From the NCBI GenBank assembly GCA_021848345.1, contig JAJZUV010000010.1, positions 29,417 to 93,416 on the forward strand: 64,000 nucleotides of DNA, written 5' to 3'. A program made the position numbers and the translations under genes. Of this stretch, positions 1 through 64,000 are shown piece after piece. The notes beneath the pieces are model-generated. The model made no database searches, was not told the DNA's origin, and saw only the letters and a program-made list of their open reading frames with translations. The DNA is from Pseudomonadota bacterium (GTDB lineage Bacteria; Pseudomonadota; Gammaproteobacteria; Burkholderiales; Burkholderiaceae_C). How positions within the stretch are numbered: position 1 is the first letter of the stretch; each line of letters starts with the position of its first letter.

Positions 1-884
1 TAGCTCGCCTCGGAGGGAATGCCCAGCGCGGACAGGTCTTCCCCGGCCATGCCGCGGAACTGCCCCGGCCCGAGGCGCCAGGCCATGCAGTGGTAGGCGA
101 AGTCCGCCAGCGGATGCCCCAGCGTGGACAGCTCCCAGTCCAGCACCGCCAGCACGCGCGGCTCGCTGGGATGGAAGATCAGGTTGTCCATGCGGAAATC
201 GCCGTGCACCACGGCCACCTCGTCGCCCTCGGGAACGTGCTCGGGGAGCCACTGCATCAGGCGTTCCATCGCCTCCAGCGGCTCGGTCTGGCTGGCCCGG
301 TATTGCTGGCTCCAGCGCTCGATCTGACGCGCCACGTAGCGCCCGGGCTTGCCGTAGTCTCCCAGGCCCACTGCGGCGGGGTCGACCCGATGCAGCGCGG
401 CGATGGCGCGGTTCATCGCGTCGAACAACTCCCCGCGCTCGCCCGGCTGCAGCCCCGGCAGGCGAGGGTCGAAGAAGATGCGACCCGCGACGCAGTCCAT
501 GACGTAGAACATGCTGCCGATCACCGACTCGTCGCTGCACAGCAGGCGCATGCGCGGCACCGGCACCTCGCTGCCGGCCAGCGCCGACATCACGCGGTAC
601 TCGCGGTCCACCGCGTGCGCCGAGGGCAGCAGGCGGCCCGGCGGCTTGCGACGCAGCACCCAGCGCCCCTGCCCGGCGTCGCGCAGCAGGTAGGTGGGAT
701 TGGACTGTCCGCCTTCGAACAGCGAGGCGCTCAGCGGAAGGCGCAGTTCCGGCAGGTGCTCGGCGAGGTACTCGCCCAGGCGCCGGGTGTCGATGACCAG
801 CGCCCCGCCGGGCTCGCGCATGCGCACCGAGCCGGCGGTCGCCCCGCCGCCGCGCTCGCCCGGGCTGTCGGCATCGGCGTTCAT
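1..884 (-). CDS. phosphotransferase family protein (APH/choline-kinase-like, acyl-CoA dehydrogenase-associated), 3' end beyond the left window edge
   Basis: Own translation from ATG at 884: MNADADSPGERGGG...LFEGGQSNPTYLLRDAG...VLRRKPPGRLLPSAHAVDREYRV...; further on HPSEPRVLAVLDWELSTLGHPLADFAYHCMAWRL motif. No stop before base 1. Confidence 0.85.
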   Translation of the reverse strand, partial: MNADADSPGERGGGATAGSVRMREPGGALVIDTRRLGEYLAEHLPELRLPLSASLFEGGQSNPTYLLRDAGQGRWVLRRKPPGRLLPSAHAVDREYRVMSALAGSEVPVPRMRLLCSDESVIGSMFYVMDCVAGRIFFDPRLPGLQPGERGELFDAMNRAIAALHRVDPAAVGLGDYGKPGRYVARQIERWSQQYRASQTEPLEAMERLMQWLPEHVPEGDEVAVVHGDFRMDNLIFHPSEPRVLAVLDWELSTLGHPLADFAYHCMAWRLGPGQFRGMAGEDLSALGIPSEAS

Positions 885-887
885 GGC

Positions 888-1889
888 TCAGCCCACCCGC
901 ACCAGTTGCTTGCCGAAGTTCTCGCCGCGCAGCAGGCCGATGAAGGCCTCGGGCGCGCGCTCCAGGCCCTCGGCCACGGTCTCGCGCCAGCGCAGCTTGC
1001 CCGCCGCGGCCAGTTCCGCCAGTTCGCGCAGCGCCTGCGGCCACAGCTCCATGTGCTCCGAGACGATGAAACCCTGCAGCTTCAGGCGATGGATCAGCAC
1101 CGCGCGCAGGTTGCGCATCGGATGCGGCTCGGTGGCGTTGTAGTCCGAGATCATGCCGCACAGGGCCACGCGTCCGAAGGGCCGCATGAGCCCCAGCAGG
1201 CGGTCGAAGATCTCCCCGCCGACGTTCTCGAACAGACAATCGGCGCCGTCGGGAAGCGCGGCCCGCAGGTCCTCGCCCAGGCGACCGGCCTTGTAGTCCA
1301 CGCAGGCGTCGAAACCCAGCTCGCCGAGCACGTAGCGGCACTTGGCCTCGCCGCCGGCCACGCCCACCACGCGGCAGCCCCGCGCCTTGGCGAGTTGGCC
1401 CACCACCGCGCCCACCGCGCCGGAGGCCGCCGTCACCACCACGGTCTCGCCGGCCTTGGGCTCGCAGATGCGCAGCAGCCCGTACCAGGCGGTCACCCCG
1501 GGCATGCCCAGCGCGCCCAGGTAGGCCTGCAGGGGCACGCGCGAGTCGTCCACCTTCATCAGCGCGCGCGCCGGCGCGCAGCCGTAGCGCTGCCAGCCCA
1601 GCATGCCCACCACCTTGTCGCCGGGGCGCAGATCCGGATGGCGCGACTCGACCACTTCGCCCACGGTGCCCCCGATCATCACGGCGCCCAGCGCCACCGG
1701 TTCGGCGTAGGACTTCGCGTCCGACATGCGCCCGCGCATGTACGGGTCCAGCGACAACCACAGGTTGCGCACCAGCACCTCGCCCTCTCCGGGTGTCGGC
1801 ATCGGCGCCTGCTGGATCTTGAAATGACGGGCTTCGGGCCAGCCCACCGGGCGTTCGGCCAGCAGGACCTGCAGGTTGTTCGTGCTCAT
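888..1889 (-). CDS. NADP-dependent oxidoreductase, MDR superfamily (CurA/PTGR-like)
   Basis: MSTNNLQVLLAERPVGWPEARHFKIQQAPMPTPGEGEVLVRNLWLSLDPYMRGRMSD...; VTAASGAVGAVVGQLAKARG nucleotide-binding motif. Confidence 0.9.
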   Translation of the reverse strand: MSTNNLQVLLAERPVGWPEARHFKIQQAPMPTPGEGEVLVRNLWLSLDPYMRGRMSDAKSYAEPVALGAVMIGGTVGEVVESRHPDLRPGDKVVGMLGWQRYGCAPARALMKVDDSRVPLQAYLGALGMPGVTAWYGLLRICEPKAGETVVVTAASGAVGAVVGQLAKARGCRVVGVAGGEAKCRYVLGELGFDACVDYKAGRLGEDLRAALPDGADCLFENVGGEIFDRLLGLMRPFGRVALCGMISDYNATEPHPMRNLRAVLIHRLKLQGFIVSEHMELWPQALRELAELAAAGKLRWRETVAEGLERAPEAFIGLLRGENFGKQLVRVG

Positions 1890-1956
1890 CGATGTCTCCG
1901 GAAGAAAGTGCCCTGGATGGACGCCCCACGCCGGCCGCATGCCGGCTCGGGGCGCG

Positions 1957-4053
1957 TCAGGCGTCGTGGAAGCCCGCGCCGCACGCGGCCAGGCGCGCCA
2001 GCCAGGGCGCGGGTTCCCAGAAGGCGGCGTCCGCGCCGGGCTGCGCGGCGAACTCGCGCATGCGCCGGGCCGCCATGTAGCTGCCCTGCATGTCGGCCCA
2101 CAGCAGCGGGCCGCCGCGCCACGGCGGGAAGCCGTAGCCGGCCAGATACACCATGTCGATGTCGGAGGCGCGCTGCGCGACGCCCTCCTCGAGGATGCGG
2201 GCCGCCTCGTTGACCAGCGCATAGATGCAGCGTTCGACGATCTCGAGATCGGTCACGGCGCGCGCGCTCACCCCGATGTCCTTGCGGTACTGCCGGATCA
2301 GAGCGTCCACCTCGGGATCGGGCAGCGCCTCGCGGCTGCCGCTCTCGTAGCGGTACCAGCCGGCACCCGTCTTCTGTCCGAAGCGCCCCAGCTCGCACAG
2401 GCGATCGGCCAGGCGGGAGTAGCGCACCTGCGGCTTGTCGACGTAGCGGCGCTTGCGGATGGCCCAGCCGATGTCGTTGCCCGCCAGATCGCTCATGCGG
2501 AACGGACCCATGGCCATGCCCCATTCCTCCAGCGCGCGGTCGACCTGCTGCGGGGACGCGCCCTCCTCCACCAGGAAATGGGCCATGCGTCCGTAGTGCT
2601 CCAGCATGCGGTTGCCGATGAATCCGTCGCACACGCCGGACACCACCGCGGTCTTGCGGATGCCGCGGGCCAGGCGCATGACGGTGGCCAGCACCTCGGC
2701 CGAGGTGGCCTTGCCGCGCACCACCTCCAGCAGTTTCATCACGTTGGCCGGGCTGAAGAAATGCATGCCGACCACGTCCGCCGGGCGGCGCGTGAAGGCG
2801 GCGATCGCGTCCAGGTCCAGGGTCGAGGTGTTGGAGGCCAGGATGGCGCCCTCGCGCGCCACCGCGTCCAGGCGCTCGAACACCTCCCGCTTGACCTGCA
2901 GGTCCTCGAACACCGCCTCGACGATCAGATCGCAGGGCGCCAGCGCGTCGAACTCCAGGCTGGGCCGCAGCAGCGCCATGCGCTGCTCCACCTGCTGCGC
3001 GCTCAGCCGCCCGCTGCGCACCGAGCGCTCGTAATTCGCGCGCACCGTGGCCAGGCCGCGTTCCAGCGCCTCCTGCCTGGCCTCCACCAGCACCACCGGA
3101 ATGCCGGCGTTGAGAAAATTCATCGCGATGCCGCCGCCCATGGTGCCGGCGCCCACCACGCCGACCAGGCGCACCGGGCGCACCGGCGTGTCCTCGGCCA
3201 CGCCGCGCACGTGCGCGGCCGCGCGCTCGGCGAAGAAGGCGTGGCGCATGGCGTGCGACTCGGGCGTGGCCAGCAGCGCGAAGAACAACCAGCGCTCGAG
3301 CTCCATGCCGGCGTCGAAGTCGCCCAGGCTGGCCGCCACCGCGTCGATGGCGTGCAGGCGCGCCGGCTGGCGCGGGTACTGGCGTCGCGCCACCTCGCGG
3401 CGCGCCTCCAGCAGCTCCCCCGGGGGCTGGCTCGCATCCGCAACGTCGCGCTCGCGCAGTCGGGGCAGCGCGCCCGCATCGGCCAGGCGGCGCGCCAGCG
3501 CGCAGGCGGCGCCCGGCAGGTCGTCGTCCACCACGGCATCGAACAGGCCACCGTCGCGCAACTGCGCGGCCGGCACGGGATCTCCCGACACGATCAGGTC
3601 CAGCGCGCGCGCCAGCCCCAGGGCTCGCGGCAGGCGCTGGGTGCCGCCGCTGCCCGGAATCAGCCCGAGCTTGACCTCGGGCAACCCGACCAGCGCGTCG
3701 GCCAGCGCCACGCGGCCGTGACAGGCCAGCGAGAACTCCAGCCCCCCGCCCACGCAGGTGCCGTGGATCGCGGCCACCACGGGCTTCGGACTTCGCTCGG
3801 CCACCTGCAGCACGTCCAGCAGATGCGGAGAGGCCACCATCTGCGGCTTGCCGAACTCGCGGATGTCCGCGCCGCCGCTGAACAGCCTGCCCGCGCCGCT
3901 GACCACGATGGCCCGCACCGCCGGGTCGGCGGCGGCGGCGTCGAGCGCCTCGATGAGCAGCCTGCGCTGCTCCAGCCCGAAACCGTTGACCGGCGGGTTG
4001 TCCAGCGTGAGCATGGCGACGTCGCCGTCGACGCGCATATGGACCTGGGACAT
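1957..4053 (-). CDS. bifunctional enoyl-CoA hydratase / 3-hydroxyacyl-CoA dehydrogenase (FadB/FadJ-type)
   Basis: N-terminal crotonase domain (GTCVGGGLEFSLACHGRVA), then GVVGAGTMGGGIAMNFLNAGIPVVLVE NAD-binding and HFFSPANVMKLLEVVRG motifs. Confidence 0.93.
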   Translation of the reverse strand: MSQVHMRVDGDVAMLTLDNPPVNGFGLEQRRLLIEALDAAAADPAVRAIVVSGAGRLFSGGADIREFGKPQMVASPHLLDVLQVAERSPKPVVAAIHGTCVGGGLEFSLACHGRVALADALVGLPEVKLGLIPGSGGTQRLPRALGLARALDLIVSGDPVPAAQLRDGGLFDAVVDDDLPGAACALARRLADAGALPRLRERDVADASQPPGELLEARREVARRQYPRQPARLHAIDAVAASLGDFDAGMELERWLFFALLATPESHAMRHAFFAERAAAHVRGVAEDTPVRPVRLVGVVGAGTMGGGIAMNFLNAGIPVVLVEARQEALERGLATVRANYERSVRSGRLSAQQVEQRMALLRPSLEFDALAPCDLIVEAVFEDLQVKREVFERLDAVAREGAILASNTSTLDLDAIAAFTRRPADVVGMHFFSPANVMKLLEVVRGKATSAEVLATVMRLARGIRKTAVVSGVCDGFIGNRMLEHYGRMAHFLVEEGASPQQVDRALEEWGMAMGPFRMSDLAGNDIGWAIRKRRYVDKPQVRYSRLADRLCELGRFGQKTGAGWYRYESGSREALPDPEVDALIRQYRKDIGVSARAVTDLEIVERCIYALVNEAARILEEGVAQRASDIDMVYLAGYGFPPWRGGPLLWADMQGSYMAARRMREFAAQPGADAAFWEPAPWLARLAACGAGFHDA

Positions 4054-4103
4054 GGGGGTCTCCTGGCGGTAGGAAGGAAGGATGGGCCTCGGGACCGTGC
4101 GTT

Positions 4104-4937
4104 TCAGTCGTGCACGGCCTGACGCAGGCGCTCGGCCAGTTCCAGCAGGCGCGGGCGCGCCTGCTCGAGCAGGAAGGCGGGGGACAGCTGGAAAGCCGGC
4201 CCGCCGCAGTTGATGGCCATGCGCGGCATGCCGCGACCGGCGTCGACGGCCACGGCGATGGCGTTCACGTCGGGCTGCCAGTCGCCGAAGGAACAGGCGC
4301 AGCCGAGTTCCCTCGCCTCGCGCAGCGAGCGCTCGATGCCGGCATGCAGCGCGGGCCAGTGCTCGCCTTCCTGCCCGGCCAGGTCCTCCAGCACCTGCGC
4401 GCGCTCGGCCTCGGGCAATGCGGCGAGCCACGCCCGCCCCATGGCTGTGCTGCCCAGGGGAATGCGCGAGCCCACGTCGAGGCTCAGGGTCAGCGCGGAG
4501 GAGCTGCGGCAATTCTCCACGTAGATCATCGACAGGCGGTCGCGGACACCCAGCGAGACCATGGTGCCGGTGGCGTCCGCGAGTTGCTGCATCCACGGCC
4601 GCGCGAGCTGGCGCATGTCCATGCGTGCCAGCACGCTGCTGCCCAGGGCCAGCGTGGCACTGCCCAGACGGTACTTGCCGCTTGATTCATCCACGCTCAG
4701 GTAGCCCAGACGGGTCAGCGTATAGGTCAGGCGCGACACCGTGGACTTGGGCAAGGCACAGCGCCGCGCGATGTCCTGGTTGCCCAGCGCGCCGTCGCGG
4801 GAGCGAAAACAGGCCAGCACCTCCAGGCCCCGCGCCAGGGCCGTGACGAACTGGCGCTGGTCGACGCCGCCGGCCGACGCCGCGTCGCGCGCGTCTCGCG
4901 CCTGCCCTCGTCCAGGTCCCGTGCCGCCTGCATCCAT
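4104..4937 (-). CDS. IclR family transcriptional regulator
   Basis: FVTALARGLEVLACFRSRDGALGNQDIARRCALPKSTVSRLTYTLTRLGYL HTH followed by an IclR effector domain. Confidence 0.93.
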   Translation of the reverse strand: MDAGGTGPGRGQARDARDAASAGGVDQRQFVTALARGLEVLACFRSRDGALGNQDIARRCALPKSTVSRLTYTLTRLGYLSVDESSGKYRLGSATLALGSSVLARMDMRQLARPWMQQLADATGTMVSLGVRDRLSMIYVENCRSSSALTLSLDVGSRIPLGSTAMGRAWLAALPEAERAQVLEDLAGQEGEHWPALHAGIERSLREARELGCACSFGDWQPDVNAIAVAVDAGRGMPRMAINCGGPAFQLSPAFLLEQARPRLLELAERLRQAVHD

Positions 4938-5021
4938 GGTCCTCGCTCCCCGTGGCCGGCCGGGCCGGACCGCCTTGACAGCCCCCGGACCCGACGGAAG
5001 AATGGCCCCATTCTAGCCTCA

Positions 5022-5036
5022 TGGAACAACGTTCCG
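5022..5036. promoter_or_regulatory. candidate IclR-type operator (tGGAACaacGTTCCg inverted repeat)
   Basis: GGAAC-N3-GTTCC in the divergent intergenic region between the IclR gene and the acyl-CoA dehydrogenase; a second palindrome GAATGG-cc-CCATTC lies at 5000-5013. Confidence 0.55.
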
Positions 5037-5076
5037 CACAGCGGTTTTACCCACCAGGCACGACCCAGGAAGCCGC

Positions 5077-6276
5077 ATGGACTTGGACATCCTCCCGGAG
5101 CTTGCCGAACTGCGCGGCGAACTGCGCCGAACCCTGCGCGAACTGCTCCCCGACGCATTGCGCCGCAAGGTGCTGCTGGGCCGGCGCCTGGGACGGGAGG
5201 ATTACCTGGACTGGCAGCGCCTGCTGCACTCGCGGCAACTGGGCGCGGTGCACTGGCCGCGCGAATGGGGCGGCCTCGACTGGAGCCCCGCGCAGGCCGC
5301 CGTGTTCGACGAGGAGTGCGCGCGCCTGGGCGCGCCGCGCCAATTGCCCTTCGGGCTCAAGATGCTCGCGCCGGTGTTGCTGCGCTTCGGCACGCCCGAG
5401 CAGCGTGCGCGCCTGCTGCCCCCCATCGTCGAGGGACGCAGTTGGTGGTGCCAGGGCTATTCCGAACCCGGCGCCGGCTCCGACCTGGCTTCGCTGAAGA
5501 CCCGCGCGCTGCGCGACGGCGAGGACTTCGTGCTGCACGGGCAGAAGACCTGGACCACGCTGGCCCAGCATGCCGACTGGATGTTCTGCCTCGCCCGCAC
5601 CGACCCCGAGGCCCGTCCGCAGAGCGGCATCTCCTTCCTGCTGGTGGACATGCGCAGCCCCGGCGTGCAGGTGCGCCCGATTCGCCTGCTCGACGGCGAA
5701 CACGAGGTCAACGAGGTCTGGCTGGACGGCGTGCGGGTGCCGCGCGAGAACCTGGTCGGCGAGTTGCACCAGGGCTGGACGGTGGCCAAGTACCTGCTCG
5801 GCCACGAGCGCACCAACATCGCCGGAATCGGCACCATCCAGCGCGAACTCGACCGCCTGCGCGCCCTGGCGAACGAGCCGGACGACCTGGGGCATCGGCC
5901 GGGCGCGCAGCCGCTGCTGGCGGCCGACATCGCCGAACTCGAGATCGAGCTGCTCGCGCTCGAGGCCACGCAGGCGCGCATGCTGCAGGGCGAGGGTCCG
6001 CCGGGCGCGGAGGCCTCGATGCTCAAGGTGCTCGGCAGCCGGCTGCAGCAACGGGTCAGCGAACTGTTGATCCGTGCCGCGGGAGCCCGCGCGCTGCCCT
6101 TCGAGCCCGAGGCCTTCGAGCCCTCGCCGGGCTTCGAGCCGGTGGCCGGGGAGGACTGCGCGCTGCTGGGCGCGCAGTACGCGAACTGGCGCAAGGTGTC
6201 GATCTACGGCGGGAGCAACGAGATCCAGTGCAACATCCTGGCCCGCGCGCTGGGCCTCGACGAAGGCCGTGCCTGA
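5077..6276 (+). CDS. acyl-CoA dehydrogenase family protein
   Basis: WCQGYSEPGAGSDLASLKTRA and YGGSNEIQCNILARALGL motifs. Confidence 0.93.
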   Translation: MDLDILPELAELRGELRRTLRELLPDALRRKVLLGRRLGREDYLDWQRLLHSRQLGAVHWPREWGGLDWSPAQAAVFDEECARLGAPRQLPFGLKMLAPVLLRFGTPEQRARLLPPIVEGRSWWCQGYSEPGAGSDLASLKTRALRDGEDFVLHGQKTWTTLAQHADWMFCLARTDPEARPQSGISFLLVDMRSPGVQVRPIRLLDGEHEVNEVWLDGVRVPRENLVGELHQGWTVAKYLLGHERTNIAGIGTIQRELDRLRALANEPDDLGHRPGAQPLLAADIAELEIELLALEATQARMLQGEGPPGAEASMLKVLGSRLQQRVSELLIRAAGARALPFEPEAFEPSPGFEPVAGEDCALLGAQYANWRKVSIYGGSNEIQCNILARALGLDEGRA

Positions 6277-7391
6277 TGACGGACACCACCGAACAACAAC
6301 GCATGCTCGGCGACTCGCTGCTGCGTTTCGCGCAGCGCGAGTACGACTTCGAGCAACGCCGGCGCGTGCTGCGCGAAGGCGGTTTCGACCCCGCGCGCTG
6401 GCAGGGCCTGTGCGATCTGGGCCTCGCGGCCCTGCTGGTGCCGCAGGAACACGGCGGCCTGCAGGCGCCGCTGGCCGACGCGCTGCACGCGCTGCAACGG
6501 CTGGGGCCCGCGCTGGTGCTCGAACCGGTGCTGGGAAGCTGCGTGCTGGCCACGCGAGTGCTCGCGAGCGCCGGCGGCCCCGCCGCCGCGCGGTGGCTGC
6601 CGCGACTGGCCGAGGGCACCATCGGCAGCGTCGCCGTGTTCGAGCCGGGCAGCGACTTCGACCACGACAACCCGCGCTGCGCCGCCCGCGCCGACGCGGG
6701 CGGCTGGGTGCTCGACGGCACCAAGAGCCTGGTGCTGCAGGCCGAGCGCGCGGGCGTGCTGGTGGTCCTGGCACGCTGCGAGGACGGCGCCCCGGGCTGG
6801 TTCGCCGTGCCCGCCGATGCCGGCGGAGTCTCGCTGCGCCCCCATGCGCTGCTGGACGGCCAGCGTGCCGCCGAACTGCGCCTGCGGGAGGTCCGCGTGC
6901 CGGCCGAGGCGCGCCTGCACGGCGACGCCCGGGCCCTGGTCGCGGAGCTGCGCGACCTGTGGCTGGCGGCCGTCTGCGCGGATGCCGTCGGCGTGATGCA
7001 GGCCTCGCTGGATGCCACCGTGGCCTACCTCAACACCCGCGTGCAGTTCGGCCGCGCGCTGGCCGCGCAGCAGGTGCTGCGCCATCGCGCCGCGGAGCTC
7101 TGGATGGAACTCGAGCAGGCACGCTCCATGGTCTGGCTGGCCGCCCGCGCGCTGGACACGGAGCCGCCGCCGCGCCGCGCCTGCCTGATGGCGGCGGTCA
7201 AGGCCCGCGTCGGACGCGCCTGTCGCGAAATCTCGCAAGGCAGCGTGCAATTGCACGGCGGCATCGGACTGAGCGACGAGTTGCCCCTCAGCCACTGGTT
7301 CAAGCGCCTGTGCCTGGCCGATCTCTGGCTCGGCGACAGTCGCCGGCAGCTCACGCGCTACCGGCAGGCTCGCGCCGGCGAGCCGGCCTGA
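6276..7391 (+). CDS. acyl-CoA dehydrogenase family protein (second subunit/paralogue)
   Basis: Overlaps the upstream stop (TGATG); C-terminal QGSVQLHGGIGLSDELPLSHWFKRL motif. Confidence 0.92.
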   Translation: MTDTTEQQRMLGDSLLRFAQREYDFEQRRRVLREGGFDPARWQGLCDLGLAALLVPQEHGGLQAPLADALHALQRLGPALVLEPVLGSCVLATRVLASAGGPAAARWLPRLAEGTIGSVAVFEPGSDFDHDNPRCAARADAGGWVLDGTKSLVLQAERAGVLVVLARCEDGAPGWFAVPADAGGVSLRPHALLDGQRAAELRLREVRVPAEARLHGDARALVAELRDLWLAAVCADAVGVMQASLDATVAYLNTRVQFGRALAAQQVLRHRAAELWMELEQARSMVWLAARALDTEPPPRRACLMAAVKARVGRACREISQGSVQLHGGIGLSDELPLSHWFKRLCLADLWLGDSRRQLTRYRQARAGEPA

Positions 7392-7423
7392 CTTCCAGCC
7401 CCCGAGCCCAGGAGCCCATTCCC

Positions 7424-8278
7424 ATGCAGGACTTCTCCGACCGCGTCGCGGTCATCACCGGCGCCGCCGGAGGCATCGGCCTCGCGCTGGCCCGCCAGGC
7501 CTTGGCCCGCGGCATGCGCCTGGTGCTCAGCGATGTCGACGCGGCGGCGCTGGATGCCGCCGGACGCTCCCTCGGCGCCGATCCCGCGCGCCTGCTCACC
7601 CACGCGGCCGACGTCAGCCGCGATGCCGAGGTCGCCGCGCTGGCGGACGCCGCCTTCGCGCGCTTCGGCGCGGTACACCTGTTGTGCAACAACGCCGGCG
7701 TCGGTTTCAGCCGACTCGCCGTCGAGCACAGCGCGGCCGACTGGGAGTGGGTGATCGGGGTCAACCTGTTCGCCGTGGCCCACGGCATCCGGCATTTCCT
7801 GCCGCGCATGCAGGCCGCGGGCGCCCGCGCGCACGTGCTCAACACGGCCTCGGCCGCGGGCCTCGTGTCCACCCCGGGCCTGGCCGCCTACAACGCCAGC
7901 AAGCAGGGCGTGGTGGCCTTGTCGGAGACCCTGCGCGCCGAACTGGCCGCGCAGCGCAGCCCCATCGGCGTGTCGGTGCTGTGCCCGGCCTGGGTTCCCA
8001 CCGCGATCCACGCCAGCAGCCGCGCGCGTCCCGAACGCTTCGGCGCGACCGCGCCGGCATCCGAGGCCTCCCGACCCTACGAGCAGGGCATGGAACATGC
8101 CGTGCTGGCCGGGCGCCTGAGCGCCGACGACATCGCGCGCACCGCCTTCGAGGCGGTGGCGCGCGAGCAGTTCTACATCCTCCCGCATAGCCGCATCGGC
8201 CAGGCCGTGCAGGAACGCTTCGCCGAGATCGCGGCCGCCGCCGTGCCCACCGCGCCCTCCCGGGCGCCATCGCCATGA
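7424..8278 (+). CDS. SDR family oxidoreductase
   Basis: MQDFSDRVAVITGAAGGIGLALARQ; NNAGVGF; YNASKQG. Confidence 0.93.
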   Translation: MQDFSDRVAVITGAAGGIGLALARQALARGMRLVLSDVDAAALDAAGRSLGADPARLLTHAADVSRDAEVAALADAAFARFGAVHLLCNNAGVGFSRLAVEHSAADWEWVIGVNLFAVAHGIRHFLPRMQAAGARAHVLNTASAAGLVSTPGLAAYNASKQGVVALSETLRAELAAQRSPIGVSVLCPAWVPTAIHASSRARPERFGATAPASEASRPYEQGMEHAVLAGRLSADDIARTAFEAVAREQFYILPHSRIGQAVQERFAEIAAAAVPTAPSRAPSP

Positions 8279-9249
8279 ATGCCCTGATGTGCCATGCCTT
8301 CGGGCCGATCTCCCGGTTGCGCCTGGAATCAGCGCCCGATCCCGTGCCCGGCCCCGGCCAGGTGGTCGTGCGCGTACGCGCCTGCTCGCTGAACTTCCCC
8401 GACGCGCTGATCGTGCAGGGCCTGTACCAGGTCAAGCCTGCGCTGCCCTTCTCGCCCGGCGCCGAGTTCGCCGGCGTGGTCGAAATCGTCGGCGAGGGCG
8501 TGCGGCATCCACGCGTGGGCGACGCCGTCGTGGCCTTCGCCGGCCATGGCGGCCTGGCCGAGCGCTGCGTGGTCGACGCCGTGCGGCTTCTGCCCCTGCC
8601 GGCGGGCATGGACTTCGCGCAAGGCGCGGCCTTCCTGCTGACCTACGGTACCGCGCTGCACGCGCTGCGCGGCGTGGCCGGCGTGCGCGAGGGGCAGACC
8701 CTGCTCGTGCTGGGCGCCGCCGGCGGCGTCGGGCTGGCCGCGGTGGAAGTGGGCAAGGCGCTGGGCGCGCGCGTGCTCGCGGCGGCTTCCAGCGCCGCCC
8801 GCCTGGAGCTCGCGCAGCGCCACGGAGCCGATGCCGGCATCGACTATTCCACGCAGGACCTGCGCCGGCGCGTGCTCGAACTCACGGACGGACGCGGCGC
8901 CGACGTGGTGCTCGACCCGGTGGGCGGCAGCTACGCCGAAAGCGCCTTGCGCGCCACGGCCTGGCGCGGCAGCTACCTCGTGGTCGGCTTCGCCGCCGGC
9001 GAGATCCCGCGCCTGCCGCTCAACCTGGTGCTGCTGCAGGAACGCAGGGTGCTCGGCGTGTACTGGGGGGAGGCCCTGCAGCGCGACCCGCAGGCCCACC
9101 TGCGCGACGTGGAGCAACTGGTGACCTGGTTCTCCGAGGGGCGGCTGCGCCCGCCCGTCACCGAGCGCGTCGGGCTGGACGGCGCGCTCGACGCGCTGCA
9201 GCGCATGGCGGCGCGCCAGGTCATGGGCAAGGTGGTGGTGGAGGTATAG
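8275..9249 (+). CDS. NADPH:quinone oxidoreductase family protein (zinc-free MDR)
   Basis: MNALMCHAFGPISRLRLESAPDPVPGPGQVVVRVRACSLNFPD; VLGAAGGVGLAAVEVGKALGARV; ATG overlaps the SDR stop. Confidence 0.92.
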   Translation: MNALMCHAFGPISRLRLESAPDPVPGPGQVVVRVRACSLNFPDALIVQGLYQVKPALPFSPGAEFAGVVEIVGEGVRHPRVGDAVVAFAGHGGLAERCVVDAVRLLPLPAGMDFAQGAAFLLTYGTALHALRGVAGVREGQTLLVLGAAGGVGLAAVEVGKALGARVLAAASSAARLELAQRHGADAGIDYSTQDLRRRVLELTDGRGADVVLDPVGGSYAESALRATAWRGSYLVVGFAAGEIPRLPLNLVLLQERRVLGVYWGEALQRDPQAHLRDVEQLVTWFSEGRLRPPVTERVGLDGALDALQRMAARQVMGKVVVEV

Positions 9250-9394
9250 ACCCGGAGCTCCCGACCTCGACCCGGTGCCGGATCAAGCTTCGTGCGCGTT
9301 CGCACGCGCACGTCGGCCGGGCCCGGTCTAGATTGGACGCCGCAGGGCCGCCGTTCGCGGGCCCTGCTCGCAACCCCACACCGCGGAGAATGCC

Positions 9395-9598
9395 ATGCCC
9401 CCATCCACCAAGCCCCCTCGCGCCCCCGGCGTGTCGCCCAAGGCCCCGGCCGAGCGGCGCGCCCCCACCCGCGACACCGAAGCGCCGCGCGAGCAGGCCG
9501 CGGCGGAGGAAATCGCCGGGCGCCACGCCAACACCGGCCAGAAGGATCACAAGGCCGCGCGCACGGCACGGCGCACCGTCGACCTGAAGGCGCGCTGA
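9395..9598 (+). CDS. small hypothetical protein (67 aa, Pro/Ala/Arg-rich)
   Basis: ORF with a plausible upstream region (ccgcggagaatgcc) in an otherwise empty intergenic gap; no recognised domain. Confidence 0.45.
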   Translation: MPPSTKPPRAPGVSPKAPAERRAPTRDTEAPREQAAAEEIAGRHANTGQKDHKAARTARRTVDLKAR

Positions 9599-9728
9599 AC
9601 GCGCCGGCGCTTGCCGCCCGCGCCTGGCTCGCGCGGGCGCGGCCCGCCCCCTTCCCCCTGCCCCGCTGCCGGATGCGCTATCCGACGCGCAGCGCGGCCC
9701 TGTCGACGTATCGACTACCCAGGTCTTT

Positions 9729-9759
9729 GCCCGCGTGCGCACAATCGCCGCACGCGGGC
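9729..9759. other. intergenic hairpin: 11-bp perfect stem GCCCGCGTGCG / CGCACGCGGGC, 9-nt loop
   Basis: Direct reading of the sequence; no T-tract. Confidence 0.6.
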
Positions 9760-9845
9760 CGTCCAGGCTTGCGCCGCCCGGCCCCCCTTGCCCCCCAGTC
9801 CGCCCCTGTCGCCGGCCCCAGCCGCAGTTCCGACGATGTCCGACG

Positions 9846-11039
9846 ATGCCCCAAGCACCGGTGCTCCCCTCATGGTGGCGCTTCCCGCTGGCACTGATGC
9901 TGCTGGAGGTCGTCGTCTACCTGTCGCAGGACATGTACCTGCCCGCGCTGCCGGAGGTGCAGCGTGCCTACGGGATCAGCCAGTCCTCGGCCCAGATGAG
10001 CGTCGCCGTCTGGTCCGTCGGCGCCGCCGTGGTGCAACTGGCCACCGGCCCCGTGTCGGACCGCCTGGGCCGGCGCGGCGTGCTGCTGGCCGGCGTGGTG
10101 GGCTTCGTGATCTCCAGCGTGGCCTGCGCGCTGATGGCGAGCTACGGCTGGTTCCTGGCCGCGCGCGTCGCGCAGGGGTGCGCCGGCATCTGGGCCATCA
10201 GCGTGGGCTACGCGGGCATCCATGAATTGTTCGAGGCGCGTACGGCCATTCGCATCCAGGCCTGGATGAACAGCGTCACGGTGCTCGCGCCGGCACTGGG
10301 TCCGGCGCTCGGCGCCGGCCTCATGCTGATCGCGCCCTGGCAAGGCATGTTCGTGCTGCTCGCCGCCGGGGGCGCCGGCCTGGTCGCGCTGATGGCGCGC
10401 TGGATGCCCGAGACGGTCGACCGCACGCGCAGCCGTGCCTTGTCCGCGCGGGGGCTCGGCGCCAGCTACGCCGCGCTGCTGGGCAACCAGCCCATGATGT
10501 GCCTGCTGGGCGTGTGGTGCCTGGTGTTCACGGTCATGGCGTCCTGGGCGGTCAGCGGGCCGTTCATGCTGCGCGGTGCGGACGGCGGCAGCAGCGGCTT
10601 CGTGTGGGCGCAGATCTACGCCTGCGCGGCCTACATCGTCGGCACCCGGCTGGTGGACCCGATGCTGGCCATGTATCCCCGGCCCCTGGTGCTGGCACGC
10701 TCGCTCGACCTGTGCCTGTGGGGCATCGGCGCGACCCTGGTCGCGGCGCTGCTGCGCCTGCCGGCGCCGGTGGTCGTGGCGGTGTACGGCGTGTTCATGG
10801 TGGGCGCCGGACTGCTGCTGGCCCCGCTGTTCCGGGCGGTGCTGGAACGCGCGCACCAGGACATGGGCATGCGCGTGGCATGGGTATCCAGCGCGATCAG
10901 CGTCACCGGGGCGCTGGCCTGCGCGCTGGCGGCATGGTTCGAGGTGGCGCAGTTGCGCGCCTTCGGCCTGTTCGGGCTGCTGGCCGTGCTGGCCGCACGC
11001 GTGCTGGCGCACAGTCGTCGAGGGCTGGCGCCGGCCTGA
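9846..11039 (+). CDS. MFS transporter, Bcr/CflA-like
   Basis: MPQAPVLPSWWRFPLALMLLEVVVYLSQDMYLPALPEVQRAYGISQSSAQMSVAVW...GPVSDRLGRRGVLL. Confidence 0.88.
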   Translation: MPQAPVLPSWWRFPLALMLLEVVVYLSQDMYLPALPEVQRAYGISQSSAQMSVAVWSVGAAVVQLATGPVSDRLGRRGVLLAGVVGFVISSVACALMASYGWFLAARVAQGCAGIWAISVGYAGIHELFEARTAIRIQAWMNSVTVLAPALGPALGAGLMLIAPWQGMFVLLAAGGAGLVALMARWMPETVDRTRSRALSARGLGASYAALLGNQPMMCLLGVWCLVFTVMASWAVSGPFMLRGADGGSSGFVWAQIYACAAYIVGTRLVDPMLAMYPRPLVLARSLDLCLWGIGATLVAALLRLPAPVVVAVYGVFMVGAGLLLAPLFRAVLERAHQDMGMRVAWVSSAISVTGALACALAAWFEVAQLRAFGLFGLLAVLAARVLAHSRRGLAPA

Positions 11040-11065
11040 AGGGGCCAGCGCGCGCGCCCGCGCGC

Positions 11066-12019
11066 TCAGTCGCCGTCGAGGCGGCGCACCCTGGCCTGTT
11101 CGATCAGCGCGGGCAGGCGCTCGGCCTCGAAGATCTCGGTGCCCGGCTGCGCCGCGGTCGCGCTGCCGCAGGCCAGCCCCAGACGCAGGGCCCGCTCCGG
11201 CTCGTCGCCACGCGCCAGCGCCGCGATCAGGCCGGCCAGCATCGAGTCGCCCGCGCCCACCGTCGAGCGCACCTTGACCGACGGCGCCAGGCCGCGCCAG
11301 ACGCCGTCGGCGGCGGCCAGCAGCGCGCCCTGCGCGCCCAGCGACACGCACACGTGCCGCACCCCCTGGCGCACCAGCGCGCGGGCCTCGCGCCGCACGT
11401 CCTCGATGCGCGGCAGCGCGCGCCCGAGAAGTTGCTCCAGCTCCCACCGGTTGGGCTTGATCAGCCAGGGCCGCTCGCGCACCGCCAGCGCCAGCGCCTC
11501 GCCCTGCATGTCCAGCACCACGCGGCCGCCACGCGCTTGCAGGTCGCGGGTCAGCCGCGCGTACAGGCCCGGCTCGGTGCCCGGCGGCACCGAGCCGGTC
11601 AGGGCGACGATGCCGTCGGCCCCGAGCTCGCGCACCAGCCCCAGCAACTCGCGCAGCGCCGCTTCCGGCAGTGGCGGGCCGTTGCCGATCACCTCGTACT
11701 GGGCCGGCGGTCGAGCCTGCTGCACGGTGGCGTTGATGCGCGTCTCGCCGTCGATGCGCACCGCGTGCACATGGCGCACCTGGCGCCGCAACAGGCGTTC
11801 GACGAGTTCCCCGGTCTCGCCCGCCACCGCCAGGCAGGCGTGCGCCGGCAAGCCCAGGCGCTCCAGTGCGCGCGCCACGTTGATGCCGTTGCCGCCGGGA
11901 TCCACGCGGTAGTGCGAGGCATGCAGCTTGCGGTCGTCCAGCAGGCGATCGACCTCGTAGGAAACGTCCAGGCCGGGCTGCAGGGTCAGGGTGACCAGCG
12001 CCACCCCCGCGCCGGCCAT
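11066..12019 (-). CDS. 1-phosphofructokinase-family hexose kinase (PfkB)
   Basis: VDPGGNGINVARALERLG; VRSTVGAGDSMLAGLIAAL PfkB signature. Confidence 0.9.
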   Translation of the reverse strand: MAGAGVALVTLTLQPGLDVSYEVDRLLDDRKLHASHYRVDPGGNGINVARALERLGLPAHACLAVAGETGELVERLLRRQVRHVHAVRIDGETRINATVQQARPPAQYEVIGNGPPLPEAALRELLGLVRELGADGIVALTGSVPPGTEPGLYARLTRDLQARGGRVVLDMQGEALALAVRERPWLIKPNRWELEQLLGRALPRIEDVRREARALVRQGVRHVCVSLGAQGALLAAADGVWRGLAPSVKVRSTVGAGDSMLAGLIAALARGDEPERALRLGLACGSATAAQPGTEIFEAERLPALIEQARVRRLDGD

Positions 12020-14568
12020 CAGCGGGCGCGCCGCGCGCCGCGGCTTCGCAGGGGCGGCGCGGCATGCCTGGCACCGGGGGTCGGAGGCGGCGCGGGGGGC
12101 GGCGAGGAGTCCTTCTCGGCGCCGCGGCGCTGCCGCGCGCGTCGCGCCGGCGCCGCGTAGGCCTGCCGGATGGCCGCCATTTCCACCAACTGCGCACCGA
12201 CCCGGAAATTCACCGTGTCCTCGGGCACCAGGCCCTGCTCGTCCGGCTCGCCCGCGGGAACCCCCGTCAGCAATTCGATGGCCTGGTCCACGTCGCGCAC
12301 CGGCCAGACGTGGAAGCGCCCCTGCTCGCAGGCCTGCACCACGTCCTCGCGCAGCATCAGGTGCTTCACGTTGGACTGCGGAATCAGCACGCCCTGCTCG
12401 CCGCTCAGCCCGCGCGCCGCGCAGATGTCGAAAAAGCCCTCGATCTTCTCGTTCACGCCCCCGATGGCCTGCGCCTCGCCGAACTGGTTCACCGAGCCCG
12501 TGATGGCCAGCGACTGGCGCACCGGCAGGTCGGCCAGGTCCGACAGCAAGGCGCACAACTCGGCCATCGACGCGCTGTCTCCTTCCACCGGCCCGTAGGA
12601 CTGCTCGAACACCAGGCTGGCCGACAGCGCCAGCGGCACCGCGCGCGCGTAGCGCGCGCCGAGGAAGGCCGACAGGATCATCACCCCCTTGGAGTGGATC
12701 GCGCCGCCGAGCTCGGTCTCGCGCTCGATGTCGACCACGCCGGCCTCGCCGACGCGCGCGGTGGCGCTGATGCGCACCGGATGGGCGAAGGCGAAGTCGT
12801 CCATCGAGATCACCACCAGTCCGTTGACCTGGCCGACGCGCTCGCCCTGCACCGCGATGAGCAGGTTGTCGCGCAGGATCTGCTCCTGCAAGCGCCCGCG
12901 CAGCCGATCCACCCGGTGCTCGCGCGCGCGCAGCGCCGCGTCCACGTCGCCGCGGCCCACCTGTTCGCGAGACGCCGCGGCCGCCATGTGCTCCGACTCC
13001 TGCAACACCTCGGCCAGCAGGCGTCGGCTGGCGCTCAGGCGCTGGCCGTCGCCGGCCAGGCGCGACGCATGCTCGATCAGGCGCGCGACCGCGCCACGGT
13101 CGAAAGGCCGCAAGCCCGCGCGGCGCGCCAGCGTGGCGACGAAGTCCGCGTAGCTGCGCACCCCCTCGACGTCGCGCGGCATCTCGGTATCGAAGTCGGC
13201 CGCCACGCGGAACAGGTCGGCGAACTCCGGATCGGCTTCCTTGAGCAGGTAGTACAGACGCGGCTCGCCGACCAGGACCACCTTGAGCGCCAGGGGCATG
13301 GGCTGCGGCTCCAGCGCGATCGCGCCGACCAGTCCCCAGGCCTGACCCGGCGACTCGATGCGCAGTTCGCCGCCGCGCAACGCCCGCTTGAGACTCTCCC
13401 AGACGAAGGGCTGGCTCAGCACCTTCAACGCGTCGAGCACCAGGTAGCCGCCATTGGCCCGGTGCAGCGCGCCGGCCTTGATCAGCGTGAAATGGGTCAC
13501 CAGGGTGCCGAACTGCGCCACCTGGTCGATGCGCCCGATCAGGTTGGGCAGCGTGGGGTTGTCCTCGAACACCACCGGCGCCGAACCGTCGGCGGCGTGG
13601 GTCACCAGCGGGTTGACCTTCCAGCGCGCCGCAGAGGCGCGCGAGCCGAGCATCGCGCCTGCCAGGCCGGCCAGGCCGCCCTCGGGGCGCGCCTCCTCGC
13701 GCAGTTCCTCGCCCACGTCGAGCACGTCGCGCATGACCTCGTCCAGGAAACCCAGCACGTCCTTCAGGTCCGCGTAGCGTTCCTTCAACTCGTCGATCAG
13801 ATGCCCGGCCGCCAGGCCCAGGGTCTCGCGTCCGGCCTCGCGCAGTTGCGCCTGCACTTCGCGCCGCCAGCGCGGCAACTGCTGCATCAACTGACCCAGG
13901 CGCTGGCCGTAGCCTTCGATCAGGCCCGCGATGCGCTTTTGCTCATCTTCAGGCAGTTTCGCGAATTCGGCCGGGCTCATCGCCGCGTCGCCCTTGAGCG
14001 GCGTGAACACGAAACCCTGCGGCGTGCGCATCAGCGCCACGCCGTGCTCGGAGGCCTCGCTGCCCAGTTGGCGCAGCGCCTCCTCCTCGCGTTCCTTGTA
14101 GGCGCCCTGGATGGCCTCCATGCGCGTCTGGTACTGCTCGCTCTCGAAGGCCGCGGGAATGGCACGCGCCAGCTCGGCGACGAAGTGGTCCATGTCCTGG
14201 CCCAGCTGCGCGCCGCGCCCGGCCGGCACGCGCAACAGGCGCGGCTTGCCCGGGTCGGAAAATCGATTCACAAGGCACCAGTCGTCCGGCGCGCCGCGCC
14301 GTGCGGCGTGGCTCGCCAGCATGCGTTCCAGCACGCAGTGGCGGCCGAAGCCGACCGGGCCCAGCACGAACAGGTTGTAGCCCGGCTTGTCCATGGCCAG
14401 CGCAAGCTCGATGGACTCGACCGCGCGCTGCTGGCCCACGACCTCGGTCAGCGCCGGCAGATCCGCCGTGGTCTGAAAATCCAGCGCCGATTCGTCGCAG
14501 CGCGCGGCGAGCAGCGAGGCGGGCAACGCACCGGGGGGTGCGGCGGAAGGTGCGGCGGTGGAGGGCAT
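12019..14568 (-). CDS. Lon-family ATP-binding protease (AAA_32/S16 domain, LonB-like)
   Basis: LFVLGPVGFGRHCVLERML Walker A-like; PVEGDSASMAELCALLSDLADLPVRQSLAITGSVNQFGEAQAIGGVNEKIEGFFDICAARG catalytic Ser/Lys region. Confidence 0.93.
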   Translation of the reverse strand: MPSTAAPSAAPPGALPASLLAARCDESALDFQTTADLPALTEVVGQQRAVESIELALAMDKPGYNLFVLGPVGFGRHCVLERMLASHAARRGAPDDWCLVNRFSDPGKPRLLRVPAGRGAQLGQDMDHFVAELARAIPAAFESEQYQTRMEAIQGAYKEREEEALRQLGSEASEHGVALMRTPQGFVFTPLKGDAAMSPAEFAKLPEDEQKRIAGLIEGYGQRLGQLMQQLPRWRREVQAQLREAGRETLGLAAGHLIDELKERYADLKDVLGFLDEVMRDVLDVGEELREEARPEGGLAGLAGAMLGSRASAARWKVNPLVTHAADGSAPVVFEDNPTLPNLIGRIDQVAQFGTLVTHFTLIKAGALHRANGGYLVLDALKVLSQPFVWESLKRALRGGELRIESPGQAWGLVGAIALEPQPMPLALKVVLVGEPRLYYLLKEADPEFADLFRVAADFDTEMPRDVEGVRSYADFVATLARRAGLRPFDRGAVARLIEHASRLAGDGQRLSASRRLLAEVLQESEHMAAAASREQVGRGDVDAALRAREHRVDRLRGRLQEQILRDNLLIAVQGERVGQVNGLVVISMDDFAFAHPVRISATARVGEAGVVDIERETELGGAIHSKGVMILSAFLGARYARAVPLALSASLVFEQSYGPVEGDSASMAELCALLSDLADLPVRQSLAITGSVNQFGEAQAIGGVNEKIEGFFDICAARGLSGEQGVLIPQSNVKHLMLREDVVQACEQGRFHVWPVRDVDQAIELLTGVPAGEPDEQGLVPEDTVNFRVGAQLVEMAAIRQAYAAPARRARQRRGAEKDSSPPPAPPPTPGARHAAPPLRSRGARRAR

Positions 14569-14633
14569 CGAGGCGACTCCGTGTTGTTCGTTGCGCGGCG
14601 CCGGCAGCGTCGCGGGCAATGCTGCGCGAGAAC

Positions 14634-14906
14634 TCAGGCGCGATCGGCCTCGGGCGGCGAGTCCTGGCGCTCGAGCACCTCGAACACCCTGGCCGCGGCG
14701 CCGTGCAGTTCGAATTCTCCGGGCACGGCGCGCGACGCCTGCGCGTCGCGCCACGCGCAGGCCTGCAGGACCTCGGCCTCCGAGGCGCCCAGCGCCAGGA
14801 TCTCAAGCACCGCGCGGTCGTCGAGCGGACCCACGATAGCACGGATCGCCGATGCCGTGGCCGGACTTTGCGAGCGGGAGGATGCAGTCATCGGCGATAT
14901 CTCCAA
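14634..14906 (-). CDS. small hypothetical protein upstream of the Lon-family protease
   Basis: 90-aa ORF in the same orientation (MEISPMTASSRSQSPATASAIRAIVGPLDDRAVLEILALGASEAEVLQACAW...). Confidence 0.55.
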   Translation of the reverse strand: MEISPMTASSRSQSPATASAIRAIVGPLDDRAVLEILALGASEAEVLQACAWRDAQASRAVPGEFELHGAAARVFEVLERQDSPPEADRA

Positions 14907-15094
14907 GGGGGCGTTGCCGGCGCGTTCCAGGTGCTCCGACGTGGCGCTTGACCATGAACCGATGATGCCGTGCGCGGGCCGACGCGCCCTTGACCCGCAT
15001 CAAGCGCGCGGGCGCGCGCCGCCAGGGCCGGGACACGGGGGTCGGCGGCGCTACAGTGGCAGCGTATGTCCCGTTCGCCCCCCAGGAGCCCGCG

Positions 15095-15793
15095 ATGGAA
15101 CCTCGCCCACTGGCCTTGATCGTCGGCGCCGGAGACGGCCTGAGCGCCGCGCTGGCACGCGTGTTCACCCACGACGGCGGCATGCGGGTGGCACTGGCCT
15201 CGCGCCGCCCGGAGCGCCTGGAGGAACTGGCGCGCGGCCTCGGCGGCCTGGCCCTGCATTGCGATGCGACCCGCCCCGGCGACGTCGAGGCCTTGTTCTC
15301 GTTGCTGGACCGGGAGCACGCGGGCGGCCCCGAGGTGGTGGTGTACAACGCCGCCGCGCGGCTGCGCGGCGCGATCACCGACCTCGACCCGGCGCAGGTG
15401 CTGCAGATCCTGCAGGTCAACGCGCACGGCGCCATGCTGGTGGCGCAACAGGCGGCACGCCGCATGCTGGCGCGCGGCAACGGCACCCTGCTGTTCACCG
15501 GGGCCTCCGCCAGCGTCAAGGGCTTCGCCGGCTCCAGCGCCTTCGCGATGGGCAAGTTCGCCTTGCGCGGACTGGCGCAGGCGCTGGCACGCGAACTGGC
15601 GCCCCAGGGCGTACACGTGGCGCACGTGGTCATCGACGGCGGCATCGCGCACCCCGAGCGGGCGCCGGCCGCGCAACCGGACGGGCAGCTCGACCCGGCG
15701 GCCATCGCGCGCAACTATTGGCATCTGGTGTGTCAGGAACGCAGCGCGTGGAGCTGGGAGATCGAACTGCGCCCCTGGGTGGAGCGTTTCTAA
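15095..15793 (+). CDS. SDR family NAD(P)-dependent oxidoreductase
   Basis: LALIVGAGDGLSAALARVF; atypical YxxxK region (FAMGKFALRGLAQALA). Confidence 0.85.
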   Translation: MEPRPLALIVGAGDGLSAALARVFTHDGGMRVALASRRPERLEELARGLGGLALHCDATRPGDVEALFSLLDREHAGGPEVVVYNAAARLRGAITDLDPAQVLQILQVNAHGAMLVAQQAARRMLARGNGTLLFTGASASVKGFAGSSAFAMGKFALRGLAQALARELAPQGVHVAHVVIDGGIAHPERAPAAQPDGQLDPAAIARNYWHLVCQERSAWSWEIELRPWVERF

Positions 15794-15928
15794 GCATCCG
15801 GATACGCATGGATTGCGACACAATCCGGATTTTCCCCATGCCTCGGACCCGGAGCCCCCGTTAGGGTTTGCACCACGCTTCGGCCCGGGGGTCGAAGCCC
15901 GCTCCTTCCCGCGACTGCCGGACGCCGC

Positions 15929-16927
15929 ATGCCCCAGACCTTTCGCAAGACCGACAACGGACGCCAGGCCCTGAGCACCCGCCAGCCCCCGCTGAGCCGG
16001 CCCGTGCGCAACCTGCTTCTGCTCATCGACGGCCAGCGCAGCGATGAAGCGCTGCTGTCCATGCTCAGTTCCCCCGATCTCGGGCCGGGCGCCTTCGCGC
16101 AACTGCTCGAGCTGGGTCTGATCGAAGCGGTCACCGACGGCGCACCTTCCGGCGCACCCTCCGGCGCGGGCCCCGGCGACGCGGCCCCCCCACCTGCCGA
16201 CGCCGGCCCGGCCGCGACGCGGACCCCGCCGCCTCCCGACGAGCCCGAACAGGCGCAGCCGGCCGAAGCCCCCGGCGCCGCGCAAGGAAGGCGTCCCTCC
16301 GCCTTCGCGCGCCTGAGCCAGGGCATGCGGTCCATGCTGCAGGCCCAGCAGGAATCCCCCCGCGAGGTCTCGGCCGGCCTGGCCGAGGTCATCAAGTGCG
16401 CGGCGGTGGGAGACGCCGAATTCTTCGCCTGGCTGGAAAGCCAGCTCGATGCCCTGCGCGCGCGCGAATCCAACGCGGTGGCGCACGCGGTGCAGCGCTT
16501 CCCCGAGTTGCGCGCGCAGATCGAATCCCAGGACCGCAAGCTCCAGCGCGCGCCCTCGCCGCTGAGCTTCGGCACCCGTCTGGGCGGGGTGATCGAATCC
16601 CTCGTGGGCTACGGACAGTACCTGCACGGCGAGACGGTCGGGCTGGGCATGTGGCTGAGCACCGCGCTGGGGGAAGACCTCGGGGTGCAAAGCCCCGCCA
16701 GCGCCGCGCGACTGCGCGACGTGCTGGTACGCGCCGGCCTGCCCACGCGCCTGCCGCGGGTCGCCGCGGCGCGTTGGCTGGAATTGCTGCCGGTGGACCG
16801 CGACGGTCCGCAAGGCATGCTCGAGCTCGTGCTGCTGGAGGAGGTCGGTCGCCCCCAGGTGCGCCGCGTGCCTCCCAGCGCGGTGCTCGAGGCGCTGGAC
16901 AAGGCCGGAGCGCTCAGCAGCGGCTGA
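15929..16927 (+). CDS. hypothetical protein with Pro/Ala-rich linker
   Basis: 332-aa ORF MPQTFRKTDNGRQALSTRQPPLSRPVRNLLLLIDGQRSDEALL...; no family assigned from the sequence. Confidence 0.7.
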   Translation: MPQTFRKTDNGRQALSTRQPPLSRPVRNLLLLIDGQRSDEALLSMLSSPDLGPGAFAQLLELGLIEAVTDGAPSGAPSGAGPGDAAPPPADAGPAATRTPPPPDEPEQAQPAEAPGAAQGRRPSAFARLSQGMRSMLQAQQESPREVSAGLAEVIKCAAVGDAEFFAWLESQLDALRARESNAVAHAVQRFPELRAQIESQDRKLQRAPSPLSFGTRLGGVIESLVGYGQYLHGETVGLGMWLSTALGEDLGVQSPASAARLRDVLVRAGLPTRLPRVAAARWLELLPVDRDGPQGMLELVLLEEVGRPQVRRVPPSAVLEALDKAGALSSG

Positions 16928-17004
16928 GCGCCCACGCCGATCCGATCCCGCGGGCGCATGCGCGCGAACCGGGCGCGCCCGCCCGAACCCCCTGCACGAA
17001 CCTC

Positions 17005-18099
17005 ATGACATCCTCCGCACCCCATTCCGCCCAGACCCCCGAACCGCGCCAGCACTTCGCCAGCGACAACCTCGCCGGCATCTGCCCGCAGGCGCTGCAG
17101 TCCCTGCTCGACGCCAATGCCTGCGGCCACCAGCCCGGCTACGGCAACGACGTGTGGACCCAGCGCTCCACCGACATGCTGCGCGAGCTGTTCCAGACGG
17201 ACTGCGACGTGTACTACGTGTTCAACGGCACGGCCGCCAACTCGCTGGCGCTGGCGTCGATGTGCCAGAGCTACCACAGCGTGGTGTGTTCCCCGGTGGC
17301 CCACATCGAGACCGACGAATGCGGCGGGCCCGAGTTCTTCTCCAACGGCTCCAAGCTGCTGGTGGGAGAGAACGAGAGTCCGTCGGCGCGCCTGGGCAAG
17401 CTGACCCCCGACGCCATCGAGTACCTGGTCACCCGGCGCAACGACATCCACTATCCCAAGCCCAAGGTCGTCTCTCTCACCCAGGCCACCGAACTCGGCA
17501 CCGTCTACAGCGTGGAGGAAGTGCGCGCGATCGCCGCCATCGCCAAGCGCCGCCAGCTCAAGGTGCACATGGACGGCGCGCGCTTCGCCAACGCCGTGGC
17601 CACGCTGGACGTGCATCCCTCGGAAATCACCTGGCGCGCCGGCGTCGACGTGCTGTGCTTCGGCGGCACCAAGAACGGCCTGCCGGTGGGCGAGGCGGTG
17701 GTGTTCTTCGACCCCGAACTCTCGCGGGACTTCGCGTGGCGGGTCAAGCAGGCCGGCCAGCTGGCCTCGAAGATGCGCTTCATCTCCGCGCCCTGGGTGG
17801 GCATGCTGGAGAACGATACCTGGCTGCACAACGCGCGCCATGCCAACGCGATGGCCCTGCGCCTGTTCGAGGCCATCCGCGCGCTGCCCGGCGTGCAGGT
17901 GATGCATCCGCCGCAGGCCAACGCGGTCTTCGCGCAACTGCCGCGCCGCGTGATCGACACCATGCACGCGCGCGGCTGGCAGTTCTACGAGTTCATCGCC
18001 GGCGGCGGCTGCCGCCTGATGTGCGCCTGGGACACCACGCCGCAGACCGTGGACGCCTTCGCGGCCGATCTCGCGGCCGCCTGCGAGCAGCCCGCCTGA
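17005..18099 (+). CDS. ltaE: low-specificity L-threonine aldolase
   Basis: FASDNLAGICPQALQSL; VHMDGARFANAVATL; DVLCFGGTKNGLPVGEAVVFF PLP-lysine region. Confidence 0.92.
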   Translation: MTSSAPHSAQTPEPRQHFASDNLAGICPQALQSLLDANACGHQPGYGNDVWTQRSTDMLRELFQTDCDVYYVFNGTAANSLALASMCQSYHSVVCSPVAHIETDECGGPEFFSNGSKLLVGENESPSARLGKLTPDAIEYLVTRRNDIHYPKPKVVSLTQATELGTVYSVEEVRAIAAIAKRRQLKVHMDGARFANAVATLDVHPSEITWRAGVDVLCFGGTKNGLPVGEAVVFFDPELSRDFAWRVKQAGQLASKMRFISAPWVGMLENDTWLHNARHANAMALRLFEAIRALPGVQVMHPPQANAVFAQLPRRVIDTMHARGWQFYEFIAGGGCRLMCAWDTTPQTVDAFAADLAAACEQPA

Positions 18100-18219
18100 G
18101 CCGCGGCCCCGGCGGCGCCGGGACAATTCCACGCTGCAAGCAGGCCCATGCCCGATGCCCGTGTCGGGCGGCCTAGGATGTAGGAACCGAAGGCCCGGGT
18201 CGCGGGCCCGGAGCACACC

Positions 18220-19608
18220 ATGGCCGTCTCGGTATTCGACCTTTTCCGCATCGGCATCGGCCCCTCCAGTTCGCACACGGTGGGCCCGATGCGCGCCGCG
18301 CGCAGCTTCGCCTGCGCCCTCGATGAGCAGGGGCTGCTCGATCGCACCGCCCGCGTGAGCTGCGGGCTGTACGGCTCCCTGTCGGCCACAGGACGGGGGC
18401 ATGGCAGCGACCGCGCGGTGCTGCTGGGCTGGATGGGCGAAACCCCCGACGGCGTCGACCCGGACCGCATCCCGGGGCTGTTGCGAGCGCTGCAGGAGTC
18501 TGGTTCCCTGGCGCTGCTGGGGCGCCACCAGGTCGCCTTCGATCCCGGGCGCGACCTCGTGCTCGAGCGCGGCCGCGGCGTGTCCCTGCATCCGAACGGA
18601 ATGCGCTTTTGCGCCTACGACGCGGCCGGCGCGCTGCTGTCGCAGCAGGACATGTACTCCGTCGGCGGCGGCTTCGTCGTGGATGCCACGACCCTGGCCG
18701 CCGGCGCCGGTGCCGGCGCGGTGCCGGGGCCTGCGCTGCCGCTGAGCTTTCACAGCGGGGCCGAACTGCTGCAGCATTGCGCCCGGCTGCGTTGCTCCAT
18801 CGGCGACGTGATGCGCCTGAACGAACGCGCATGGCGCAACGACGATGCCATCGATTCGGGCCTGCTGCGCATCTGGCAGGCCATGCGCGACTGCGCCGCG
18901 CGCGGCTGCCGTGCCGACGAGGGCGAGCTCCCCGGGGGCTTCCGCGTACGCCTGCGCGCTCCCGCGCTGTGGCGTTCGCTGAGCCAGCAGGGAGCACCGG
19001 GGCGCGACGATCCGCTGCGCGCGCTCGACTGGGTGAACCTGTGGGCGCTGGCGGTCAACGAGCAGAACGCCGGCGGCGGGCGCGTGGTCACCGCGCCCAC
19101 CAACGGCGCCGCCGGCATCGTGCCGGCGGTGCTGCACTACTACGTCGAACTGTGCCCCGGCGCCGACGAAGCGGGCGTGGTCGAGTTCCTGCTCACCGCC
19201 GGTGCCATCGGCCTTCTGTACAAGGAGAACGCGTCGATCTCCGGCGCCGAGGTGGGCTGCCAGGGAGAGGTCGGCGTGGCATGCAGCATGGCCGCGGCCG
19301 GGCTGTGCGCGGTGCTCGGCGGCACCCCCTCGCAGGTGGAGAACGCGGCCGAGATCGGCATGGAGCACCACCTGGGCCTGACCTGCGACCCGGTGGGCGG
19401 TCTGGTGCAGGTGCCCTGCATCGAGCGCAACGCGATGGGCGCGGTGCAGGCCATCAACTCCGCGCGCATGGCGCTGCGCGGCAGCGGCCACCACCTGGTC
19501 TCGCTCGACCAGGTGATCAAGACCATGCGCGAGACCGGGGCCGACATGCGCAGCAAGTACAAGGAAACCTCGCGCGGCGGGCTGGCGGTCAACATCATCG
19601 AGTGCTGA
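18220..19608 (+). CDS. sdaA: L-serine ammonia-lyase (4Fe-4S type)
   Basis: [92 protein letters not shown]. Confidence 0.96.
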
Positions 19609-19693
19609 TGCGCTGACTCGTGGCGCGGCGGAGCCGAGCGCTTATGCTGTGCGCCGGCACCGGCTTGGTGCCGCCTCCCGCGACACGCATCCG

Positions 19694-20935
19694 ATGCCCA
19701 ACCGTTTCGATGTCCTCGTGCTCGGCGCCGGCATGGTCGGCGTCAGCGTGGCCCTGCACCTGCAGCAGCGCGGACGCGCGGTGGCGCTGGTCGACCGCCG
19801 CGAGCCCGGCGGCGAGACCTCGATGGGCAACGCCGGGCTGATCCAGCGCGAAGGCGCCATTCCCTACGCCTTCCCGCGCGACCCCGCAACCCTGCTGCGT
19901 TACGCGCGCAACACCGCCCCCGAGCTGCGCTATCACCCGCGAGATCTGCCCGCGCTGCTGCCCTTCCTGTGGCGCTACTGGCGCAACTCCGCGCCGGCCC
20001 GGCACATGGCCATCGCGCGGCGCTACGCGCCGCTGATCCGGCATTGCCTCGACGAACACCTCGCGCTGGCCGCGCAGGCGGGCGCCCAGGATCTGCTGCG
20101 CCCGGCCGGCTGGATGCGCATCTACCGCAGCCCCGCCAAATGGCAGGCCGAGGTACGCGCGGCCGAGGCCTGCCGGCGCGAGTTCGACGTGCCCTTCGAG
20201 GCCCTGGACGCCGCCGCGCTGCGGCGCGCGGAGCCGAGCCTGAGCCCGCGGCTGGCCGGAGCCGTGCGCTACCTGCAGCCGGTTCCCTGCGCCGACCCGC
20301 AAGGACTGGTGCAGGCCTATGCCGGGCTGTTCCAGCGCCTGGGCGGCACGCTGCTGCGCGGCGACGCCGCCAGCCTGCGCGAGGCCTGGCGCGTGGGCAC
20401 CGACGACGGCGAGATCCAGGCCGCGCAGGCCGTGATCGCGCTCGGGCCCTGGGCCCAGCCGCTGACCCGGCGCCTGGGCCTGCGCCTGCCGCTGGCCGTC
20501 AAGCGCGGCTACCACATGCACTATGCGCCGCGCGACGCCAGCCCTCTGGGCCAGCCCGTGCTGGATGCCGAGGTGGGCTACCTGCTGGCGCCCATGCGGC
20601 GCGGCATCCGCCTGACCACCGGCGCCGAGCTCGCGCACCTGGACGCGCCGCCCACGCCGCGCCAGCTCGACGCCGTGGAGCCGCGGGCGCGCGAACTGCT
20701 CGATTTCGGCGAACGCCTGGACCCCGTGGCGTGGATGGGCCAGCGCCCCTGCACGCCCGACATGATGCCCCTGATCGGCCCCGCGCCGGGCGTGCAGGGC
20801 CTGTGGCTGGCCCACGGCCATGCCCACCACGGTTTCACCCTGGGCCCGGTCACCGGCCGCTTGCTGGCCGAGATGATGTGCGGCCAGCAACCCCTGCTCG
20901 ACCCCGCGCCCTTCGCGCCGGCGCGCTTCGGCTGA
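19694..20935 (+). CDS. FAD-dependent oxidoreductase, D-amino-acid dehydrogenase (DadA-like)
   Basis: MPNRFDVLVLGAGMVGVSVALHLQQRGRAVALVDRREPGGETSMGNAGLI; C-terminal GLWLAHGHAHHGFTLGPVTGRLLAEMM. Confidence 0.9.
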   Translation: MPNRFDVLVLGAGMVGVSVALHLQQRGRAVALVDRREPGGETSMGNAGLIQREGAIPYAFPRDPATLLRYARNTAPELRYHPRDLPALLPFLWRYWRNSAPARHMAIARRYAPLIRHCLDEHLALAAQAGAQDLLRPAGWMRIYRSPAKWQAEVRAAEACRREFDVPFEALDAAALRRAEPSLSPRLAGAVRYLQPVPCADPQGLVQAYAGLFQRLGGTLLRGDAASLREAWRVGTDDGEIQAAQAVIALGPWAQPLTRRLGLRLPLAVKRGYHMHYAPRDASPLGQPVLDAEVGYLLAPMRRGIRLTTGAELAHLDAPPTPRQLDAVEPRARELLDFGERLDPVAWMGQRPCTPDMMPLIGPAPGVQGLWLAHGHAHHGFTLGPVTGRLLAEMMCGQQPLLDPAPFAPARFG

Positions 20936-21087
20936 CGCCACGACTCGGCGCCCTTCGCGCTGGCGTGTCGACCCCGCCGGCCGGGATTCAAACGCAGCGC
21001 AGCGGTCAGCAAGAAATCCCCGGCGGTGCTCCAATGTTGCATTGCAGCGCGGAACCGTCCGCGCGCCTCTTCAAGGACAACGAGCAC

Positions 21088-21723
21088 ATGGACCTGCTGC
21101 AACTCAGCCAGTGGCGCTATGCCACCAAGAAAATGGACCCGGCCAGGAGCGTTCCCGCCGAGGTCGTCGCGCGCATCTGCGAGACCGCCCGGCTCGCGCC
21201 GAGCTCCAGCGGACTTCAGCCCTACGAGATCCTGCTGATCAGCGATCCCGAACTGCGCCGACGCATCCGCGCCGCGGCCAACGACCAGAGCCAGATCACC
21301 GACGGCTCGCACCTGCTGGTATTCGCCGCCTGGGACACCTACACCCCGGAGCGCATCAACCAGGTGTTCGACCAGACCAACGTCGACCGTGGCGTGACCA
21401 TCCCCGGCTGGGAGGACTATCGCCAGCGCCTGCTCGCCTCCTATCCGCAGCGCAGCGCCGAGGTGAACTTCGAGCATGCCGCGCGCCAGGCCTACATCGG
21501 CCTGGGCTTCGCCCTGCTGGCGGCCGCCAACGAAGGCGTCGACAGCACGCCGATGGAAGGCTTCGACCCCGCCGCGGTGGACGAGATCCTGGGCCTGCGC
21601 GCCAAGGGGCTGCGCAGCGTGCTGCTGCTGCCGCTGGGCTACCGCGACGCCGAGGGCGACTGGCTGGTCAAGCTCAACAAGTCGCGCCGCCCGATGCGCG
21701 AATTCGTCACCGAAGTCGCCTGA
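21088..21723 (+). CDS. nitroreductase family protein (NfsB/YdgI-like)
   Basis: MDLLQLSQWRYATKKMDPARSVPAEVVARICETARLAPSSSGLQPYEILLI. Confidence 0.92.
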   Translation: MDLLQLSQWRYATKKMDPARSVPAEVVARICETARLAPSSSGLQPYEILLISDPELRRRIRAAANDQSQITDGSHLLVFAAWDTYTPERINQVFDQTNVDRGVTIPGWEDYRQRLLASYPQRSAEVNFEHAARQAYIGLGFALLAAANEGVDSTPMEGFDPAAVDEILGLRAKGLRSVLLLPLGYRDAEGDWLVKLNKSRRPMREFVTEVA

Positions 21724-21736
21724 GACCGCCGGCGGC

Positions 21737-23485
21737 TCAGGATCCCTCGAGGATCCAGCGTGCCGCCTTTTCCGCGATCATCAGGGTCGGGCTGTTGGTG
21801 TTGCCGCTGGTGATCAGCGGCATCACCCCGGCATCCACCACGCGCAGCCCGCGCACCCCGATCACCCGCAGGTGCGGATCGACCACCGCCTGCGGGTCGT
21901 CCTCCCGCCCCATGCGGGTGGTTCCCACCGGGTGGAAGATGGTGCTGGCGATGTCGCCGGCGGCGCGCGCCAGCTGTTCGTCGCTGTCGTACTGCGGCCC
22001 CGGCTTGAGTTCGCGCGGGTGGTAGGGGGCCAGCGCCGGCTGCTGCACGATGCGCCGTGTCACCCGCAACGAGTCGGCCGCCACCTTGCGATCCTCCTCG
22101 GTGCTCAGGTAGTTCGGGTCGATGGCCGGCGCGTCGCGGTGATCCGCGCTGCGGATGCGCACGCTGCCGCGGCTGGTCGGATTGAGATTGCACACGCTGG
22201 CCGTGAAGGCCGGGAAGGCGTCCAGCGGCTGCCCGAAGGCCGGCAGCGACAAGGGCTGCACGTGGTACTGGATGTTCGGGTACGGGCGCAGCGGGTCACT
22301 GCGCGTGAAGGCTCCCAGCTGCGACGGAGCCATGCTCATCGGACCGCTGCGGGTCAGCGCGTACTGCAGCGCGATACGAGCCTTGCCCCACAGGCTCGAA
22401 GCCAGCGTGTTCAGGGTCGGCGCTCCGTCGATGCCGTAGACCGAGCGGATCTGCAGGTGGTCCTGCAGGTTGGCGCCGACACCCGGAGCGTCGCGCAGCA
22501 CCTCGATGCCGTGACTGTGCAGCAGATCGCCCGGGCCGATGCCCGAGAGCTGCAGCAACTGCACCGAGCCGATCGAGCCGGCGCTCAGGATCAGCTCGCG
22601 CGCGGCGCGCAACTGCAGCCTCTCGCCGTCGCGCACCACGGTGCAGCCCTCGCAACGCAGTCCGCCTTCCTGGTCGCGCACGATGCGCAGTCGCTCCACC
22701 TGCGCATGGGTCCAGACCTGCAGGTTGGCGCGCTGGCGCACCGGCCGCAGGAAGGCCTTCGAGGCGTTCCAGCGCCAGCCGCGGCGCTGGTTGACCTCGA
22801 AATACCCCACGCCTTCGTTGTCGCCGCGGTTGAAATCCTCGCTGGCCGGCACGCCCGCCTCGCGCGCGGCCCGCGCGAAGGCTTCCAGGATGTCCCAGCG
22901 CAGGCGCTGGCGTTCCACCCGCCATTCCCCGCCGCCGCCGTGCCAGCGCGCGCTCTCGCGCAGCGCCGGCGCCGCCGCGCCGGCCTCGCCGGCCACGAAG
23001 CCCGCCGCCGCGCCGACGGCCGCCGGCAGTGCCGCCGGCATGGCCGCGGGCAGCGCCTGGCGCCGCCCGCGCGCATCCAGGCTGTGGTGGCTTTCGTGGG
23101 CCATGAAATCCGGCAGCGACGCCTCCCAGCTCCAGGCGCTCTCGCCGGTGATCCGCGCCCAGGCGTCGTAATCGCGCGCCTGGCCGCGCATATAGATCAT
23201 GCCGTTGATGCTCGAGCACCCACCCAGCGTGCGCCCGCGCGGATACAGCAACTGGCGCCCGTTCAGTCCCTCGCAGGGCTCGGTCCGATAGCGCCAGTCG
23301 GTCCGCGGATTATCGATGCAGTACAGGTAGCCCACCGGAATATGGATCCAGTGGTAGTTGTCGCGCCCGCCCGCTTCCAGCAGCAGCACCCGATTCCTCG
23401 GGTCCGCACTCAACCGGTTCGCCAGCAACGACCCCGCCGTCCCCGCCCCGACCACCACGTAGTCGAACTCCACCTCACCCGCCAT
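21737..23485 (-). CDS. GMC family oxidoreductase (choline dehydrogenase-like)
   Basis: FDYVVVGAGTAGSLLANRLSADPRNRVLLLEAGG; GRTLGGCSSINGMIYMRGQARDYD; C-terminal HPVGTTRMG. Confidence 0.95.
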   Translation of the reverse strand: MAGEVEFDYVVVGAGTAGSLLANRLSADPRNRVLLLEAGGRDNYHWIHIPVGYLYCIDNPRTDWRYRTEPCEGLNGRQLLYPRGRTLGGCSSINGMIYMRGQARDYDAWARITGESAWSWEASLPDFMAHESHHSLDARGRRQALPAAMPAALPAAVGAAAGFVAGEAGAAAPALRESARWHGGGGEWRVERQRLRWDILEAFARAAREAGVPASEDFNRGDNEGVGYFEVNQRRGWRWNASKAFLRPVRQRANLQVWTHAQVERLRIVRDQEGGLRCEGCTVVRDGERLQLRAARELILSAGSIGSVQLLQLSGIGPGDLLHSHGIEVLRDAPGVGANLQDHLQIRSVYGIDGAPTLNTLASSLWGKARIALQYALTRSGPMSMAPSQLGAFTRSDPLRPYPNIQYHVQPLSLPAFGQPLDAFPAFTASVCNLNPTSRGSVRIRSADHRDAPAIDPNYLSTEEDRKVAADSLRVTRRIVQQPALAPYHPRELKPGPQYDSDEQLARAAGDIASTIFHPVGTTRMGREDDPQAVVDPHLRVIGVRGLRVVDAGVMPLITSGNTNSPTLMIAEKAARWILEGS

Positions 23486-23557
23486 GACCCACCTCCCGCC
23501 CCCTCAAAGGGCAAGTTCCACCGCAGCCGCCCCACGCCCCGCCCCGCAGCCACTCTC

Positions 23558-23931
23558 ACCCCGCCTGACGCCGCAAGTTCCTGCACCCCGCCCCGCTGCC
23601 AGCCCCACCCGCCTGACGCAGCCAGTTCCTGCACTTCGCAGCACTGCCGAGAGCACACCCGCCGCAGGGCCGCCCCAAGGCGGGGTGCGTCCCCCTTGGG
23701 GGGACGGAGCTGGGCTCGCGCCCGGCGACGAAGGGGGCAACCCCACCCCGCCTGACGCCGCAAGTTCCCGCACCCCGCCCCGCTGCCAGCCCCACCCGCC
23801 TGACGCAGCCAGTTCCTGCACTTCGCAGCACTGCCGAGAGCACCCCCGCCGCAGGGCCGCCCCAAGGCGGGGTGCGTCCCCCTCGGGGGGACGGAGCCGG
23901 GCTCGCGCCCGGCGACGAAGGGGGCACCTCA
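23558..23931. repeat. tandem intergenic duplication, two about 187-bp units (23558-23744 and 23745-23931)
   Basis: accccgcctgacgccgcaagttc...gcgacgaagggggca occurs twice with a few substitutions; copy starts offset by 187 bp. Confidence 0.9.
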
Positions 23932-25482
23932 CCCCGCATTCGGCATCGCGAACTCCGCCCCCTTGGCGATGGAATCCGGCCAGCGCTGCATCACGCTCTT
24001 CTGGCGCGTGTAGAACCGCACCCCTTCCTCGCCGTAGGCATGCATGTCGCCGAACAGGCTGCGCTTCCAGCCCCCGAAGCCATGCCAGGACATGGGAACC
24101 GGAATCGGCACGTTCACCCCCACCATGCCCACCTGCACGCGGCGCGCGAACTCGCGCGCCACGCCGCCGTCGCTGGTGTAGAGCGACACCCCGTTGCCGA
24201 ACTCGTGGTCGTTGATCAGTTGCAGCGCCTGCTCGAAGCTGTCCACGCGCACGCAGGCCAGCACCGGCCCGAAGATCTCCTCGCGATACAGCGCCATGTC
24301 GGGGCGCACGTGGTCGAACACCGTCGCCCCCAGGAAAAAGCCCGCCTCGTGCCCGGCCGCCCGGAAACCCCGCCCGTCGACCACCAGGCTGGCCCCGGCC
24401 GCCGCGCCGGCGTCGATGGCGCCCAGGATGCGCTGGCGCGCCGCCGCGGTGACGATGGGCCCCATCTCGCTGGCCGCGTCGGTCCCCGGGCCGATGCGCA
24501 GCGCCCGCGCGCGCTCGATCAGCTGCGGCATCACCCGGTCCGCCGCCGAGCCCACCAGCACCGCCACCGAGATCGCCATGCAGCGCTCGCCCGCGGAGCC
24601 GAAGGCCGCGCCGATCAGCGCGTCCACGGCCTTGTCCACGTCGGCATCGGGCATCACCACCAGGTGGTTCTTCGCCCCGCCCAGCGCCTGCACCCGCTTG
24701 CCGTGGCGCGCGCCGGTCTCGTAGATGGACTGCGCCACCGGGGTCGAGCCCACGAAGGACAGCGCCTGCACGTCGGGGTGGTGCAGCAGCGCGTCCACCG
24801 CCTCCTTGTCGCCCTGCACCACGTTGAACACGCCGTCCGGGAAGCCGGCCTCGCGCATCAGCTCGGCCGTCATCAGCGACGGCGACGGGTCCAGCGGGCT
24901 GGGCTTGAGCACGAAGGTGTTGCCCGCGGCCAGCGCCACCGGGTACATCCACGCCGGCACCATGACCGGGAAATTGAACGGCGTCACGCCCGCCACCACG
25001 CCCAGCGGCTGGCGCATGGTCCAGTTGTCGATGCCGCCGGCCACCTGTTCGGTGTAGTCGCCCTTGAGCAGTTGCGGGATGCCGCAGGCGAACTCGATGA
25101 TCTCGATGCCGCGCTCGACCTCGCCCACCGCGTCCGACAGCACCTTGCCGTGTTCCCGGGTGATGGCGGCGGCCAGGTCCCGCTTGTGCTCGTTGAACAG
25201 CGCCAGCAGCCGGTTCATCAAGCGCGCGCGGCGCAACGGCGGCGTGGCCGCCCAGGCCGGGAAGGCGGCGCGCGCGGCGGCCACCGCGGCGTCCACGTCG
25301 GCCGCGCTCGACAGCACCACCTCCGCGCAGGCCTGGCCCAGCGCCGGGTTGGTCACCGGCTGGCGGCGCGTCGAACTCGTCGGCACCAGCTTGCCGCCGA
25401 CGTGGTTGCCCACCAGCGGCAGATCGCCGGCCTGGGTGCTGGAGGCGGCTTCGGCAACGCCGGGTTCGCGGGCTTTGTTCAT
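23929..25482 (-). CDS. mmsA: CoA-acylating methylmalonate-semialdehyde dehydrogenase
   Basis: [89 protein letters not shown]. Confidence 0.95.
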
Positions 25483-25574
25483 GGTCGGGGGCTCCTTGTC
25501 GGCTTCGAGGGGGTGTACTCGCTCAAGCCTAGTGCGCGCTGCGCCGGACTTCCAATGAGGATGCTTCCCGAGTG

Positions 25575-25593
25575 TTATAAGCTGCGCTGATAA
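25575..25593. promoter_or_regulatory. candidate LysR-type operator TTATAAGC-TGC-GCTGATAA
   Basis: Near-perfect inverted repeat (one mismatch) in the mmsA/lysR divergent promoter region. Confidence 0.5.
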
Positions 25594-25628
25594 TGCTCCC
25601 CCGAGCGTCAGCGCTTCGAGTGCCTCCG

Positions 25629-26561
25629 ATGAGCCGTTCCATCGACCCCCGCCTGCTGCAGGCCTTCGTCGCGGTCGCGCGCGAGGGGAATGTCTCGCGC
25701 GCCGCCGAGCGGCTGCACCGCAGCCAGCCGGCGGTCAGCCTGCAATTGCGTGAACTCGGCGAACGCCTGGGGGTGGAATTGTTCCAGCGCACCGCCAGCG
25801 GCATGCTGCTGACCCGCGAGGGCGCCTCGCTGCTCAGCCACGCCGAGCGCGCGCTGGAGGGCCTGGCCGAGTTCGAGCAGGCCGCCCAGCGGGTCAAGGG
25901 CGCGGTGCGTGGCCCACTGCGCATCGGCACCATCCTCGACCCCGAGTTCACCCGTCTGGGTGCCTTCCTGCGCGAACTCGTGGCGCTCGCCCCCGAGCTC
26001 GAACCCGAGCTGCAGCACGGGGTCAGCGGCGAGGTGCTGGAACGCCTGCAGGCCAAGACCATCGACGTCGGCTACTACCTCGGCGACCCCAACGCGGCCG
26101 CCGTCGGCGCCACGCGCCGCCCGCCCGGACCCTTCCACGACGAAGTGCTGGCGCGTTTCGCCTACCGCGTGATCGCGCCCGCCGGCTGGGGCCCGCAGGT
26201 GCAGGGGCGCGGCTGGGCCGACCTGGTGCGCCTGCCCTGGGTGCTGACGCCGCCGGCCTCGGTGCATTCGCGCCTGCTGCAGGCGGCGCTCGAACCCCTG
26301 GGCCTGCAGCAGAACCGCGTGGCCCTGGTCGACCAGGAGGCCTCCATGCTGGCGCTGGTGCGCTCCGGCGTGGGGCTTTCGCTGGCGCGCGACGCCGTGG
26401 CCATGCGCGAGAGCCAGCGCGAGGGCCTGGTCATCGCCGACCGCGTGGAACTGCCCTGCGACCTGCGCTTCGTCTGCCTGGAGGCGCAACGCGAGCGCGC
26501 CGCGGTGGACCTAGCCTGGCAGGCCATCCGCCGCGCCTGGCGCCGGCCGGCCGGCGCCTGA
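25629..26561 (+). CDS. LysR family transcriptional regulator
   Basis: [55 protein letters not shown]. Confidence 0.95.
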
Positions 26562-26605
26562 GCGCAGCGGGCGCGCCGGCAGCCGGCCGCGCGGGGCAGG
26601 CGCCG

Positions 26606-27782
26606 TTACAGGCGCTCCACGATGGTCACGTTGGCCATGCCCCCGCCCTCGCACATGGTCTGCAGGCCGTAGCGCGAGCCGCGCCGGTGCAGCGCATGCA
26701 CCAGGGTGCTCATCAGTCGCGCCCCGGACGCCCCCCAGCGGATGCCCGAGGGCGATCGCGCCGCCGTGCACGTTCAGGCGCATCGGGTCGGCGTCGAGTT
26801 CGCGCGCCCAGGCCAGCGGCACCGGCGCGAAGGCCTCGTTGACCTCGTAGAGATCGATGTCGCGCAGCGCCATGCCGCTGCGCGCCAGGGCGCGACGCGT
26901 GGCATCCAGCGGCGCCAGCAGCATCACCACCGGGTCGCCGCCCAGCACGCTCATGTGGTGAATGCGCGCCAGCGGCTCGGCCCCGAGCGCGCGCAAGCCC
27001 TGCTCGTTGGCCACCAGCACCGCGGCCGCGCCGTCGCAGATCTGGCTGGCGTTTCCGGCGGTGATCACCCCGTGCTCGCGCAAGGTCTTCAGGCCCGCCA
27101 GCGCCTGCGCGCTGGCGTCCGCGCGCACGCCCTCGTCGTGCGTGTGCGGCGGGCCATCGGTGCCGTCCGCCGTGCGCGCCGGAAGCGGCAGGATCTCCGC
27201 GTCGAACGCGCCGTCGGCCGCCGCCTTGGCCGCGCGCAAGTGGCTTTGCAGCGCGTAGGCATCGAGCTGCTCGCGCGTGAAGCCGAAGCTGCGCGCAATG
27301 GCCTCGGCGCCATGGAACTGGCTGAACTCGTCCACCCCATAGCGTTGCCGGATGCGCGGGCTCAGGTAGCTGCCCAGGCCCTCGCGCTGGGGCAGGCTGT
27401 GGGGCAGGCCCATGGGAACCCGGCTCATGCTCTCCACGCCGGCGGCCACCACCACGTCCATGGCGCCCGACATCACCGCCTGCGCGGCGAAGTGGATGGC
27501 CTGCTGCGAGGAGCCGCATTGCCGGTCCACCGTGGTGCCGGGCACCGTCTCGGGCAGGCTGGAGGCCAGCACCACGTTGCGCCCCACGTTGGTCGACTGC
27601 TCGCCCGCCTGGGACACGCAGCCGACGATCACGTCGTCGATGCACCCCGGATCGGCGCCGCTGCGCTCGATCAGCGCATCCACCACGCTGGCGGCCAGGT
27701 CGACCGGATGCCAGCCCGCCAGACGCCCGCCGCGCCGCCCTCCGGCGGTGCGCAGGGCACGAACGATGTAGGCCTGCGGCAT
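26606..27782 (-). pseudogene. acetyl-CoA acetyltransferase (thiolase) disrupted by a +1 frameshift in a C6 run at 26731-26736
   Basis: Frame 1 gives MPQAYIVRALRTAGGRRGG...NVHGGAIALGHPLG; removing one base restores ASGARLMSTLVHALHRRGSRYGLQTMCEGGGMANVTIVERL-stop. Confidence 0.9.
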
Positions 27783-27783
27783 C

Positions 27784-28578
27784 TCAGCGGCCCTCGAAGC
27801 GCGCCGGACGCTTTTCCAGGAAGGCGGCCACCCCCTGCCCGAAATCCTGCGTGCGCGTGCCTTCCAGGAAGGCCTGGCGCTCGCGCTCCAGCTGCCCGCC
27901 CAGCCCATGCTCGAAGGACTGGCGCATCAATCGCTTGAGCCGCCCGTAGGCCAGCGTCGGCCCCTCGGCCAGTTGCCGCGCCAGGCCCATCGCCTGCTCG
28001 CGCAACTCGGCCGCCGGCACCACGCGGTTGACCACGCCCCATTCCAGCGCCCGCGCCGCGTCCAGGCGATCGCCCAGCAGCGCGATCTGCAGCGCCCGGC
28101 GCAGCCCCACCATGCGCGGCAGCGCCCACGACGCGTTCACGTCGCAACTGGCGCCGATCTGCGCGTAGGCCAGTGCGAACACCGCGTCGTCGGCGGCCAG
28201 CGCCAGGTCCGCGGCCAGCGCCAGGCTCCAGCTACCCCCCGCCACCACACCCTGCAGCGCGACCACCACCGGCGCGTCCAGCGCGACCAGGCGCTGCACC
28301 GACTCGTGCAGGGCATCGATCAGCTCGCCGGCCACCGCGCTGGCGTCGCCCTCGGCCATCGCGCGCAGGTCGCCCCCCACCCCGAAACTTCGCCCGGCCC
28401 CGCACAGCAGCACCGCGCGCACCGAAGCGTCGCCGGAGAGTTCGCGGCAGGCGGCCAGGAAGGCCCGCGCGGTGGGCAGGTCCACCACGTTCAGCGCCTG
28501 CGGGCGCTGCAGTTCCAGCACCGCCACGGCGCCATCGCGCTGCAGACGTACCGGGGAGGATGACAGGTCGGAGCTCAT
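27784..28578 (-). CDS. enoyl-CoA hydratase/isomerase family protein
   Basis: MSSDLSSSPVRLQRDGAVAVLELQRPQALNVVD; crotonase fold motif GVVAGGSWSLALAADLALAADDAVF. Confidence 0.92.
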   Translation of the reverse strand: MSSDLSSSPVRLQRDGAVAVLELQRPQALNVVDLPTARAFLAACRELSGDASVRAVLLCGAGRSFGVGGDLRAMAEGDASAVAGELIDALHESVQRLVALDAPVVVALQGVVAGGSWSLALAADLALAADDAVFALAYAQIGASCDVNASWALPRMVGLRRALQIALLGDRLDAARALEWGVVNRVVPAAELREQAMGLARQLAEGPTLAYGRLKRLMRQSFEHGLGGQLERERQAFLEGTRTQDFGQGVAAFLEKRPARFEGR

Positions 28579-28772
28579 CGGCGTTCCAGGAGTTCGCGTT
28601 CCGCGATTGCAATATGTCCCAGCGTACGGGACGCGGCACCGCAACCGCAAGCTGCCGTCCCACGCGCGGGAACCCGCGGGGCCGACGCACACGCGGGCGC
28701 GATGCGCACTACGATTCTCCCCAGCCCGGCCCGCGCCCCCGCGCCGGCCTTCCCCACCCTCCGAGACTCACG

Positions 28773-29192
28773 ATGAAATACCTGCACACGATGGTCCGCG
28801 TGGCCGATCTGGACGTCTCCCTCGCCTTCTACCGCGACGCGCTGGGCCTGCGCGAACTGCGCCGCATGGAAAGCCAGCAGGGCCGCTTCACCCTGGTCTA
28901 CCTGGCCGCCCCCGGCGACGACGACGCCCAGGTCGAGCTGACCTACAACTGGGACCCCGAAACCTACACCGGCGGACGCAATTTCGGCCACATCGCCTAC
29001 GAGGTGGACGACATCTACAAGACCTGCGAGCACCTGCAGTCCCACGGCGTGACCATCCTGCGCCCCCCGCGCGACGGCCGCATGGCCTTCGTGCGCTCGC
29101 CCGACCAGATCTCCATCGAACTGCTGCAAAAGGGCGCCGCGCTGGCCCCGGCCAAGCCCTGGACCGACATGCCCAACGTGGGCAGCTGGTGA
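28773..29192 (+). CDS. gloA: VOC family protein, lactoylglutathione lyase-like
   Basis: MKYLHTMVRVADLDVSLAFYRDALGLRELRRMES; ELTYNWDPETYTGGRNFGHIAYEVDDIY. Confidence 0.92.
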   Translation: MKYLHTMVRVADLDVSLAFYRDALGLRELRRMESQQGRFTLVYLAAPGDDDAQVELTYNWDPETYTGGRNFGHIAYEVDDIYKTCEHLQSHGVTILRPPRDGRMAFVRSPDQISIELLQKGAALAPAKPWTDMPNVGSW

Positions 29193-29225
29193 TTCGCATC
29201 GCGCAGCGCCCTTCCCCGCCGCTCC

Positions 29226-30113
29226 ATGCTGCGTGAAGCCCTGCGCCGCCGCGTGCGCATCGTCGCCGGCGGCGACGGCCGCGCGCCGGTGCAATACCTG
29301 CAGCCGGCCGGCGACCCCGGCCTGTTCGGGCCCGATTCGCAGACCTGGCGGGTACACGCCGACTTTCCCTCGATGATGGTCGGGGGCATCGGCGCGCTCA
29401 TGCTGCAGGCGCTGCACCCGCTGGCCCTGGCCGGCGTGTGGGACCACTCCAGCTTTCGCCAGGACCTGCGCGGGCGCCTGGCCCGCACCGCGCGCTTCAT
29501 CGCCGAGACCAGCTACGGCGGCACCGCGACCGCCGAGCAGGCGCTGGCGCGGGTGCGCGCCATCCACGCCCAGGTGCGAGGCCGCCACCCGGACGGCCGC
29601 GAATACCGCGCCGACGATCCGCGCCTGCTGTACTGGGTGCACCTGAGCGAGACCTGGAGTTTCCTGCACGCCCACCGCGTGTTCGTCGACCCCGGCATGC
29701 CACCCGCGCGCAGCGACCTCTACTTCGACGAAATGGCCCGCATCCCCATCGCGCTGGGCTGCGTGGAACAGGGGCTGCCCAACGCGCGCATCGCCCGCAG
29801 CGAAGCCCAGGCCGCCGAGGACCTGCTCGCCTACCGGGAGGAGCTGAAATTCTCCGAACGCTCGCGCTTCGTGCTCGACCTGCTGCGCCACATGCCCGCC
29901 GCCGACGCGCCCGGCGGACTGCAGCAGCTGTTCGTGCAGGCCGCGCTGCACGAACTGCCCTCCTGGGCCTACCCGATGATGCAGCTTCCCGCGCCCTCGC
30001 CGCTGCGCCGCGAGGCGCTGCGCGCCAGCATCCGCCTGCTCGCCCAGCCGCTGCGCTGGGCGCTGAAGGACGGCGTGGCCGCGCACGCGCGACGCCGCAT
30101 GGGGCGCGCCTGA
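29226..30113 (+). CDS. oxygenase MpaB family protein (DUF2236)
   Basis: FPSMMVGGIGALMLQALHPLALAGVWDHSSFRQDLRGRLARTARFI; LSETWSFLHAHRVF. Confidence 0.88.
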   Translation: MLREALRRRVRIVAGGDGRAPVQYLQPAGDPGLFGPDSQTWRVHADFPSMMVGGIGALMLQALHPLALAGVWDHSSFRQDLRGRLARTARFIAETSYGGTATAEQALARVRAIHAQVRGRHPDGREYRADDPRLLYWVHLSETWSFLHAHRVFVDPGMPPARSDLYFDEMARIPIALGCVEQGLPNARIARSEAQAAEDLLAYREELKFSERSRFVLDLLRHMPAADAPGGLQQLFVQAALHELPSWAYPMMQLPAPSPLRREALRASIRLLAQPLRWALKDGVAAHARRRMGRA

Positions 30114-30210
30114 AGCGCGCCGCCGCGCGAACCGGATCTGGCGGCCGCGGCTCCAACGGCGCCATGGAAAGCGCTGGGGGCGGGGACAAGACTCCGAGTG
30201 CTGAGCGCCC

Positions 30211-30585
30211 TCAGAATAGATAGCGGTCGATGAACACCACTCCGAGCGCCGCGGCACTGAACATGATGAGCGAATAGATGGCACGCCCGAGGCAACGATC
30301 CAGACGGTTCGTATGGGCATAGATCGCATCGCAATCGGCGAATAGGTCACCTACCGGGCTGCTGCGCCTGCGCCGGATATGGGCACGGGGCAGCGTCATG
30401 GCTGCCGCGACGCTGAAGGCCTGTCCCCATGGATAGACGTACATGCCCAGTCGCGACTGCGTGTGTGGGTTCCTGCTCAACTTGCGCACCGTGACAAGCG
30501 CGAACACACCACAGAGCAAGAAGCTCAGCAGACACCCCACCATGGACAGGATAAACAGCACCGTCATGAAGGGAAGTCGGATCAT
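30211..30585 (-). CDS. small membrane protein (124 aa), candidate immunity protein
   Basis: N-terminal TM stretch PFMTVLFILSMVGCLLSFLLCGVFALV and C-terminal IYSLIMFSAAALGVVFI; overlaps the upstream gene stop by 4 bp. Confidence 0.7.
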   Translation of the reverse strand: MIRLPFMTVLFILSMVGCLLSFLLCGVFALVTVRKLSRNPHTQSRLGMYVYPWGQAFSVAAAMTLPRAHIRRRRSSPVGDLFADCDAIYAHTNRLDRCLGRAIYSLIMFSAAALGVVFIDRYLF

Positions 30586-31571
30586 GACAGGGCATTCTGG
30601 AATGCCAGAACCTGGTCATACTGCTGACGTGTAAAGTCCTCGGCCGCCTGACCCGCCAAGATCGCTCCTGCCGCGACGGCGCCCGCGACGGCCAAGCCGG
30701 CAACGATCAGGACCCAACCCGCCGGGGTCAGCATCGCGACTGCGCTGAGGACTTCACCCGCTGCGGCAGCTCCCAAGCCCCCCGTAATCGCCGATCCACC
30801 GAATCCGGCCGCCTCGATTGCCGCCTGCCGGTGCCAATCCCCACCGGCATCGCGTACCGCGTCGACGTTTTGCGCCCGCCTGCCCAGGTCGACAACCAGG
30901 AGCCCGCGGCCCAGGTACCTGGCACAGGTCCCCAGCTTGGCGAGCATCCAGGCTTGCGTGGGTGTGCGCACGTCCAGGCGCGAGATCTTCGGACTGTGGC
31001 GCACCCGGTCCGGCACCACGACGCCGCCGGATACCAGCATCCTGGAGCGCGGGAACCAGTTTCCGGTCAGTTGCGCGAGTTCCTGCCGGAACATCTGGTT
31101 GAGCTCGGCCCCGGTGCGCCGCAGGGTGTCGCGCAGCGAGGCCCGGGGCAGGCTTTTCGGCGCTCCGTCGCGCGTGGCATGGTGGTAAGCGTCGATGGCG
31201 CTCTGGTGGCGCTCCATCGCCTTGAGGAACCGCTCCATGCGGCCCCGATATACATCGGCTCCGGCACCGAGAGTGGCCCTTCCCATCGATTCGTAGCGCT
31301 GGAAATCGGAGGTGAGCTCGGCCAGCGCCACGGTGTTCGCGCTGCCGAAGTCCTGGCACATGTCGCACAGCAGTTTGCCGTGCGGCTCCAGCATGCCGCA
31401 GTAGTCCCGTTCGTCGCTACCGTAATCGGAGCCGAGAAGATAGGGAACCTTGGGAGACAGCGAGCGCGGCTCGCGGCCGTAGCGGTCGCGCAGGCTGCCT
31501 TCGGGCACGTCGTGCCAGCGCGTGAGGGATTGCAGGTCAGAACCGTGGGGGCACATCAGGAGCGTGGGCAT
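30582..31571 (-). CDS. hypothetical protein with C-terminal glycine/alanine-rich hydrophobic segment; candidate pore-forming (T6SS/colicin-like) effector
   Basis: MPTLLMCPHGSDLQSLTRWHDVPEGSL...; C-terminal GRGLLVVDLGRRAQNVDAVRDAGGDWHRQAAIEAAGFGGSAITGGLGAAAAGEVLSAVAMLTPAGWVLIVAGLAVAGAVAAGAILAG. Confidence 0.75.
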   Translation of the reverse strand: MPTLLMCPHGSDLQSLTRWHDVPEGSLRDRYGREPRSLSPKVPYLLGSDYGSDERDYCGMLEPHGKLLCDMCQDFGSANTVALAELTSDFQRYESMGRATLGAGADVYRGRMERFLKAMERHQSAIDAYHHATRDGAPKSLPRASLRDTLRRTGAELNQMFRQELAQLTGNWFPRSRMLVSGGVVVPDRVRHSPKISRLDVRTPTQAWMLAKLGTCARYLGRGLLVVDLGRRAQNVDAVRDAGGDWHRQAAIEAAGFGGSAITGGLGAAAAGEVLSAVAMLTPAGWVLIVAGLAVAGAVAAGAILAGQAAEDFTRQQYDQVLAFQNALS

Positions 31572-32515
31572 GGCAGCTGCTTGCGTTGCGCGGCGCGGTC
31601 CGCCGACGACGCATGCAGCGTAGGCGGGCTGTATTTCCCGCATTCCCCTTGCACAGCAATGGCCAGCGACGCGTGGGGGTGCCTGCTCGCGCTCCGGGCT
31701 TGCCGAAGCAACACGCCAAGCGCGACCAGCAAGCTGCCGTCGGCCAGAACCAGCAGGGTGGCCAGGCTCCGCCAGGGATCCCACTGCGCACAGCCCACCC
31801 AGGCGACGCTTCCGACCAGCACGGCGAAACCCGCGACCATGACGCCACGCCGCCCGATGCGCGCAGGGTGTCGATGCCCCGATGGCGTCACACCCTCTTG
31901 TGCCCGCGGACGGCCGGCCAGGAGGCTCGGCCACGCCTGGGCCGCCAGGCGTCGCCGCGATTTCCTGCGCGCGCCGGCCGATTCGGCCAGGCCGCGCACC
32001 CGGTGCAACAGGGCCAGGGCAAGCGCGGTGGCCGCTCCCGCCAAGCACTGCCAGGGCGTCCACTCGCCGAGCCAGGCCAGCAGCCCGCAGCCGGCCGCCG
32101 CGAGCGACAACCCCAGCACCGTGGCGAAGCGCCGCAGGATCCCGACGCACCAGCCGATCCCCGCGCTCAGTCGGCACCACCAACGCCAGCGCTGCACCCT
32201 TTCGACGAGACCGCCGAAGGGCCGAAGAAACGCTACGTAGCCCAAGGGGCCGGCCAGGATCCTGACGAAGGTGCCGACCGCCCGGTGCGACACGCCGACC
32301 CGGCGCAGCAACATGGAGACCAGAACCACGACCAGGCCCACAAGCGCGTAGGGAACAAGCAATGACAACCAGGAGGTCCGGGCGCCGGCGCGCCTGCGCA
32401 TGCTGCGCCTCGTGCGTCGGCTGGATGGCTTGGATGGCAAGGTCGGCTCCCGCGGCGGGCCCATGCGGCCGCGCCGCGACTCGAGCCCCTTCGAATGGAA
32501 GGACGAGAAGGGCAT
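31556..32515 (-). CDS. hypothetical multi-pass membrane protein; overlaps the next gene by 16 bp (start may be internal, e.g. Met at 32403)
   Basis: Hydrophobic segments LSLLVPYALVGLVVVLVSMLL, FATVLGLSLAAAGCGLLAWL, GVMVAGFAVLVGSVAWVGCA, LATLLVLADGSLLVALGVLL. Confidence 0.6.
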   Translation of the reverse strand: MPFSSFHSKGLESRRGRMGPPREPTLPSKPSSRRTRRSMRRRAGARTSWLSLLVPYALVGLVVVLVSMLLRRVGVSHRAVGTFVRILAGPLGYVAFLRPFGGLVERVQRWRWWCRLSAGIGWCVGILRRFATVLGLSLAAAGCGLLAWLGEWTPWQCLAGAATALALALLHRVRGLAESAGARRKSRRRLAAQAWPSLLAGRPRAQEGVTPSGHRHPARIGRRGVMVAGFAVLVGSVAWVGCAQWDPWRSLATLLVLADGSLLVALGVLLRQARSASRHPHASLAIAVQGECGKYSPPTLHASSADRAAQRKQLPCPRS

Positions 32516-32691
32516 GCCGAACCCGTGCCGTCTCAGCCTACGCGAGCGCGGATTCCCGCATTTCCCGTGCGCCGCAAGGGTAGGCAGCGCGTGGGGATAT
32601 CGTGCTCAGCCTCTGCGCCAGGCGCCGAAGGCCGGCGTGGCCACGTGACCGCGCACGGGATTCGGCGCGACTCCTAGCCAGCACAAGCCTA

Positions 32692-32707
32692 CACTCTGGC
32701 CAGAGTG
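32692..32707. promoter_or_regulatory. perfect 16-bp palindrome CACTCTGGCCAGAGTG upstream of the antitoxin
   Basis: Direct reading; ends 13 bp before the antitoxin ATG (32721). Confidence 0.7.
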
Positions 32708-32720
32708 GGAGATCTGGCGT

Positions 32721-32968
32721 ATGCAAGTCAACATTCTCGAATCCAAGAATCGCCTGTCCGAACTCGTGCGGCGCGCCGCTCAGGGTGAGGAGATCGTGAT
32801 CGCCACGCGGGGGTACCGACGGTCAGGCTGGTGCCGGTGAACCCGCCCGAGCAGCCTCGGCGCGACGTGCTGGCGTGGCTGCGCAAGCATTCCGTTCCCC
32901 ACCATGCGCGCCGCGGTGCCGAGCAAATCGACGCTGGAATCCAGCAAGAGCACGACGCGTGGGACTGA
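32721..32968 (+). pseudogene. Phd/YefM-type antitoxin, frameshifted by loss of one G at 32809-32813
   Basis: MQVNILESKNRLSELVRRAAQGEEIVIATRG then shift; inserting one G restores VPTVRLVPVNPPEQPRRDVLAWLRKHSVPHHARRGAEQIDAGIQQEHDAWD-stop overlapping the toxin start. Confidence 0.85.
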
Positions 32969-33357
32969 TCTTCATCGACTCCTGCCTGGTGATCTACGCC
33001 TTCGAGGATCACCCGCTGCACGGCGAAGCCGATCGGCAAGCGTTCGCGCACGAAAACCCGGAAGACCTTGCCATCTCCCCACTGGTGATGCTCGAGTGCC
33101 TGGTAGCGCCCATTCGCGACGGCAACCTGGCTCTCCAACAGCACTACGAGCATGGCCTGCGGCAGTTCGAAATCCTGAACATGCCCGAGGAGGTCTACCG
33201 ATCAGCCGCGCAGCTACGCGGGCGATTCGGACTCAAGACTCCGGACGCGCTGCATCTTGCCACGGCGATCATGCATGGGTGTCGCGCCTTTTGGACGGCC
33301 GATGAGCGCTTGCGGCGTGCCGCCGGATCTTTTGCGTTGAACGTGCTCGCCGCCTGA
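32959..33357 (+). CDS. vapC: VapC-type PIN-domain toxin (GTG start)
   Basis: MGLIFIDSCLVIYAFEDHP...SPLVMLECLVAP...LKTPDALHLATAIMHGCRAFWTADERL; PIN acidic residues present. Confidence 0.88.
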   Translation: MGLIFIDSCLVIYAFEDHPLHGEADRQAFAHENPEDLAISPLVMLECLVAPIRDGNLALQQHYEHGLRQFEILNMPEEVYRSAAQLRGRFGLKTPDALHLATAIMHGCRAFWTADERLRRAAGSFALNVLAA

Positions 33358-33422
33358 GCAGGCCAGCCGGCGTTGCGCGGCGCACACCTGTCCTAGTGCG
33401 GCGCCGGTGAAGGGCGGCGCCT

Positions 33423-33734
33423 TCAACCGGTGCTCAGCGAGCGGCCCAGCCGGGTCTCGACGGCGTCGATCTTGGAGGCCATGCGGCTTTGGTCACCGCG
33501 TCGGTAGTCCATCTTGAGGTTCATGGTGATCCGCGGGCAGTCGCGTTCGAGTTCGTCGAAGCAGGCCTTGACCACGCCGAACACGCGATCCCAGTCGCCT
33601 TCCAGGATGGTGCCCATGGGCGTGAGCTGATAGGTCACGCCGCTGCGGTCGATGACGTCGAGGATGCGCGCGACGAAGGGGCTGACGCTCTCGCCCTTGC
33701 CGCCGGGGGCCATCGCGAATTCCAGCAGAACCAT
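33423..33734 (-). CDS. MTH1187 family thiamine-binding protein (DUF77)
   Basis: MVLLEFAMAPGGKGESVSPFVARILDVIDRSGVTYQLTPMGTILEGDWDRVFGVVKAC. Confidence 0.9.
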   Translation of the reverse strand: MVLLEFAMAPGGKGESVSPFVARILDVIDRSGVTYQLTPMGTILEGDWDRVFGVVKACFDELERDCPRITMNLKMDYRRGDQSRMASKIDAVETRLGRSLSTG

Positions 33735-33885
33735 TTCGGCTATCTCCAGGCTTGCCGCGCACCAGCGCGCGGTCCGGGCCATGCTAGCGTCGCCAGGCCG
33801 GGCCCGCAGGGCGCGCGATCATGCCCCCAACCCCGGTCGCGGTCGGTGCTTGCGCGGGCCCGGTCCCGCGCAAGCACGGCGAGGC

Positions 33886-34407
33886 TCAGGGCTGGATCTG
33901 CACGTAGCCCTGCTGCTGCAGCTCGATCAGGCGGGCCACGGCGCCGCCGTTGACCAGCACGCCGGGCAGCAGGTCGGCGTTGCCCCAGTGGTGGGCCATC
34001 ATGGACACGCGGCATTCCTCGATCTGCACGCCCTGCTTGCGCAGCCCGGCGATGATAGGCGCGTAGGGGTTGCCGGTCTTGACGTGGCGGGCCGCGTCGT
34101 AGGCCTTGTCGTTGAGCACCATGTAGGCGCCGGCGCCGTGGAACACGCCGATGATCTTGCCGGTGATGTGGTCCTTGGCGTAGCGCATCGCCAGCAGGTG
34201 CATGTAGTTCATGCCCACGGGCAGGTCGCCGACGAAGGCGCGGTGATCCATGTTGAACACCACGTCGGCGTGTTTGAGGGGTACGGGAATGTCGACGTGG
34301 ATGGGGTCGGCCGCGGCGGGCGCCGGGGCGGCCATGGCCTGGGCGCTCAGCGCGAGGGCGGCACAACCCAGCAGCAGCTGCATGGTCTTGCGAAACGGAG
34401 GATTCAT
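33886..34407 (-). CDS. secreted DsrE-family-like protein
   Basis: Signal peptide MNPPFRKTMQLLLGCAALALSAQAMA; HADVVFNMDHRAFVGDLPVGMNYMHLLAMRYAKD...IIGVFHGAGAYMVLNDKAY. Confidence 0.7.
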   Translation of the reverse strand: MNPPFRKTMQLLLGCAALALSAQAMAAPAPAAADPIHVDIPVPLKHADVVFNMDHRAFVGDLPVGMNYMHLLAMRYAKDHITGKIIGVFHGAGAYMVLNDKAYDAARHVKTGNPYAPIIAGLRKQGVQIEECRVSMMAHHWGNADLLPGVLVNGGAVARLIELQQQGYVQIQP

Positions 34408-34517
34408 CGCTTGGTTCCTGGTGGAGGCGATCGCCGAGGCGAGCGCGGATGTCGGCGCGGCACGATGCGTGCCGCGCCGCATGCCCGGTGGGCATGTGCT
34501 GCGGGGCCCGGCGCGCG

Positions 34518-35873
34518 TCAGAAGCTGACGATGGCGTACAGGTCCAGTTCGTTGCCCATGGCGGCCGCGGTGCTCTGCGCGAGCAGGCGCGCGGGGCTGT
34601 TGGCCGGGCCGATGGCCTCGGGATGGGTGATGTCCACGCGGCGCGAGAAGTAGTCCAGCACCACGCGGCTCAGCGGCGAGAAGTGGTACTGCACGCCGAC
34701 CCCGAGGTTCTTGAAGCTGCGCTCCTGCGCGGGGATGTTGGGCAGGCGGTCGTAGTAGTCGTAGCGCGCGTCGAGCTCGATGTTGCGCGTGACGAACAGG
34801 CCGCCGCTGAGGTAGTAGCCGTGCGCGGTGTTGTCGCTGCCGGGGTAGACGATGGTGTCGACCTGCGCGGGCAGCAGGCCCGGCGCCGCCACGAAGGGCG
34901 ACGGCGCGGCGATGTCCCCGCTGCCTTGCATGGTCTCGAACTTGAGGCTGCGCCCGCCCGGGACCATGTAGCCCTGGCGCAGCGTGACGCCCAGGCCGCT
35001 GCGGCGCAGGGTGCTGGCGCTGCCGTTGAGTTGCGGGCGTGCCTGCTGGTACCAGACGAAGCCGGTGAGGTCGTTGCGGAAGGCGCCGCGGCCGCCGCCG
35101 AACAGCCACGAGGCCTGCGCACGGCCGGCCACGATGGGGCCGTTGGCGGTGTCGGCCTCGAACTGCTTGCCGTACTCGCCGAGCATCAGGCCGTAGGCCA
35201 GTTCCAGCGCGGGCCGCGGGCGGAACCAGTCGGTCGCCTCGACGCCGGGGTAGCGAAAGCCGTTGTTGGTCGACATCGACGCCCCGGGAATCAGGTAGCC
35301 GCCGGCGCCGGCGCTCGCGTAATGCTGGCTGCGGGCGTAGAAGCTCGGCTGCATCAGCTGCCCGATGACGGTCGGGAACAGGGCGATGAAGCTGTAGGCG
35401 GGGTAGCCGTCCATCGCGGCCTCGGGCCCCGGTGCGCGCAGGATGCCCGCCTCCACGCGCACGCCGGGCACGTAGCCGCTGAGCAGCACGTGGCCGTCGA
35501 TCAGCTTGGGCGAATAGCCGTTGGCGTCGTGGGTATAACCGTTGTCGCCGAATTCACCGGCGACGTAGTAGTCGACGTGCGGGTTCAGGCGCCCGCCCAC
35601 CACCAGCTGGGCGCGCTGGATGGCGAGCTCGCTGCTGTGCTCGAAACCCGGGCCGACGAGGTTGCTGCGGGGCACCTGGCCGTTGCGTGCGGTGCCGGCC
35701 TGCTTGGCCGTGTAGTCGGGCTCGATCCAGCCGCTGACATGGGCCCTGCCCCAGCCCGGCGGCGATACCCCCTGGATCTCGAACCAGTTGGCGGCGTGCG
35801 CCCCGGCACACCACAGCAGGCCGCCCGCGGCCAGCAGCGCGCCGCGGGCGCGCCTGTTCCCTTGCTTGCTCAT
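34518..35873 (-). CDS. outer-membrane porin-like beta-barrel protein
   Basis: Signal peptide ...LLAAGGLLWCAGAHA; alternating beta-strand pattern; C-terminal ELDLYAIVSF terminal Phe typical of OMPs. Confidence 0.75.
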   Translation of the reverse strand: MSKQGNRRARGALLAAGGLLWCAGAHAANWFEIQGVSPPGWGRAHVSGWIEPDYTAKQAGTARNGQVPRSNLVGPGFEHSSELAIQRAQLVVGGRLNPHVDYYVAGEFGDNGYTHDANGYSPKLIDGHVLLSGYVPGVRVEAGILRAPGPEAAMDGYPAYSFIALFPTVIGQLMQPSFYARSQHYASAGAGGYLIPGASMSTNNGFRYPGVEATDWFRPRPALELAYGLMLGEYGKQFEADTANGPIVAGRAQASWLFGGGRGAFRNDLTGFVWYQQARPQLNGSASTLRRSGLGVTLRQGYMVPGGRSLKFETMQGSGDIAAPSPFVAAPGLLPAQVDTIVYPGSDNTAHGYYLSGGLFVTRNIELDARYDYYDRLPNIPAQERSFKNLGVGVQYHFSPLSRVVLDYFSRRVDITHPEAIGPANSPARLLAQSTAAAMGNELDLYAIVSF

Positions 35874-35976
35874 GTCCCCTCTCCCCTTCTTGTCGCATTC
35901 GGCTCGTCGGCCGGTGGGCCGATGCCCAGTAGGGCATCGACATGGCGGCGTCGTCTCGAGCGACGCTCGCGCATCC

Positions 35977-35998
35977 TTCATACATGTACATGTATGAA
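35977..35998. promoter_or_regulatory. perfect 22-bp palindrome TTCATACATGTACATGTATGAA upstream of the porin/DsrE genes
   Basis: Direct reading of both strands. Confidence 0.75.
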
Positions 35999-36124
35999 TA
36001 TTGGGGATGGATGATTTTTCAGATCGGGGACGGTGTCAACGTGAATGAATCGATACGTCTTAGCGGATTTTTTTCTTGATCGTGGTTGTTGATGACTATT
36101 TTCTGGTAAACCCTGTGCGGGAAA

Positions 36125-39100
36125 TCACGGCTGGGTCATCCACAGCGGTTGCCAGCCGACCAGGCCGGGGCCGACGTGCAGGCCGCTGGTGGCGGCGACC
36201 TGGAAGCCGATCTTGCCGTTGGGTGTCTGCTCGGCGCTTCCGTACACGATGGCCGAGCCGTTGCCGTTTTGCGAGATCACCGGTGAGAAGGCGATGCCCA
36301 GGCCGACCACGGGGTTGGAGGTCAGCGCGTTGTGATTGGCGTCGTAGAAGGTTCCCTTGGGGAACAGGCCCGAGGCGAGCAGGAAGAAGTCGTCCTTCGC
36401 GACCGGCGTTCCGCAGCTTGCCTGCGGCGAGACCGTGACCGGCACGACCAGGGTGCCGGCCTGGACGCGCGAAGCGTCGGTGATGGTGCCGCCGGCGTCG
36501 ACCCAGTACGGCGCGGTGGTCGAGCTCACGCCGGGATCGGTGGTGGTGGTGGCCATGGCCGTGCCCGACAGGTACCCCGAGCCGGAGGTCGAGGACCACC
36601 ACCAGGGCGTCCAGCCGGTGGTGCTCGTGGAGATGGCTCCTCCGGTGAACTTGAACACGCTCACCTGGTGGTCGCTGGTGCCCCACACGTAGATGCCGGT
36701 GGAGGTCTCGGCCTCGCCGATGAAGCGCAGCGGGCCGGCGGTGGACGCGTTCGGCACCGTGGCGATCAGCGAGGGCGCGCTGAGCTTGCTGGCGGTGCTG
36801 CCGCTGGTCAGGTCGACCGACCAGATGTTGCCCGCCGTGTCGCCGACCAGCAGCTGGCCCGCATCGGAGTTGAGATAGCTCGTGGAGGACGGCGTGAAGC
36901 CGAGCTTGACCTTGCTGGTGCTGCCGTCGTACAGGCGCATCACGTTCAGATACGAGGTGGAGCCCAGGGTGGTGAAGTAGTAGGCGTAGGCGACGTCGTT
37001 GGCGTCCCACCAGATCACCGGCGCCTGCGGAGCGCTCTGCGGCGCCGAGCTGTACCCGGCCTGGGCATCGAACCAGACGCTGGAGATGCTGGGCGTGCAG
37101 GCGCTGGTCGACGAGCTGCAACTGCTGAGCTTGAGGTCGTAATGCAAGGCTCCGCCCTCCCCGGTGCCGACCACGTAGGTGGCCCAGTTGCCGCCGGCGT
37201 CGGCGCTGTCCACGGCGGTAAGACCGCCGACCATGGTCTGCGCGTTCTGGAAGTTGGCGTAGTTCTGCAGCTGCGGCAGCAGCACCGAGGGCATCCAGGC
37301 CCACTGCAGGGTGCCGTTGCTGGAAGGACTTCCCGCGGAGATGGCGTAGAGGAATCCGTCGTTGGTGGTGAACAGCTCGAGCTGGGCGCGGCTGGAATTG
37401 GTCTGCGCGAAGCTGCGATAGCTCGTGCTGGCGAGAAAGTTCGGGTTGTTCGGGCGGCTGAGAATCAGCGGCGTGGCCGAAGGAGACGTGATGGTGCCCA
37501 GGAAACTGCCGCTGACCCGCCCGGCGAGATAGGCGCCGTTGTTGTAGGAGGGGTCGATGGTGTAGTTGATGATGTCCTGCGCGCTCGGACTGCTGGGGTT
37601 GCCGAAGGCGCTCGCCGGCTGATTGGCCAGCAGGGACACGCCGGTGCCGCTGCCCTGGTCGGTGAACAGGTCCGTGCGGCGCTGGGCCGCCGTCATCTGC
37701 AGGGTCCACGCCGGGCTGATCGAGACGTTGCCGTTGGCGTCCAGGCTGAAGGCCTGGAAAAACCCCTGTTCGCTGCCTGGGTTGTTGTTGGTCGAGAGCA
37801 GGTAGGCCAGCGCGCCGCTGTACACGTAAGGCGGCGACGCCGGAGCCGCGGCGACCTTGTTGCCGAAGATCGTGGCGGCGATCCCGCTCAGCGCGCTGGT
37901 GAACTGCTGCACGTTGTTGGCCGGGTAGACCTTGCTGGTGCCGCCGGCGATGGCCATGGCGTTGAGGGCGTAGGACGCAGCCGGGTTGACCGTCTTGTCG
38001 ACGCCGGCGCCCAGGCCGATGACGTAGGTCTTGATCCCCGCCTTGGCCAGCTTCTGGATCGCGGTGACCGCGTCCACCAGTGCCGCGTCGTTGGTGTTGG
38101 CGATGTCGAGCGCGCCCTTGGTCTGGCCGCCGGGCAGGTAGCCGGAGTCGTCGTTGATGCCGTACTGGGCATCCGGGCCGATGCCGTAGAAGGACGCGTT
38201 GACGCCGTAGCCGTGTCCGGCCTTGCTGCCCAGCGGCGGCCAGGCGTTGCCCTCGAGGTCGCTGGTGGGCAGGCCGTCGGTGACCAGGATCACGTATTGC
38301 CCCGCGCAGGAGGCGGTGAGGCCCTGGAGCAGGCTGCCGGCGCCCTGCACCAGCCCGGCCAGAGCGGACTGGCCGGCCGAGGCCTTGATCTCGGGGGTGT
38401 TGGGATTGTTGGTCTCGGCGGCCAACGCGGTCTGGAACAGGGCCAGGTTGGATGCGTACGCCGTCTGGAAGGCGGAGCTGCCGGGGGTCAGCGTGTCCAG
38501 GTTCGTGGTCATTTGCACCACGGTGGATCCCGTGGTCGAACTCTGGCCGGCGCTGTAGCCGAAGCCTCGCTGCGCGTACATGACCTGCGGCGAATAGGGA
38601 ACGTAGCCGGCGTTGGTCGGCCCTGTCATGTAGGTATTGCCGTCGGTGTAGGAGTTGTAGCCCACGCTGACCGCGCCGACCTTATAGTCGGACAGGGAGA
38701 AATAGGTGTAGGGCGTCTTGGTGGCCGTGATCGCCCCGAGGTACGTCCTGAATTTGTACGCCGCATAGGCGCCGCCATAGTCCAGCGATAGCGGGTCGGT
38801 CCCACTGCCGGCGTACAGCACGTCGTTGATGTCGGGATCGTCGCTGGACGCCGCGATCTGCATGTACTGGTCGCCGGCGAGCTCGCCGCTGGGCAGGGCC
38901 TGCGTCTGGTCGATGCCGGAGCAGTAGGTGGCGACGTTCGACGATGCGCTCGTGTAGTTGAAGCAGGGGTTGAGCACCCAGCGCGTGGCGGCGGGGTCGG
39001 CGTTGGCGTTGGCCGGGTTGTCGACGAAGTTCTGGTAGTCGGTATAGGTGGTGAAGCCGTTGGTCGGCAGGGTGCTGCGGAACTTGAAACCGTCCGACCC

Positions 39101-39577
39101 CGACATGTAGTACACCCAGGTCGACCAGTACGAGGGCGGCTGCGGGGTCTTGTAGGTCTCCAGCGCGAAGTCCATGCTCGGCAGGTACTGGTTGACCACG
39201 GTATAGATGCCGGCCTTGGCGACGTTGAGCCGGCTCGCGCTGTTGTCCACCAGGGTGCCGTTGCTCGTCTTCACCGTGTAGGGCGCGGAAGCGGAGCCGG
39301 CGGGCGCCGAGGCCGGCGGCACGAAGCCCGAGGGGATGACGTAGTTCTGCGGCGAACTCGTGTTGTACAGGCTGCTCAGGGACTTGGACAGCAGGCCCGA
39401 GCCGGTCATGATGGCGCCGCTGAGGTCGCCGTCCATGGACTGGGAATTGCCGATGGCGATGACGATCTGCGGGCGGCTGGGCGTGGTGGCGGCCGTCGCG
39501 ACGGGCATCGACCACGGGGAAAGCAGCATCGACAGGCTGGCGCCGCCGAGCACCAGGCCGCGCAGGGTCTTGTTCAT
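36125..39577 (-). CDS. pilY1: type IV pilus tip/assembly protein PilY1-like
   Basis: Position after pilX; PQIVIAIGNSQSMDGDLSGAI...; VILVTDGLPTSDLEG; C-terminal beta-propeller-like QLLVGDTAGNIWSVDLTSG. Confidence 0.88.
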   Translation of the reverse strand: MNKTLRGLVLGGASLSMLLSPWSMPVATAATTPSRPQIVIAIGNSQSMDGDLSGAIMTGSGLLSKSLSSLYNTSSPQNYVIPSGFVPPASAPAGSASAPYTVKTSNGTLVDNSASRLNVAKAGIYTVVNQYLPSMDFALETYKTPQPPSYWSTWVYYMSGSDGFKFRSTLPTNGFTTYTDYQNFVDNPANANADPAATRWVLNPCFNYTSASSNVATYCSGIDQTQALPSGELAGDQYMQIAASSDDPDINDVLYAGSGTDPLSLDYGGAYAAYKFRTYLGAITATKTPYTYFSLSDYKVGAVSVGYNSYTDGNTYMTGPTNAGYVPYSPQVMYAQRGFGYSAGQSSTTGSTVVQMTTNLDTLTPGSSAFQTAYASNLALFQTALAAETNNPNTPEIKASAGQSALAGLVQGAGSLLQGLTASCAGQYVILVTDGLPTSDLEGNAWPPLGSKAGHGYGVNASFYGIGPDAQYGINDDSGYLPGGQTKGALDIANTNDAALVDAVTAIQKLAKAGIKTYVIGLGAGVDKTVNPAASYALNAMAIAGGTSKVYPANNVQQFTSALSGIAATIFGNKVAAAPASPPYVYSGALAYLLSTNNNPGSEQGFFQAFSLDANGNVSISPAWTLQMTAAQRRTDLFTDQGSGTGVSLLANQPASAFGNPSSPSAQDIINYTIDPSYNNGAYLAGRVSGSFLGTITSPSATPLILSRPNNPNFLASTSYRSFAQTNSSRAQLELFTTNDGFLYAISAGSPSSNGTLQWAWMPSVLLPQLQNYANFQNAQTMVGGLTAVDSADAGGNWATYVVGTGEGGALHYDLKLSSCSSSTSACTPSISSVWFDAQAGYSSAPQSAPQAPVIWWDANDVAYAYYFTTLGSTSYLNVMRLYDGSTSKVKLGFTPSSTSYLNSDAGQLLVGDTAGNIWSVDLTSGSTASKLSAPSLIATVPNASTAGPLRFIGEAETSTGIYVWGTSDHQVSVFKFTGGAISTSTTGWTPWWWSSTSGSGYLSGTAMATTTTDPGVSSTTAPYWVDAGGTITDASRVQAGTLVVPVTVSPQASCGTPVAKDDFFLLASGLFPKGTFYDANHNALTSNPVVGLGIAFSPVISQNGNGSAIVYGSAEQTPNGKIGFQVAATSGLHVGPGLVGWQPLWMTQP

Positions 39578-39626
39578 GGTTCGCAGGGTTTGCATGTCCG
39601 GATCTCCCGCCTGGTGCGCGCGTCCG

Positions 39627-40169
39627 CTAGGACTGGATGCAGGCGCGGTACACCGCCTGGGTGGTCGCGGAGCCGGCCGCGGGGTTCGCGCTGGCGGTGG
39701 CCTGCACCCACACGTTGTAGAAAACCGCCGTGTACCCGGGGTTGCACAGGGTGTTGTCGACCACCCCGGTGGGCGTGACCAGTTGCAGCACCTGGAAGGT
39801 CTGGCGCCCGGTTCCGTTGGCCAGCGTGACGGTGGTGGCCTGGCAGAGATGGTTCTGCTGGCATCCGCTCCAGAAGGAGGCCGACGCGGGCTGCACGTTC
39901 TGCGTGTTGCCCACGTACCAGGCCGGGGGCGAGGCCTGGTATTCGAGCAGTCCGCCGGTGCCGATGGTCTGCGCCAGGGTGCTGCGCAGCGCGGCCATCT
40001 GCTGGTTGGCGGCGTCGCGCGCCTGCGCGCGCCACAGGTACGAACCCGAGAAGGTGTCGTTCTGCAGCGTGCGCCCGAAAATCGCCAGCAGCGCGATGGG
40101 CAGGATGATCAGGAACAGCGCGATCACCACCAGCAGCGCGGCGCCACCCTGGTTTCGTGCGGATCTCAT
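39627..40169 (-). CDS. pilX: pilus assembly protein PilX-like
   Basis: MRSARNQGGAALLVVIALFLIILPIALLAIFGRTLQNDTFSGSYLWRAQARDAA; operon context. Confidence 0.85.
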   Translation of the reverse strand: MRSARNQGGAALLVVIALFLIILPIALLAIFGRTLQNDTFSGSYLWRAQARDAANQQMAALRSTLAQTIGTGGLLEYQASPPAWYVGNTQNVQPASASFWSGCQQNHLCQATTVTLANGTGRQTFQVLQLVTPTGVVDNTLCNPGYTAVFYNVWVQATASANPAAGSATTQAVYRACIQS

Positions 40170-41356
40170 GACTGGTTCCATGCGACGTTGCGCAGATACA
40201 CGATCTGCGTGAACACCTGGTACTGCCAGGCGTTGCCGGCGGGGGGCGTGTAGGTCTCGTCCAGCACGCTCAGGCTGGCCGGGTTGTTGGTGCGCGCGCC
40301 GGTGTTGGGCTTGCGCACGACGTAGGCCACCTCGACCGCACCGACCTGGCCCTGCTGGTTGGCGCTGGCGATGCTCGACCAGGGCACGAAGGATTGCAGC
40401 TGGTTGTTGACCACCGGCGCGTACAGCGCGTGCAGCAGCACGACGTTGCTGGCCACCGGAGCGTCGCTGACCACGCTGCCCAGCGCGTTGACCACGGTGC
40501 GCCACAGGTCCGGGGTGGTGGGGGAGTTCGGGTCCGGGCGGATGCTGTAGCTGACCTGCAGCGGACCGGCGGCACCCGAGACCTGCCCGAAGTCCTGCAC
40601 ATAGGCCTGCGCCAGATCGGCCGTGGTGAGCGCGGGGCTGATGGCCGGGTTGGCCAGCGTGGACACCCCGGTGAAACCGTTGGGCGGGTTGATCACCGTG
40701 CCGTTGCCGGAGTTGTGCACGATCTGGTTGGCCGAGCCGCCGGTGCCGGTGATCTGGAAGCGGATGCAGATGTTGCGCGCGGGCAGCACCACGATGTCGA
40801 CGTCGCCGACCTGGAACACGGAGTTGTTGGAGACGAACAGCGCGGCGTTGCTGAGGGTGCCGTTGGTGGCCTTGACCACGCGCACGCTGCCCGGAGTGGC
40901 GGCGCCGCCCTGGCCGAAGTTGGCGGCGTAGAACATGGTGATGGCGTCGGTGCCGGCGCCGCCGGGGTTGGCGTAGTTGAAGGTGGTCGAGGTGCTCTTG
41001 GTTCCGGGCACGTAGCCGCCGGTGGTCTGCACCACGCCGGATACCGGCCACTGGTTGATCACCTGGGCGCTGTTCAGGTTGCTGTTGTAGGTCAGCAGGC
41101 GCGCGCAGCGGCCCTGGCCGGAGGGACCGTTCATCATGAAGCCGGCGCGCGACAGGTCGTCGGACAACAGGGTCATGGCGACGCGCGACTGGTCCTGCAG
41201 CTTGGCCGAGTCGCTGGCGCGCAGGCCGTTGGACTCCAGGCTGCCGAAGGACACGAACACCAGCAGCCCCAGCAGCGTGGCCACCGCCAGCGCGACCAGG
41301 AGTTCGACCAGCGTGAAGCCGCGCGTGCGCTGCGCCGGGGACTTGGGTGCTTTCAT
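40166..41356 (-). CDS. pilW: type IV pilus minor pilin PilW
   Basis: Prepilin N-terminus RTRGFTLVELLVALAVATLLGLLVFVSF; overlaps pilX by 4 bp. Confidence 0.9.
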   Translation of the reverse strand: MKAPKSPAQRTRGFTLVELLVALAVATLLGLLVFVSFGSLESNGLRASDSAKLQDQSRVAMTLLSDDLSRAGFMMNGPSGQGRCARLLTYNSNLNSAQVINQWPVSGVVQTTGGYVPGTKSTSTTFNYANPGGAGTDAITMFYAANFGQGGAATPGSVRVVKATNGTLSNAALFVSNNSVFQVGDVDIVVLPARNICIRFQITGTGGSANQIVHNSGNGTVINPPNGFTGVSTLANPAISPALTTADLAQAYVQDFGQVSGAAGPLQVSYSIRPDPNSPTTPDLWRTVVNALGSVVSDAPVASNVVLLHALYAPVVNNQLQSFVPWSSIASANQQGQVGAVEVAYVVRKPNTGARTNNPASLSVLDETYTPPAGNAWQYQVFTQIVYLRNVAWNQS

Positions 41357-41357
41357 C

Positions 41358-41858
41358 TCAGAATCCGTCCTGCAGCAGGTAGGTGTGCTGCACGCTGCCG
41401 CCGAAGGCCGAACGCACCGTGATGACCGCGCTGAGCTGACACGGTGCGGCGGGATTGCAGGTGCCCGCGCTGCTGCTGCCGGCGGGAATGGTGCTCACCG
41501 AGACGGCCATCAGATCGGGGTACTGACTGACCTGGGACTTCCACCAGTCCACCACCGGCGTGAGCGCGGCGTTGCTCGCCGAGGGGTTCTGCGCCGCCAG
41601 CTGCATGCCGTTGAGCGGGCTGAGCACCTGGGGATTGCCCTCGACCACCGCCAGCAGGCTTTGCGCGGTGGTGGTGGCGGCGAAGGTGCGCGAGGCTTGC
41701 GCATTGGCCACGTAGGCCTGGTTGATCAGCAGCACCAGGCCGCTGGCGGCGGCCAGGAACAACAACATGGCCACCAGCACTTCCAGCAGGGTCAGTCCGA
41801 GTTGGCCGCGGCGCGCCGTCGAAGGGCCGCGCCGCCTGGTCGCGCAAGGCAGGTTCAT
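41358..41858 (-). CDS. pilV: type IV pilus modification protein PilV
   Basis: RRGQLGLTLLEVLVAMLLFLAAASGLVLL prepilin N-terminus; C-terminal CQLSAVITVRSAFGG. Confidence 0.9.
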   Translation of the reverse strand: MNLPCATRRRGPSTARRGQLGLTLLEVLVAMLLFLAAASGLVLLINQAYVANAQASRTFAATTTAQSLLAVVEGNPQVLSPLNGMQLAAQNPSASNAALTPVVDWWKSQVSQYPDLMAVSVSTIPAGSSSAGTCNPAAPCQLSAVITVRSAFGGSVQHTYLLQDGF

Positions 41859-42349
41859 GATTGACTCGTGGTGACCACGCCTCCGCTGCTCAGCTGGACC
41901 TGCCAGTTGACGCCGCCGCCGCTGACCGTGGCGGTGGGCTTGCTGGTGCTGGGCAGCGCGCTGCAGCTCAGCTTGCCCTGCGCGTCCGTGGTGCACAGCG
42001 AGACGCTGCCGTCGCCGAGAAAGGACACGGTCTGGCCCAGCGGTTGGCAGCTCACGCCGCTGGAGCCGCCCGCCGGCGCGCTGAGCAACTGCGCGCCCGC
42101 GGTGGTGGACACGGTGTAGCCGCAACCGCTGGGGGTGAAGGTGACCAGGGTGGAGGTGCTCAGCGCGTACTGGCGCGCGTAGCGCAGCGCGTCGGCGAGC
42201 TTGTCCGCGGTGGACCTGGCGCTGGCCGCGGCCACCTGGGGCTGCAGGTTGGGCAGGGCCACGGCGAGCAGGACCGCCGCCACGGCGACGACCACCAGCA
42301 GCTCGATGAGCGTGAAACCCTGGATCCCCTCGGCGTGTCGCGCGTGCAT
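41855..42349 (-). CDS. fimT: GspH/FimT family pseudopilin
   Basis: GIQGFTLIELLVVVAVAAVLLAVALPNLQPQVAAASARSTADKLADALRYARQYA. Confidence 0.9.
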   Translation of the reverse strand: MHARHAEGIQGFTLIELLVVVAVAAVLLAVALPNLQPQVAAASARSTADKLADALRYARQYALSTSTLVTFTPSGCGYTVSTTAGAQLLSAPAGGSSGVSCQPLGQTVSFLGDGSVSLCTTDAQGKLSCSALPSTSKPTATVSGGGVNWQVQLSSGGVVTTSQS

Positions 42350-42493
42350 CGCCCTGTCCGTTCCCGGCCCTCGACGCGGGCCGCCATGCACACATCCTGC
42401 CGAAGCGCCCTTCAGGCGAGCAAGGGCTTTCCGGCGAAAGGTAGCTGCCGGGCGACGAGCGGTAGGCGCGCGTGCGCGGCCGGCCACGCTACG

Positions 42494-43768
42494 ATGTTCT
42501 CTGTCCCGTTCCCGCCGCAGCCCCCGGTTCCTTCGATGGCAGGCTCCTCTCCCAAGGCCCCCACCCCGGCCTCCGATCAGGCCGCGGCGCCGACGCCGGG
42601 CGGAGCCGCGGCCGACGCGCCGCCGGATACCTCGATCGACCAGGCGCGGGTGCTGCTGCAGTCCATCCCCGTGGGCTTCGCCGGCAGCCTGGGCCCGGCG
42701 GCGGTGGTGGGCTGGCTGTTGCGCAACCACGTGGCGCACGACCGGCTGCTCGTCTGGTTCGGCGTCTTGTGCCTGGCGCACGTCGGGCGCATCGTGGTGT
42801 GGATCCTGGGGCGCGAGGACGTGGCCGCCGGGCGCAACGGGCCGCTGTGGATGCGCTGGTTGCGCCTGAGCGTGCTGGGGCTCGGCCTGATGTGGGCGGG
42901 GCTGCCCCTGATCCTTCCCGCCGCGCGCCCCTTCGACGAGATGCTGGTGACCGCGATGATCCTGGCGGTGTGCGGCGCCGGCGTGGCCCAGCAGTCCTCG
43001 GACGGATGGTCGGCGCTGTTGTTCATGCTGCCGCCGGCGCTGAGCATGAGCGCCCGGCTGCTGCTGTCCACGGACCCGACCCTGCGCACGGTCGGGGTGC
43101 TGATCTTCATCTACTTCGCCTACCTGACCCTGGCCACCTACCGCATCCAGTCGGCCTTCGTCGAGCTGTCGCGCCTGCACGCGACGGCGGCGAAGCTGTC
43201 GATGCACGACACCTTGACGGGCCTGCCGAACCGCATGGCGCTGCGCCGGCGATTGGAGGATGCGCTGGAGCGGGCGCGGCGCAACGGCACCGAGGTGGCG
43301 GTCGGCTACATGGACCTGGACGACTTCAAGCAGATCAACGATCGCCTGGGGCACGCCGCCGGCGACAAGCTGCTGCGCGAGGTGGCCCGTCGCTGGACCG
43401 CACGCATGCGCAGCAACGACGTGCTGGCCCGCCTGGGCGGCGACGAGTTCGTCATGGTGATCGCCGACATCGACCCGGACAACGCGCACGAGGAACTGGC
43501 CGCCGTGCTCCAGCGCATCGAGAGCGCCGCCGCCGAACCGCTGCGCCTGACGGCCACGCGCCAGGTGCGCATCCAGCTCAGCATGGGCGTGGCGCGCTTC
43601 CCAGCGGACGGCGCCGACATGGACGCGCTGCTGCGCAAGGCCGACGCCGCCATGTACCAGCTCAAGCAGCGCAAGGCCACGCGCGAGACCTGGTGGCAAC
43701 TCGGCGTGCGCTCGAGCGAGACCCTCAGCGTGGAGACGGACTCGCGCCCCGCAACAGCCACAGATTGA
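42494..43768 (+). CDS. GGDEF domain diguanylate cyclase with N-terminal membrane region
   Basis: DTLTGLPNRMALRRRLEDAL; YMDLDDFKQINDRLGH; LARLGGDEFVMV. Confidence 0.93.
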   Translation: MFSVPFPPQPPVPSMAGSSPKAPTPASDQAAAPTPGGAAADAPPDTSIDQARVLLQSIPVGFAGSLGPAAVVGWLLRNHVAHDRLLVWFGVLCLAHVGRIVVWILGREDVAAGRNGPLWMRWLRLSVLGLGLMWAGLPLILPAARPFDEMLVTAMILAVCGAGVAQQSSDGWSALLFMLPPALSMSARLLLSTDPTLRTVGVLIFIYFAYLTLATYRIQSAFVELSRLHATAAKLSMHDTLTGLPNRMALRRRLEDALERARRNGTEVAVGYMDLDDFKQINDRLGHAAGDKLLREVARRWTARMRSNDVLARLGGDEFVMVIADIDPDNAHEELAAVLQRIESAAAEPLRLTATRQVRIQLSMGVARFPADGADMDALLRKADAAMYQLKQRKATRETWWQLGVRSSETLSVETDSRPATATD

Positions 43769-44960
43769 GCACGGCGTAGGCGGCGTAGCTGAGCAGCCAG
43801 GCCGCGGCGATCCACGCCAGGCCCGCGCGTGCCGCGCCGGCGGCCAGCAGCGCGGCGAACAGCGGCAGCGAGGCGAACTCGCCCAGCGCGATGGCGCGCG
43901 CCCTGCCCTGCGCGTACAGCGCGAACAGGGGCACCCAGGCCGCCACGCGCAGCAGGCTGCCGGCGAAGAACAGCGCCGTCGCGCCTGCGTCGGGGACGAA
44001 CGCGGGGCCGTACAGCGCCCGGAACAGCGGCGCGCGCAACACGAACAGGGCGACGAAGGCCAGCGCCGACGCGGGCAGCACCGCGCGGGCCGCCGCGCGC
44101 AGCTCGGGCAGCCAGTCGCGCGTGCCCGCGGCGCGACCCAGGCGCGGCAGGTAGAGCACCGACAGCACGCTGGCGGCCAGCGAGGTCACCCAGTCGGACA
44201 CGCGCCACAGCGCCTGCAGGCTGCCGGCGGCCTGCCAGGAAATCCCGTGCGCGGTGAGCGCCCGCGCGGCCAGCATGGAGGCTGGACCGAGCACGCCCAG
44301 CGCCAGCCCCGCCGGCAGGTAGCGCAGCAGTTGCGCCCGCGGCGCCGCCGCGGCGGGCGTCGTGCCCGGCACCGCGCGCAAGGTCCACGCCGCGACCGCC
44401 AGCGACAGCAGCGCCTGCACGGCGGCCAGCACCTGCACGACACGACCGGCCGGCGCGCAGACGGCGGCCAGCACCGCCACCCCGGCGCCCAGTGCGGCCA
44501 GCACGCCCTGCAGACGCAGGCGCTGCGCGCCCAGCCAGTAGCTGCCGGCCAGGGAGCCGAGGCTGATGCACACCCCGGCCAGGCCGCCGAGCACCAGATC
44601 CTCGCGCGGCAGCCCGAGGGCCGCCGCCCAGGGGCCGCGCCAGACCGCCACCGCGCACAACACGGCGGCCGCCGCGGCGCTGAGGGCGCCGCCGGCACCC
44701 AACGCCGCGCGCAGCAGGGCCGCGCGCCGCGGCGGATCGGCGCCGGCCACCAGCACGGCCAGACCACTGCCGAGTCCGGCGGCGACCACACCGACCACCA
44801 GGTCGAGCAGGGAGCTCATCTGGCCCCAGGCGACCACGCCGGCGGCTCCGGCGCGCAAGGCCAGCAGCTTGTCCACCGCCGAGCGGCCGAGCAGCCCGGC
44901 CAGCGCGATGCCCAGCGGCGCCAGCAGGCGCGCCCGCGCGGGCTCGGAGCCGGAGGCCAC
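43725..44960 (-). CDS. oligosaccharide flippase/polysaccharide biosynthesis membrane protein (GTG start assumed)
   Basis: LLAPLGIALAGLLGRSAVDKLLALRAGAAGVVAWGQMSSLLDLVVGVVAAGLGSG; many TM segments. Confidence 0.75.
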   Translation of the reverse strand: MASGSEPARARLLAPLGIALAGLLGRSAVDKLLALRAGAAGVVAWGQMSSLLDLVVGVVAAGLGSGLAVLVAGADPPRRAALLRAALGAGGALSAAAAAVLCAVAVWRGPWAAALGLPREDLVLGGLAGVCISLGSLAGSYWLGAQRLRLQGVLAALGAGVAVLAAVCAPAGRVVQVLAAVQALLSLAVAAWTLRAVPGTTPAAAAPRAQLLRYLPAGLALGVLGPASMLAARALTAHGISWQAAGSLQALWRVSDWVTSLAASVLSVLYLPRLGRAAGTRDWLPELRAAARAVLPASALAFVALFVLRAPLFRALYGPAFVPDAGATALFFAGSLLRVAAWVPLFALYAQGRARAIALGEFASLPLFAALLAAGAARAGLAWIAAAWLLSYAAYAVLNLWLLRGASPSPR

Positions 44961-44980
44961 GGCGGACGGAGCGCGGCGGC

Positions 44981-45637
44981 TCAGCGCCCCGCCGCCGCCT
45001 GCCAGACCAGCCGCAGCCCGAAGCCGCCGATCAGCAGCGAGGTGCCGCGCAGCAGGCCGCGGCGCATGCGCGCATAGGCGGCGCGCACCGAGGCGCGGGT
45101 GAACAGCGTGGCCAGGCTGAGATGCCAGCTCACCGAGCAGATGAAGATGGTGGCCACCGCGGCCGCGCGCACGGCCCACGGTGCGCCGGCCCCGAGCAGG
45201 CCGGCGAAGATGGTGGAGAAGAACACCAGCGCCTTCGGATTGGTCAGGTTGGTGAGCAGGCCGCGCCCGTAGCTGGCCGGCACCGATGCCCGCGCCGCTT
45301 GCGCGGCTGCCGCGTCTGCCGCCGCTCCCGCCGGCGGCGCGCTGCGCGACTGGCGCCAGATCGAGCGGGCCAGGTACAGCAGGTAGGCGCCGCCCAGCAG
45401 GGCGGCCACGCGTTGCGCGGGCCCGGCATGGCCCAGCAGCAGGCCCGCGCCGGCGGCAGCCAGGCTGGCGAGCAAGGTGCTGCCGCTGGCCACGCCCAGC
45501 GCGGTGGCGACGCCGTGGCGCCGCGAGACGTCGAGCGAGGCCTGGGTGACGGCCAGGAAGTTCGGCCCGGGAACGGCCAGCGCCGGCAGGTAGACCGCCA
45601 CCAGCGCGACCAGCAGGCTCCAGGTGCTTGCGTGCAT
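44981..45637 (-). CDS. LysE/RhtB family translocator
   Basis: VYLPALAVPGPNFLAVTQASLDVSRRHGVATALGVASGSTL; LLTNLTNPKALVFFSTIF. Confidence 0.92.
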   Translation of the reverse strand: MHASTWSLLVALVAVYLPALAVPGPNFLAVTQASLDVSRRHGVATALGVASGSTLLASLAAAGAGLLLGHAGPAQRVAALLGGAYLLYLARSIWRQSRSAPPAGAAADAAAAQAARASVPASYGRGLLTNLTNPKALVFFSTIFAGLLGAGAPWAVRAAAVATIFICSVSWHLSLATLFTRASVRAAYARMRRGLLRGTSLLIGGFGLRLVWQAAAGR

Positions 45638-45638
45638 G

Positions 45639-46292
45639 TCAGCTCCGGTGAAAGCGCGGCCAGTTGCGCAACACCACCTCGCCCTCGGCGCGGTAGGCGT
45701 AGCAGGTGTCGATCTGGCGCGGGCGGCCCTGGGCGTCCACGGCCTCGGTGCGCTCGGGGAATTCCGACACCAGGGACTGGAAGGCGGTGGTGGCGATGGG
45801 CCCGAGCAGTTCCTTCAGGTGGGTGCAGTTGGCGGCATTGGCCAGGCGCTCGCGCACGGCCTTGTTCCAGCCGGCGACCATGCGTAGGCCCACCAGCGCC
45901 TGCAGCGCGGCGCCGGCCTGCGGGCATTCGGTGTAGGGCGCGGCGTCGGCGAAGGCCTGCACCGCGCGCACGGTGTAGTCGGCGTCGAACACCAGGCGCA
46001 TGCCGAGGTCGTGGATCGGCTCGTCGGCCTCCACCACACGCCCGGCCCGCCCGAGTTCCTGCGCGAAGGGCTTGGTGTCGCGCAAGCGGGCCTCGATCTC
46101 GTACAGCCCGTCGCTGCGGCGAAAACCGCGCATCTCGATGCGCCGCAGGTGCAACTCCTCGCGCGTGACGGCGTCCGCGTCGAATGCGGGGCCGGGGCCG
46201 TGTGCGGAAGACGCCGGGGAATCGGGAGACGCCGGGGAATCGGCAGTCGCTGGGGGAACCGGGGAAGCTGAAGAATAGGGATGGGAGTTCAC
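45639..46292 (-). CDS. DUF2889 domain-containing protein (GTG start assumed)
   Basis: REELHLRRIEMRGFRRSDGLYEIEARLRDTKPF...; CTHLKELLGPIATTAFQSL; CYAYRAEGEVVLRNWP. Confidence 0.85.
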   Translation of the reverse strand: MNSHPYSSASPVPPATADSPASPDSPASSAHGPGPAFDADAVTREELHLRRIEMRGFRRSDGLYEIEARLRDTKPFAQELGRAGRVVEADEPIHDLGMRLVFDADYTVRAVQAFADAAPYTECPQAGAALQALVGLRMVAGWNKAVRERLANAANCTHLKELLGPIATTAFQSLVSEFPERTEAVDAQGRPRQIDTCYAYRAEGEVVLRNWPRFHRS

Positions 46293-46439
46293 GGCGGGAA
46301 TCCGGGCTTGCGGGCAGCGCGCCGCGCCGACGGCCGGCGGCCTCGGGCGGCGCGCCCGCAGCCAGCATATCCGTTTTGCGTGCGGGGCTCCGGAGCCGGT
46401 CGCCGCCGCGGGCGCCGCGCCCTGCCCTACCATGGCCCG

Positions 46440-47318
46440 ATGCACGGCATGGACCCCATCGCGCTGGCCCTGGTACTCGGCGGCGCCTCGCTGCATGCGA
46501 CCTGGAACCTGTTCGCCAAGAAGGCCGCGGCCGGGCTGCCCTTCATCTGGCTCTACGACCTGCTCAGCGTGCTGGTGTTCGCGCCTTTCGCGCTGTGGGC
46601 CTGGCACGACGCCGGCGCGCCGCTGGGGCCGGCGGCCTGGGCCGCCATCGCCGGCAGCAGCGTGGCGCACCAGTTGTACGCGCTGGCCTTGCAGCGCGGC
46701 TACCGGGAGGGCGATTTCTCGGTGGTGTACCCGGTGGCGCGCGGAAGCGGGCCGCTGGTGGCGGTGCTGGCGGCGGTGGCGCTGCTGGGCGAACGCCCGC
46801 CCGCGGCGGCCTGGGCCGGCATCGGCGCCATCCTGCTGGGCATCGCGCTGATCTCCGGGCTGCGCCTGCGCGGGCGCCGCGGCGCGCGGCCGACGGGCCC
46901 GGGGCTGCTGTGGGGCCTGCTTACCGGTGCGATGATCGCCACCTACACGGTGATCGACGGCTGGACCATGGGCCGGCTGCGGGTCGATCCGATCGTCTAC
47001 TACGTGCTCGGCCTGGCGCTGCGCGCGGCGCTGATGGCTCCGCTGGCATTGCGCGACACGCCGGCGCTGCGCGAACAGTGGCGGCGCAATGCGCGGGCCA
47101 TCGCCGCGGTGGGCGTGCTGTCGCCGCTGGCCTACCTGATGGTCCTGTACGCGATGGGGCGGGCGCCGCTGGCCTACGTGGCGCCGGCGCGCGAACTCTC
47201 GCTGCTCATCGGCATGCTGCTCGGCGCATGGGTCCTGCGCGAGGCGGTCGGCCCCGCGCGCCTGCTGGGTGCGGGCTCGATGCTGGCCGGCGTGGTGCTG
47301 CTGGCCGTGGCGCGCTGA
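46440..47318 (+). CDS. EamA/DMT family transporter
   Basis: LVLGGASLHATWNLFAKKAAAGLPFIWLYDLLSV; GREGDFSVVYPVARGSGPL; ten hydrophobic segments. Confidence 0.9.
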   Translation: MHGMDPIALALVLGGASLHATWNLFAKKAAAGLPFIWLYDLLSVLVFAPFALWAWHDAGAPLGPAAWAAIAGSSVAHQLYALALQRGYREGDFSVVYPVARGSGPLVAVLAAVALLGERPPAAAWAGIGAILLGIALISGLRLRGRRGARPTGPGLLWGLLTGAMIATYTVIDGWTMGRLRVDPIVYYVLGLALRAALMAPLALRDTPALREQWRRNARAIAAVGVLSPLAYLMVLYAMGRAPLAYVAPARELSLLIGMLLGAWVLREAVGPARLLGAGSMLAGVVLLAVAR

Positions 47319-48073
47319 GGCCGGGCCGCCGCGCCGTGGCCCGGCAGGCTCTGCGCCAGCAGGCCCAGCCCGATCGCGACCAGGCCGGCGTACACGTAGC
47401 GCACGAAGCCCTGCGGATGCATGCGCCGGTTGAGCCAGCGGCCGAGCAGCACGGCCGGGATCGCCGCCGGCAGGCCCAGCAGGTAGTAGCGCGTCACCTC
47501 GGGCACCCACAGGCCGCTGACGCGGTAGCCGATCAGGGCCAGCACGCCGGCCGGCAGGAAATAGCCCTGCAAGGTCGCGCGGAACTGCTGCGAGTTCCAG
47601 CGCCGCATGGTTCCGTACACCACCAGCGGCGGCCCGTTCATGCCGTAGGCGGCGCCGAGCACTCCGGCGCTGAAGCCGCAGGCCAGCAGCCACGGCAGGC
47701 GCTCGGTCGGCAGATGGGGAGGCTTGCGCCCGAGCAGGCCGTAGATGGCGAAGGCGACGATCAGCAGCGCCAGCACCAGCTTCACCGGCGACTGGTACGG
47801 GCTGGCCAGCAGCAGCAGGCCGCAGGGAATGCCCGCCAGCGAGGGCAGCAGCAGCCCCAGACTGCCGCGCAGGTGCACGTGGCGCCAGTCCTGCGCCACC
47901 ACGCTGGCGGCGATGGTGGTGGACAGCAGCACCACCAGCGGCGTGACCACGCGCAGCGGCAGGGCCAGCGCCAGCAGCGGCACCGCGAACAGGGCCTCGC
48001 CGAAACCGAAGGTGGAGCGGATCAGCGTGGCGGCGAACACGATGCCGAGCACGTACAGGGTGGCGTGGTCCAT
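47174..48073 (-). CDS. sulfite exporter TauE/SafE family protein, C-terminal extension antisense to the EamA gene
   Basis: [70 protein letters not shown]. Confidence 0.88.
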
Positions 48074-48132
48074 GGGCCCATTCTGCGGGAAGCTCAGGCA
48101 CACTGTGGAGCCATCACTTTCCGGGACCCTCC

Positions 48133-49173
48133 ATGCAAGCCGTGATCTACGATTCCTTCGGCGCCCGCCCGCAGTTGCGCTCGGTGCCCGACCCCACCCC
48201 CGAGCCCCACGGCGTGGTGATTCGCGTGATGGCTACCGGCGTGTGCCGCAGCGACTGGCACGGCTGGATGGGACACGACCCCGACATCCGCCTGCCGCAC
48301 GTTCCGGGGCACGAGTTCGCGGGCGTGGTGGTGGCCGCCGGCTCGCAGGTGCGGCGCTGGAAGGCCGGGGACCGTGTAACCATGCCCTTCGTCGCGGCTT
48401 GCGGCGCCTGCCCCGAGTGCCATTCGGGCAACCAGCAGGTGTGCGACCACCAGTTCCAGCCCGGCTTCACGCACTGGGGCTCCTTCGCCCAGTACGTGGC
48501 CGTGAGCCAGGCGGACCTGAACCTGGTGCGACTGCCCGAGGCCATGGACTTCGGCACCGCGGCCAGCCTGGGCTGCCGCTTCGTCACCTCCTACCGCGCC
48601 GTGGTCGACCAGGGGCGGGCCTCGCCGGGGCAGTGGGTGGCCGTGCACGGCTGCGGCGGCGTGGGGCTGTCGGCGGTGATGATCGCCAGCGCGGCCGGCG
48701 CCCGCGTGGTGGCCGTGGACATCGCGGACGACAAGCTCGAGCTGGCGCGCGAGCTGGGGGCGCAGGCGACGGTCAACGCCTCGCGCGTGGCCGACGTGGT
48801 GGAGGCGGTGCGCGAGATCACCGACGGCGGCGCCCATGTCTCGCTGGACGCGCTGGGCCACCCGAGCACCTGTTTCAACTCCATCGCCAACCTGCGCAAG
48901 CGCGGCCGCCACGTGCAGGTGGGGCTGATGCTGGGGGAACACGCCACGCCGGCGGTACCGATGAGCCGGGTGATCGCCAACGAGCTGGAAATCGTCGGCA
49001 GCCACGGCATGCAGGCCCACCGCTACGGCACCATGTTCGGCCTGGTGGATGCCGCGAGCCTCGACCTCCGGCGCCTCGTGGGCCGCACCGTGAGCCTGGA
49101 GCAATCCATCGACGTGCTCACGTCCATGGACGCCTTCGCGGGGGTCGGGGTGACGGTGGTCACCGAATTCTGA
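48133..49173 (+). CDS. zinc-dependent alcohol dehydrogenase family protein
   Basis: [49 protein letters not shown] structural zinc motif. Confidence 0.94.
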
Positions 49174-49180
49174 ACCCCGT

Positions 49181-49209
49181 CGGCGGGAGCCGCATGGCGG
49201 CCCCCGCCG
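49181..49209. terminator. strong hairpin (13-bp arms, one mismatch, ATG loop) between convergent genes
   Basis: CGGCGGGaGCCGC-atg-GCGGCcCCCGCCG; no clear T-tract, so terminator function is inferred. Confidence 0.5.
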
Positions 49210-49221
49210 GATGCACGGGTC

Positions 49222-49635
49222 TTACATCGACTTCTTGATGTCGCCGCAGGCCACGTACTTCTTGATGTCCTTGGCGCTTTCGTGCACGTTGATGGCCATC
49301 GGGCTGGCCATCAGGGTGTCGATGGACACGGGCACCACGGTGCTGGACTTGCCGCCCTTCACCGGGGACAGGCCGAACTTGGGCTTGGGATCGAGCTTGT
49401 CGCAGGTGCCGGGGTGGATGTGCGCCGGTTGCGCCACGCCCGCCGGGCCGCCCTGCAGGTGGATCTGCACCAGCGTGCCCTTGCCGTGGGGCGTCAGGGT
49501 GGCGTAGCCGGTCTCGCCCGAGCCGTTCTGCGCCGACAGCTCGATTTTCATGCCCATGTCGGCCGCCGAGGCCGAAGATTGCGCAACAAAGCCAACACCC
49601 GCGGCCAAAGCCAGGCCAATAAGCAGTTTGTTCAT
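49222..49635 (-). CDS. secreted hypothetical protein, CHRD-like
   Basis: Signal peptide MNKLLIGLALAAGVGFVAQSSASA; GYATLTPHGKGTLVQIHLQGGPAGVAQPAHIHPGTCDKL. Confidence 0.7.
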   Translation of the reverse strand: MNKLLIGLALAAGVGFVAQSSASAADMGMKIELSAQNGSGETGYATLTPHGKGTLVQIHLQGGPAGVAQPAHIHPGTCDKLDPKPKFGLSPVKGGKSSTVVPVSIDTLMASPMAINVHESAKDIKKYVACGDIKKSM

Positions 49636-49756
49636 GGGAAATCCCCTTGGGTAGTCGAACATACGACCGGATCGGATGGTAGAAATACCATCACAACCAC
49701 ATGGTAAACATGGTCTTGTCCCGGTCCGAATGCCTTGGCCGAGGGCGCGAACGGGC

Positions 49757-50965
49757 TCAGACGCAGTGCAGGTCCAGCGGCCGGCTGCCCGGGAACACGG
49801 CTTGCACGCGGCGCGGGTCCAGGCCCCACAGGCGCGCGAACAGGCCGCCGAGCAGGTCGCGGTCGTTGCTGAGCACCGGGTAGTCGCGGTTCTGGTTCAG
49901 GGTGGTGGGGGTGAGCGAGACCTGCTCGCCCAGGATGCGCCCGCCGCGCACGCCGCCGCCCAGCACCCAGTACACGCTGCCGTGCCCGTGGTCGGTGCCG
50001 CGGTTGCCGTTCTCGCGGAAGGTGCGACCGAACTCGCTGAGCACCACCACCGTGGTGTCGCGCCAGGAGGGGCCCAGGGCGCGCGCCAGCGCGGCCAGGC
50101 CCTCGCCGAGCGCCGCGAGCTTGTCGGAGAGCTGGCCGTGGGCGCCGTTGCTCGTGGCCTGGTAGACATGGGTGTCCCAGCCGCCGACGTCGACGAAGCC
50201 GATGTCGAAACTGTCGCGCATGAGCGCGCCGATGCGCGCCGCCTCGGCCACGAAGCCGCGCGGCGCCACCGCGCCCCGGCTGGCCGCGCGCATCTCGGCG
50301 TTCCAGTCGGCCGCGCGCATGTCCCGCGCCACGGTGGCCTGCACCGCGAAGCCCTCGCGCACCGAGGCGCCTTGCGCGGTGCCGCCCCACATGCGCTCCA
50401 GCAGGGCCTGCTGCGCCGGCGCCGGGGCCGGACGGCCGGCGCCGCCCACGGCCAGGTTGGGTACGTGCCGGGGTCCACGCAGGGACAGGGGCAATTGCGC
50501 GCTGAAGGCCATCGGCCGCGCGTCGGCGCCGAGCTGCTGCAGCAGACGATTGAGAAATCCGTCGTCGTAGCGCAGGGTGTGCTCACCCTGGCCGAGTTCG
50601 ATGTGGTCCTGGGTCTCGAAGTGGCTGCGGCTCAGGTCGCGCGTGCCGGCGAAGGGCACGAAGGCGAGCTGACCCGCCTGCCACAGCGGCAGCAGGCTCG
50701 CGCGCAGCGACGGATGCAGGGCCCAGTCGGCGTCCAGCGCGGTGGCCGCGTCGGCTCCGCTTCCCGGGCGCGGCACCGCGATGTTCGGCCGCGACTCGTA
50801 GTAGAAGTCGCTGGCGTAGGGCACCAGCGCATTGGACGCGTCGTAGGCACCGCGCAGGAACACCAGGATGAATTTGGGACCGCGTGCCACCGGCGCGGCC
50901 CACAGCGTGGCGGCCGGCAGGCCGAGCGTGGCCGCGGCGGCCCCCAGCAGATGGCGTCGTTGCAT
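49757..50965 (-). CDS. DUF1501 domain-containing protein
   Basis: FILVFLRGAYDASNALVPYASDFYYESRPNIAVP; TTVVVLSEFGRTFRENGNRGTDHGHGSVYWVLGGGVRGG. Confidence 0.93.
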   Translation of the reverse strand: MQRRHLLGAAAATLGLPAATLWAAPVARGPKFILVFLRGAYDASNALVPYASDFYYESRPNIAVPRPGSGADAATALDADWALHPSLRASLLPLWQAGQLAFVPFAGTRDLSRSHFETQDHIELGQGEHTLRYDDGFLNRLLQQLGADARPMAFSAQLPLSLRGPRHVPNLAVGGAGRPAPAPAQQALLERMWGGTAQGASVREGFAVQATVARDMRAADWNAEMRAASRGAVAPRGFVAEAARIGALMRDSFDIGFVDVGGWDTHVYQATSNGAHGQLSDKLAALGEGLAALARALGPSWRDTTVVVLSEFGRTFRENGNRGTDHGHGSVYWVLGGGVRGGRILGEQVSLTPTTLNQNRDYPVLSNDRDLLGGLFARLWGLDPRRVQAVFPGSRPLDLHCV

Positions 50966-51007
50966 GGTCGTGGCTCCGGGTTGCGGTTGCGACAGGGGGA
51001 CAAAGCC

Positions 51008-52657
51008 TTACTGGTTCATGAATTCGGGCGAGGCCAGCCACAGCGCGTTCCAGCGCGCGCGCCCCCCCGCGTCGGCCTGCGCCAGCACCTGGCGGCTGGC
51101 GTCGCTCAAGCTCGGCTCGGCCGCGCGGTACACCGCGCCCTCGGCCAGCGCAGGCGCCTGCGCGCGCGGCCGGCGCGGCGGGGGCGCGCCCGGCATGGCA
51201 TCGTCGCCGCGCAGGTACGGCGGCTCGGCGGCATACAGCCCGGGCGCGCCGGCGCCGAACTGCTGGGCGATGCGAAAGCGCGTGCTCATGTCGCCCGAGC
51301 CGTCCCAGGCGGCGGCGCCGACGGGGAAGCCGTCCGGGGTGCTGCGACCGAACAGCGGCTCGCCCAGCGCGGCCAGCGCGCCGAGCATGGGCTGCGGATT
51401 GCGGATCAGGCGCGGCCCCGCCAGGCCGGCGCGCACGGCGGAGATGACGTAGCGCATGGGGTCCTTGAACTGCGGATCGGCCAGGCTGGCCGCGAACTGC
51501 GGGCTCATGTACATGGTGCGCAGCACGCGGGCGATGTCGCCGTCGCTGCGTTGCCAGGTGCGCACCATGGCCGCCACCATGGCCGGATCGGGGTGGTCGG
51601 CGACGAAGTACTGCGCCAGCTGGAAGCACAGGTGCCGGGCGGTGGCGGGGTCGTCTGCCAGGAGGTCGACGACCTGCTCGATCTCGTCCACCGAGTCGCC
51701 TTGCAGGGTGTGGCCGAGCACGACCTGGGGCGAGGCGTCATGACGCACGGGGTTGAACACCACCAGGCCGCGCTGCCACGCGAGCTCGCGCCACGCCGGG
51801 CGCAGGTGCAAGGGCTTCCCGCGCAGGTCCACGCCCAGCCCGGTGAGCGCGTGGGCCAGGTGCGTGACGTCGGCCTGGGTGTAGCCGGAGCCCACGCCCA
51901 GGGTGTGCAGTTCCATCACCTCGCGCGCGTAGTTCTCGTTGATGTGCCCGCGCGCGTTTTGCGCGTTGTTCAGGTAGAGCAGCATCTGCGGCGAGAACAT
52001 GGTGGCCCGCAGCAGATCGCGGAAATGCCCCAGCGCGTGCGGCTCGATGACCCGCATCTGGTAGTCGGCCAGCATGGGGCCGACCAGGAAGCCGCGGAAC
52101 ACGTTGAAGTGGTTCATCCAGAACCAGCTCAGGCGCTGCTGCAACTGGTTGGCCGCGTACACCGCCAGCAGCAGCTGCTGCGCCATGGCCTGGCGGGTGA
52201 GCGCGTTCATGCGCTGGCGCAGCGCCTTGAGCCGCGCCTGCGCGTCCGCGCCATTTCCCGCGGCGGCCCCGGCGTCTTGCGCGGCGGCCGGCCCGCCGGA
52301 CATGCGGATGGCGCGGCGCTGCGCGACCAGAGGCGGAATCAACTGCTCCAGCGGCGCGTTCACCGGCAGGGCGGCCAGGGTCCGCGCCAGCTCCGGTGGC
52401 AGGACGGGATGGGCATCGGGACGAAGCTGGGCGTCGAGCAGTGCGGTCGCCCCCTGCTGGCGCAGCTGGCGCAACTGGGCGGCGTCGGCCCCCCAGCCGA
52501 TGCGATCGAGAAAGGTCACCGGGTGGGCGCGCGCGGCCGCGTCGAGCCGCGCCTGCGGCGACGGCGCCTGCGCGGCGGCGCCCGCGCAAGCCGCGAGCAG
52601 CACCACCGGCAAGCCTTGCGCCAGGTGGCGCGATGACCGACGCATCCAATCGAACAT
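51008..52657 (-). CDS. DUF1800 domain-containing protein
   Basis: LSWFWMNHFNVF; NARGHINENYAREVMELHTLGVGSGYTQADVTHLAHALTG. Confidence 0.93.
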   Translation of the reverse strand: MFDWMRRSSRHLAQGLPVVLLAACAGAAAQAPSPQARLDAAARAHPVTFLDRIGWGADAAQLRQLRQQGATALLDAQLRPDAHPVLPPELARTLAALPVNAPLEQLIPPLVAQRRAIRMSGGPAAAQDAGAAAGNGADAQARLKALRQRMNALTRQAMAQQLLLAVYAANQLQQRLSWFWMNHFNVFRGFLVGPMLADYQMRVIEPHALGHFRDLLRATMFSPQMLLYLNNAQNARGHINENYAREVMELHTLGVGSGYTQADVTHLAHALTGLGVDLRGKPLHLRPAWRELAWQRGLVVFNPVRHDASPQVVLGHTLQGDSVDEIEQVVDLLADDPATARHLCFQLAQYFVADHPDPAMVAAMVRTWQRSDGDIARVLRTMYMSPQFAASLADPQFKDPMRYVISAVRAGLAGPRLIRNPQPMLGALAALGEPLFGRSTPDGFPVGAAAWDGSGDMSTRFRIAQQFGAGAPGLYAAEPPYLRGDDAMPGAPPPRRPRAQAPALAEGAVYRAAEPSLSDASRQVLAQADAGGRARWNALWLASPEFMNQ

Positions 52658-52829
52658 GGACAACCCTCGTCGAGAACCCGCTCGCGGGCGGCAGGCCCGA
52701 CGCATGCGGCAGTCGGGCAGGATGAGGGCGGTAACGCGTGCGCACATGGCATCGGCGACAGCGCCGGCCCGCGAATGCGTGACAAAGTGCTTCCGCCGGT
52801 GGAGCGCACTTGCATTACATTCACGCCCC

Positions 52830-53459
52830 ATGCCTTCTCCCGCCCCCAACCGCCCGCTGAGCGACGCCGAGGTCGACGCGCTCGATCAGTTCCTGCTCTA
52901 CGCCGATGTCGAGGAAAGCATGACCCTCGACATGCTCGACGGCTATCTGCACGCGCTGGCCGTCGGCCCGGAACGCATCCCCCAGCGCCGCTGGATGCCC
53001 AGGATCTGGGGCGAGGACCACACCGACGCGCTGCCGCCGACCCGCGATGCGGGCGAGGCCCGTCGCATGGTCGCGCTCATCACGCGCCTGTACGGCAGCA
53101 TCGCCGCCCGCCTGGAAGACCCGCGGGGCGCGGTGATCGAGCCCCTGTGGTCGAGCTTCGAGGATGCGGGCGTGGAGCGCGACGATGCCCGCATCTGGGC
53201 CTGCGGCTTCCTGGAGGGCGTGGAGCTCTGCGGCCCGGCCTGGCAACCCCTGCTGGACACCGCGGAAGGACAGGAGTGGCTGCGTCCGCTGCGCCTGCTC
53301 GGCGACGAGAACCCGGGCCCCGGGGAACGGGGCCTGAGCGCCACGCCGGCGGCACGCGAGAAACTCTCGCACGAGATCGCGCAGGCCGTGCTGTCCATGC
53401 ATGCCTACTGGGCAGCCAGCCGCCAGGCGGCGGACGAGGCCGACGACCCCGCCTCCTGA
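52830..53459 (+). CDS. YecA/UPF0149 family protein
   Basis: MTLDMLDGYLHALAVGPERIPQRRWMPRIWGE; WACGFLEGVELCGPAW. Confidence 0.87.
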   Translation: MPSPAPNRPLSDAEVDALDQFLLYADVEESMTLDMLDGYLHALAVGPERIPQRRWMPRIWGEDHTDALPPTRDAGEARRMVALITRLYGSIAARLEDPRGAVIEPLWSSFEDAGVERDDARIWACGFLEGVELCGPAWQPLLDTAEGQEWLRPLRLLGDENPGPGERGLSATPAAREKLSHEIAQAVLSMHAYWAASRQAADEADDPAS

Positions 53460-53540
53460 CCCCGCCTCCCGACCCCGGCCGGCTTCGCCCACTGGCGGGC
53501 TCCGCCACCCGCACCGCGGGGCGGGCTCGGCGCGGCGGAC

Positions 53541-54593
53541 TCAGCGCGGACGCAACTCGAAGGGAAAGCTGCGGTGCCCCACCTCGACGCCGCGGGTATT
53601 GCGCAACGGCGGACGGTGGAAGGCGGCCAGGCGTTCGCGCTGCGCCTCGCTACCGATGCCAAGGCGTGCGAGCACCTCGGAGACGATCATGTACAGCATG
53701 TCGACCCGCCCGTCCTCGATTTTCACCGCGATGCCCAGTGCGCCGTCGGCACCGAGTTCGCGGGTGCGCGCCGAGGCCCGCACGCCGATGCCGTAGCAGC
53801 CGTCGGCGCCCAGCTTGCCCACGAGCGCGCCCTCGTAGGCGCGCATCAGCTCGGTGCAGTAGCGGCCTTCGCCCGCGACGAGCTCGGGGTGGCGGGTCAT
53901 CGCGTGGTAGATGCGCGCCAGCGTCGAGTCGGTCGCGGCAAGCGCTGCGTCGGCTGCGTCGGCCATCTTGGCGTAGAGCCTTGCGAGCCGGTCGAGCGCG
54001 AAAGCCGGCGTCGGCAGGTTGCAGCCGTCGATGCCCCACTGCACCTGTTCGGGCGGCAGCTCGCACAGGGCGGCGACGGTGCGCCGCACGCGCTGCTGCA
54101 TCGGGTGACCGGCTTCGTGGTAGTCCGCCGCGTCGCCGAGCAGCATCGCGCCGGCGAGCATGCCGACATGCTTGCCCGAGCAGTTGCTGCATGCCGGGGT
54201 CGGCACGAAATCGTGGCGGATCCATTCGCGCTGCACCGCATCGGACAGCGAGGGATGCCCCCCGCAGCGCAGTGCCGACTCGTCGGCGTGCAGCTTGGCG
54301 AGCATGCGCCGGGTGCGCTCGATGTGGCGCGTCTCGCTGCTGTGCGAGGCGCACATCAGCGCCAGGTCGGCCTCGTCGAAACCGTAGCGCTCGAGCGCGC
54401 CGGTGTCGACGATCGCGGCGGCCTGCGCCGGCTTGGCCGCGGAGCGCGCCAGGGTCACCCGCCCGGGGTCGCCGAAGGCGTACAGCATGCGCCCGCCCGC
54501 ATCGACCACCGCGATGTGCGCGAGATGCCGGTTCTCGATCGATGCGCCGCGGTAGGTCACGGCGGCAACGCCTTGCATGTCCATGGACTTCAT
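53541..54593 (-). CDS. L-asparaginase II family protein
   Basis: TYRGASIENRHLAHIAVVDAGGRMLYAFGDPGRVTLARSAAKPAQA; CSNCSGKHVGMLAGA; GIDGCNLPTPAFALDRLARLYA. Confidence 0.92.
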   Translation of the reverse strand: MKSMDMQGVAAVTYRGASIENRHLAHIAVVDAGGRMLYAFGDPGRVTLARSAAKPAQAAAIVDTGALERYGFDEADLALMCASHSSETRHIERTRRMLAKLHADESALRCGGHPSLSDAVQREWIRHDFVPTPACSNCSGKHVGMLAGAMLLGDAADYHEAGHPMQQRVRRTVAALCELPPEQVQWGIDGCNLPTPAFALDRLARLYAKMADAADAALAATDSTLARIYHAMTRHPELVAGEGRYCTELMRAYEGALVGKLGADGCYGIGVRASARTRELGADGALGIAVKIEDGRVDMLYMIVSEVLARLGIGSEAQRERLAAFHRPPLRNTRGVEVGHRSFPFELRPR

Positions 54594-54703
54594 CCGGGTT
54601 CGCGGGTGTGGGGGCGCCAAACGCCCACCCTCGAAGAACGGCGAGCGCCAGGCAACGAGTCCGCCAAGGATTTCCAAGACGAATTCGACGCGGGGAAAGG
54701 CCC

Positions 54704-54732
54704 AAACAAAAGCCCCGCTCGGTGGCGGGGCT
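54704..54732 (-). terminator. rho-independent terminator downstream of tRNA-Asp
   Basis: On the minus strand: AGCCCCGC-CACCGA-GCGGGGCT followed by TTTGTTTGGG. Confidence 0.85.
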
Positions 54733-54759
54733 GGCAACAGATTGTTCTTCTGAGATTCT

Positions 54760-54836
54760 TGGCGGAGTGGACGGGACTCGAACCCGCGACCCCCGGCGTG
54801 ACAGGCCGGTATTCTAACCAACTGAACTACCACTCC
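54760..54836 (-). tRNA. tRNA-Asp (GTC)
   Basis: Minus strand GGAGTGGTAGTTCAGTTGGTTAGAATACCGGCCTGTCACGCCGGGGGTCGCGGGTTCGAGTCCCGTCCACTCCGCCA; cloverleaf and encoded CCA. Confidence 0.97.
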
Positions 54837-54879
54837 ACTCGCTGTGCGGTTTGCCGCAAGCGAAAGGAAGCATTCTGCG

Positions 54880-56157
54880 TCATGTGGAGCCGCCTGTCAA
54901 TACTCGTTGCAGCCAGGACGAGCATCCGAGCCCGGCCCAGAAGCCGGACACCATCGCGATCTGCGACAACGCCAGCAGCCGGGTGAAGCGCGCATTGCCT
55001 CCGGTGGCTGCCGCCACCGTCTTGCTCAGCGCGTTGGTGCTGAAGGCGGCGCCCACGCAGGCGGCGGCCGTGAGGGCCGCCAGGCCGCCGCCCGCATGCA
55101 GTTGCAGCGCCGACACGGACGAGGCGTGCGCATCGGCCAGTCCGGCCAGCGCGGTGGCCACCAGCACCCCGCCGCCGCCGAAACGCTGGTAGGCCTGCTC
55201 GGACACGAACAGCATGGCGCCCACGGCGGCCGCGAACACCAGCGCGGCGCGCGCGCTGAAGGGGCGCCCGGCCACCGCCGGCGCCGGCGGGGCTTCCTGC
55301 TCGCCGCGACGCGCCAGGCGCGCGCTCCACCAGCCGGCGCCCAGCGTGACGCCGCCGGCCAGCAGCAAGGCCGGCGCCAGCCGGGCCAGCAGGCCGGGCG
55401 CCACCACGGCCGTCATCACGCCGATTTGCACCACGGTGGACACGTTGGACCACAGCGCGCCGGCCAGGCAGGCGTCGAACCAGCCCGGGTGCTCCCGCGC
55501 ACGCCGCGCCATGGCGGCGATGGTGGCGGTGCTGGAGACGAAGCCGCCCAGCAGGCCCGTCAGCGCCAGCCCGCGCAGCGGGCCCAGCCAGCGCAGCGCG
55601 ATATGCCCGAGGGTCTGGATGGCCATCAGCAACACGGCCAGGGTCCACAGCACATGCGGATTGAGTCCGCCCAGCGCGGGCAGCGCACGGTTGGGCAGCA
55701 GCGGCAGCACCACCAGCACCGAAGCGGCGAGCAGCAGGCCGTGCTGCAGTTCCTGCTCGCCGAGCACGGAACGCACGAAGCCGTGCAGCCGCGCCTTGGC
55801 GGCCAGCAGCACGGCCGCCAGCACCGCCAGCGCCGAGGCCAGCGCCGGCTCGCGCATGGCCAGGGCGCCGAGCAGCACGCACAGCAACAAGGCGATTTCG
55901 GTGGTGATGCCGGGGTCGGTGTCGCGGGTGCGCAGGTATCCGGCCACGGCCAGCGCGCCCGCCGCCAGCACCACGGCGACCAGCGCGAGTTCGCCCAGGC
56001 GCGCCGCCACCGCGCCGGCCAGCGCGGCCAGCGCGAAACTGCGCAGGCCGGCGCTGGCCTGCTCGTCCGGGTGGCTGCGCTCGCGCTCGACGCCGATCAG
56101 CAGGCCGGCGCCCAGTGCCGCCACCCAGCGCAGAAGTTCGCCGAGGCTCGAGTCCAT
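54880..56157 (-). CDS. MgtC/SapB family protein with DUF4010
   Basis: LRWVAALGAGLLIGVERERSHPDEQASAGLRSFALAALAGAVAA; RDTDPGITTEIALLL; GGFVSSTATIAAMARRA. Confidence 0.9.
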   Translation of the reverse strand: MDSSLGELLRWVAALGAGLLIGVERERSHPDEQASAGLRSFALAALAGAVAARLGELALVAVVLAAGALAVAGYLRTRDTDPGITTEIALLLCVLLGALAMREPALASALAVLAAVLLAAKARLHGFVRSVLGEQELQHGLLLAASVLVVLPLLPNRALPALGGLNPHVLWTLAVLLMAIQTLGHIALRWLGPLRGLALTGLLGGFVSSTATIAAMARRAREHPGWFDACLAGALWSNVSTVVQIGVMTAVVAPGLLARLAPALLLAGGVTLGAGWWSARLARRGEQEAPPAPAVAGRPFSARAALVFAAAVGAMLFVSEQAYQRFGGGGVLVATALAGLADAHASSVSALQLHAGGGLAALTAAACVGAAFSTNALSKTVAAATGGNARFTRLLALSQIAMVSGFWAGLGCSSWLQRVLTGGST

Positions 56158-56200
56158 GGCGCATTCTCGCCGCGCGGCGCGCCGCGGCAAGGGCCGTGGA

Positions 56201-56665
56201 TCAAGAACGCGCGCGTGAAGCCGCGGCGGCGCTGGCGGCGCTCCCGCGCCGATTCCAGACGTCGAACAGGGCCATGCCGGCGACCATGCAGGCGAAAAAG
56301 GCCCAGCGGTCGGCGCGCAGACTCAGCAGATTGAGCAAGGCGGGACCCGGACACACGCCGCACAGACCCCAGCCGACGCCGAACATGACGCTGCCGGCGA
56401 CCAGGCGCCCGGTGATCGCGCGCTGGCTGGGAAACTCCAGCATGCCGCCCAGCAGGGGCCTGCCGCGGCGCATGGCCAGGCGGATCGGCAGCGCGGAGGC
56501 GGCCACCGCGCCGCCCATGACCAGCAGCAGGGTCGGGTCCCAGTGCCCGGTCACGTCCAGGAAGCCGAGCACGCGCTCGGGGTCGACCATGCCGCACAGC
56601 ATGAGCCCGAGGCCGAACAACATGCCCGAGACCAACGCCGTGATGTTGACGGCTCGCTTGCTCAT
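56201..56665 (-). CDS. YeeE/YedE family protein (DUF6691-like half)
   Basis: ALVSGMLFGLGLMLCGMVDPERVLGFLDVTGHWDPTLLLVMGGAV; GWGLCGVCPGPALLNL. Confidence 0.9.
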   Translation of the reverse strand: MSKRAVNITALVSGMLFGLGLMLCGMVDPERVLGFLDVTGHWDPTLLLVMGGAVAASALPIRLAMRRGRPLLGGMLEFPSQRAITGRLVAGSVMFGVGWGLCGVCPGPALLNLLSLRADRWAFFACMVAGMALFDVWNRRGSAASAAAASRARS

Positions 56666-56687
56666 AGGAAGCTCCCGCCCGCCGCCA

Positions 56688-57143
56688 TCACAGCCAGGCT
56701 CCGAGTTGTCGAGTCACGAAGACCGTGACCATGCCGCTGCCCATGAACAAGGCCACCGCCAGCAAGGAGCGCGGAGACAGTCGGGGAAGCCCGCATACTC
56801 CATGCCCGCTGGTGCAGCCCGAGCCCAGGCGGGTCCCGAAACCGGTGAGCAGGCCGGCGGGAAGCACCAGTGCCGCCGGCAGCGCATGCCGCGCGCCGGG
56901 GACGGATCCTCCCAGCGCCAGCCACAACAGGCCGCCGAGCAGCACACCGCCCATGAACCAGCCGCGCCAGGCCTGGGCGCGCGCGCCGTACACGGCGTCG
57001 TGCAGCATGGCGCCGACGATGCCGCTGCAGCCCATGATCTTTCCCGCGCCGAGCGCGAGCAGCCCGGCGGCGGTGCCGATCAGCACGCCGCCGCCGAGCG
57101 CGGCAAGCGGGTGCAGATGGCTCCATTCGATGACGAAGGACAT
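56688..57143 (-). CDS. YeeE/YedE family protein
   Basis: LHPLAALGGGVLIGTAAGLLALGAGKIMGCSGIVG; GFGTRLGSGCTSGHGVCGLPRLSPRSLLA. Confidence 0.92.
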   Translation of the reverse strand: MSFVIEWSHLHPLAALGGGVLIGTAAGLLALGAGKIMGCSGIVGAMLHDAVYGARAQAWRGWFMGGVLLGGLLWLALGGSVPGARHALPAALVLPAGLLTGFGTRLGSGCTSGHGVCGLPRLSPRSLLAVALFMGSGMVTVFVTRQLGAWL

Positions 57144-57280
57144 GGTGCGCGGCTCCCCGGCTGCCTGGACATGGCGCCATTGTCGGGGGCCGTATACATA
57201 TACTTCTATCAGTATTTGTCCGGGGGGTCGCGGAACGGGCCGGCCTGCGTCGCCGCGCGGGCCGGCCCGGCCGTTCGCGC

Positions 57281-59494
57281 TCAGGCCTTGAGCAGCTCCG
57301 GGCGCAACGGCAACTCGCGCAGGCGCTTGCCGGTGGCGGCGAACACCGCGTTGGCCACGGCCGGGGCGATCGGCGGCGTGCCGGGCTCGCCCAGGCCGCC
57401 GGGCGCCTCGCCGCTGGGCAGGATGTGCACGTCGACCCGCGGCGCGCTGTCCATGCGCAGCATGCGGTACTTGTCGAAGTTGCCCTGCACCACCCCGCCC
57501 TGGCGCAGGTCGATGCGGTCGTACAGCGCCGCGGTCAGCCCGTACACCACCGCGCTCTGGATCTGCGCGGTGACGATGTCGGGGTTGACCACCTGCCCGC
57601 AGTCCACCGCGCAGGTCACGCGGTGCACGCGGATCTGCCCCTGGGGGTCCACCGACACCTCGGCCACCTCGGTGACGTAGCTGCCGAAGGACTCGTGCAT
57701 GGCGATGCCGTGGAAATGCCCGGCGGGCAGCGGCTTGCCCCAGCCCGCCTCGCGCGCGGCCACGTCCAGCGTGGCCAGCGCGCGCTGGTCGCCGTGCACC
57801 AGCAGCTCGCGCCGGAAACGGTAGGGGTCGGCGCCGGCGGCATGCGCGAGTTCGTCCATGAAGGACTCGACGGTGAACGCCGTGATGGAGTGTCCCACCG
57901 AGCGCCAGAAGCCCACCGGCACCGGGGTGTTGCACAGCACGTAGCGGGTCTGCGCGTTGGGCATCGCGTAGGGCAGCTTGATCGCGCCCTGCACCGAGCT
58001 GTCGTCGACGCCGTCCTTCACGAACTGCGGGAACACGCGGGAAAAGATGGAGGGGCCGACGATCTGGTGGGTCCAGGCCTGGAGCTTGCCCTCGCCATCC
58101 AGCACGGCGTGCAGGCGGTGCAGGTTGGCCGGTCGGTAGAAATCGTGCCGGGTGTCGTCCTCGCGGGTCCACACCACCTTCACGGGGCGACCGCTGGCCT
58201 TGGACAATTCCACCGCCTGGGCCACGAAGTCCTGCTCGAAGCGCCGGCCGAAGCCGCCGCCCAGCAGCGTGGTGTGCACGTGCACCGCGTGCGGGGGCAG
58301 GCCGGTGATCTTGCCGGCCACCAGCTGGTTCATGGTCTGCGCCTGCGTCGGGCCCCAGATGTCCACGCGGTCCTTCTGCACGTAGGCGGTGCAGTTCATC
58401 GGCTCCATGGTCGCGTGGGCCAGGAAGGGCAGCGCGTACTCGGCCTGCAAGGTCCTGGCGCCTGGGGCCGCGGCGGCCGGGGCGACGGCGGCCTCGCCCT
58501 GCCCCACCTTCCACGCCACGGCGCCGGGCTGTTCGCCGGCCTTGCGGAACAAGTCCATGATGCCGGCGTCGTCGAGCGCGGCATTGGGGCCGAGGTCCCA
58601 GTCGATCTTCAGGGCGTCGCGCCCCTTGCGCGCGGTCCAGAAGTCGCCCGCCAGCACGGCCACGCCGTCGCTGGTGCGGTGCACCGAATGCACGCCGGGC
58701 ATGGCGCGTGCGGCGGTGGCGTCGAAGCCGCGCACGCTGGCGCCGAAGGCCGGCGGCTGCGCCACGCTGGCGATGAGCATGTCGGGCACCTGCATGTCCA
58801 GCCCGAACACGGCCCGGCCGGTGGTCTTCTCGGGCACGTCGACCCGCGCCAGCGGGCGGCCGATGAGCCGGAATTCCTTCGGGTCCTTCAGGCGCGGCTG
58901 TTGCGGCACCGGCAGGCGCGCCGCATCCTCGGCGAGTTCGCCGAAACGCGCCTGGCGCCCGCCCGGGCCGTGGACCACGCCGGCGCTGACGCTGCATGCC
59001 GCCGCGTCGACCTGCCAGCGCTGCGCCGCGGCCTGCACCAGCATCGCGCGCGCGCTGGCGCCGGCGCGGCGCAGCGGCAGCCAGGAGCTGCGCACGCTGG
59101 TGCTGCCTCCCGTGGCCTGCATGCCCAGCAGGGTGTTCTTGTAGGCCTCGTGCGCGCCCGCCTGAAGCAGGTGCACGCGCGGCCAGTCGGCGTCCATCTC
59201 GTCGGCGAGCAGCATGGGCAGCGCGGTCATCACGCCCTGCCCCATCTCGGACTTGTCGACCACCAGCGTGACCTGGTCGTCGGTGCCCACGCGCACGTAG
59301 GCGTTGGGGGAGAAGCTGCCCGGCTCGGCCAGCGGGTTGAACACGGGCATCGCGGCCGTGGCGGCCTGCGCCGCGCGCGAGGTCAGCGGCAGCATCACGC
59401 CCAGCACCAGGCCGCCGCCGGCCAGTGCGGAGGTTTTCAGGAAGGCGCGGCGCGACGCGGCCTCGCGCGGCAGTTCGAGCAGATCGTCGGCCAT
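57281..59494 (-). CDS. molybdopterin-dependent aldehyde/isoquinoline dehydrogenase large subunit (TAT-type N-terminus)
   Basis: SRRAFLKTSALAGGGLVLGVMLPL; VDKSEMGQGVMTALPMLLADEMDADW; TLLGGGFGRRFEQDFVAQAVELSKASGRPVKVVWTREDD. Confidence 0.93.
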   Translation of the reverse strand: MADDLLELPREAASRRAFLKTSALAGGGLVLGVMLPLTSRAAQAATAAMPVFNPLAEPGSFSPNAYVRVGTDDQVTLVVDKSEMGQGVMTALPMLLADEMDADWPRVHLLQAGAHEAYKNTLLGMQATGGSTSVRSSWLPLRRAGASARAMLVQAAAQRWQVDAAACSVSAGVVHGPGGRQARFGELAEDAARLPVPQQPRLKDPKEFRLIGRPLARVDVPEKTTGRAVFGLDMQVPDMLIASVAQPPAFGASVRGFDATAARAMPGVHSVHRTSDGVAVLAGDFWTARKGRDALKIDWDLGPNAALDDAGIMDLFRKAGEQPGAVAWKVGQGEAAVAPAAAAPGARTLQAEYALPFLAHATMEPMNCTAYVQKDRVDIWGPTQAQTMNQLVAGKITGLPPHAVHVHTTLLGGGFGRRFEQDFVAQAVELSKASGRPVKVVWTREDDTRHDFYRPANLHRLHAVLDGEGKLQAWTHQIVGPSIFSRVFPQFVKDGVDDSSVQGAIKLPYAMPNAQTRYVLCNTPVPVGFWRSVGHSITAFTVESFMDELAHAAGADPYRFRRELLVHGDQRALATLDVAAREAGWGKPLPAGHFHGIAMHESFGSYVTEVAEVSVDPQGQIRVHRVTCAVDCGQVVNPDIVTAQIQSAVVYGLTAALYDRIDLRQGGVVQGNFDKYRMLRMDSAPRVDVHILPSGEAPGGLGEPGTPPIAPAVANAVFAATGKRLRELPLRPELLKA

Positions 59495-59495
59495 T

Positions 59496-59960
59496 TCAGG
59501 ACTCCTGGGTGAGCGCCTGCGCGGCGTCGTGGATGGCGGCACGGATGCGCGGGTAGGTTCCGCAGCGGCAGATGTTGCCGGACATGAAGGCGTCGATGTC
59601 GGAATCGCTGGGCTTGGGGGTCTGCTTGAGCAAGGCGCTGGCCGACATGATCTGGCCCGACTGGCAGTAGCCGCATTGCGGCACCTGGTGGACCACCCAG
59701 GCCGCGCGCACGGCCTGGGCCTCGCGGGTCTGCAGGCCCTCGATGGTGGTGACGTGCATGCCCTGCACGGAGGACACCGGAATCTGGCAGGAGCGAACGG
59801 CATTGCCGTTCAGATGCACGGTGCAGGCGCCGCACTCGGCGATGCCGCAGCCGAACTTGGTGCCGGTCAGGTGCAGGTGATCCCGGATCGCCCACAGCAG
59901 CGGCGTGTCGGGGCTGAGGTCCAGGGACTGCGGCTTCCCGTTGACGGTGAATTCGATCAT
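59496..59960 (-). CDS. (2Fe-2S)-binding protein, small subunit of the molybdenum dehydrogenase
   Basis: [54 protein letters not shown]. Confidence 0.95.
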
Positions 59961-60066
59961 GTTGTTCTCCCTCGGCTGCGCATCGGGCGCAAACTTCGAG
60001 AATCCTAAGAACAACCGGGATTTCTTGCGCGGACCCGCGCAAACGTGAAATCTTGTAACGCGCGCC

Positions 60067-60285
60067 TCAGGCGCCGTCGCCAGGTTCGACGCCGTCGCGA
60101 TAGTTGCGCCAGGCACCGAGCGCCTCGCGCATGCCCAGCACCTGGCGCTCGAAGATCGGGCAGGCCTGACAGATCAGGAAATGCGCGCGGATGATCGCCC
60201 GCTCGCGCAGGCTCAGCGCGCGGTCCTCCCGCGCGATCACCAGCGCGGTGACCTCGCGGCATGTGCGAAAGGGCTTGAAACTCAT
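60067..60285 (-). CDS. zinc-finger/anti-sigma-like small protein
   Basis: [53 protein letters not shown]...HxxxCxxC, translationally coupled to the sigma factor (ATGA overlap). Confidence 0.8.
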
Positions 60286-60878
60286 GGTGCTTGCTCACCG
60301 AACCAGCGTAGTTGCAGGCATTCGCGCAGCCGCAACCGGGCGCGCGAAAGCATCTGCCATACGTTGGTCGCGCTGAACCCCAGCTCCTGACAGATCTCGT
60401 CGGTGCCCAGCTCCAGCCACTCGCGCATGAGGAACACGCGCCCGAGCTGGCCGGGCAGCAGGTCCATGCAGGCCTCCAGCACTTCGAGGAACTGCTTCTG
60501 GCGCAGCACTTCGGACGGAGCGCTCCACAGCTGCGGCGCCTGCGCGAAATGCCCGTCGGCCTGGAACATGTGCTCGGTGGGGTCCTCGTCGTCGCCGGCG
60601 TCGTCGAGCTGCTGCTCGCGCTGGCGCTGGCGCAACTGGTCCAGCACCTTGTGCTTGAGAATGCCCACCACCCAGGTCTGCAACTGGGCGCGCGCGCCGA
60701 AGCGCGGCAGGCCTTCGATGGCCGCCAGCAGGGCCTCCGACACCGCGTCCTCGGCCCAGGCGCGGTTGCGCAACTGCAGCAGCGCCAGGCGCATGAGCGT
60801 CGGGCGCAGGCCTTCGATGCGGGCCAGCCACTGGGCCTGCTGCTCGGGACTGGCGTTGCTGGATTCGGAGTCGCTCAT
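60282..60878 (-). CDS. RNA polymerase sigma factor, sigma-70/ECF-like
   Basis: LRLALLQLRNRAWAEDAVSEALLAAIEGLPRFGARAQLQTWVVGILKHKVLDQLRQ; LGFSATNVWQMLSRARLRLRECL. Confidence 0.92.
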   Translation of the reverse strand: MSDSESSNASPEQQAQWLARIEGLRPTLMRLALLQLRNRAWAEDAVSEALLAAIEGLPRFGARAQLQTWVVGILKHKVLDQLRQRQREQQLDDAGDDEDPTEHMFQADGHFAQAPQLWSAPSEVLRQKQFLEVLEACMDLLPGQLGRVFLMREWLELGTDEICQELGFSATNVWQMLSRARLRLRECLQLRWFGEQAP

Positions 60879-60951
60879 GGCGGATGGGCGCGCGCGGGGG
60901 CGACGCAACTGCCCGGATTCTTCCACAGCTCGCGTCGCTGCGACGCGGCGA

Positions 60952-60980
60952 TGTCAGGAAGCGCCGCGCCGCGCGACCAA
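60952..60980 (+). promoter_or_regulatory. candidate ECF-type promoter TGTCAGGAA-N13-CGACCAA upstream of the DoxX gene
   Basis: Shared with 63742-63771 (minus strand) upstream of bufA. Confidence 0.5.
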
Positions 60981-61026
60981 ACGGGCATCGCGGCATGGTG
61001 CCGCGTCCATCCCGAGGAGACCGCCG

Positions 61027-61518
61027 ATGTCCGCTTCCCTGTCGCCCAAGACGCCCTTCGATCTGCTGCGCCTGCCGCTGCATGCCTGGAGCCTGGCCAG
61101 CCGCGTGCTGGACGCGCTGCGCGCGCCCGCACTGCTGGCCGCTCGGCTGTACGTGTCCTACGTGTTCTTCCATTCCGGCCTGGAGAGCCTGCACAACTGG
61201 CGGGGCACGGTGTGGCTGTACCAGAACGAATTCCACGTGCTGTTGCTGCCGCCGCTGGTCGCCGCGCTGGTGGGCAGCGCCGGCGAGTTGCTGCTGCCTC
61301 CCTTCGTCGCGCTGGGCCTGGGCGGACGCTTCGCCGCCACCGGGCTGTTCGTGGTCAACGCGGTGGCCCTGCTGTCGTACATGTACGCGCTGCAGCCGGC
61401 GGCCATCGAGTTGCACTACATCTGGGGCTCGCTGATCGCCTCGGTCGCGCTGTGGGGGCCGGGCGGCTGGTCCGTCGATGCCTGGCTGGCCTCGCGCCGT
61501 GCGCCCGGCCGGGCCTGA
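61027..61518 (+). CDS. DoxX family protein
   Basis: LLAARLYVSYVFFHSGLESLHNW...LYQNEFHVLLLPPLVAALVGSAGELLLPPFVALGLGGRFAATGLFVVNAVALLSY. Confidence 0.92.
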   Translation: MSASLSPKTPFDLLRLPLHAWSLASRVLDALRAPALLAARLYVSYVFFHSGLESLHNWRGTVWLYQNEFHVLLLPPLVAALVGSAGELLLPPFVALGLGGRFAATGLFVVNAVALLSYMYALQPAAIELHYIWGSLIASVALWGPGGWSVDAWLASRRAPGRA

Positions 61519-61570
61519 GCCGATGCGGGCGGCGCCTGGCGCCGCCCCGAGACAGGCCACTTCGAAGGTT

Positions 61571-62413
61571 TCAGCGTCCCGTCCGCGGGGCGCAGGGCTC
61601 GACGCCGTCGAGCCAGCCCTCGCGCACCGCGCGCTGCAGCCAGGCCGCGAAGTCCCAGTCCCCACCGGCACTGCGCAAGGCCGCCTCCACGCTGGCGCCG
61701 CGCTTCAGCGCCCGCACCCAGCGGCGCTCCGCCGCCCCCAGGGGCTCGCATTGCACGCCCTCGGCGCCGCGCCAGGCCCAGGCGCACTGCGCGCCATGCT
61801 CCAGCACGAGGCGCAGGCTCTCGCCGTCCACGTCGCCGCGACGATGCAGTTGCCACAGGCCGGCTACCGGCCAGCGCGAATCCAGCACCGCCGTAGCCGG
61901 CGCCAGGCGCAGACGCAGGCGCGACGGGTCGCTGCCGGCCAGGGCTCGCAGGTCCTGCTCGGCCAGGTGCGCGGCCTCGGCGTATTGCAGTTGCCACAGC
62001 GCCCAGTCCAGGCGCGCGCTGTCGCGCGGCCAGGGCCACGGACGCAGCCGGCGCACGCGCCCCAGGTAGTCGGCAAATTCGGCGCCGATGGCGCCGAGGT
62101 CGCCCACGCGAGGCGGGCGCGCATGCCAGTAGGCGGCGCACAGCGCGCGCATGGCTTGCTCGCCCAGCATGACCGCCAGGGTCGGGAACTGCGCCATCAG
62201 CGCACGCTCGGCGTGCGAGCGCGCATTGCCGCGCATGGCGTCCAGCCCGGCCTTCCAGGCCAGGCGCCTCGTGTCCAGGTTCAGCACCGCGGCGGGCCGC
62301 GGCTCGGCCCGCGTGTCGAACAAGACACGCACCAGCGCCTGCTGGCGCAGCGACTCCCTGCGCCAGGCCGGATCGGATTCCTGCGGTTCGCCCGCGGGGT
62401 GGTTCATCACCAT
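61571..62413 (-). CDS. bufC: DUF2063-type DNA-binding/partner protein of the MNIO system
   Basis: RRESLRQQALVRVLFDTRAEPRPA...; ERALMAQFPTLAVMLGEQAMRALCAAYWHARPPRVGDLGAIGAEFADYL. Confidence 0.88.
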   Translation of the reverse strand: MVMNHPAGEPQESDPAWRRESLRQQALVRVLFDTRAEPRPAAVLNLDTRRLAWKAGLDAMRGNARSHAERALMAQFPTLAVMLGEQAMRALCAAYWHARPPRVGDLGAIGAEFADYLGRVRRLRPWPWPRDSARLDWALWQLQYAEAAHLAEQDLRALAGSDPSRLRLRLAPATAVLDSRWPVAGLWQLHRRGDVDGESLRLVLEHGAQCAWAWRGAEGVQCEPLGAAERRWVRALKRGASVEAALRSAGGDWDFAAWLQRAVREGWLDGVEPCAPRTGR

Positions 62414-62415
62414 GC

Positions 62416-63309
62416 TCACGCGACCTCGGCGCGACGCGACGCGGCCTGCGTCAGCCGCTCGCGCGCCTGCGCCGCCTGATCCAGCAGCACGGGGAGTTCG
62501 GGAATCGCCGTGTCCCATTCGATCAGCGTGGGCACCGGGCCCAGCAGACCGAGCGCGTGCTCGTAGGCCTGCCAGACCTGGGACGACACGGCGCTGCCGT
62601 GGTCGTCGATGACCAGGCCTTGCTGCACGCTGTGCCCCGCCAGGTGGATCTCTCCCACGCTGGGGCCGGCGCCGGCCTGCGCCAGTGCATCCAGCCACGC
62701 GCGCACCTCGCGCAGCGGCGAGGCCGCCCCGCGGTTGCGCGCATTGACCATCAGATTGTTCACGTCGAGCAGCAGGCCGCAGCCGCTGCGTCGGGTCAGT
62801 TCGGCGAAGAACTCGGGCTCGGGCATCTCCGAGTCGCCGAACTCGATGTAGCTGCTCAGGTTCTCCACCAGGATCGGGCGCCGCAAGCGCTCCTGCACCT
62901 GTTGCACGTTGCTTTCCAGCACGCGCAGCTGCGCGCGCGTGAAGGCCACCGGCAGCAGGTCGTTGGCATGCACCACGCCGCGCGCGCCCAGCGGCGCGCG
63001 CGCGAAGCACGCATGGTCCGACACGCGGGCGGGCTCGATGCGCTCGACCAGCGCGGCCAGGCGCTCCAGGTGCTGCTCATCCACGCCGCAGGCCGAACCC
63101 AGCGCCAGGCCCACGCCGTGCAGGCTCACCGGGTACAGGCCGCGCATGTGCCGGAGCACCTGCGCGGCCGCGTCGTCGGGGCAGAAGAAGTTCTCCGAAT
63201 GCACCTCGACGAAACCCAGCTCGGGTCGCTCGCGCGCCACCCGCGCATAGTGCGCGTGGCGTAGCCCGATGCCGGCCGCCATGGGCGCCAGCCGATTCGA
63301 GCTGGGCAT
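62416..63309 (-). CDS. bufB: DUF692 multinuclear non-heme iron oxygenase (MNIO), bufferin maturase
   Basis: GIGLRHAHYARVARERPELGFVEVHSENFF; VSLHGVGLALGSACGVDEQHLERL; SDHACFA; LLLDVNNLMVNARNRG; GEIHLAGHS; LIEWDTAIPEL. Confidence 0.94.
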   Translation of the reverse strand: MPSSNRLAPMAAGIGLRHAHYARVARERPELGFVEVHSENFFCPDDAAAQVLRHMRGLYPVSLHGVGLALGSACGVDEQHLERLAALVERIEPARVSDHACFARAPLGARGVVHANDLLPVAFTRAQLRVLESNVQQVQERLRRPILVENLSSYIEFGDSEMPEPEFFAELTRRSGCGLLLDVNNLMVNARNRGAASPLREVRAWLDALAQAGAGPSVGEIHLAGHSVQQGLVIDDHGSAVSSQVWQAYEHALGLLGPVPTLIEWDTAIPELPVLLDQAAQARERLTQAASRRAEVA

Positions 63310-63341
63310 CGTCCTCTCCGGAGTACGCATCCGCCCGGGCC

Positions 63342-63671
63342 TCACATCATGTGCTTGGCCATCTTCGCCTCGAAGGCCTTGGTCTTCGCCGGATCGGCGA
63401 GCACGGCCTTGGCCTGGGCCATGTCCAGCCCCCCCATCTTGGCGCAGGTGCCGCTGGGTTCCACGACGAAATCGCCCGGGTTGTAGTTCATGTGGGCGGT
63501 GCCCTTGCAGGAGTGCAGGCCCGACAGGCCGGCACAGTCGTTGTGCCCGGCCGTCGCCACGCCGAAGCATTTGCCCAGCGTGTCGGCATGCGCGGCGCTG
63601 GCCACGCCGAGCGATCCCAGGGCCAGCAGCGAAGCGGCGGCGGCGGCTTGGACGAGTTGACGCTTGTTCAT
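63342..63671 (-). CDS. bufA: DUF2282 family bufferin-type precursor peptide
   Basis: Signal peptide MNKRQLVQAAAAASLLALGSLGVASAAHA then four-Cys core GKCFGVATAGHNDCAGLSGLHSCKGTAHMNYNPGDFVVEPSGTCAKMGG. Confidence 0.93.
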   Translation of the reverse strand: MNKRQLVQAAAAASLLALGSLGVASAAHADTLGKCFGVATAGHNDCAGLSGLHSCKGTAHMNYNPGDFVVEPSGTCAKMGGLDMAQAKAVLADPAKTKAFEAKMAKHMM

Positions 63672-63741
63672 GATTTCAGACTCCTCACGGGATAGGTTGT
63701 ACAGGTGGATCGAAGTGGATCGAATGCGCTCCACGCCGGCT

Positions 63742-63771
63742 TGGTCGTGTCGGCGCGCGCTTTCCTGACAA
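63742..63771 (-). promoter_or_regulatory. candidate ECF-type promoter TGTCAGGAA-N14-CGACCAA upstream of bufA
   Basis: Minus strand gcacgcggatTGTCAGGAAagcgcgcgccgacaCGACCAA; matches the DoxX upstream region. Confidence 0.5.
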
Positions 63772-63883
63772 TCCGCGTGCGCGCGAATTCGTAACCCTTC
63801 GTGACATTCGGCACGGGCCCTAGTGCCCTGTCCCGCTAATAACTGTCATTTCGTTCGTGTGCCTGCGGGAGCGATCGGCGGTT

Positions 63884-63926
63884 GCCCGCACAGGGTCAAG
63901 ACTGGGCGTCTTGACCCTGTGCGGGC
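63884..63926. repeat. long perfect inverted repeat: 18-bp arms, 7-nt loop
   Basis: GCCCGCACAGGGTCAAGA-ctgggcg-TCTTGACCCTGTGCGGGC. Confidence 0.9.
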
Positions 63927-64000
63927 GGCCGGCGAGGGCCCCGCAGGCGCCGAACCCTTCGGGCTGGGCCGTATCGGGGCGCATGCGGCGTTGCGGCCAC

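Follow-up and report, generated by a model that had tools for sequence, protein, structure and literature searches.

What do the overlapping minus-strand open reading frames (ORFs) at positions 30211 to 32515 of this window (the whole 64,000-nucleotide stretch of DNA analyzed here) encode, and how many of them belong together? The arrangement given in the preliminary description is present: a hydrophobic ORF of 319 aa (P0003, 31556-32515), a coding sequence of 329 aa from its ATG (P0001, 30582-31571), and a coding sequence of 124 aa (P0002, 30211-30585) follow one another on the minus strand, with a 16-bp overlap between the first two and a 4-bp overlap of the third with the stop of the second. 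The N- and C-terminal sequences quoted for the 329-aa protein are found in its translation. P0001 is predicted to be a colicin-type alpha-pore-forming antibacterial effector, P0002, with two predicted transmembrane (TM) helices, is the putative immunity protein, and P0003, 5' of the effector gene, is probably a bystander. The reading favored here, with a probability of about 0.77, is that P0001 and P0002 are an orphan antibacterial effector-immunity pair, homologous to colicins and delivered by a type VI secretion system (T6SS); we infer toxicity, pore formation, neutralization, the T6SS route, and the function given to the N-terminal region.

In this DNA of 72% GC, antisense ORFs of 400-800 aa occur; because they are equally long, length is uninformative, and coding was judged by conservation. 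Measured against L021, the nearest relative, dN/dS is 0.25 for the effector gene, 0.15 for the immunity gene, and 0.72 for the 319-aa ORF. By this measure the effector and immunity genes are under purifying selection, and the two are conserved jointly across the GTDB class. Together they have a GC content of 65.3%, compared with 71.7% for the window, which ranks them within the bottom 0.2% of windows of that size. The low-GC patch originally ascribed to all three frames therefore holds for the effector and immunity genes but not for the 319-aa ORF, which at 71.9% is indistinguishable from background. GC is 65-70% throughout 30000-42000, below most of the remaining window, so the zone of lower GC extends beyond the pair.

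The 319-aa ORF is intact only in L021; L022 and L023 match only the tail that overlaps the effector start, and no match was found at any other effector locus. With background GC, a dN/dS of 0.72, and an intact copy only in L021, it falls outside the unit, which is therefore a two-gene pair and not the three-gene cassette first proposed. It is improbable that all three ORFs form one functional operon in which the 319-aa membrane protein is an accessory or second immunity gene. The shared strand, the 16-bp overlap with the effector gene, a coding-like third-position GC of 0.85, and the intact copy in L021 would all fit such an operon, but the base composition, the dN/dS, and the reduction to an overlapping tail or complete lack of a match at the other effector loci argue against it. 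The near-neutral divergence and weak constraint suggest that the ORF is probably a bystander to the effector-immunity pair.

The prediction for P0001 comes from its C-terminus, where residues ~206-322 (30606-30956, minus strand) are homologous to the colicin pore-forming domain in profile comparisons. This region includes a D...GGDW......E motif (residues 228-253; 30813-30890, minus strand), which aligns with the D...GNW/GDW...E of colicins, and a hydrophobic hairpin whose (T/V)PxGW turn is conserved (residues ~255-309; 30645-30809, minus strand). When the C-terminal profile was compared with 177,635 distinct PDB sequences, the only matches at E<=10 were colicin B (6.3e-4), colicin A (0.0025), and colicin S4 (0.12); with the full-length effector profile, colicins B and A rank first. 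An alignment of colicin C-termini was built from plasmid records and contains colicins E1, K, Ia, Ib, B, and S4 as well as colicin-like proteins. Comparison of the effector family to this alignment by hhalign gave a probability of 91% and a score of 50.8 (44.7 for the C-terminus alone), far above the controls: at most 18.1 over 100 column shuffles, 25-29 for reversed alignments, and 14.7 for the immunity family. The hhalign E-value refers to a single comparison, and therefore the controls weigh more than the number. The conserved D228 and W246 of the family, with their surroundings, align on the colicin D...G(D/N)W...E and are followed by the hydrophobic hairpin, and family-averaged hydropathy peaks at ~257-307 with the conserved TPxGW turn. 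The PDB matches and the margin over the hhalign controls support the earlier proposal of a colicin-like pore-forming effector for the 329-aa protein. By homology the effector contains a colicin-type pore region, and its mode of action is probably that of a T6SS pore-former; its assignment to the T6SS rests on co-occurrence.

The colicin similarity is visible only at the profile level; no Pfam or NCBIfam colicin model is listed for any of 22 family members. Scans of the window proteins with Pfam, NCBIfam, and PADLOC gave no credible match for the effector or the immunity protein, and Pfam and NCBIfam scans of the two families gave none either. The AlphaFold2 model of the effector has helices at 246-279 and 285-328, with low confidence; mean pLDDT is 66, falling below 50 in the hairpin, and the best Foldseek match has an E-value of 0.15, with no colicin among the matches. 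The BTH_I2691 T6SS effector family, whose model we take to be VasX-like, was rejected: P0001 scores 5.9 bits against an NCBIfam cut-off of 150, and family members have E-values of 0.76-3.7. A search of the genus for VasX-like BTH_I2691 relatives found none.

The N-terminal domain (residues 1-75; 31347-31571, minus strand), with the pattern xxLLCx...PYLLG, is conserved and confidently modeled and has no recognized homology, including to any recognized T6SS loading domain. It is a candidate delivery or loading domain. LysM, hinted at by the secondary structure of the model, was rejected as its identity, since the hhalign score of 13.4 is within that of shuffles (up to 14.9). No signal peptide was recognized in the effector family by inspection, and neither the receptor-binding nor the translocation domains of colicins were recognized in the 329-aa protein with Pfam and NCBIfam. 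A protein at L062 (6663-7643, minus strand) has a related C-terminus joined to a LysM-like N-terminus (E 0.0034 against LysM, below the cut-off) and is followed by a different small membrane-like gene. This architecture suggests that the N-terminal modules may be swappable.

The hydrophobic segments of P0002 lie at residues ~9-27 and ~102-120. By charge alone, positive residues between the two helices suggest a topology in which this loop would be cytoplasmic and both ends outside. The immunity family has no match among PDB sequences, and Foldseek found none for the model. The role of inner-membrane immunity partner already suggested for the 124-aa protein gains support from gene order: where effector copies are recognizable and have enough downstream sequence, one to three P0002 homologs lie directly 3' of the effector gene, often as tandem paralogs. 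Distances between effectors and their first downstream immunity proteins are correlated (Mantel r=0.47, p=2e-4). In the diverged loci L075 and L117 the proteins encoded downstream cannot be aligned clearly with P0002, yet the size and two-TM layout are kept. At L075 (8491-10987) an effector relative is followed by three tandem paralogs of ~120 aa, each with two TM segments and barely alignable with P0002, possibly a diverged polyimmunity array.

Effector homologs are found in Thiomonas relatives, including Thiomonas sp. FB-6, which shares a genus with the source bacterium, and elsewhere in the class, with identity falling to ~20-25%. Pseudoalteromonas sp. THAF3 has a full-length effector relative with a profile match of 99.9%; the Pseudoalteromonas pair, WP_138510501.1 and WP_138510499.1, is annotated as hypothetical proteins only. 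Effector-immunity units are repeated at L064/L024 and L065/L025. The nearest effector relative (L021, 8001-8879) has an in-frame gap of ~36 residues in the N-terminal domain, and behind its immunity gene lies a second immunity paralog with 52% identity. The weak class matches L011-L015 (E 0.002-0.01) were excluded from the family; of those inspected, L013 looks like a transporter of the MFS type, and the family motif is missing from L012 and L015.

In the window the pair is flanked by a gene for a thiamine-binding protein (33423-33782) and by a gene at 29226-30113, which is presumably a DUF2236 gene. An empty site is found in genome G757, where both flanking genes are ~0.7 kb apart and the pair is absent, the G757 copies being located elsewhere. 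The low-GC island and this empty site are the pattern of an island that is mobile or repeatedly gained and lost. Antagonism systems typically show tandem immunity genes, effector-immunity repeats, and mobile orphan loci. The corresponding chromosomal site of FB-6 (L023, 8001-8983, the same locus as L110) has a frameshifted effector gene and an immunity gene that is still open; a second, intact effector copy lies elsewhere in that genome (L022). Beside the pair in the window, 32721-33357 on the plus strand holds a VapBC/Phd-like module, a PIN-domain gene preceded by an antitoxin-like ORF. The latter is apparently frameshifted after ~39 codons, which may reflect either true decay or an error in the assembly.

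The delivery route was initially left open, as no VgrG was visible in the window. None is present on its contig (C30) either, and the three VgrGs of the genome are on C22, C25, and C47. The genome also has TssC on C22 and C31, and Hcp together with VgrG on C22. The second VipB/TssC (L052; C31 of genome G000, ~61695-62594) is among housekeeping-looking genes. The route can now be narrowed, since effector presence tracks T6SS presence. With VipB/TssC as the T6SS marker, the class sample comprised 10 genomes with credible effector homologs and 359 others, and the marker was found in 9 of the 10 compared with 62 of the 359 (p=2e-6); within the genus, a T6SS is present in 7/7 effector-positive genomes and 7/18 others (p=0.007), with genomes treated as independent and the window's own genome counted among the positives. 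The Pseudoalteromonas replicon bearing the full-length effector relative also encodes VipB. VirB4 was found in none of the 10 effector-positive genomes, and a type IV secretion system was rejected as the carrier. Co-occurrence thus makes delivery of the effector by a T6SS likely. Genome G197, which is 99% complete, has two effector-immunity loci (L054, L056) and no detected VipB/TssC; another delivery route, loss of the T6SS, or an assembly gap are possible explanations. Among the effector neighbors inspected, no T6SS gene was found except one VgrG ~6 kb away in L070.

It is unlikely that the same pore-forming pair is released or delivered otherwise, whether by bacteriocin-like release, type I secretion, or another contact system. 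Colicins are themselves released bacteriocins, T6SS genes do not adjoin the effector loci apart from the VgrG near L070, and VipB is undetected in G197 despite its two effector copies, all of which would suit such a route; co-occurrence with the T6SS at the level of the class and again inside the genus, the 0/10 count for VirB4, and the size of the protein, as 329 aa leave little space for colicin receptor-binding and translocation domains, weigh against it. Far less credible is an intracellular role, in which the two genes would be a toxin-antitoxin or membrane-stress module and no weapon against neighbors. In favor of such a module, the pair is compact and overlapping and its contig has no VgrG; against it, colicin pore domains work from the periplasmic side, antagonism typically involves tandem diverged immunity arrays and orphan loci that are mobile, and effector presence co-occurs with the T6SS.

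A T6SS effector could still belong to a described family, and the closest in size and orphan genetics is Ssp4-Sip4 of Serratia marcescens, which resembles the present pair in an effector of ~330 aa, an orphan locus, and a small downstream gene for an immunity protein that is integral to the membrane (PMC12669606). Orphan effectors such as Ssp4 often have no linkage to T6SS genes (PMC12669606). That the present pair is a distant branch of this pore-former family is doubtful, on a comparison made by description only. Ssp4 has 331 aa, with an N-terminal domain of ~113 aa ahead of a helical membrane region, and its relatives occur in marine Gammaproteobacteria (PMC12669606); Sip4, however, is a protein of at least 145 residues with four TM helices, while P0002 has 124 residues and, like its family, two TM helices. 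As far as such descriptions allow, the family of P0001 and P0002 appears to be undescribed and set apart from Ssp4-Sip4.

Comparison with other known systems is consistent with the orphan, colicin-homologous pair. Colicins A, B, and S4 share with P0001 the homologous C-terminal region, with the D...G(D/N)W...E motif and then the hydrophobic hairpin, and have an inner-membrane immunity protein encoded next door. In contrast to these colicins, the present effector is chromosomal and without recognizable receptor or translocation domains, its immunity gene is downstream on the same strand where the colicin arrangement is convergent, and the two-TM immunity family has no detected similarity to known families. 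TseC from Aeromonas, with a colicin-like domain, and the colicin-like VasX from Vibrio cholerae are T6SS effectors to which activity of the colicin type and a cognate immunity protein are ascribed (PMC8668125, PMC6099711, PMC9558359). TseC, compared here by description, is VgrG-associated and has a DUF4123 chaperone, in contrast to the short, orphan genes of the present pair. A review reports that neither Tse4 nor Ssp6 is homologous to colicins (PMC9558359). Tse4-Tsi4 and Ssp6-Sip6 resemble the present pair in the proposed outcome, loss of membrane potential; Sip6 differs in being an outer-membrane protein.

The proposed mechanism would begin with loading of the effector onto a T6SS whose genes lie elsewhere in the genome, for which the conserved N-terminal region is the candidate loading domain. 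The effector would be delivered into the periplasm of a neighbor, where its C-terminal region, distantly homologous to the hydrophobic hairpin of the colicin pore domain and the helices that surround it, would enter the inner membrane and depolarize the cell. In the producer, the 124-aa two-helix protein would reside in the inner membrane and block either insertion or pore assembly. A broader proposal, that these proteins are a separate, undescribed family of compact T6SS effectors whose pore module shares its ancestry with that of colicins, with a new N-terminal T6SS loading domain attached and a new two-helix immunity family, accumulating in tandem polyimmunity arrays, as the counterpart, is tentative and falls somewhat short of an even chance.

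Few T6SS pore-formers have been described. A short family with measurable homology to colicins would connect released bacteriocins with injected effectors, and work on the mechanism of colicins could then be applied directly to it. The two-helix immunity protein would offer a simple case for studying how a pore is neutralized, and proteins now listed as hypothetical, such as WP_138510501.1 and WP_138510499.1 from Pseudoalteromonas, would receive names.
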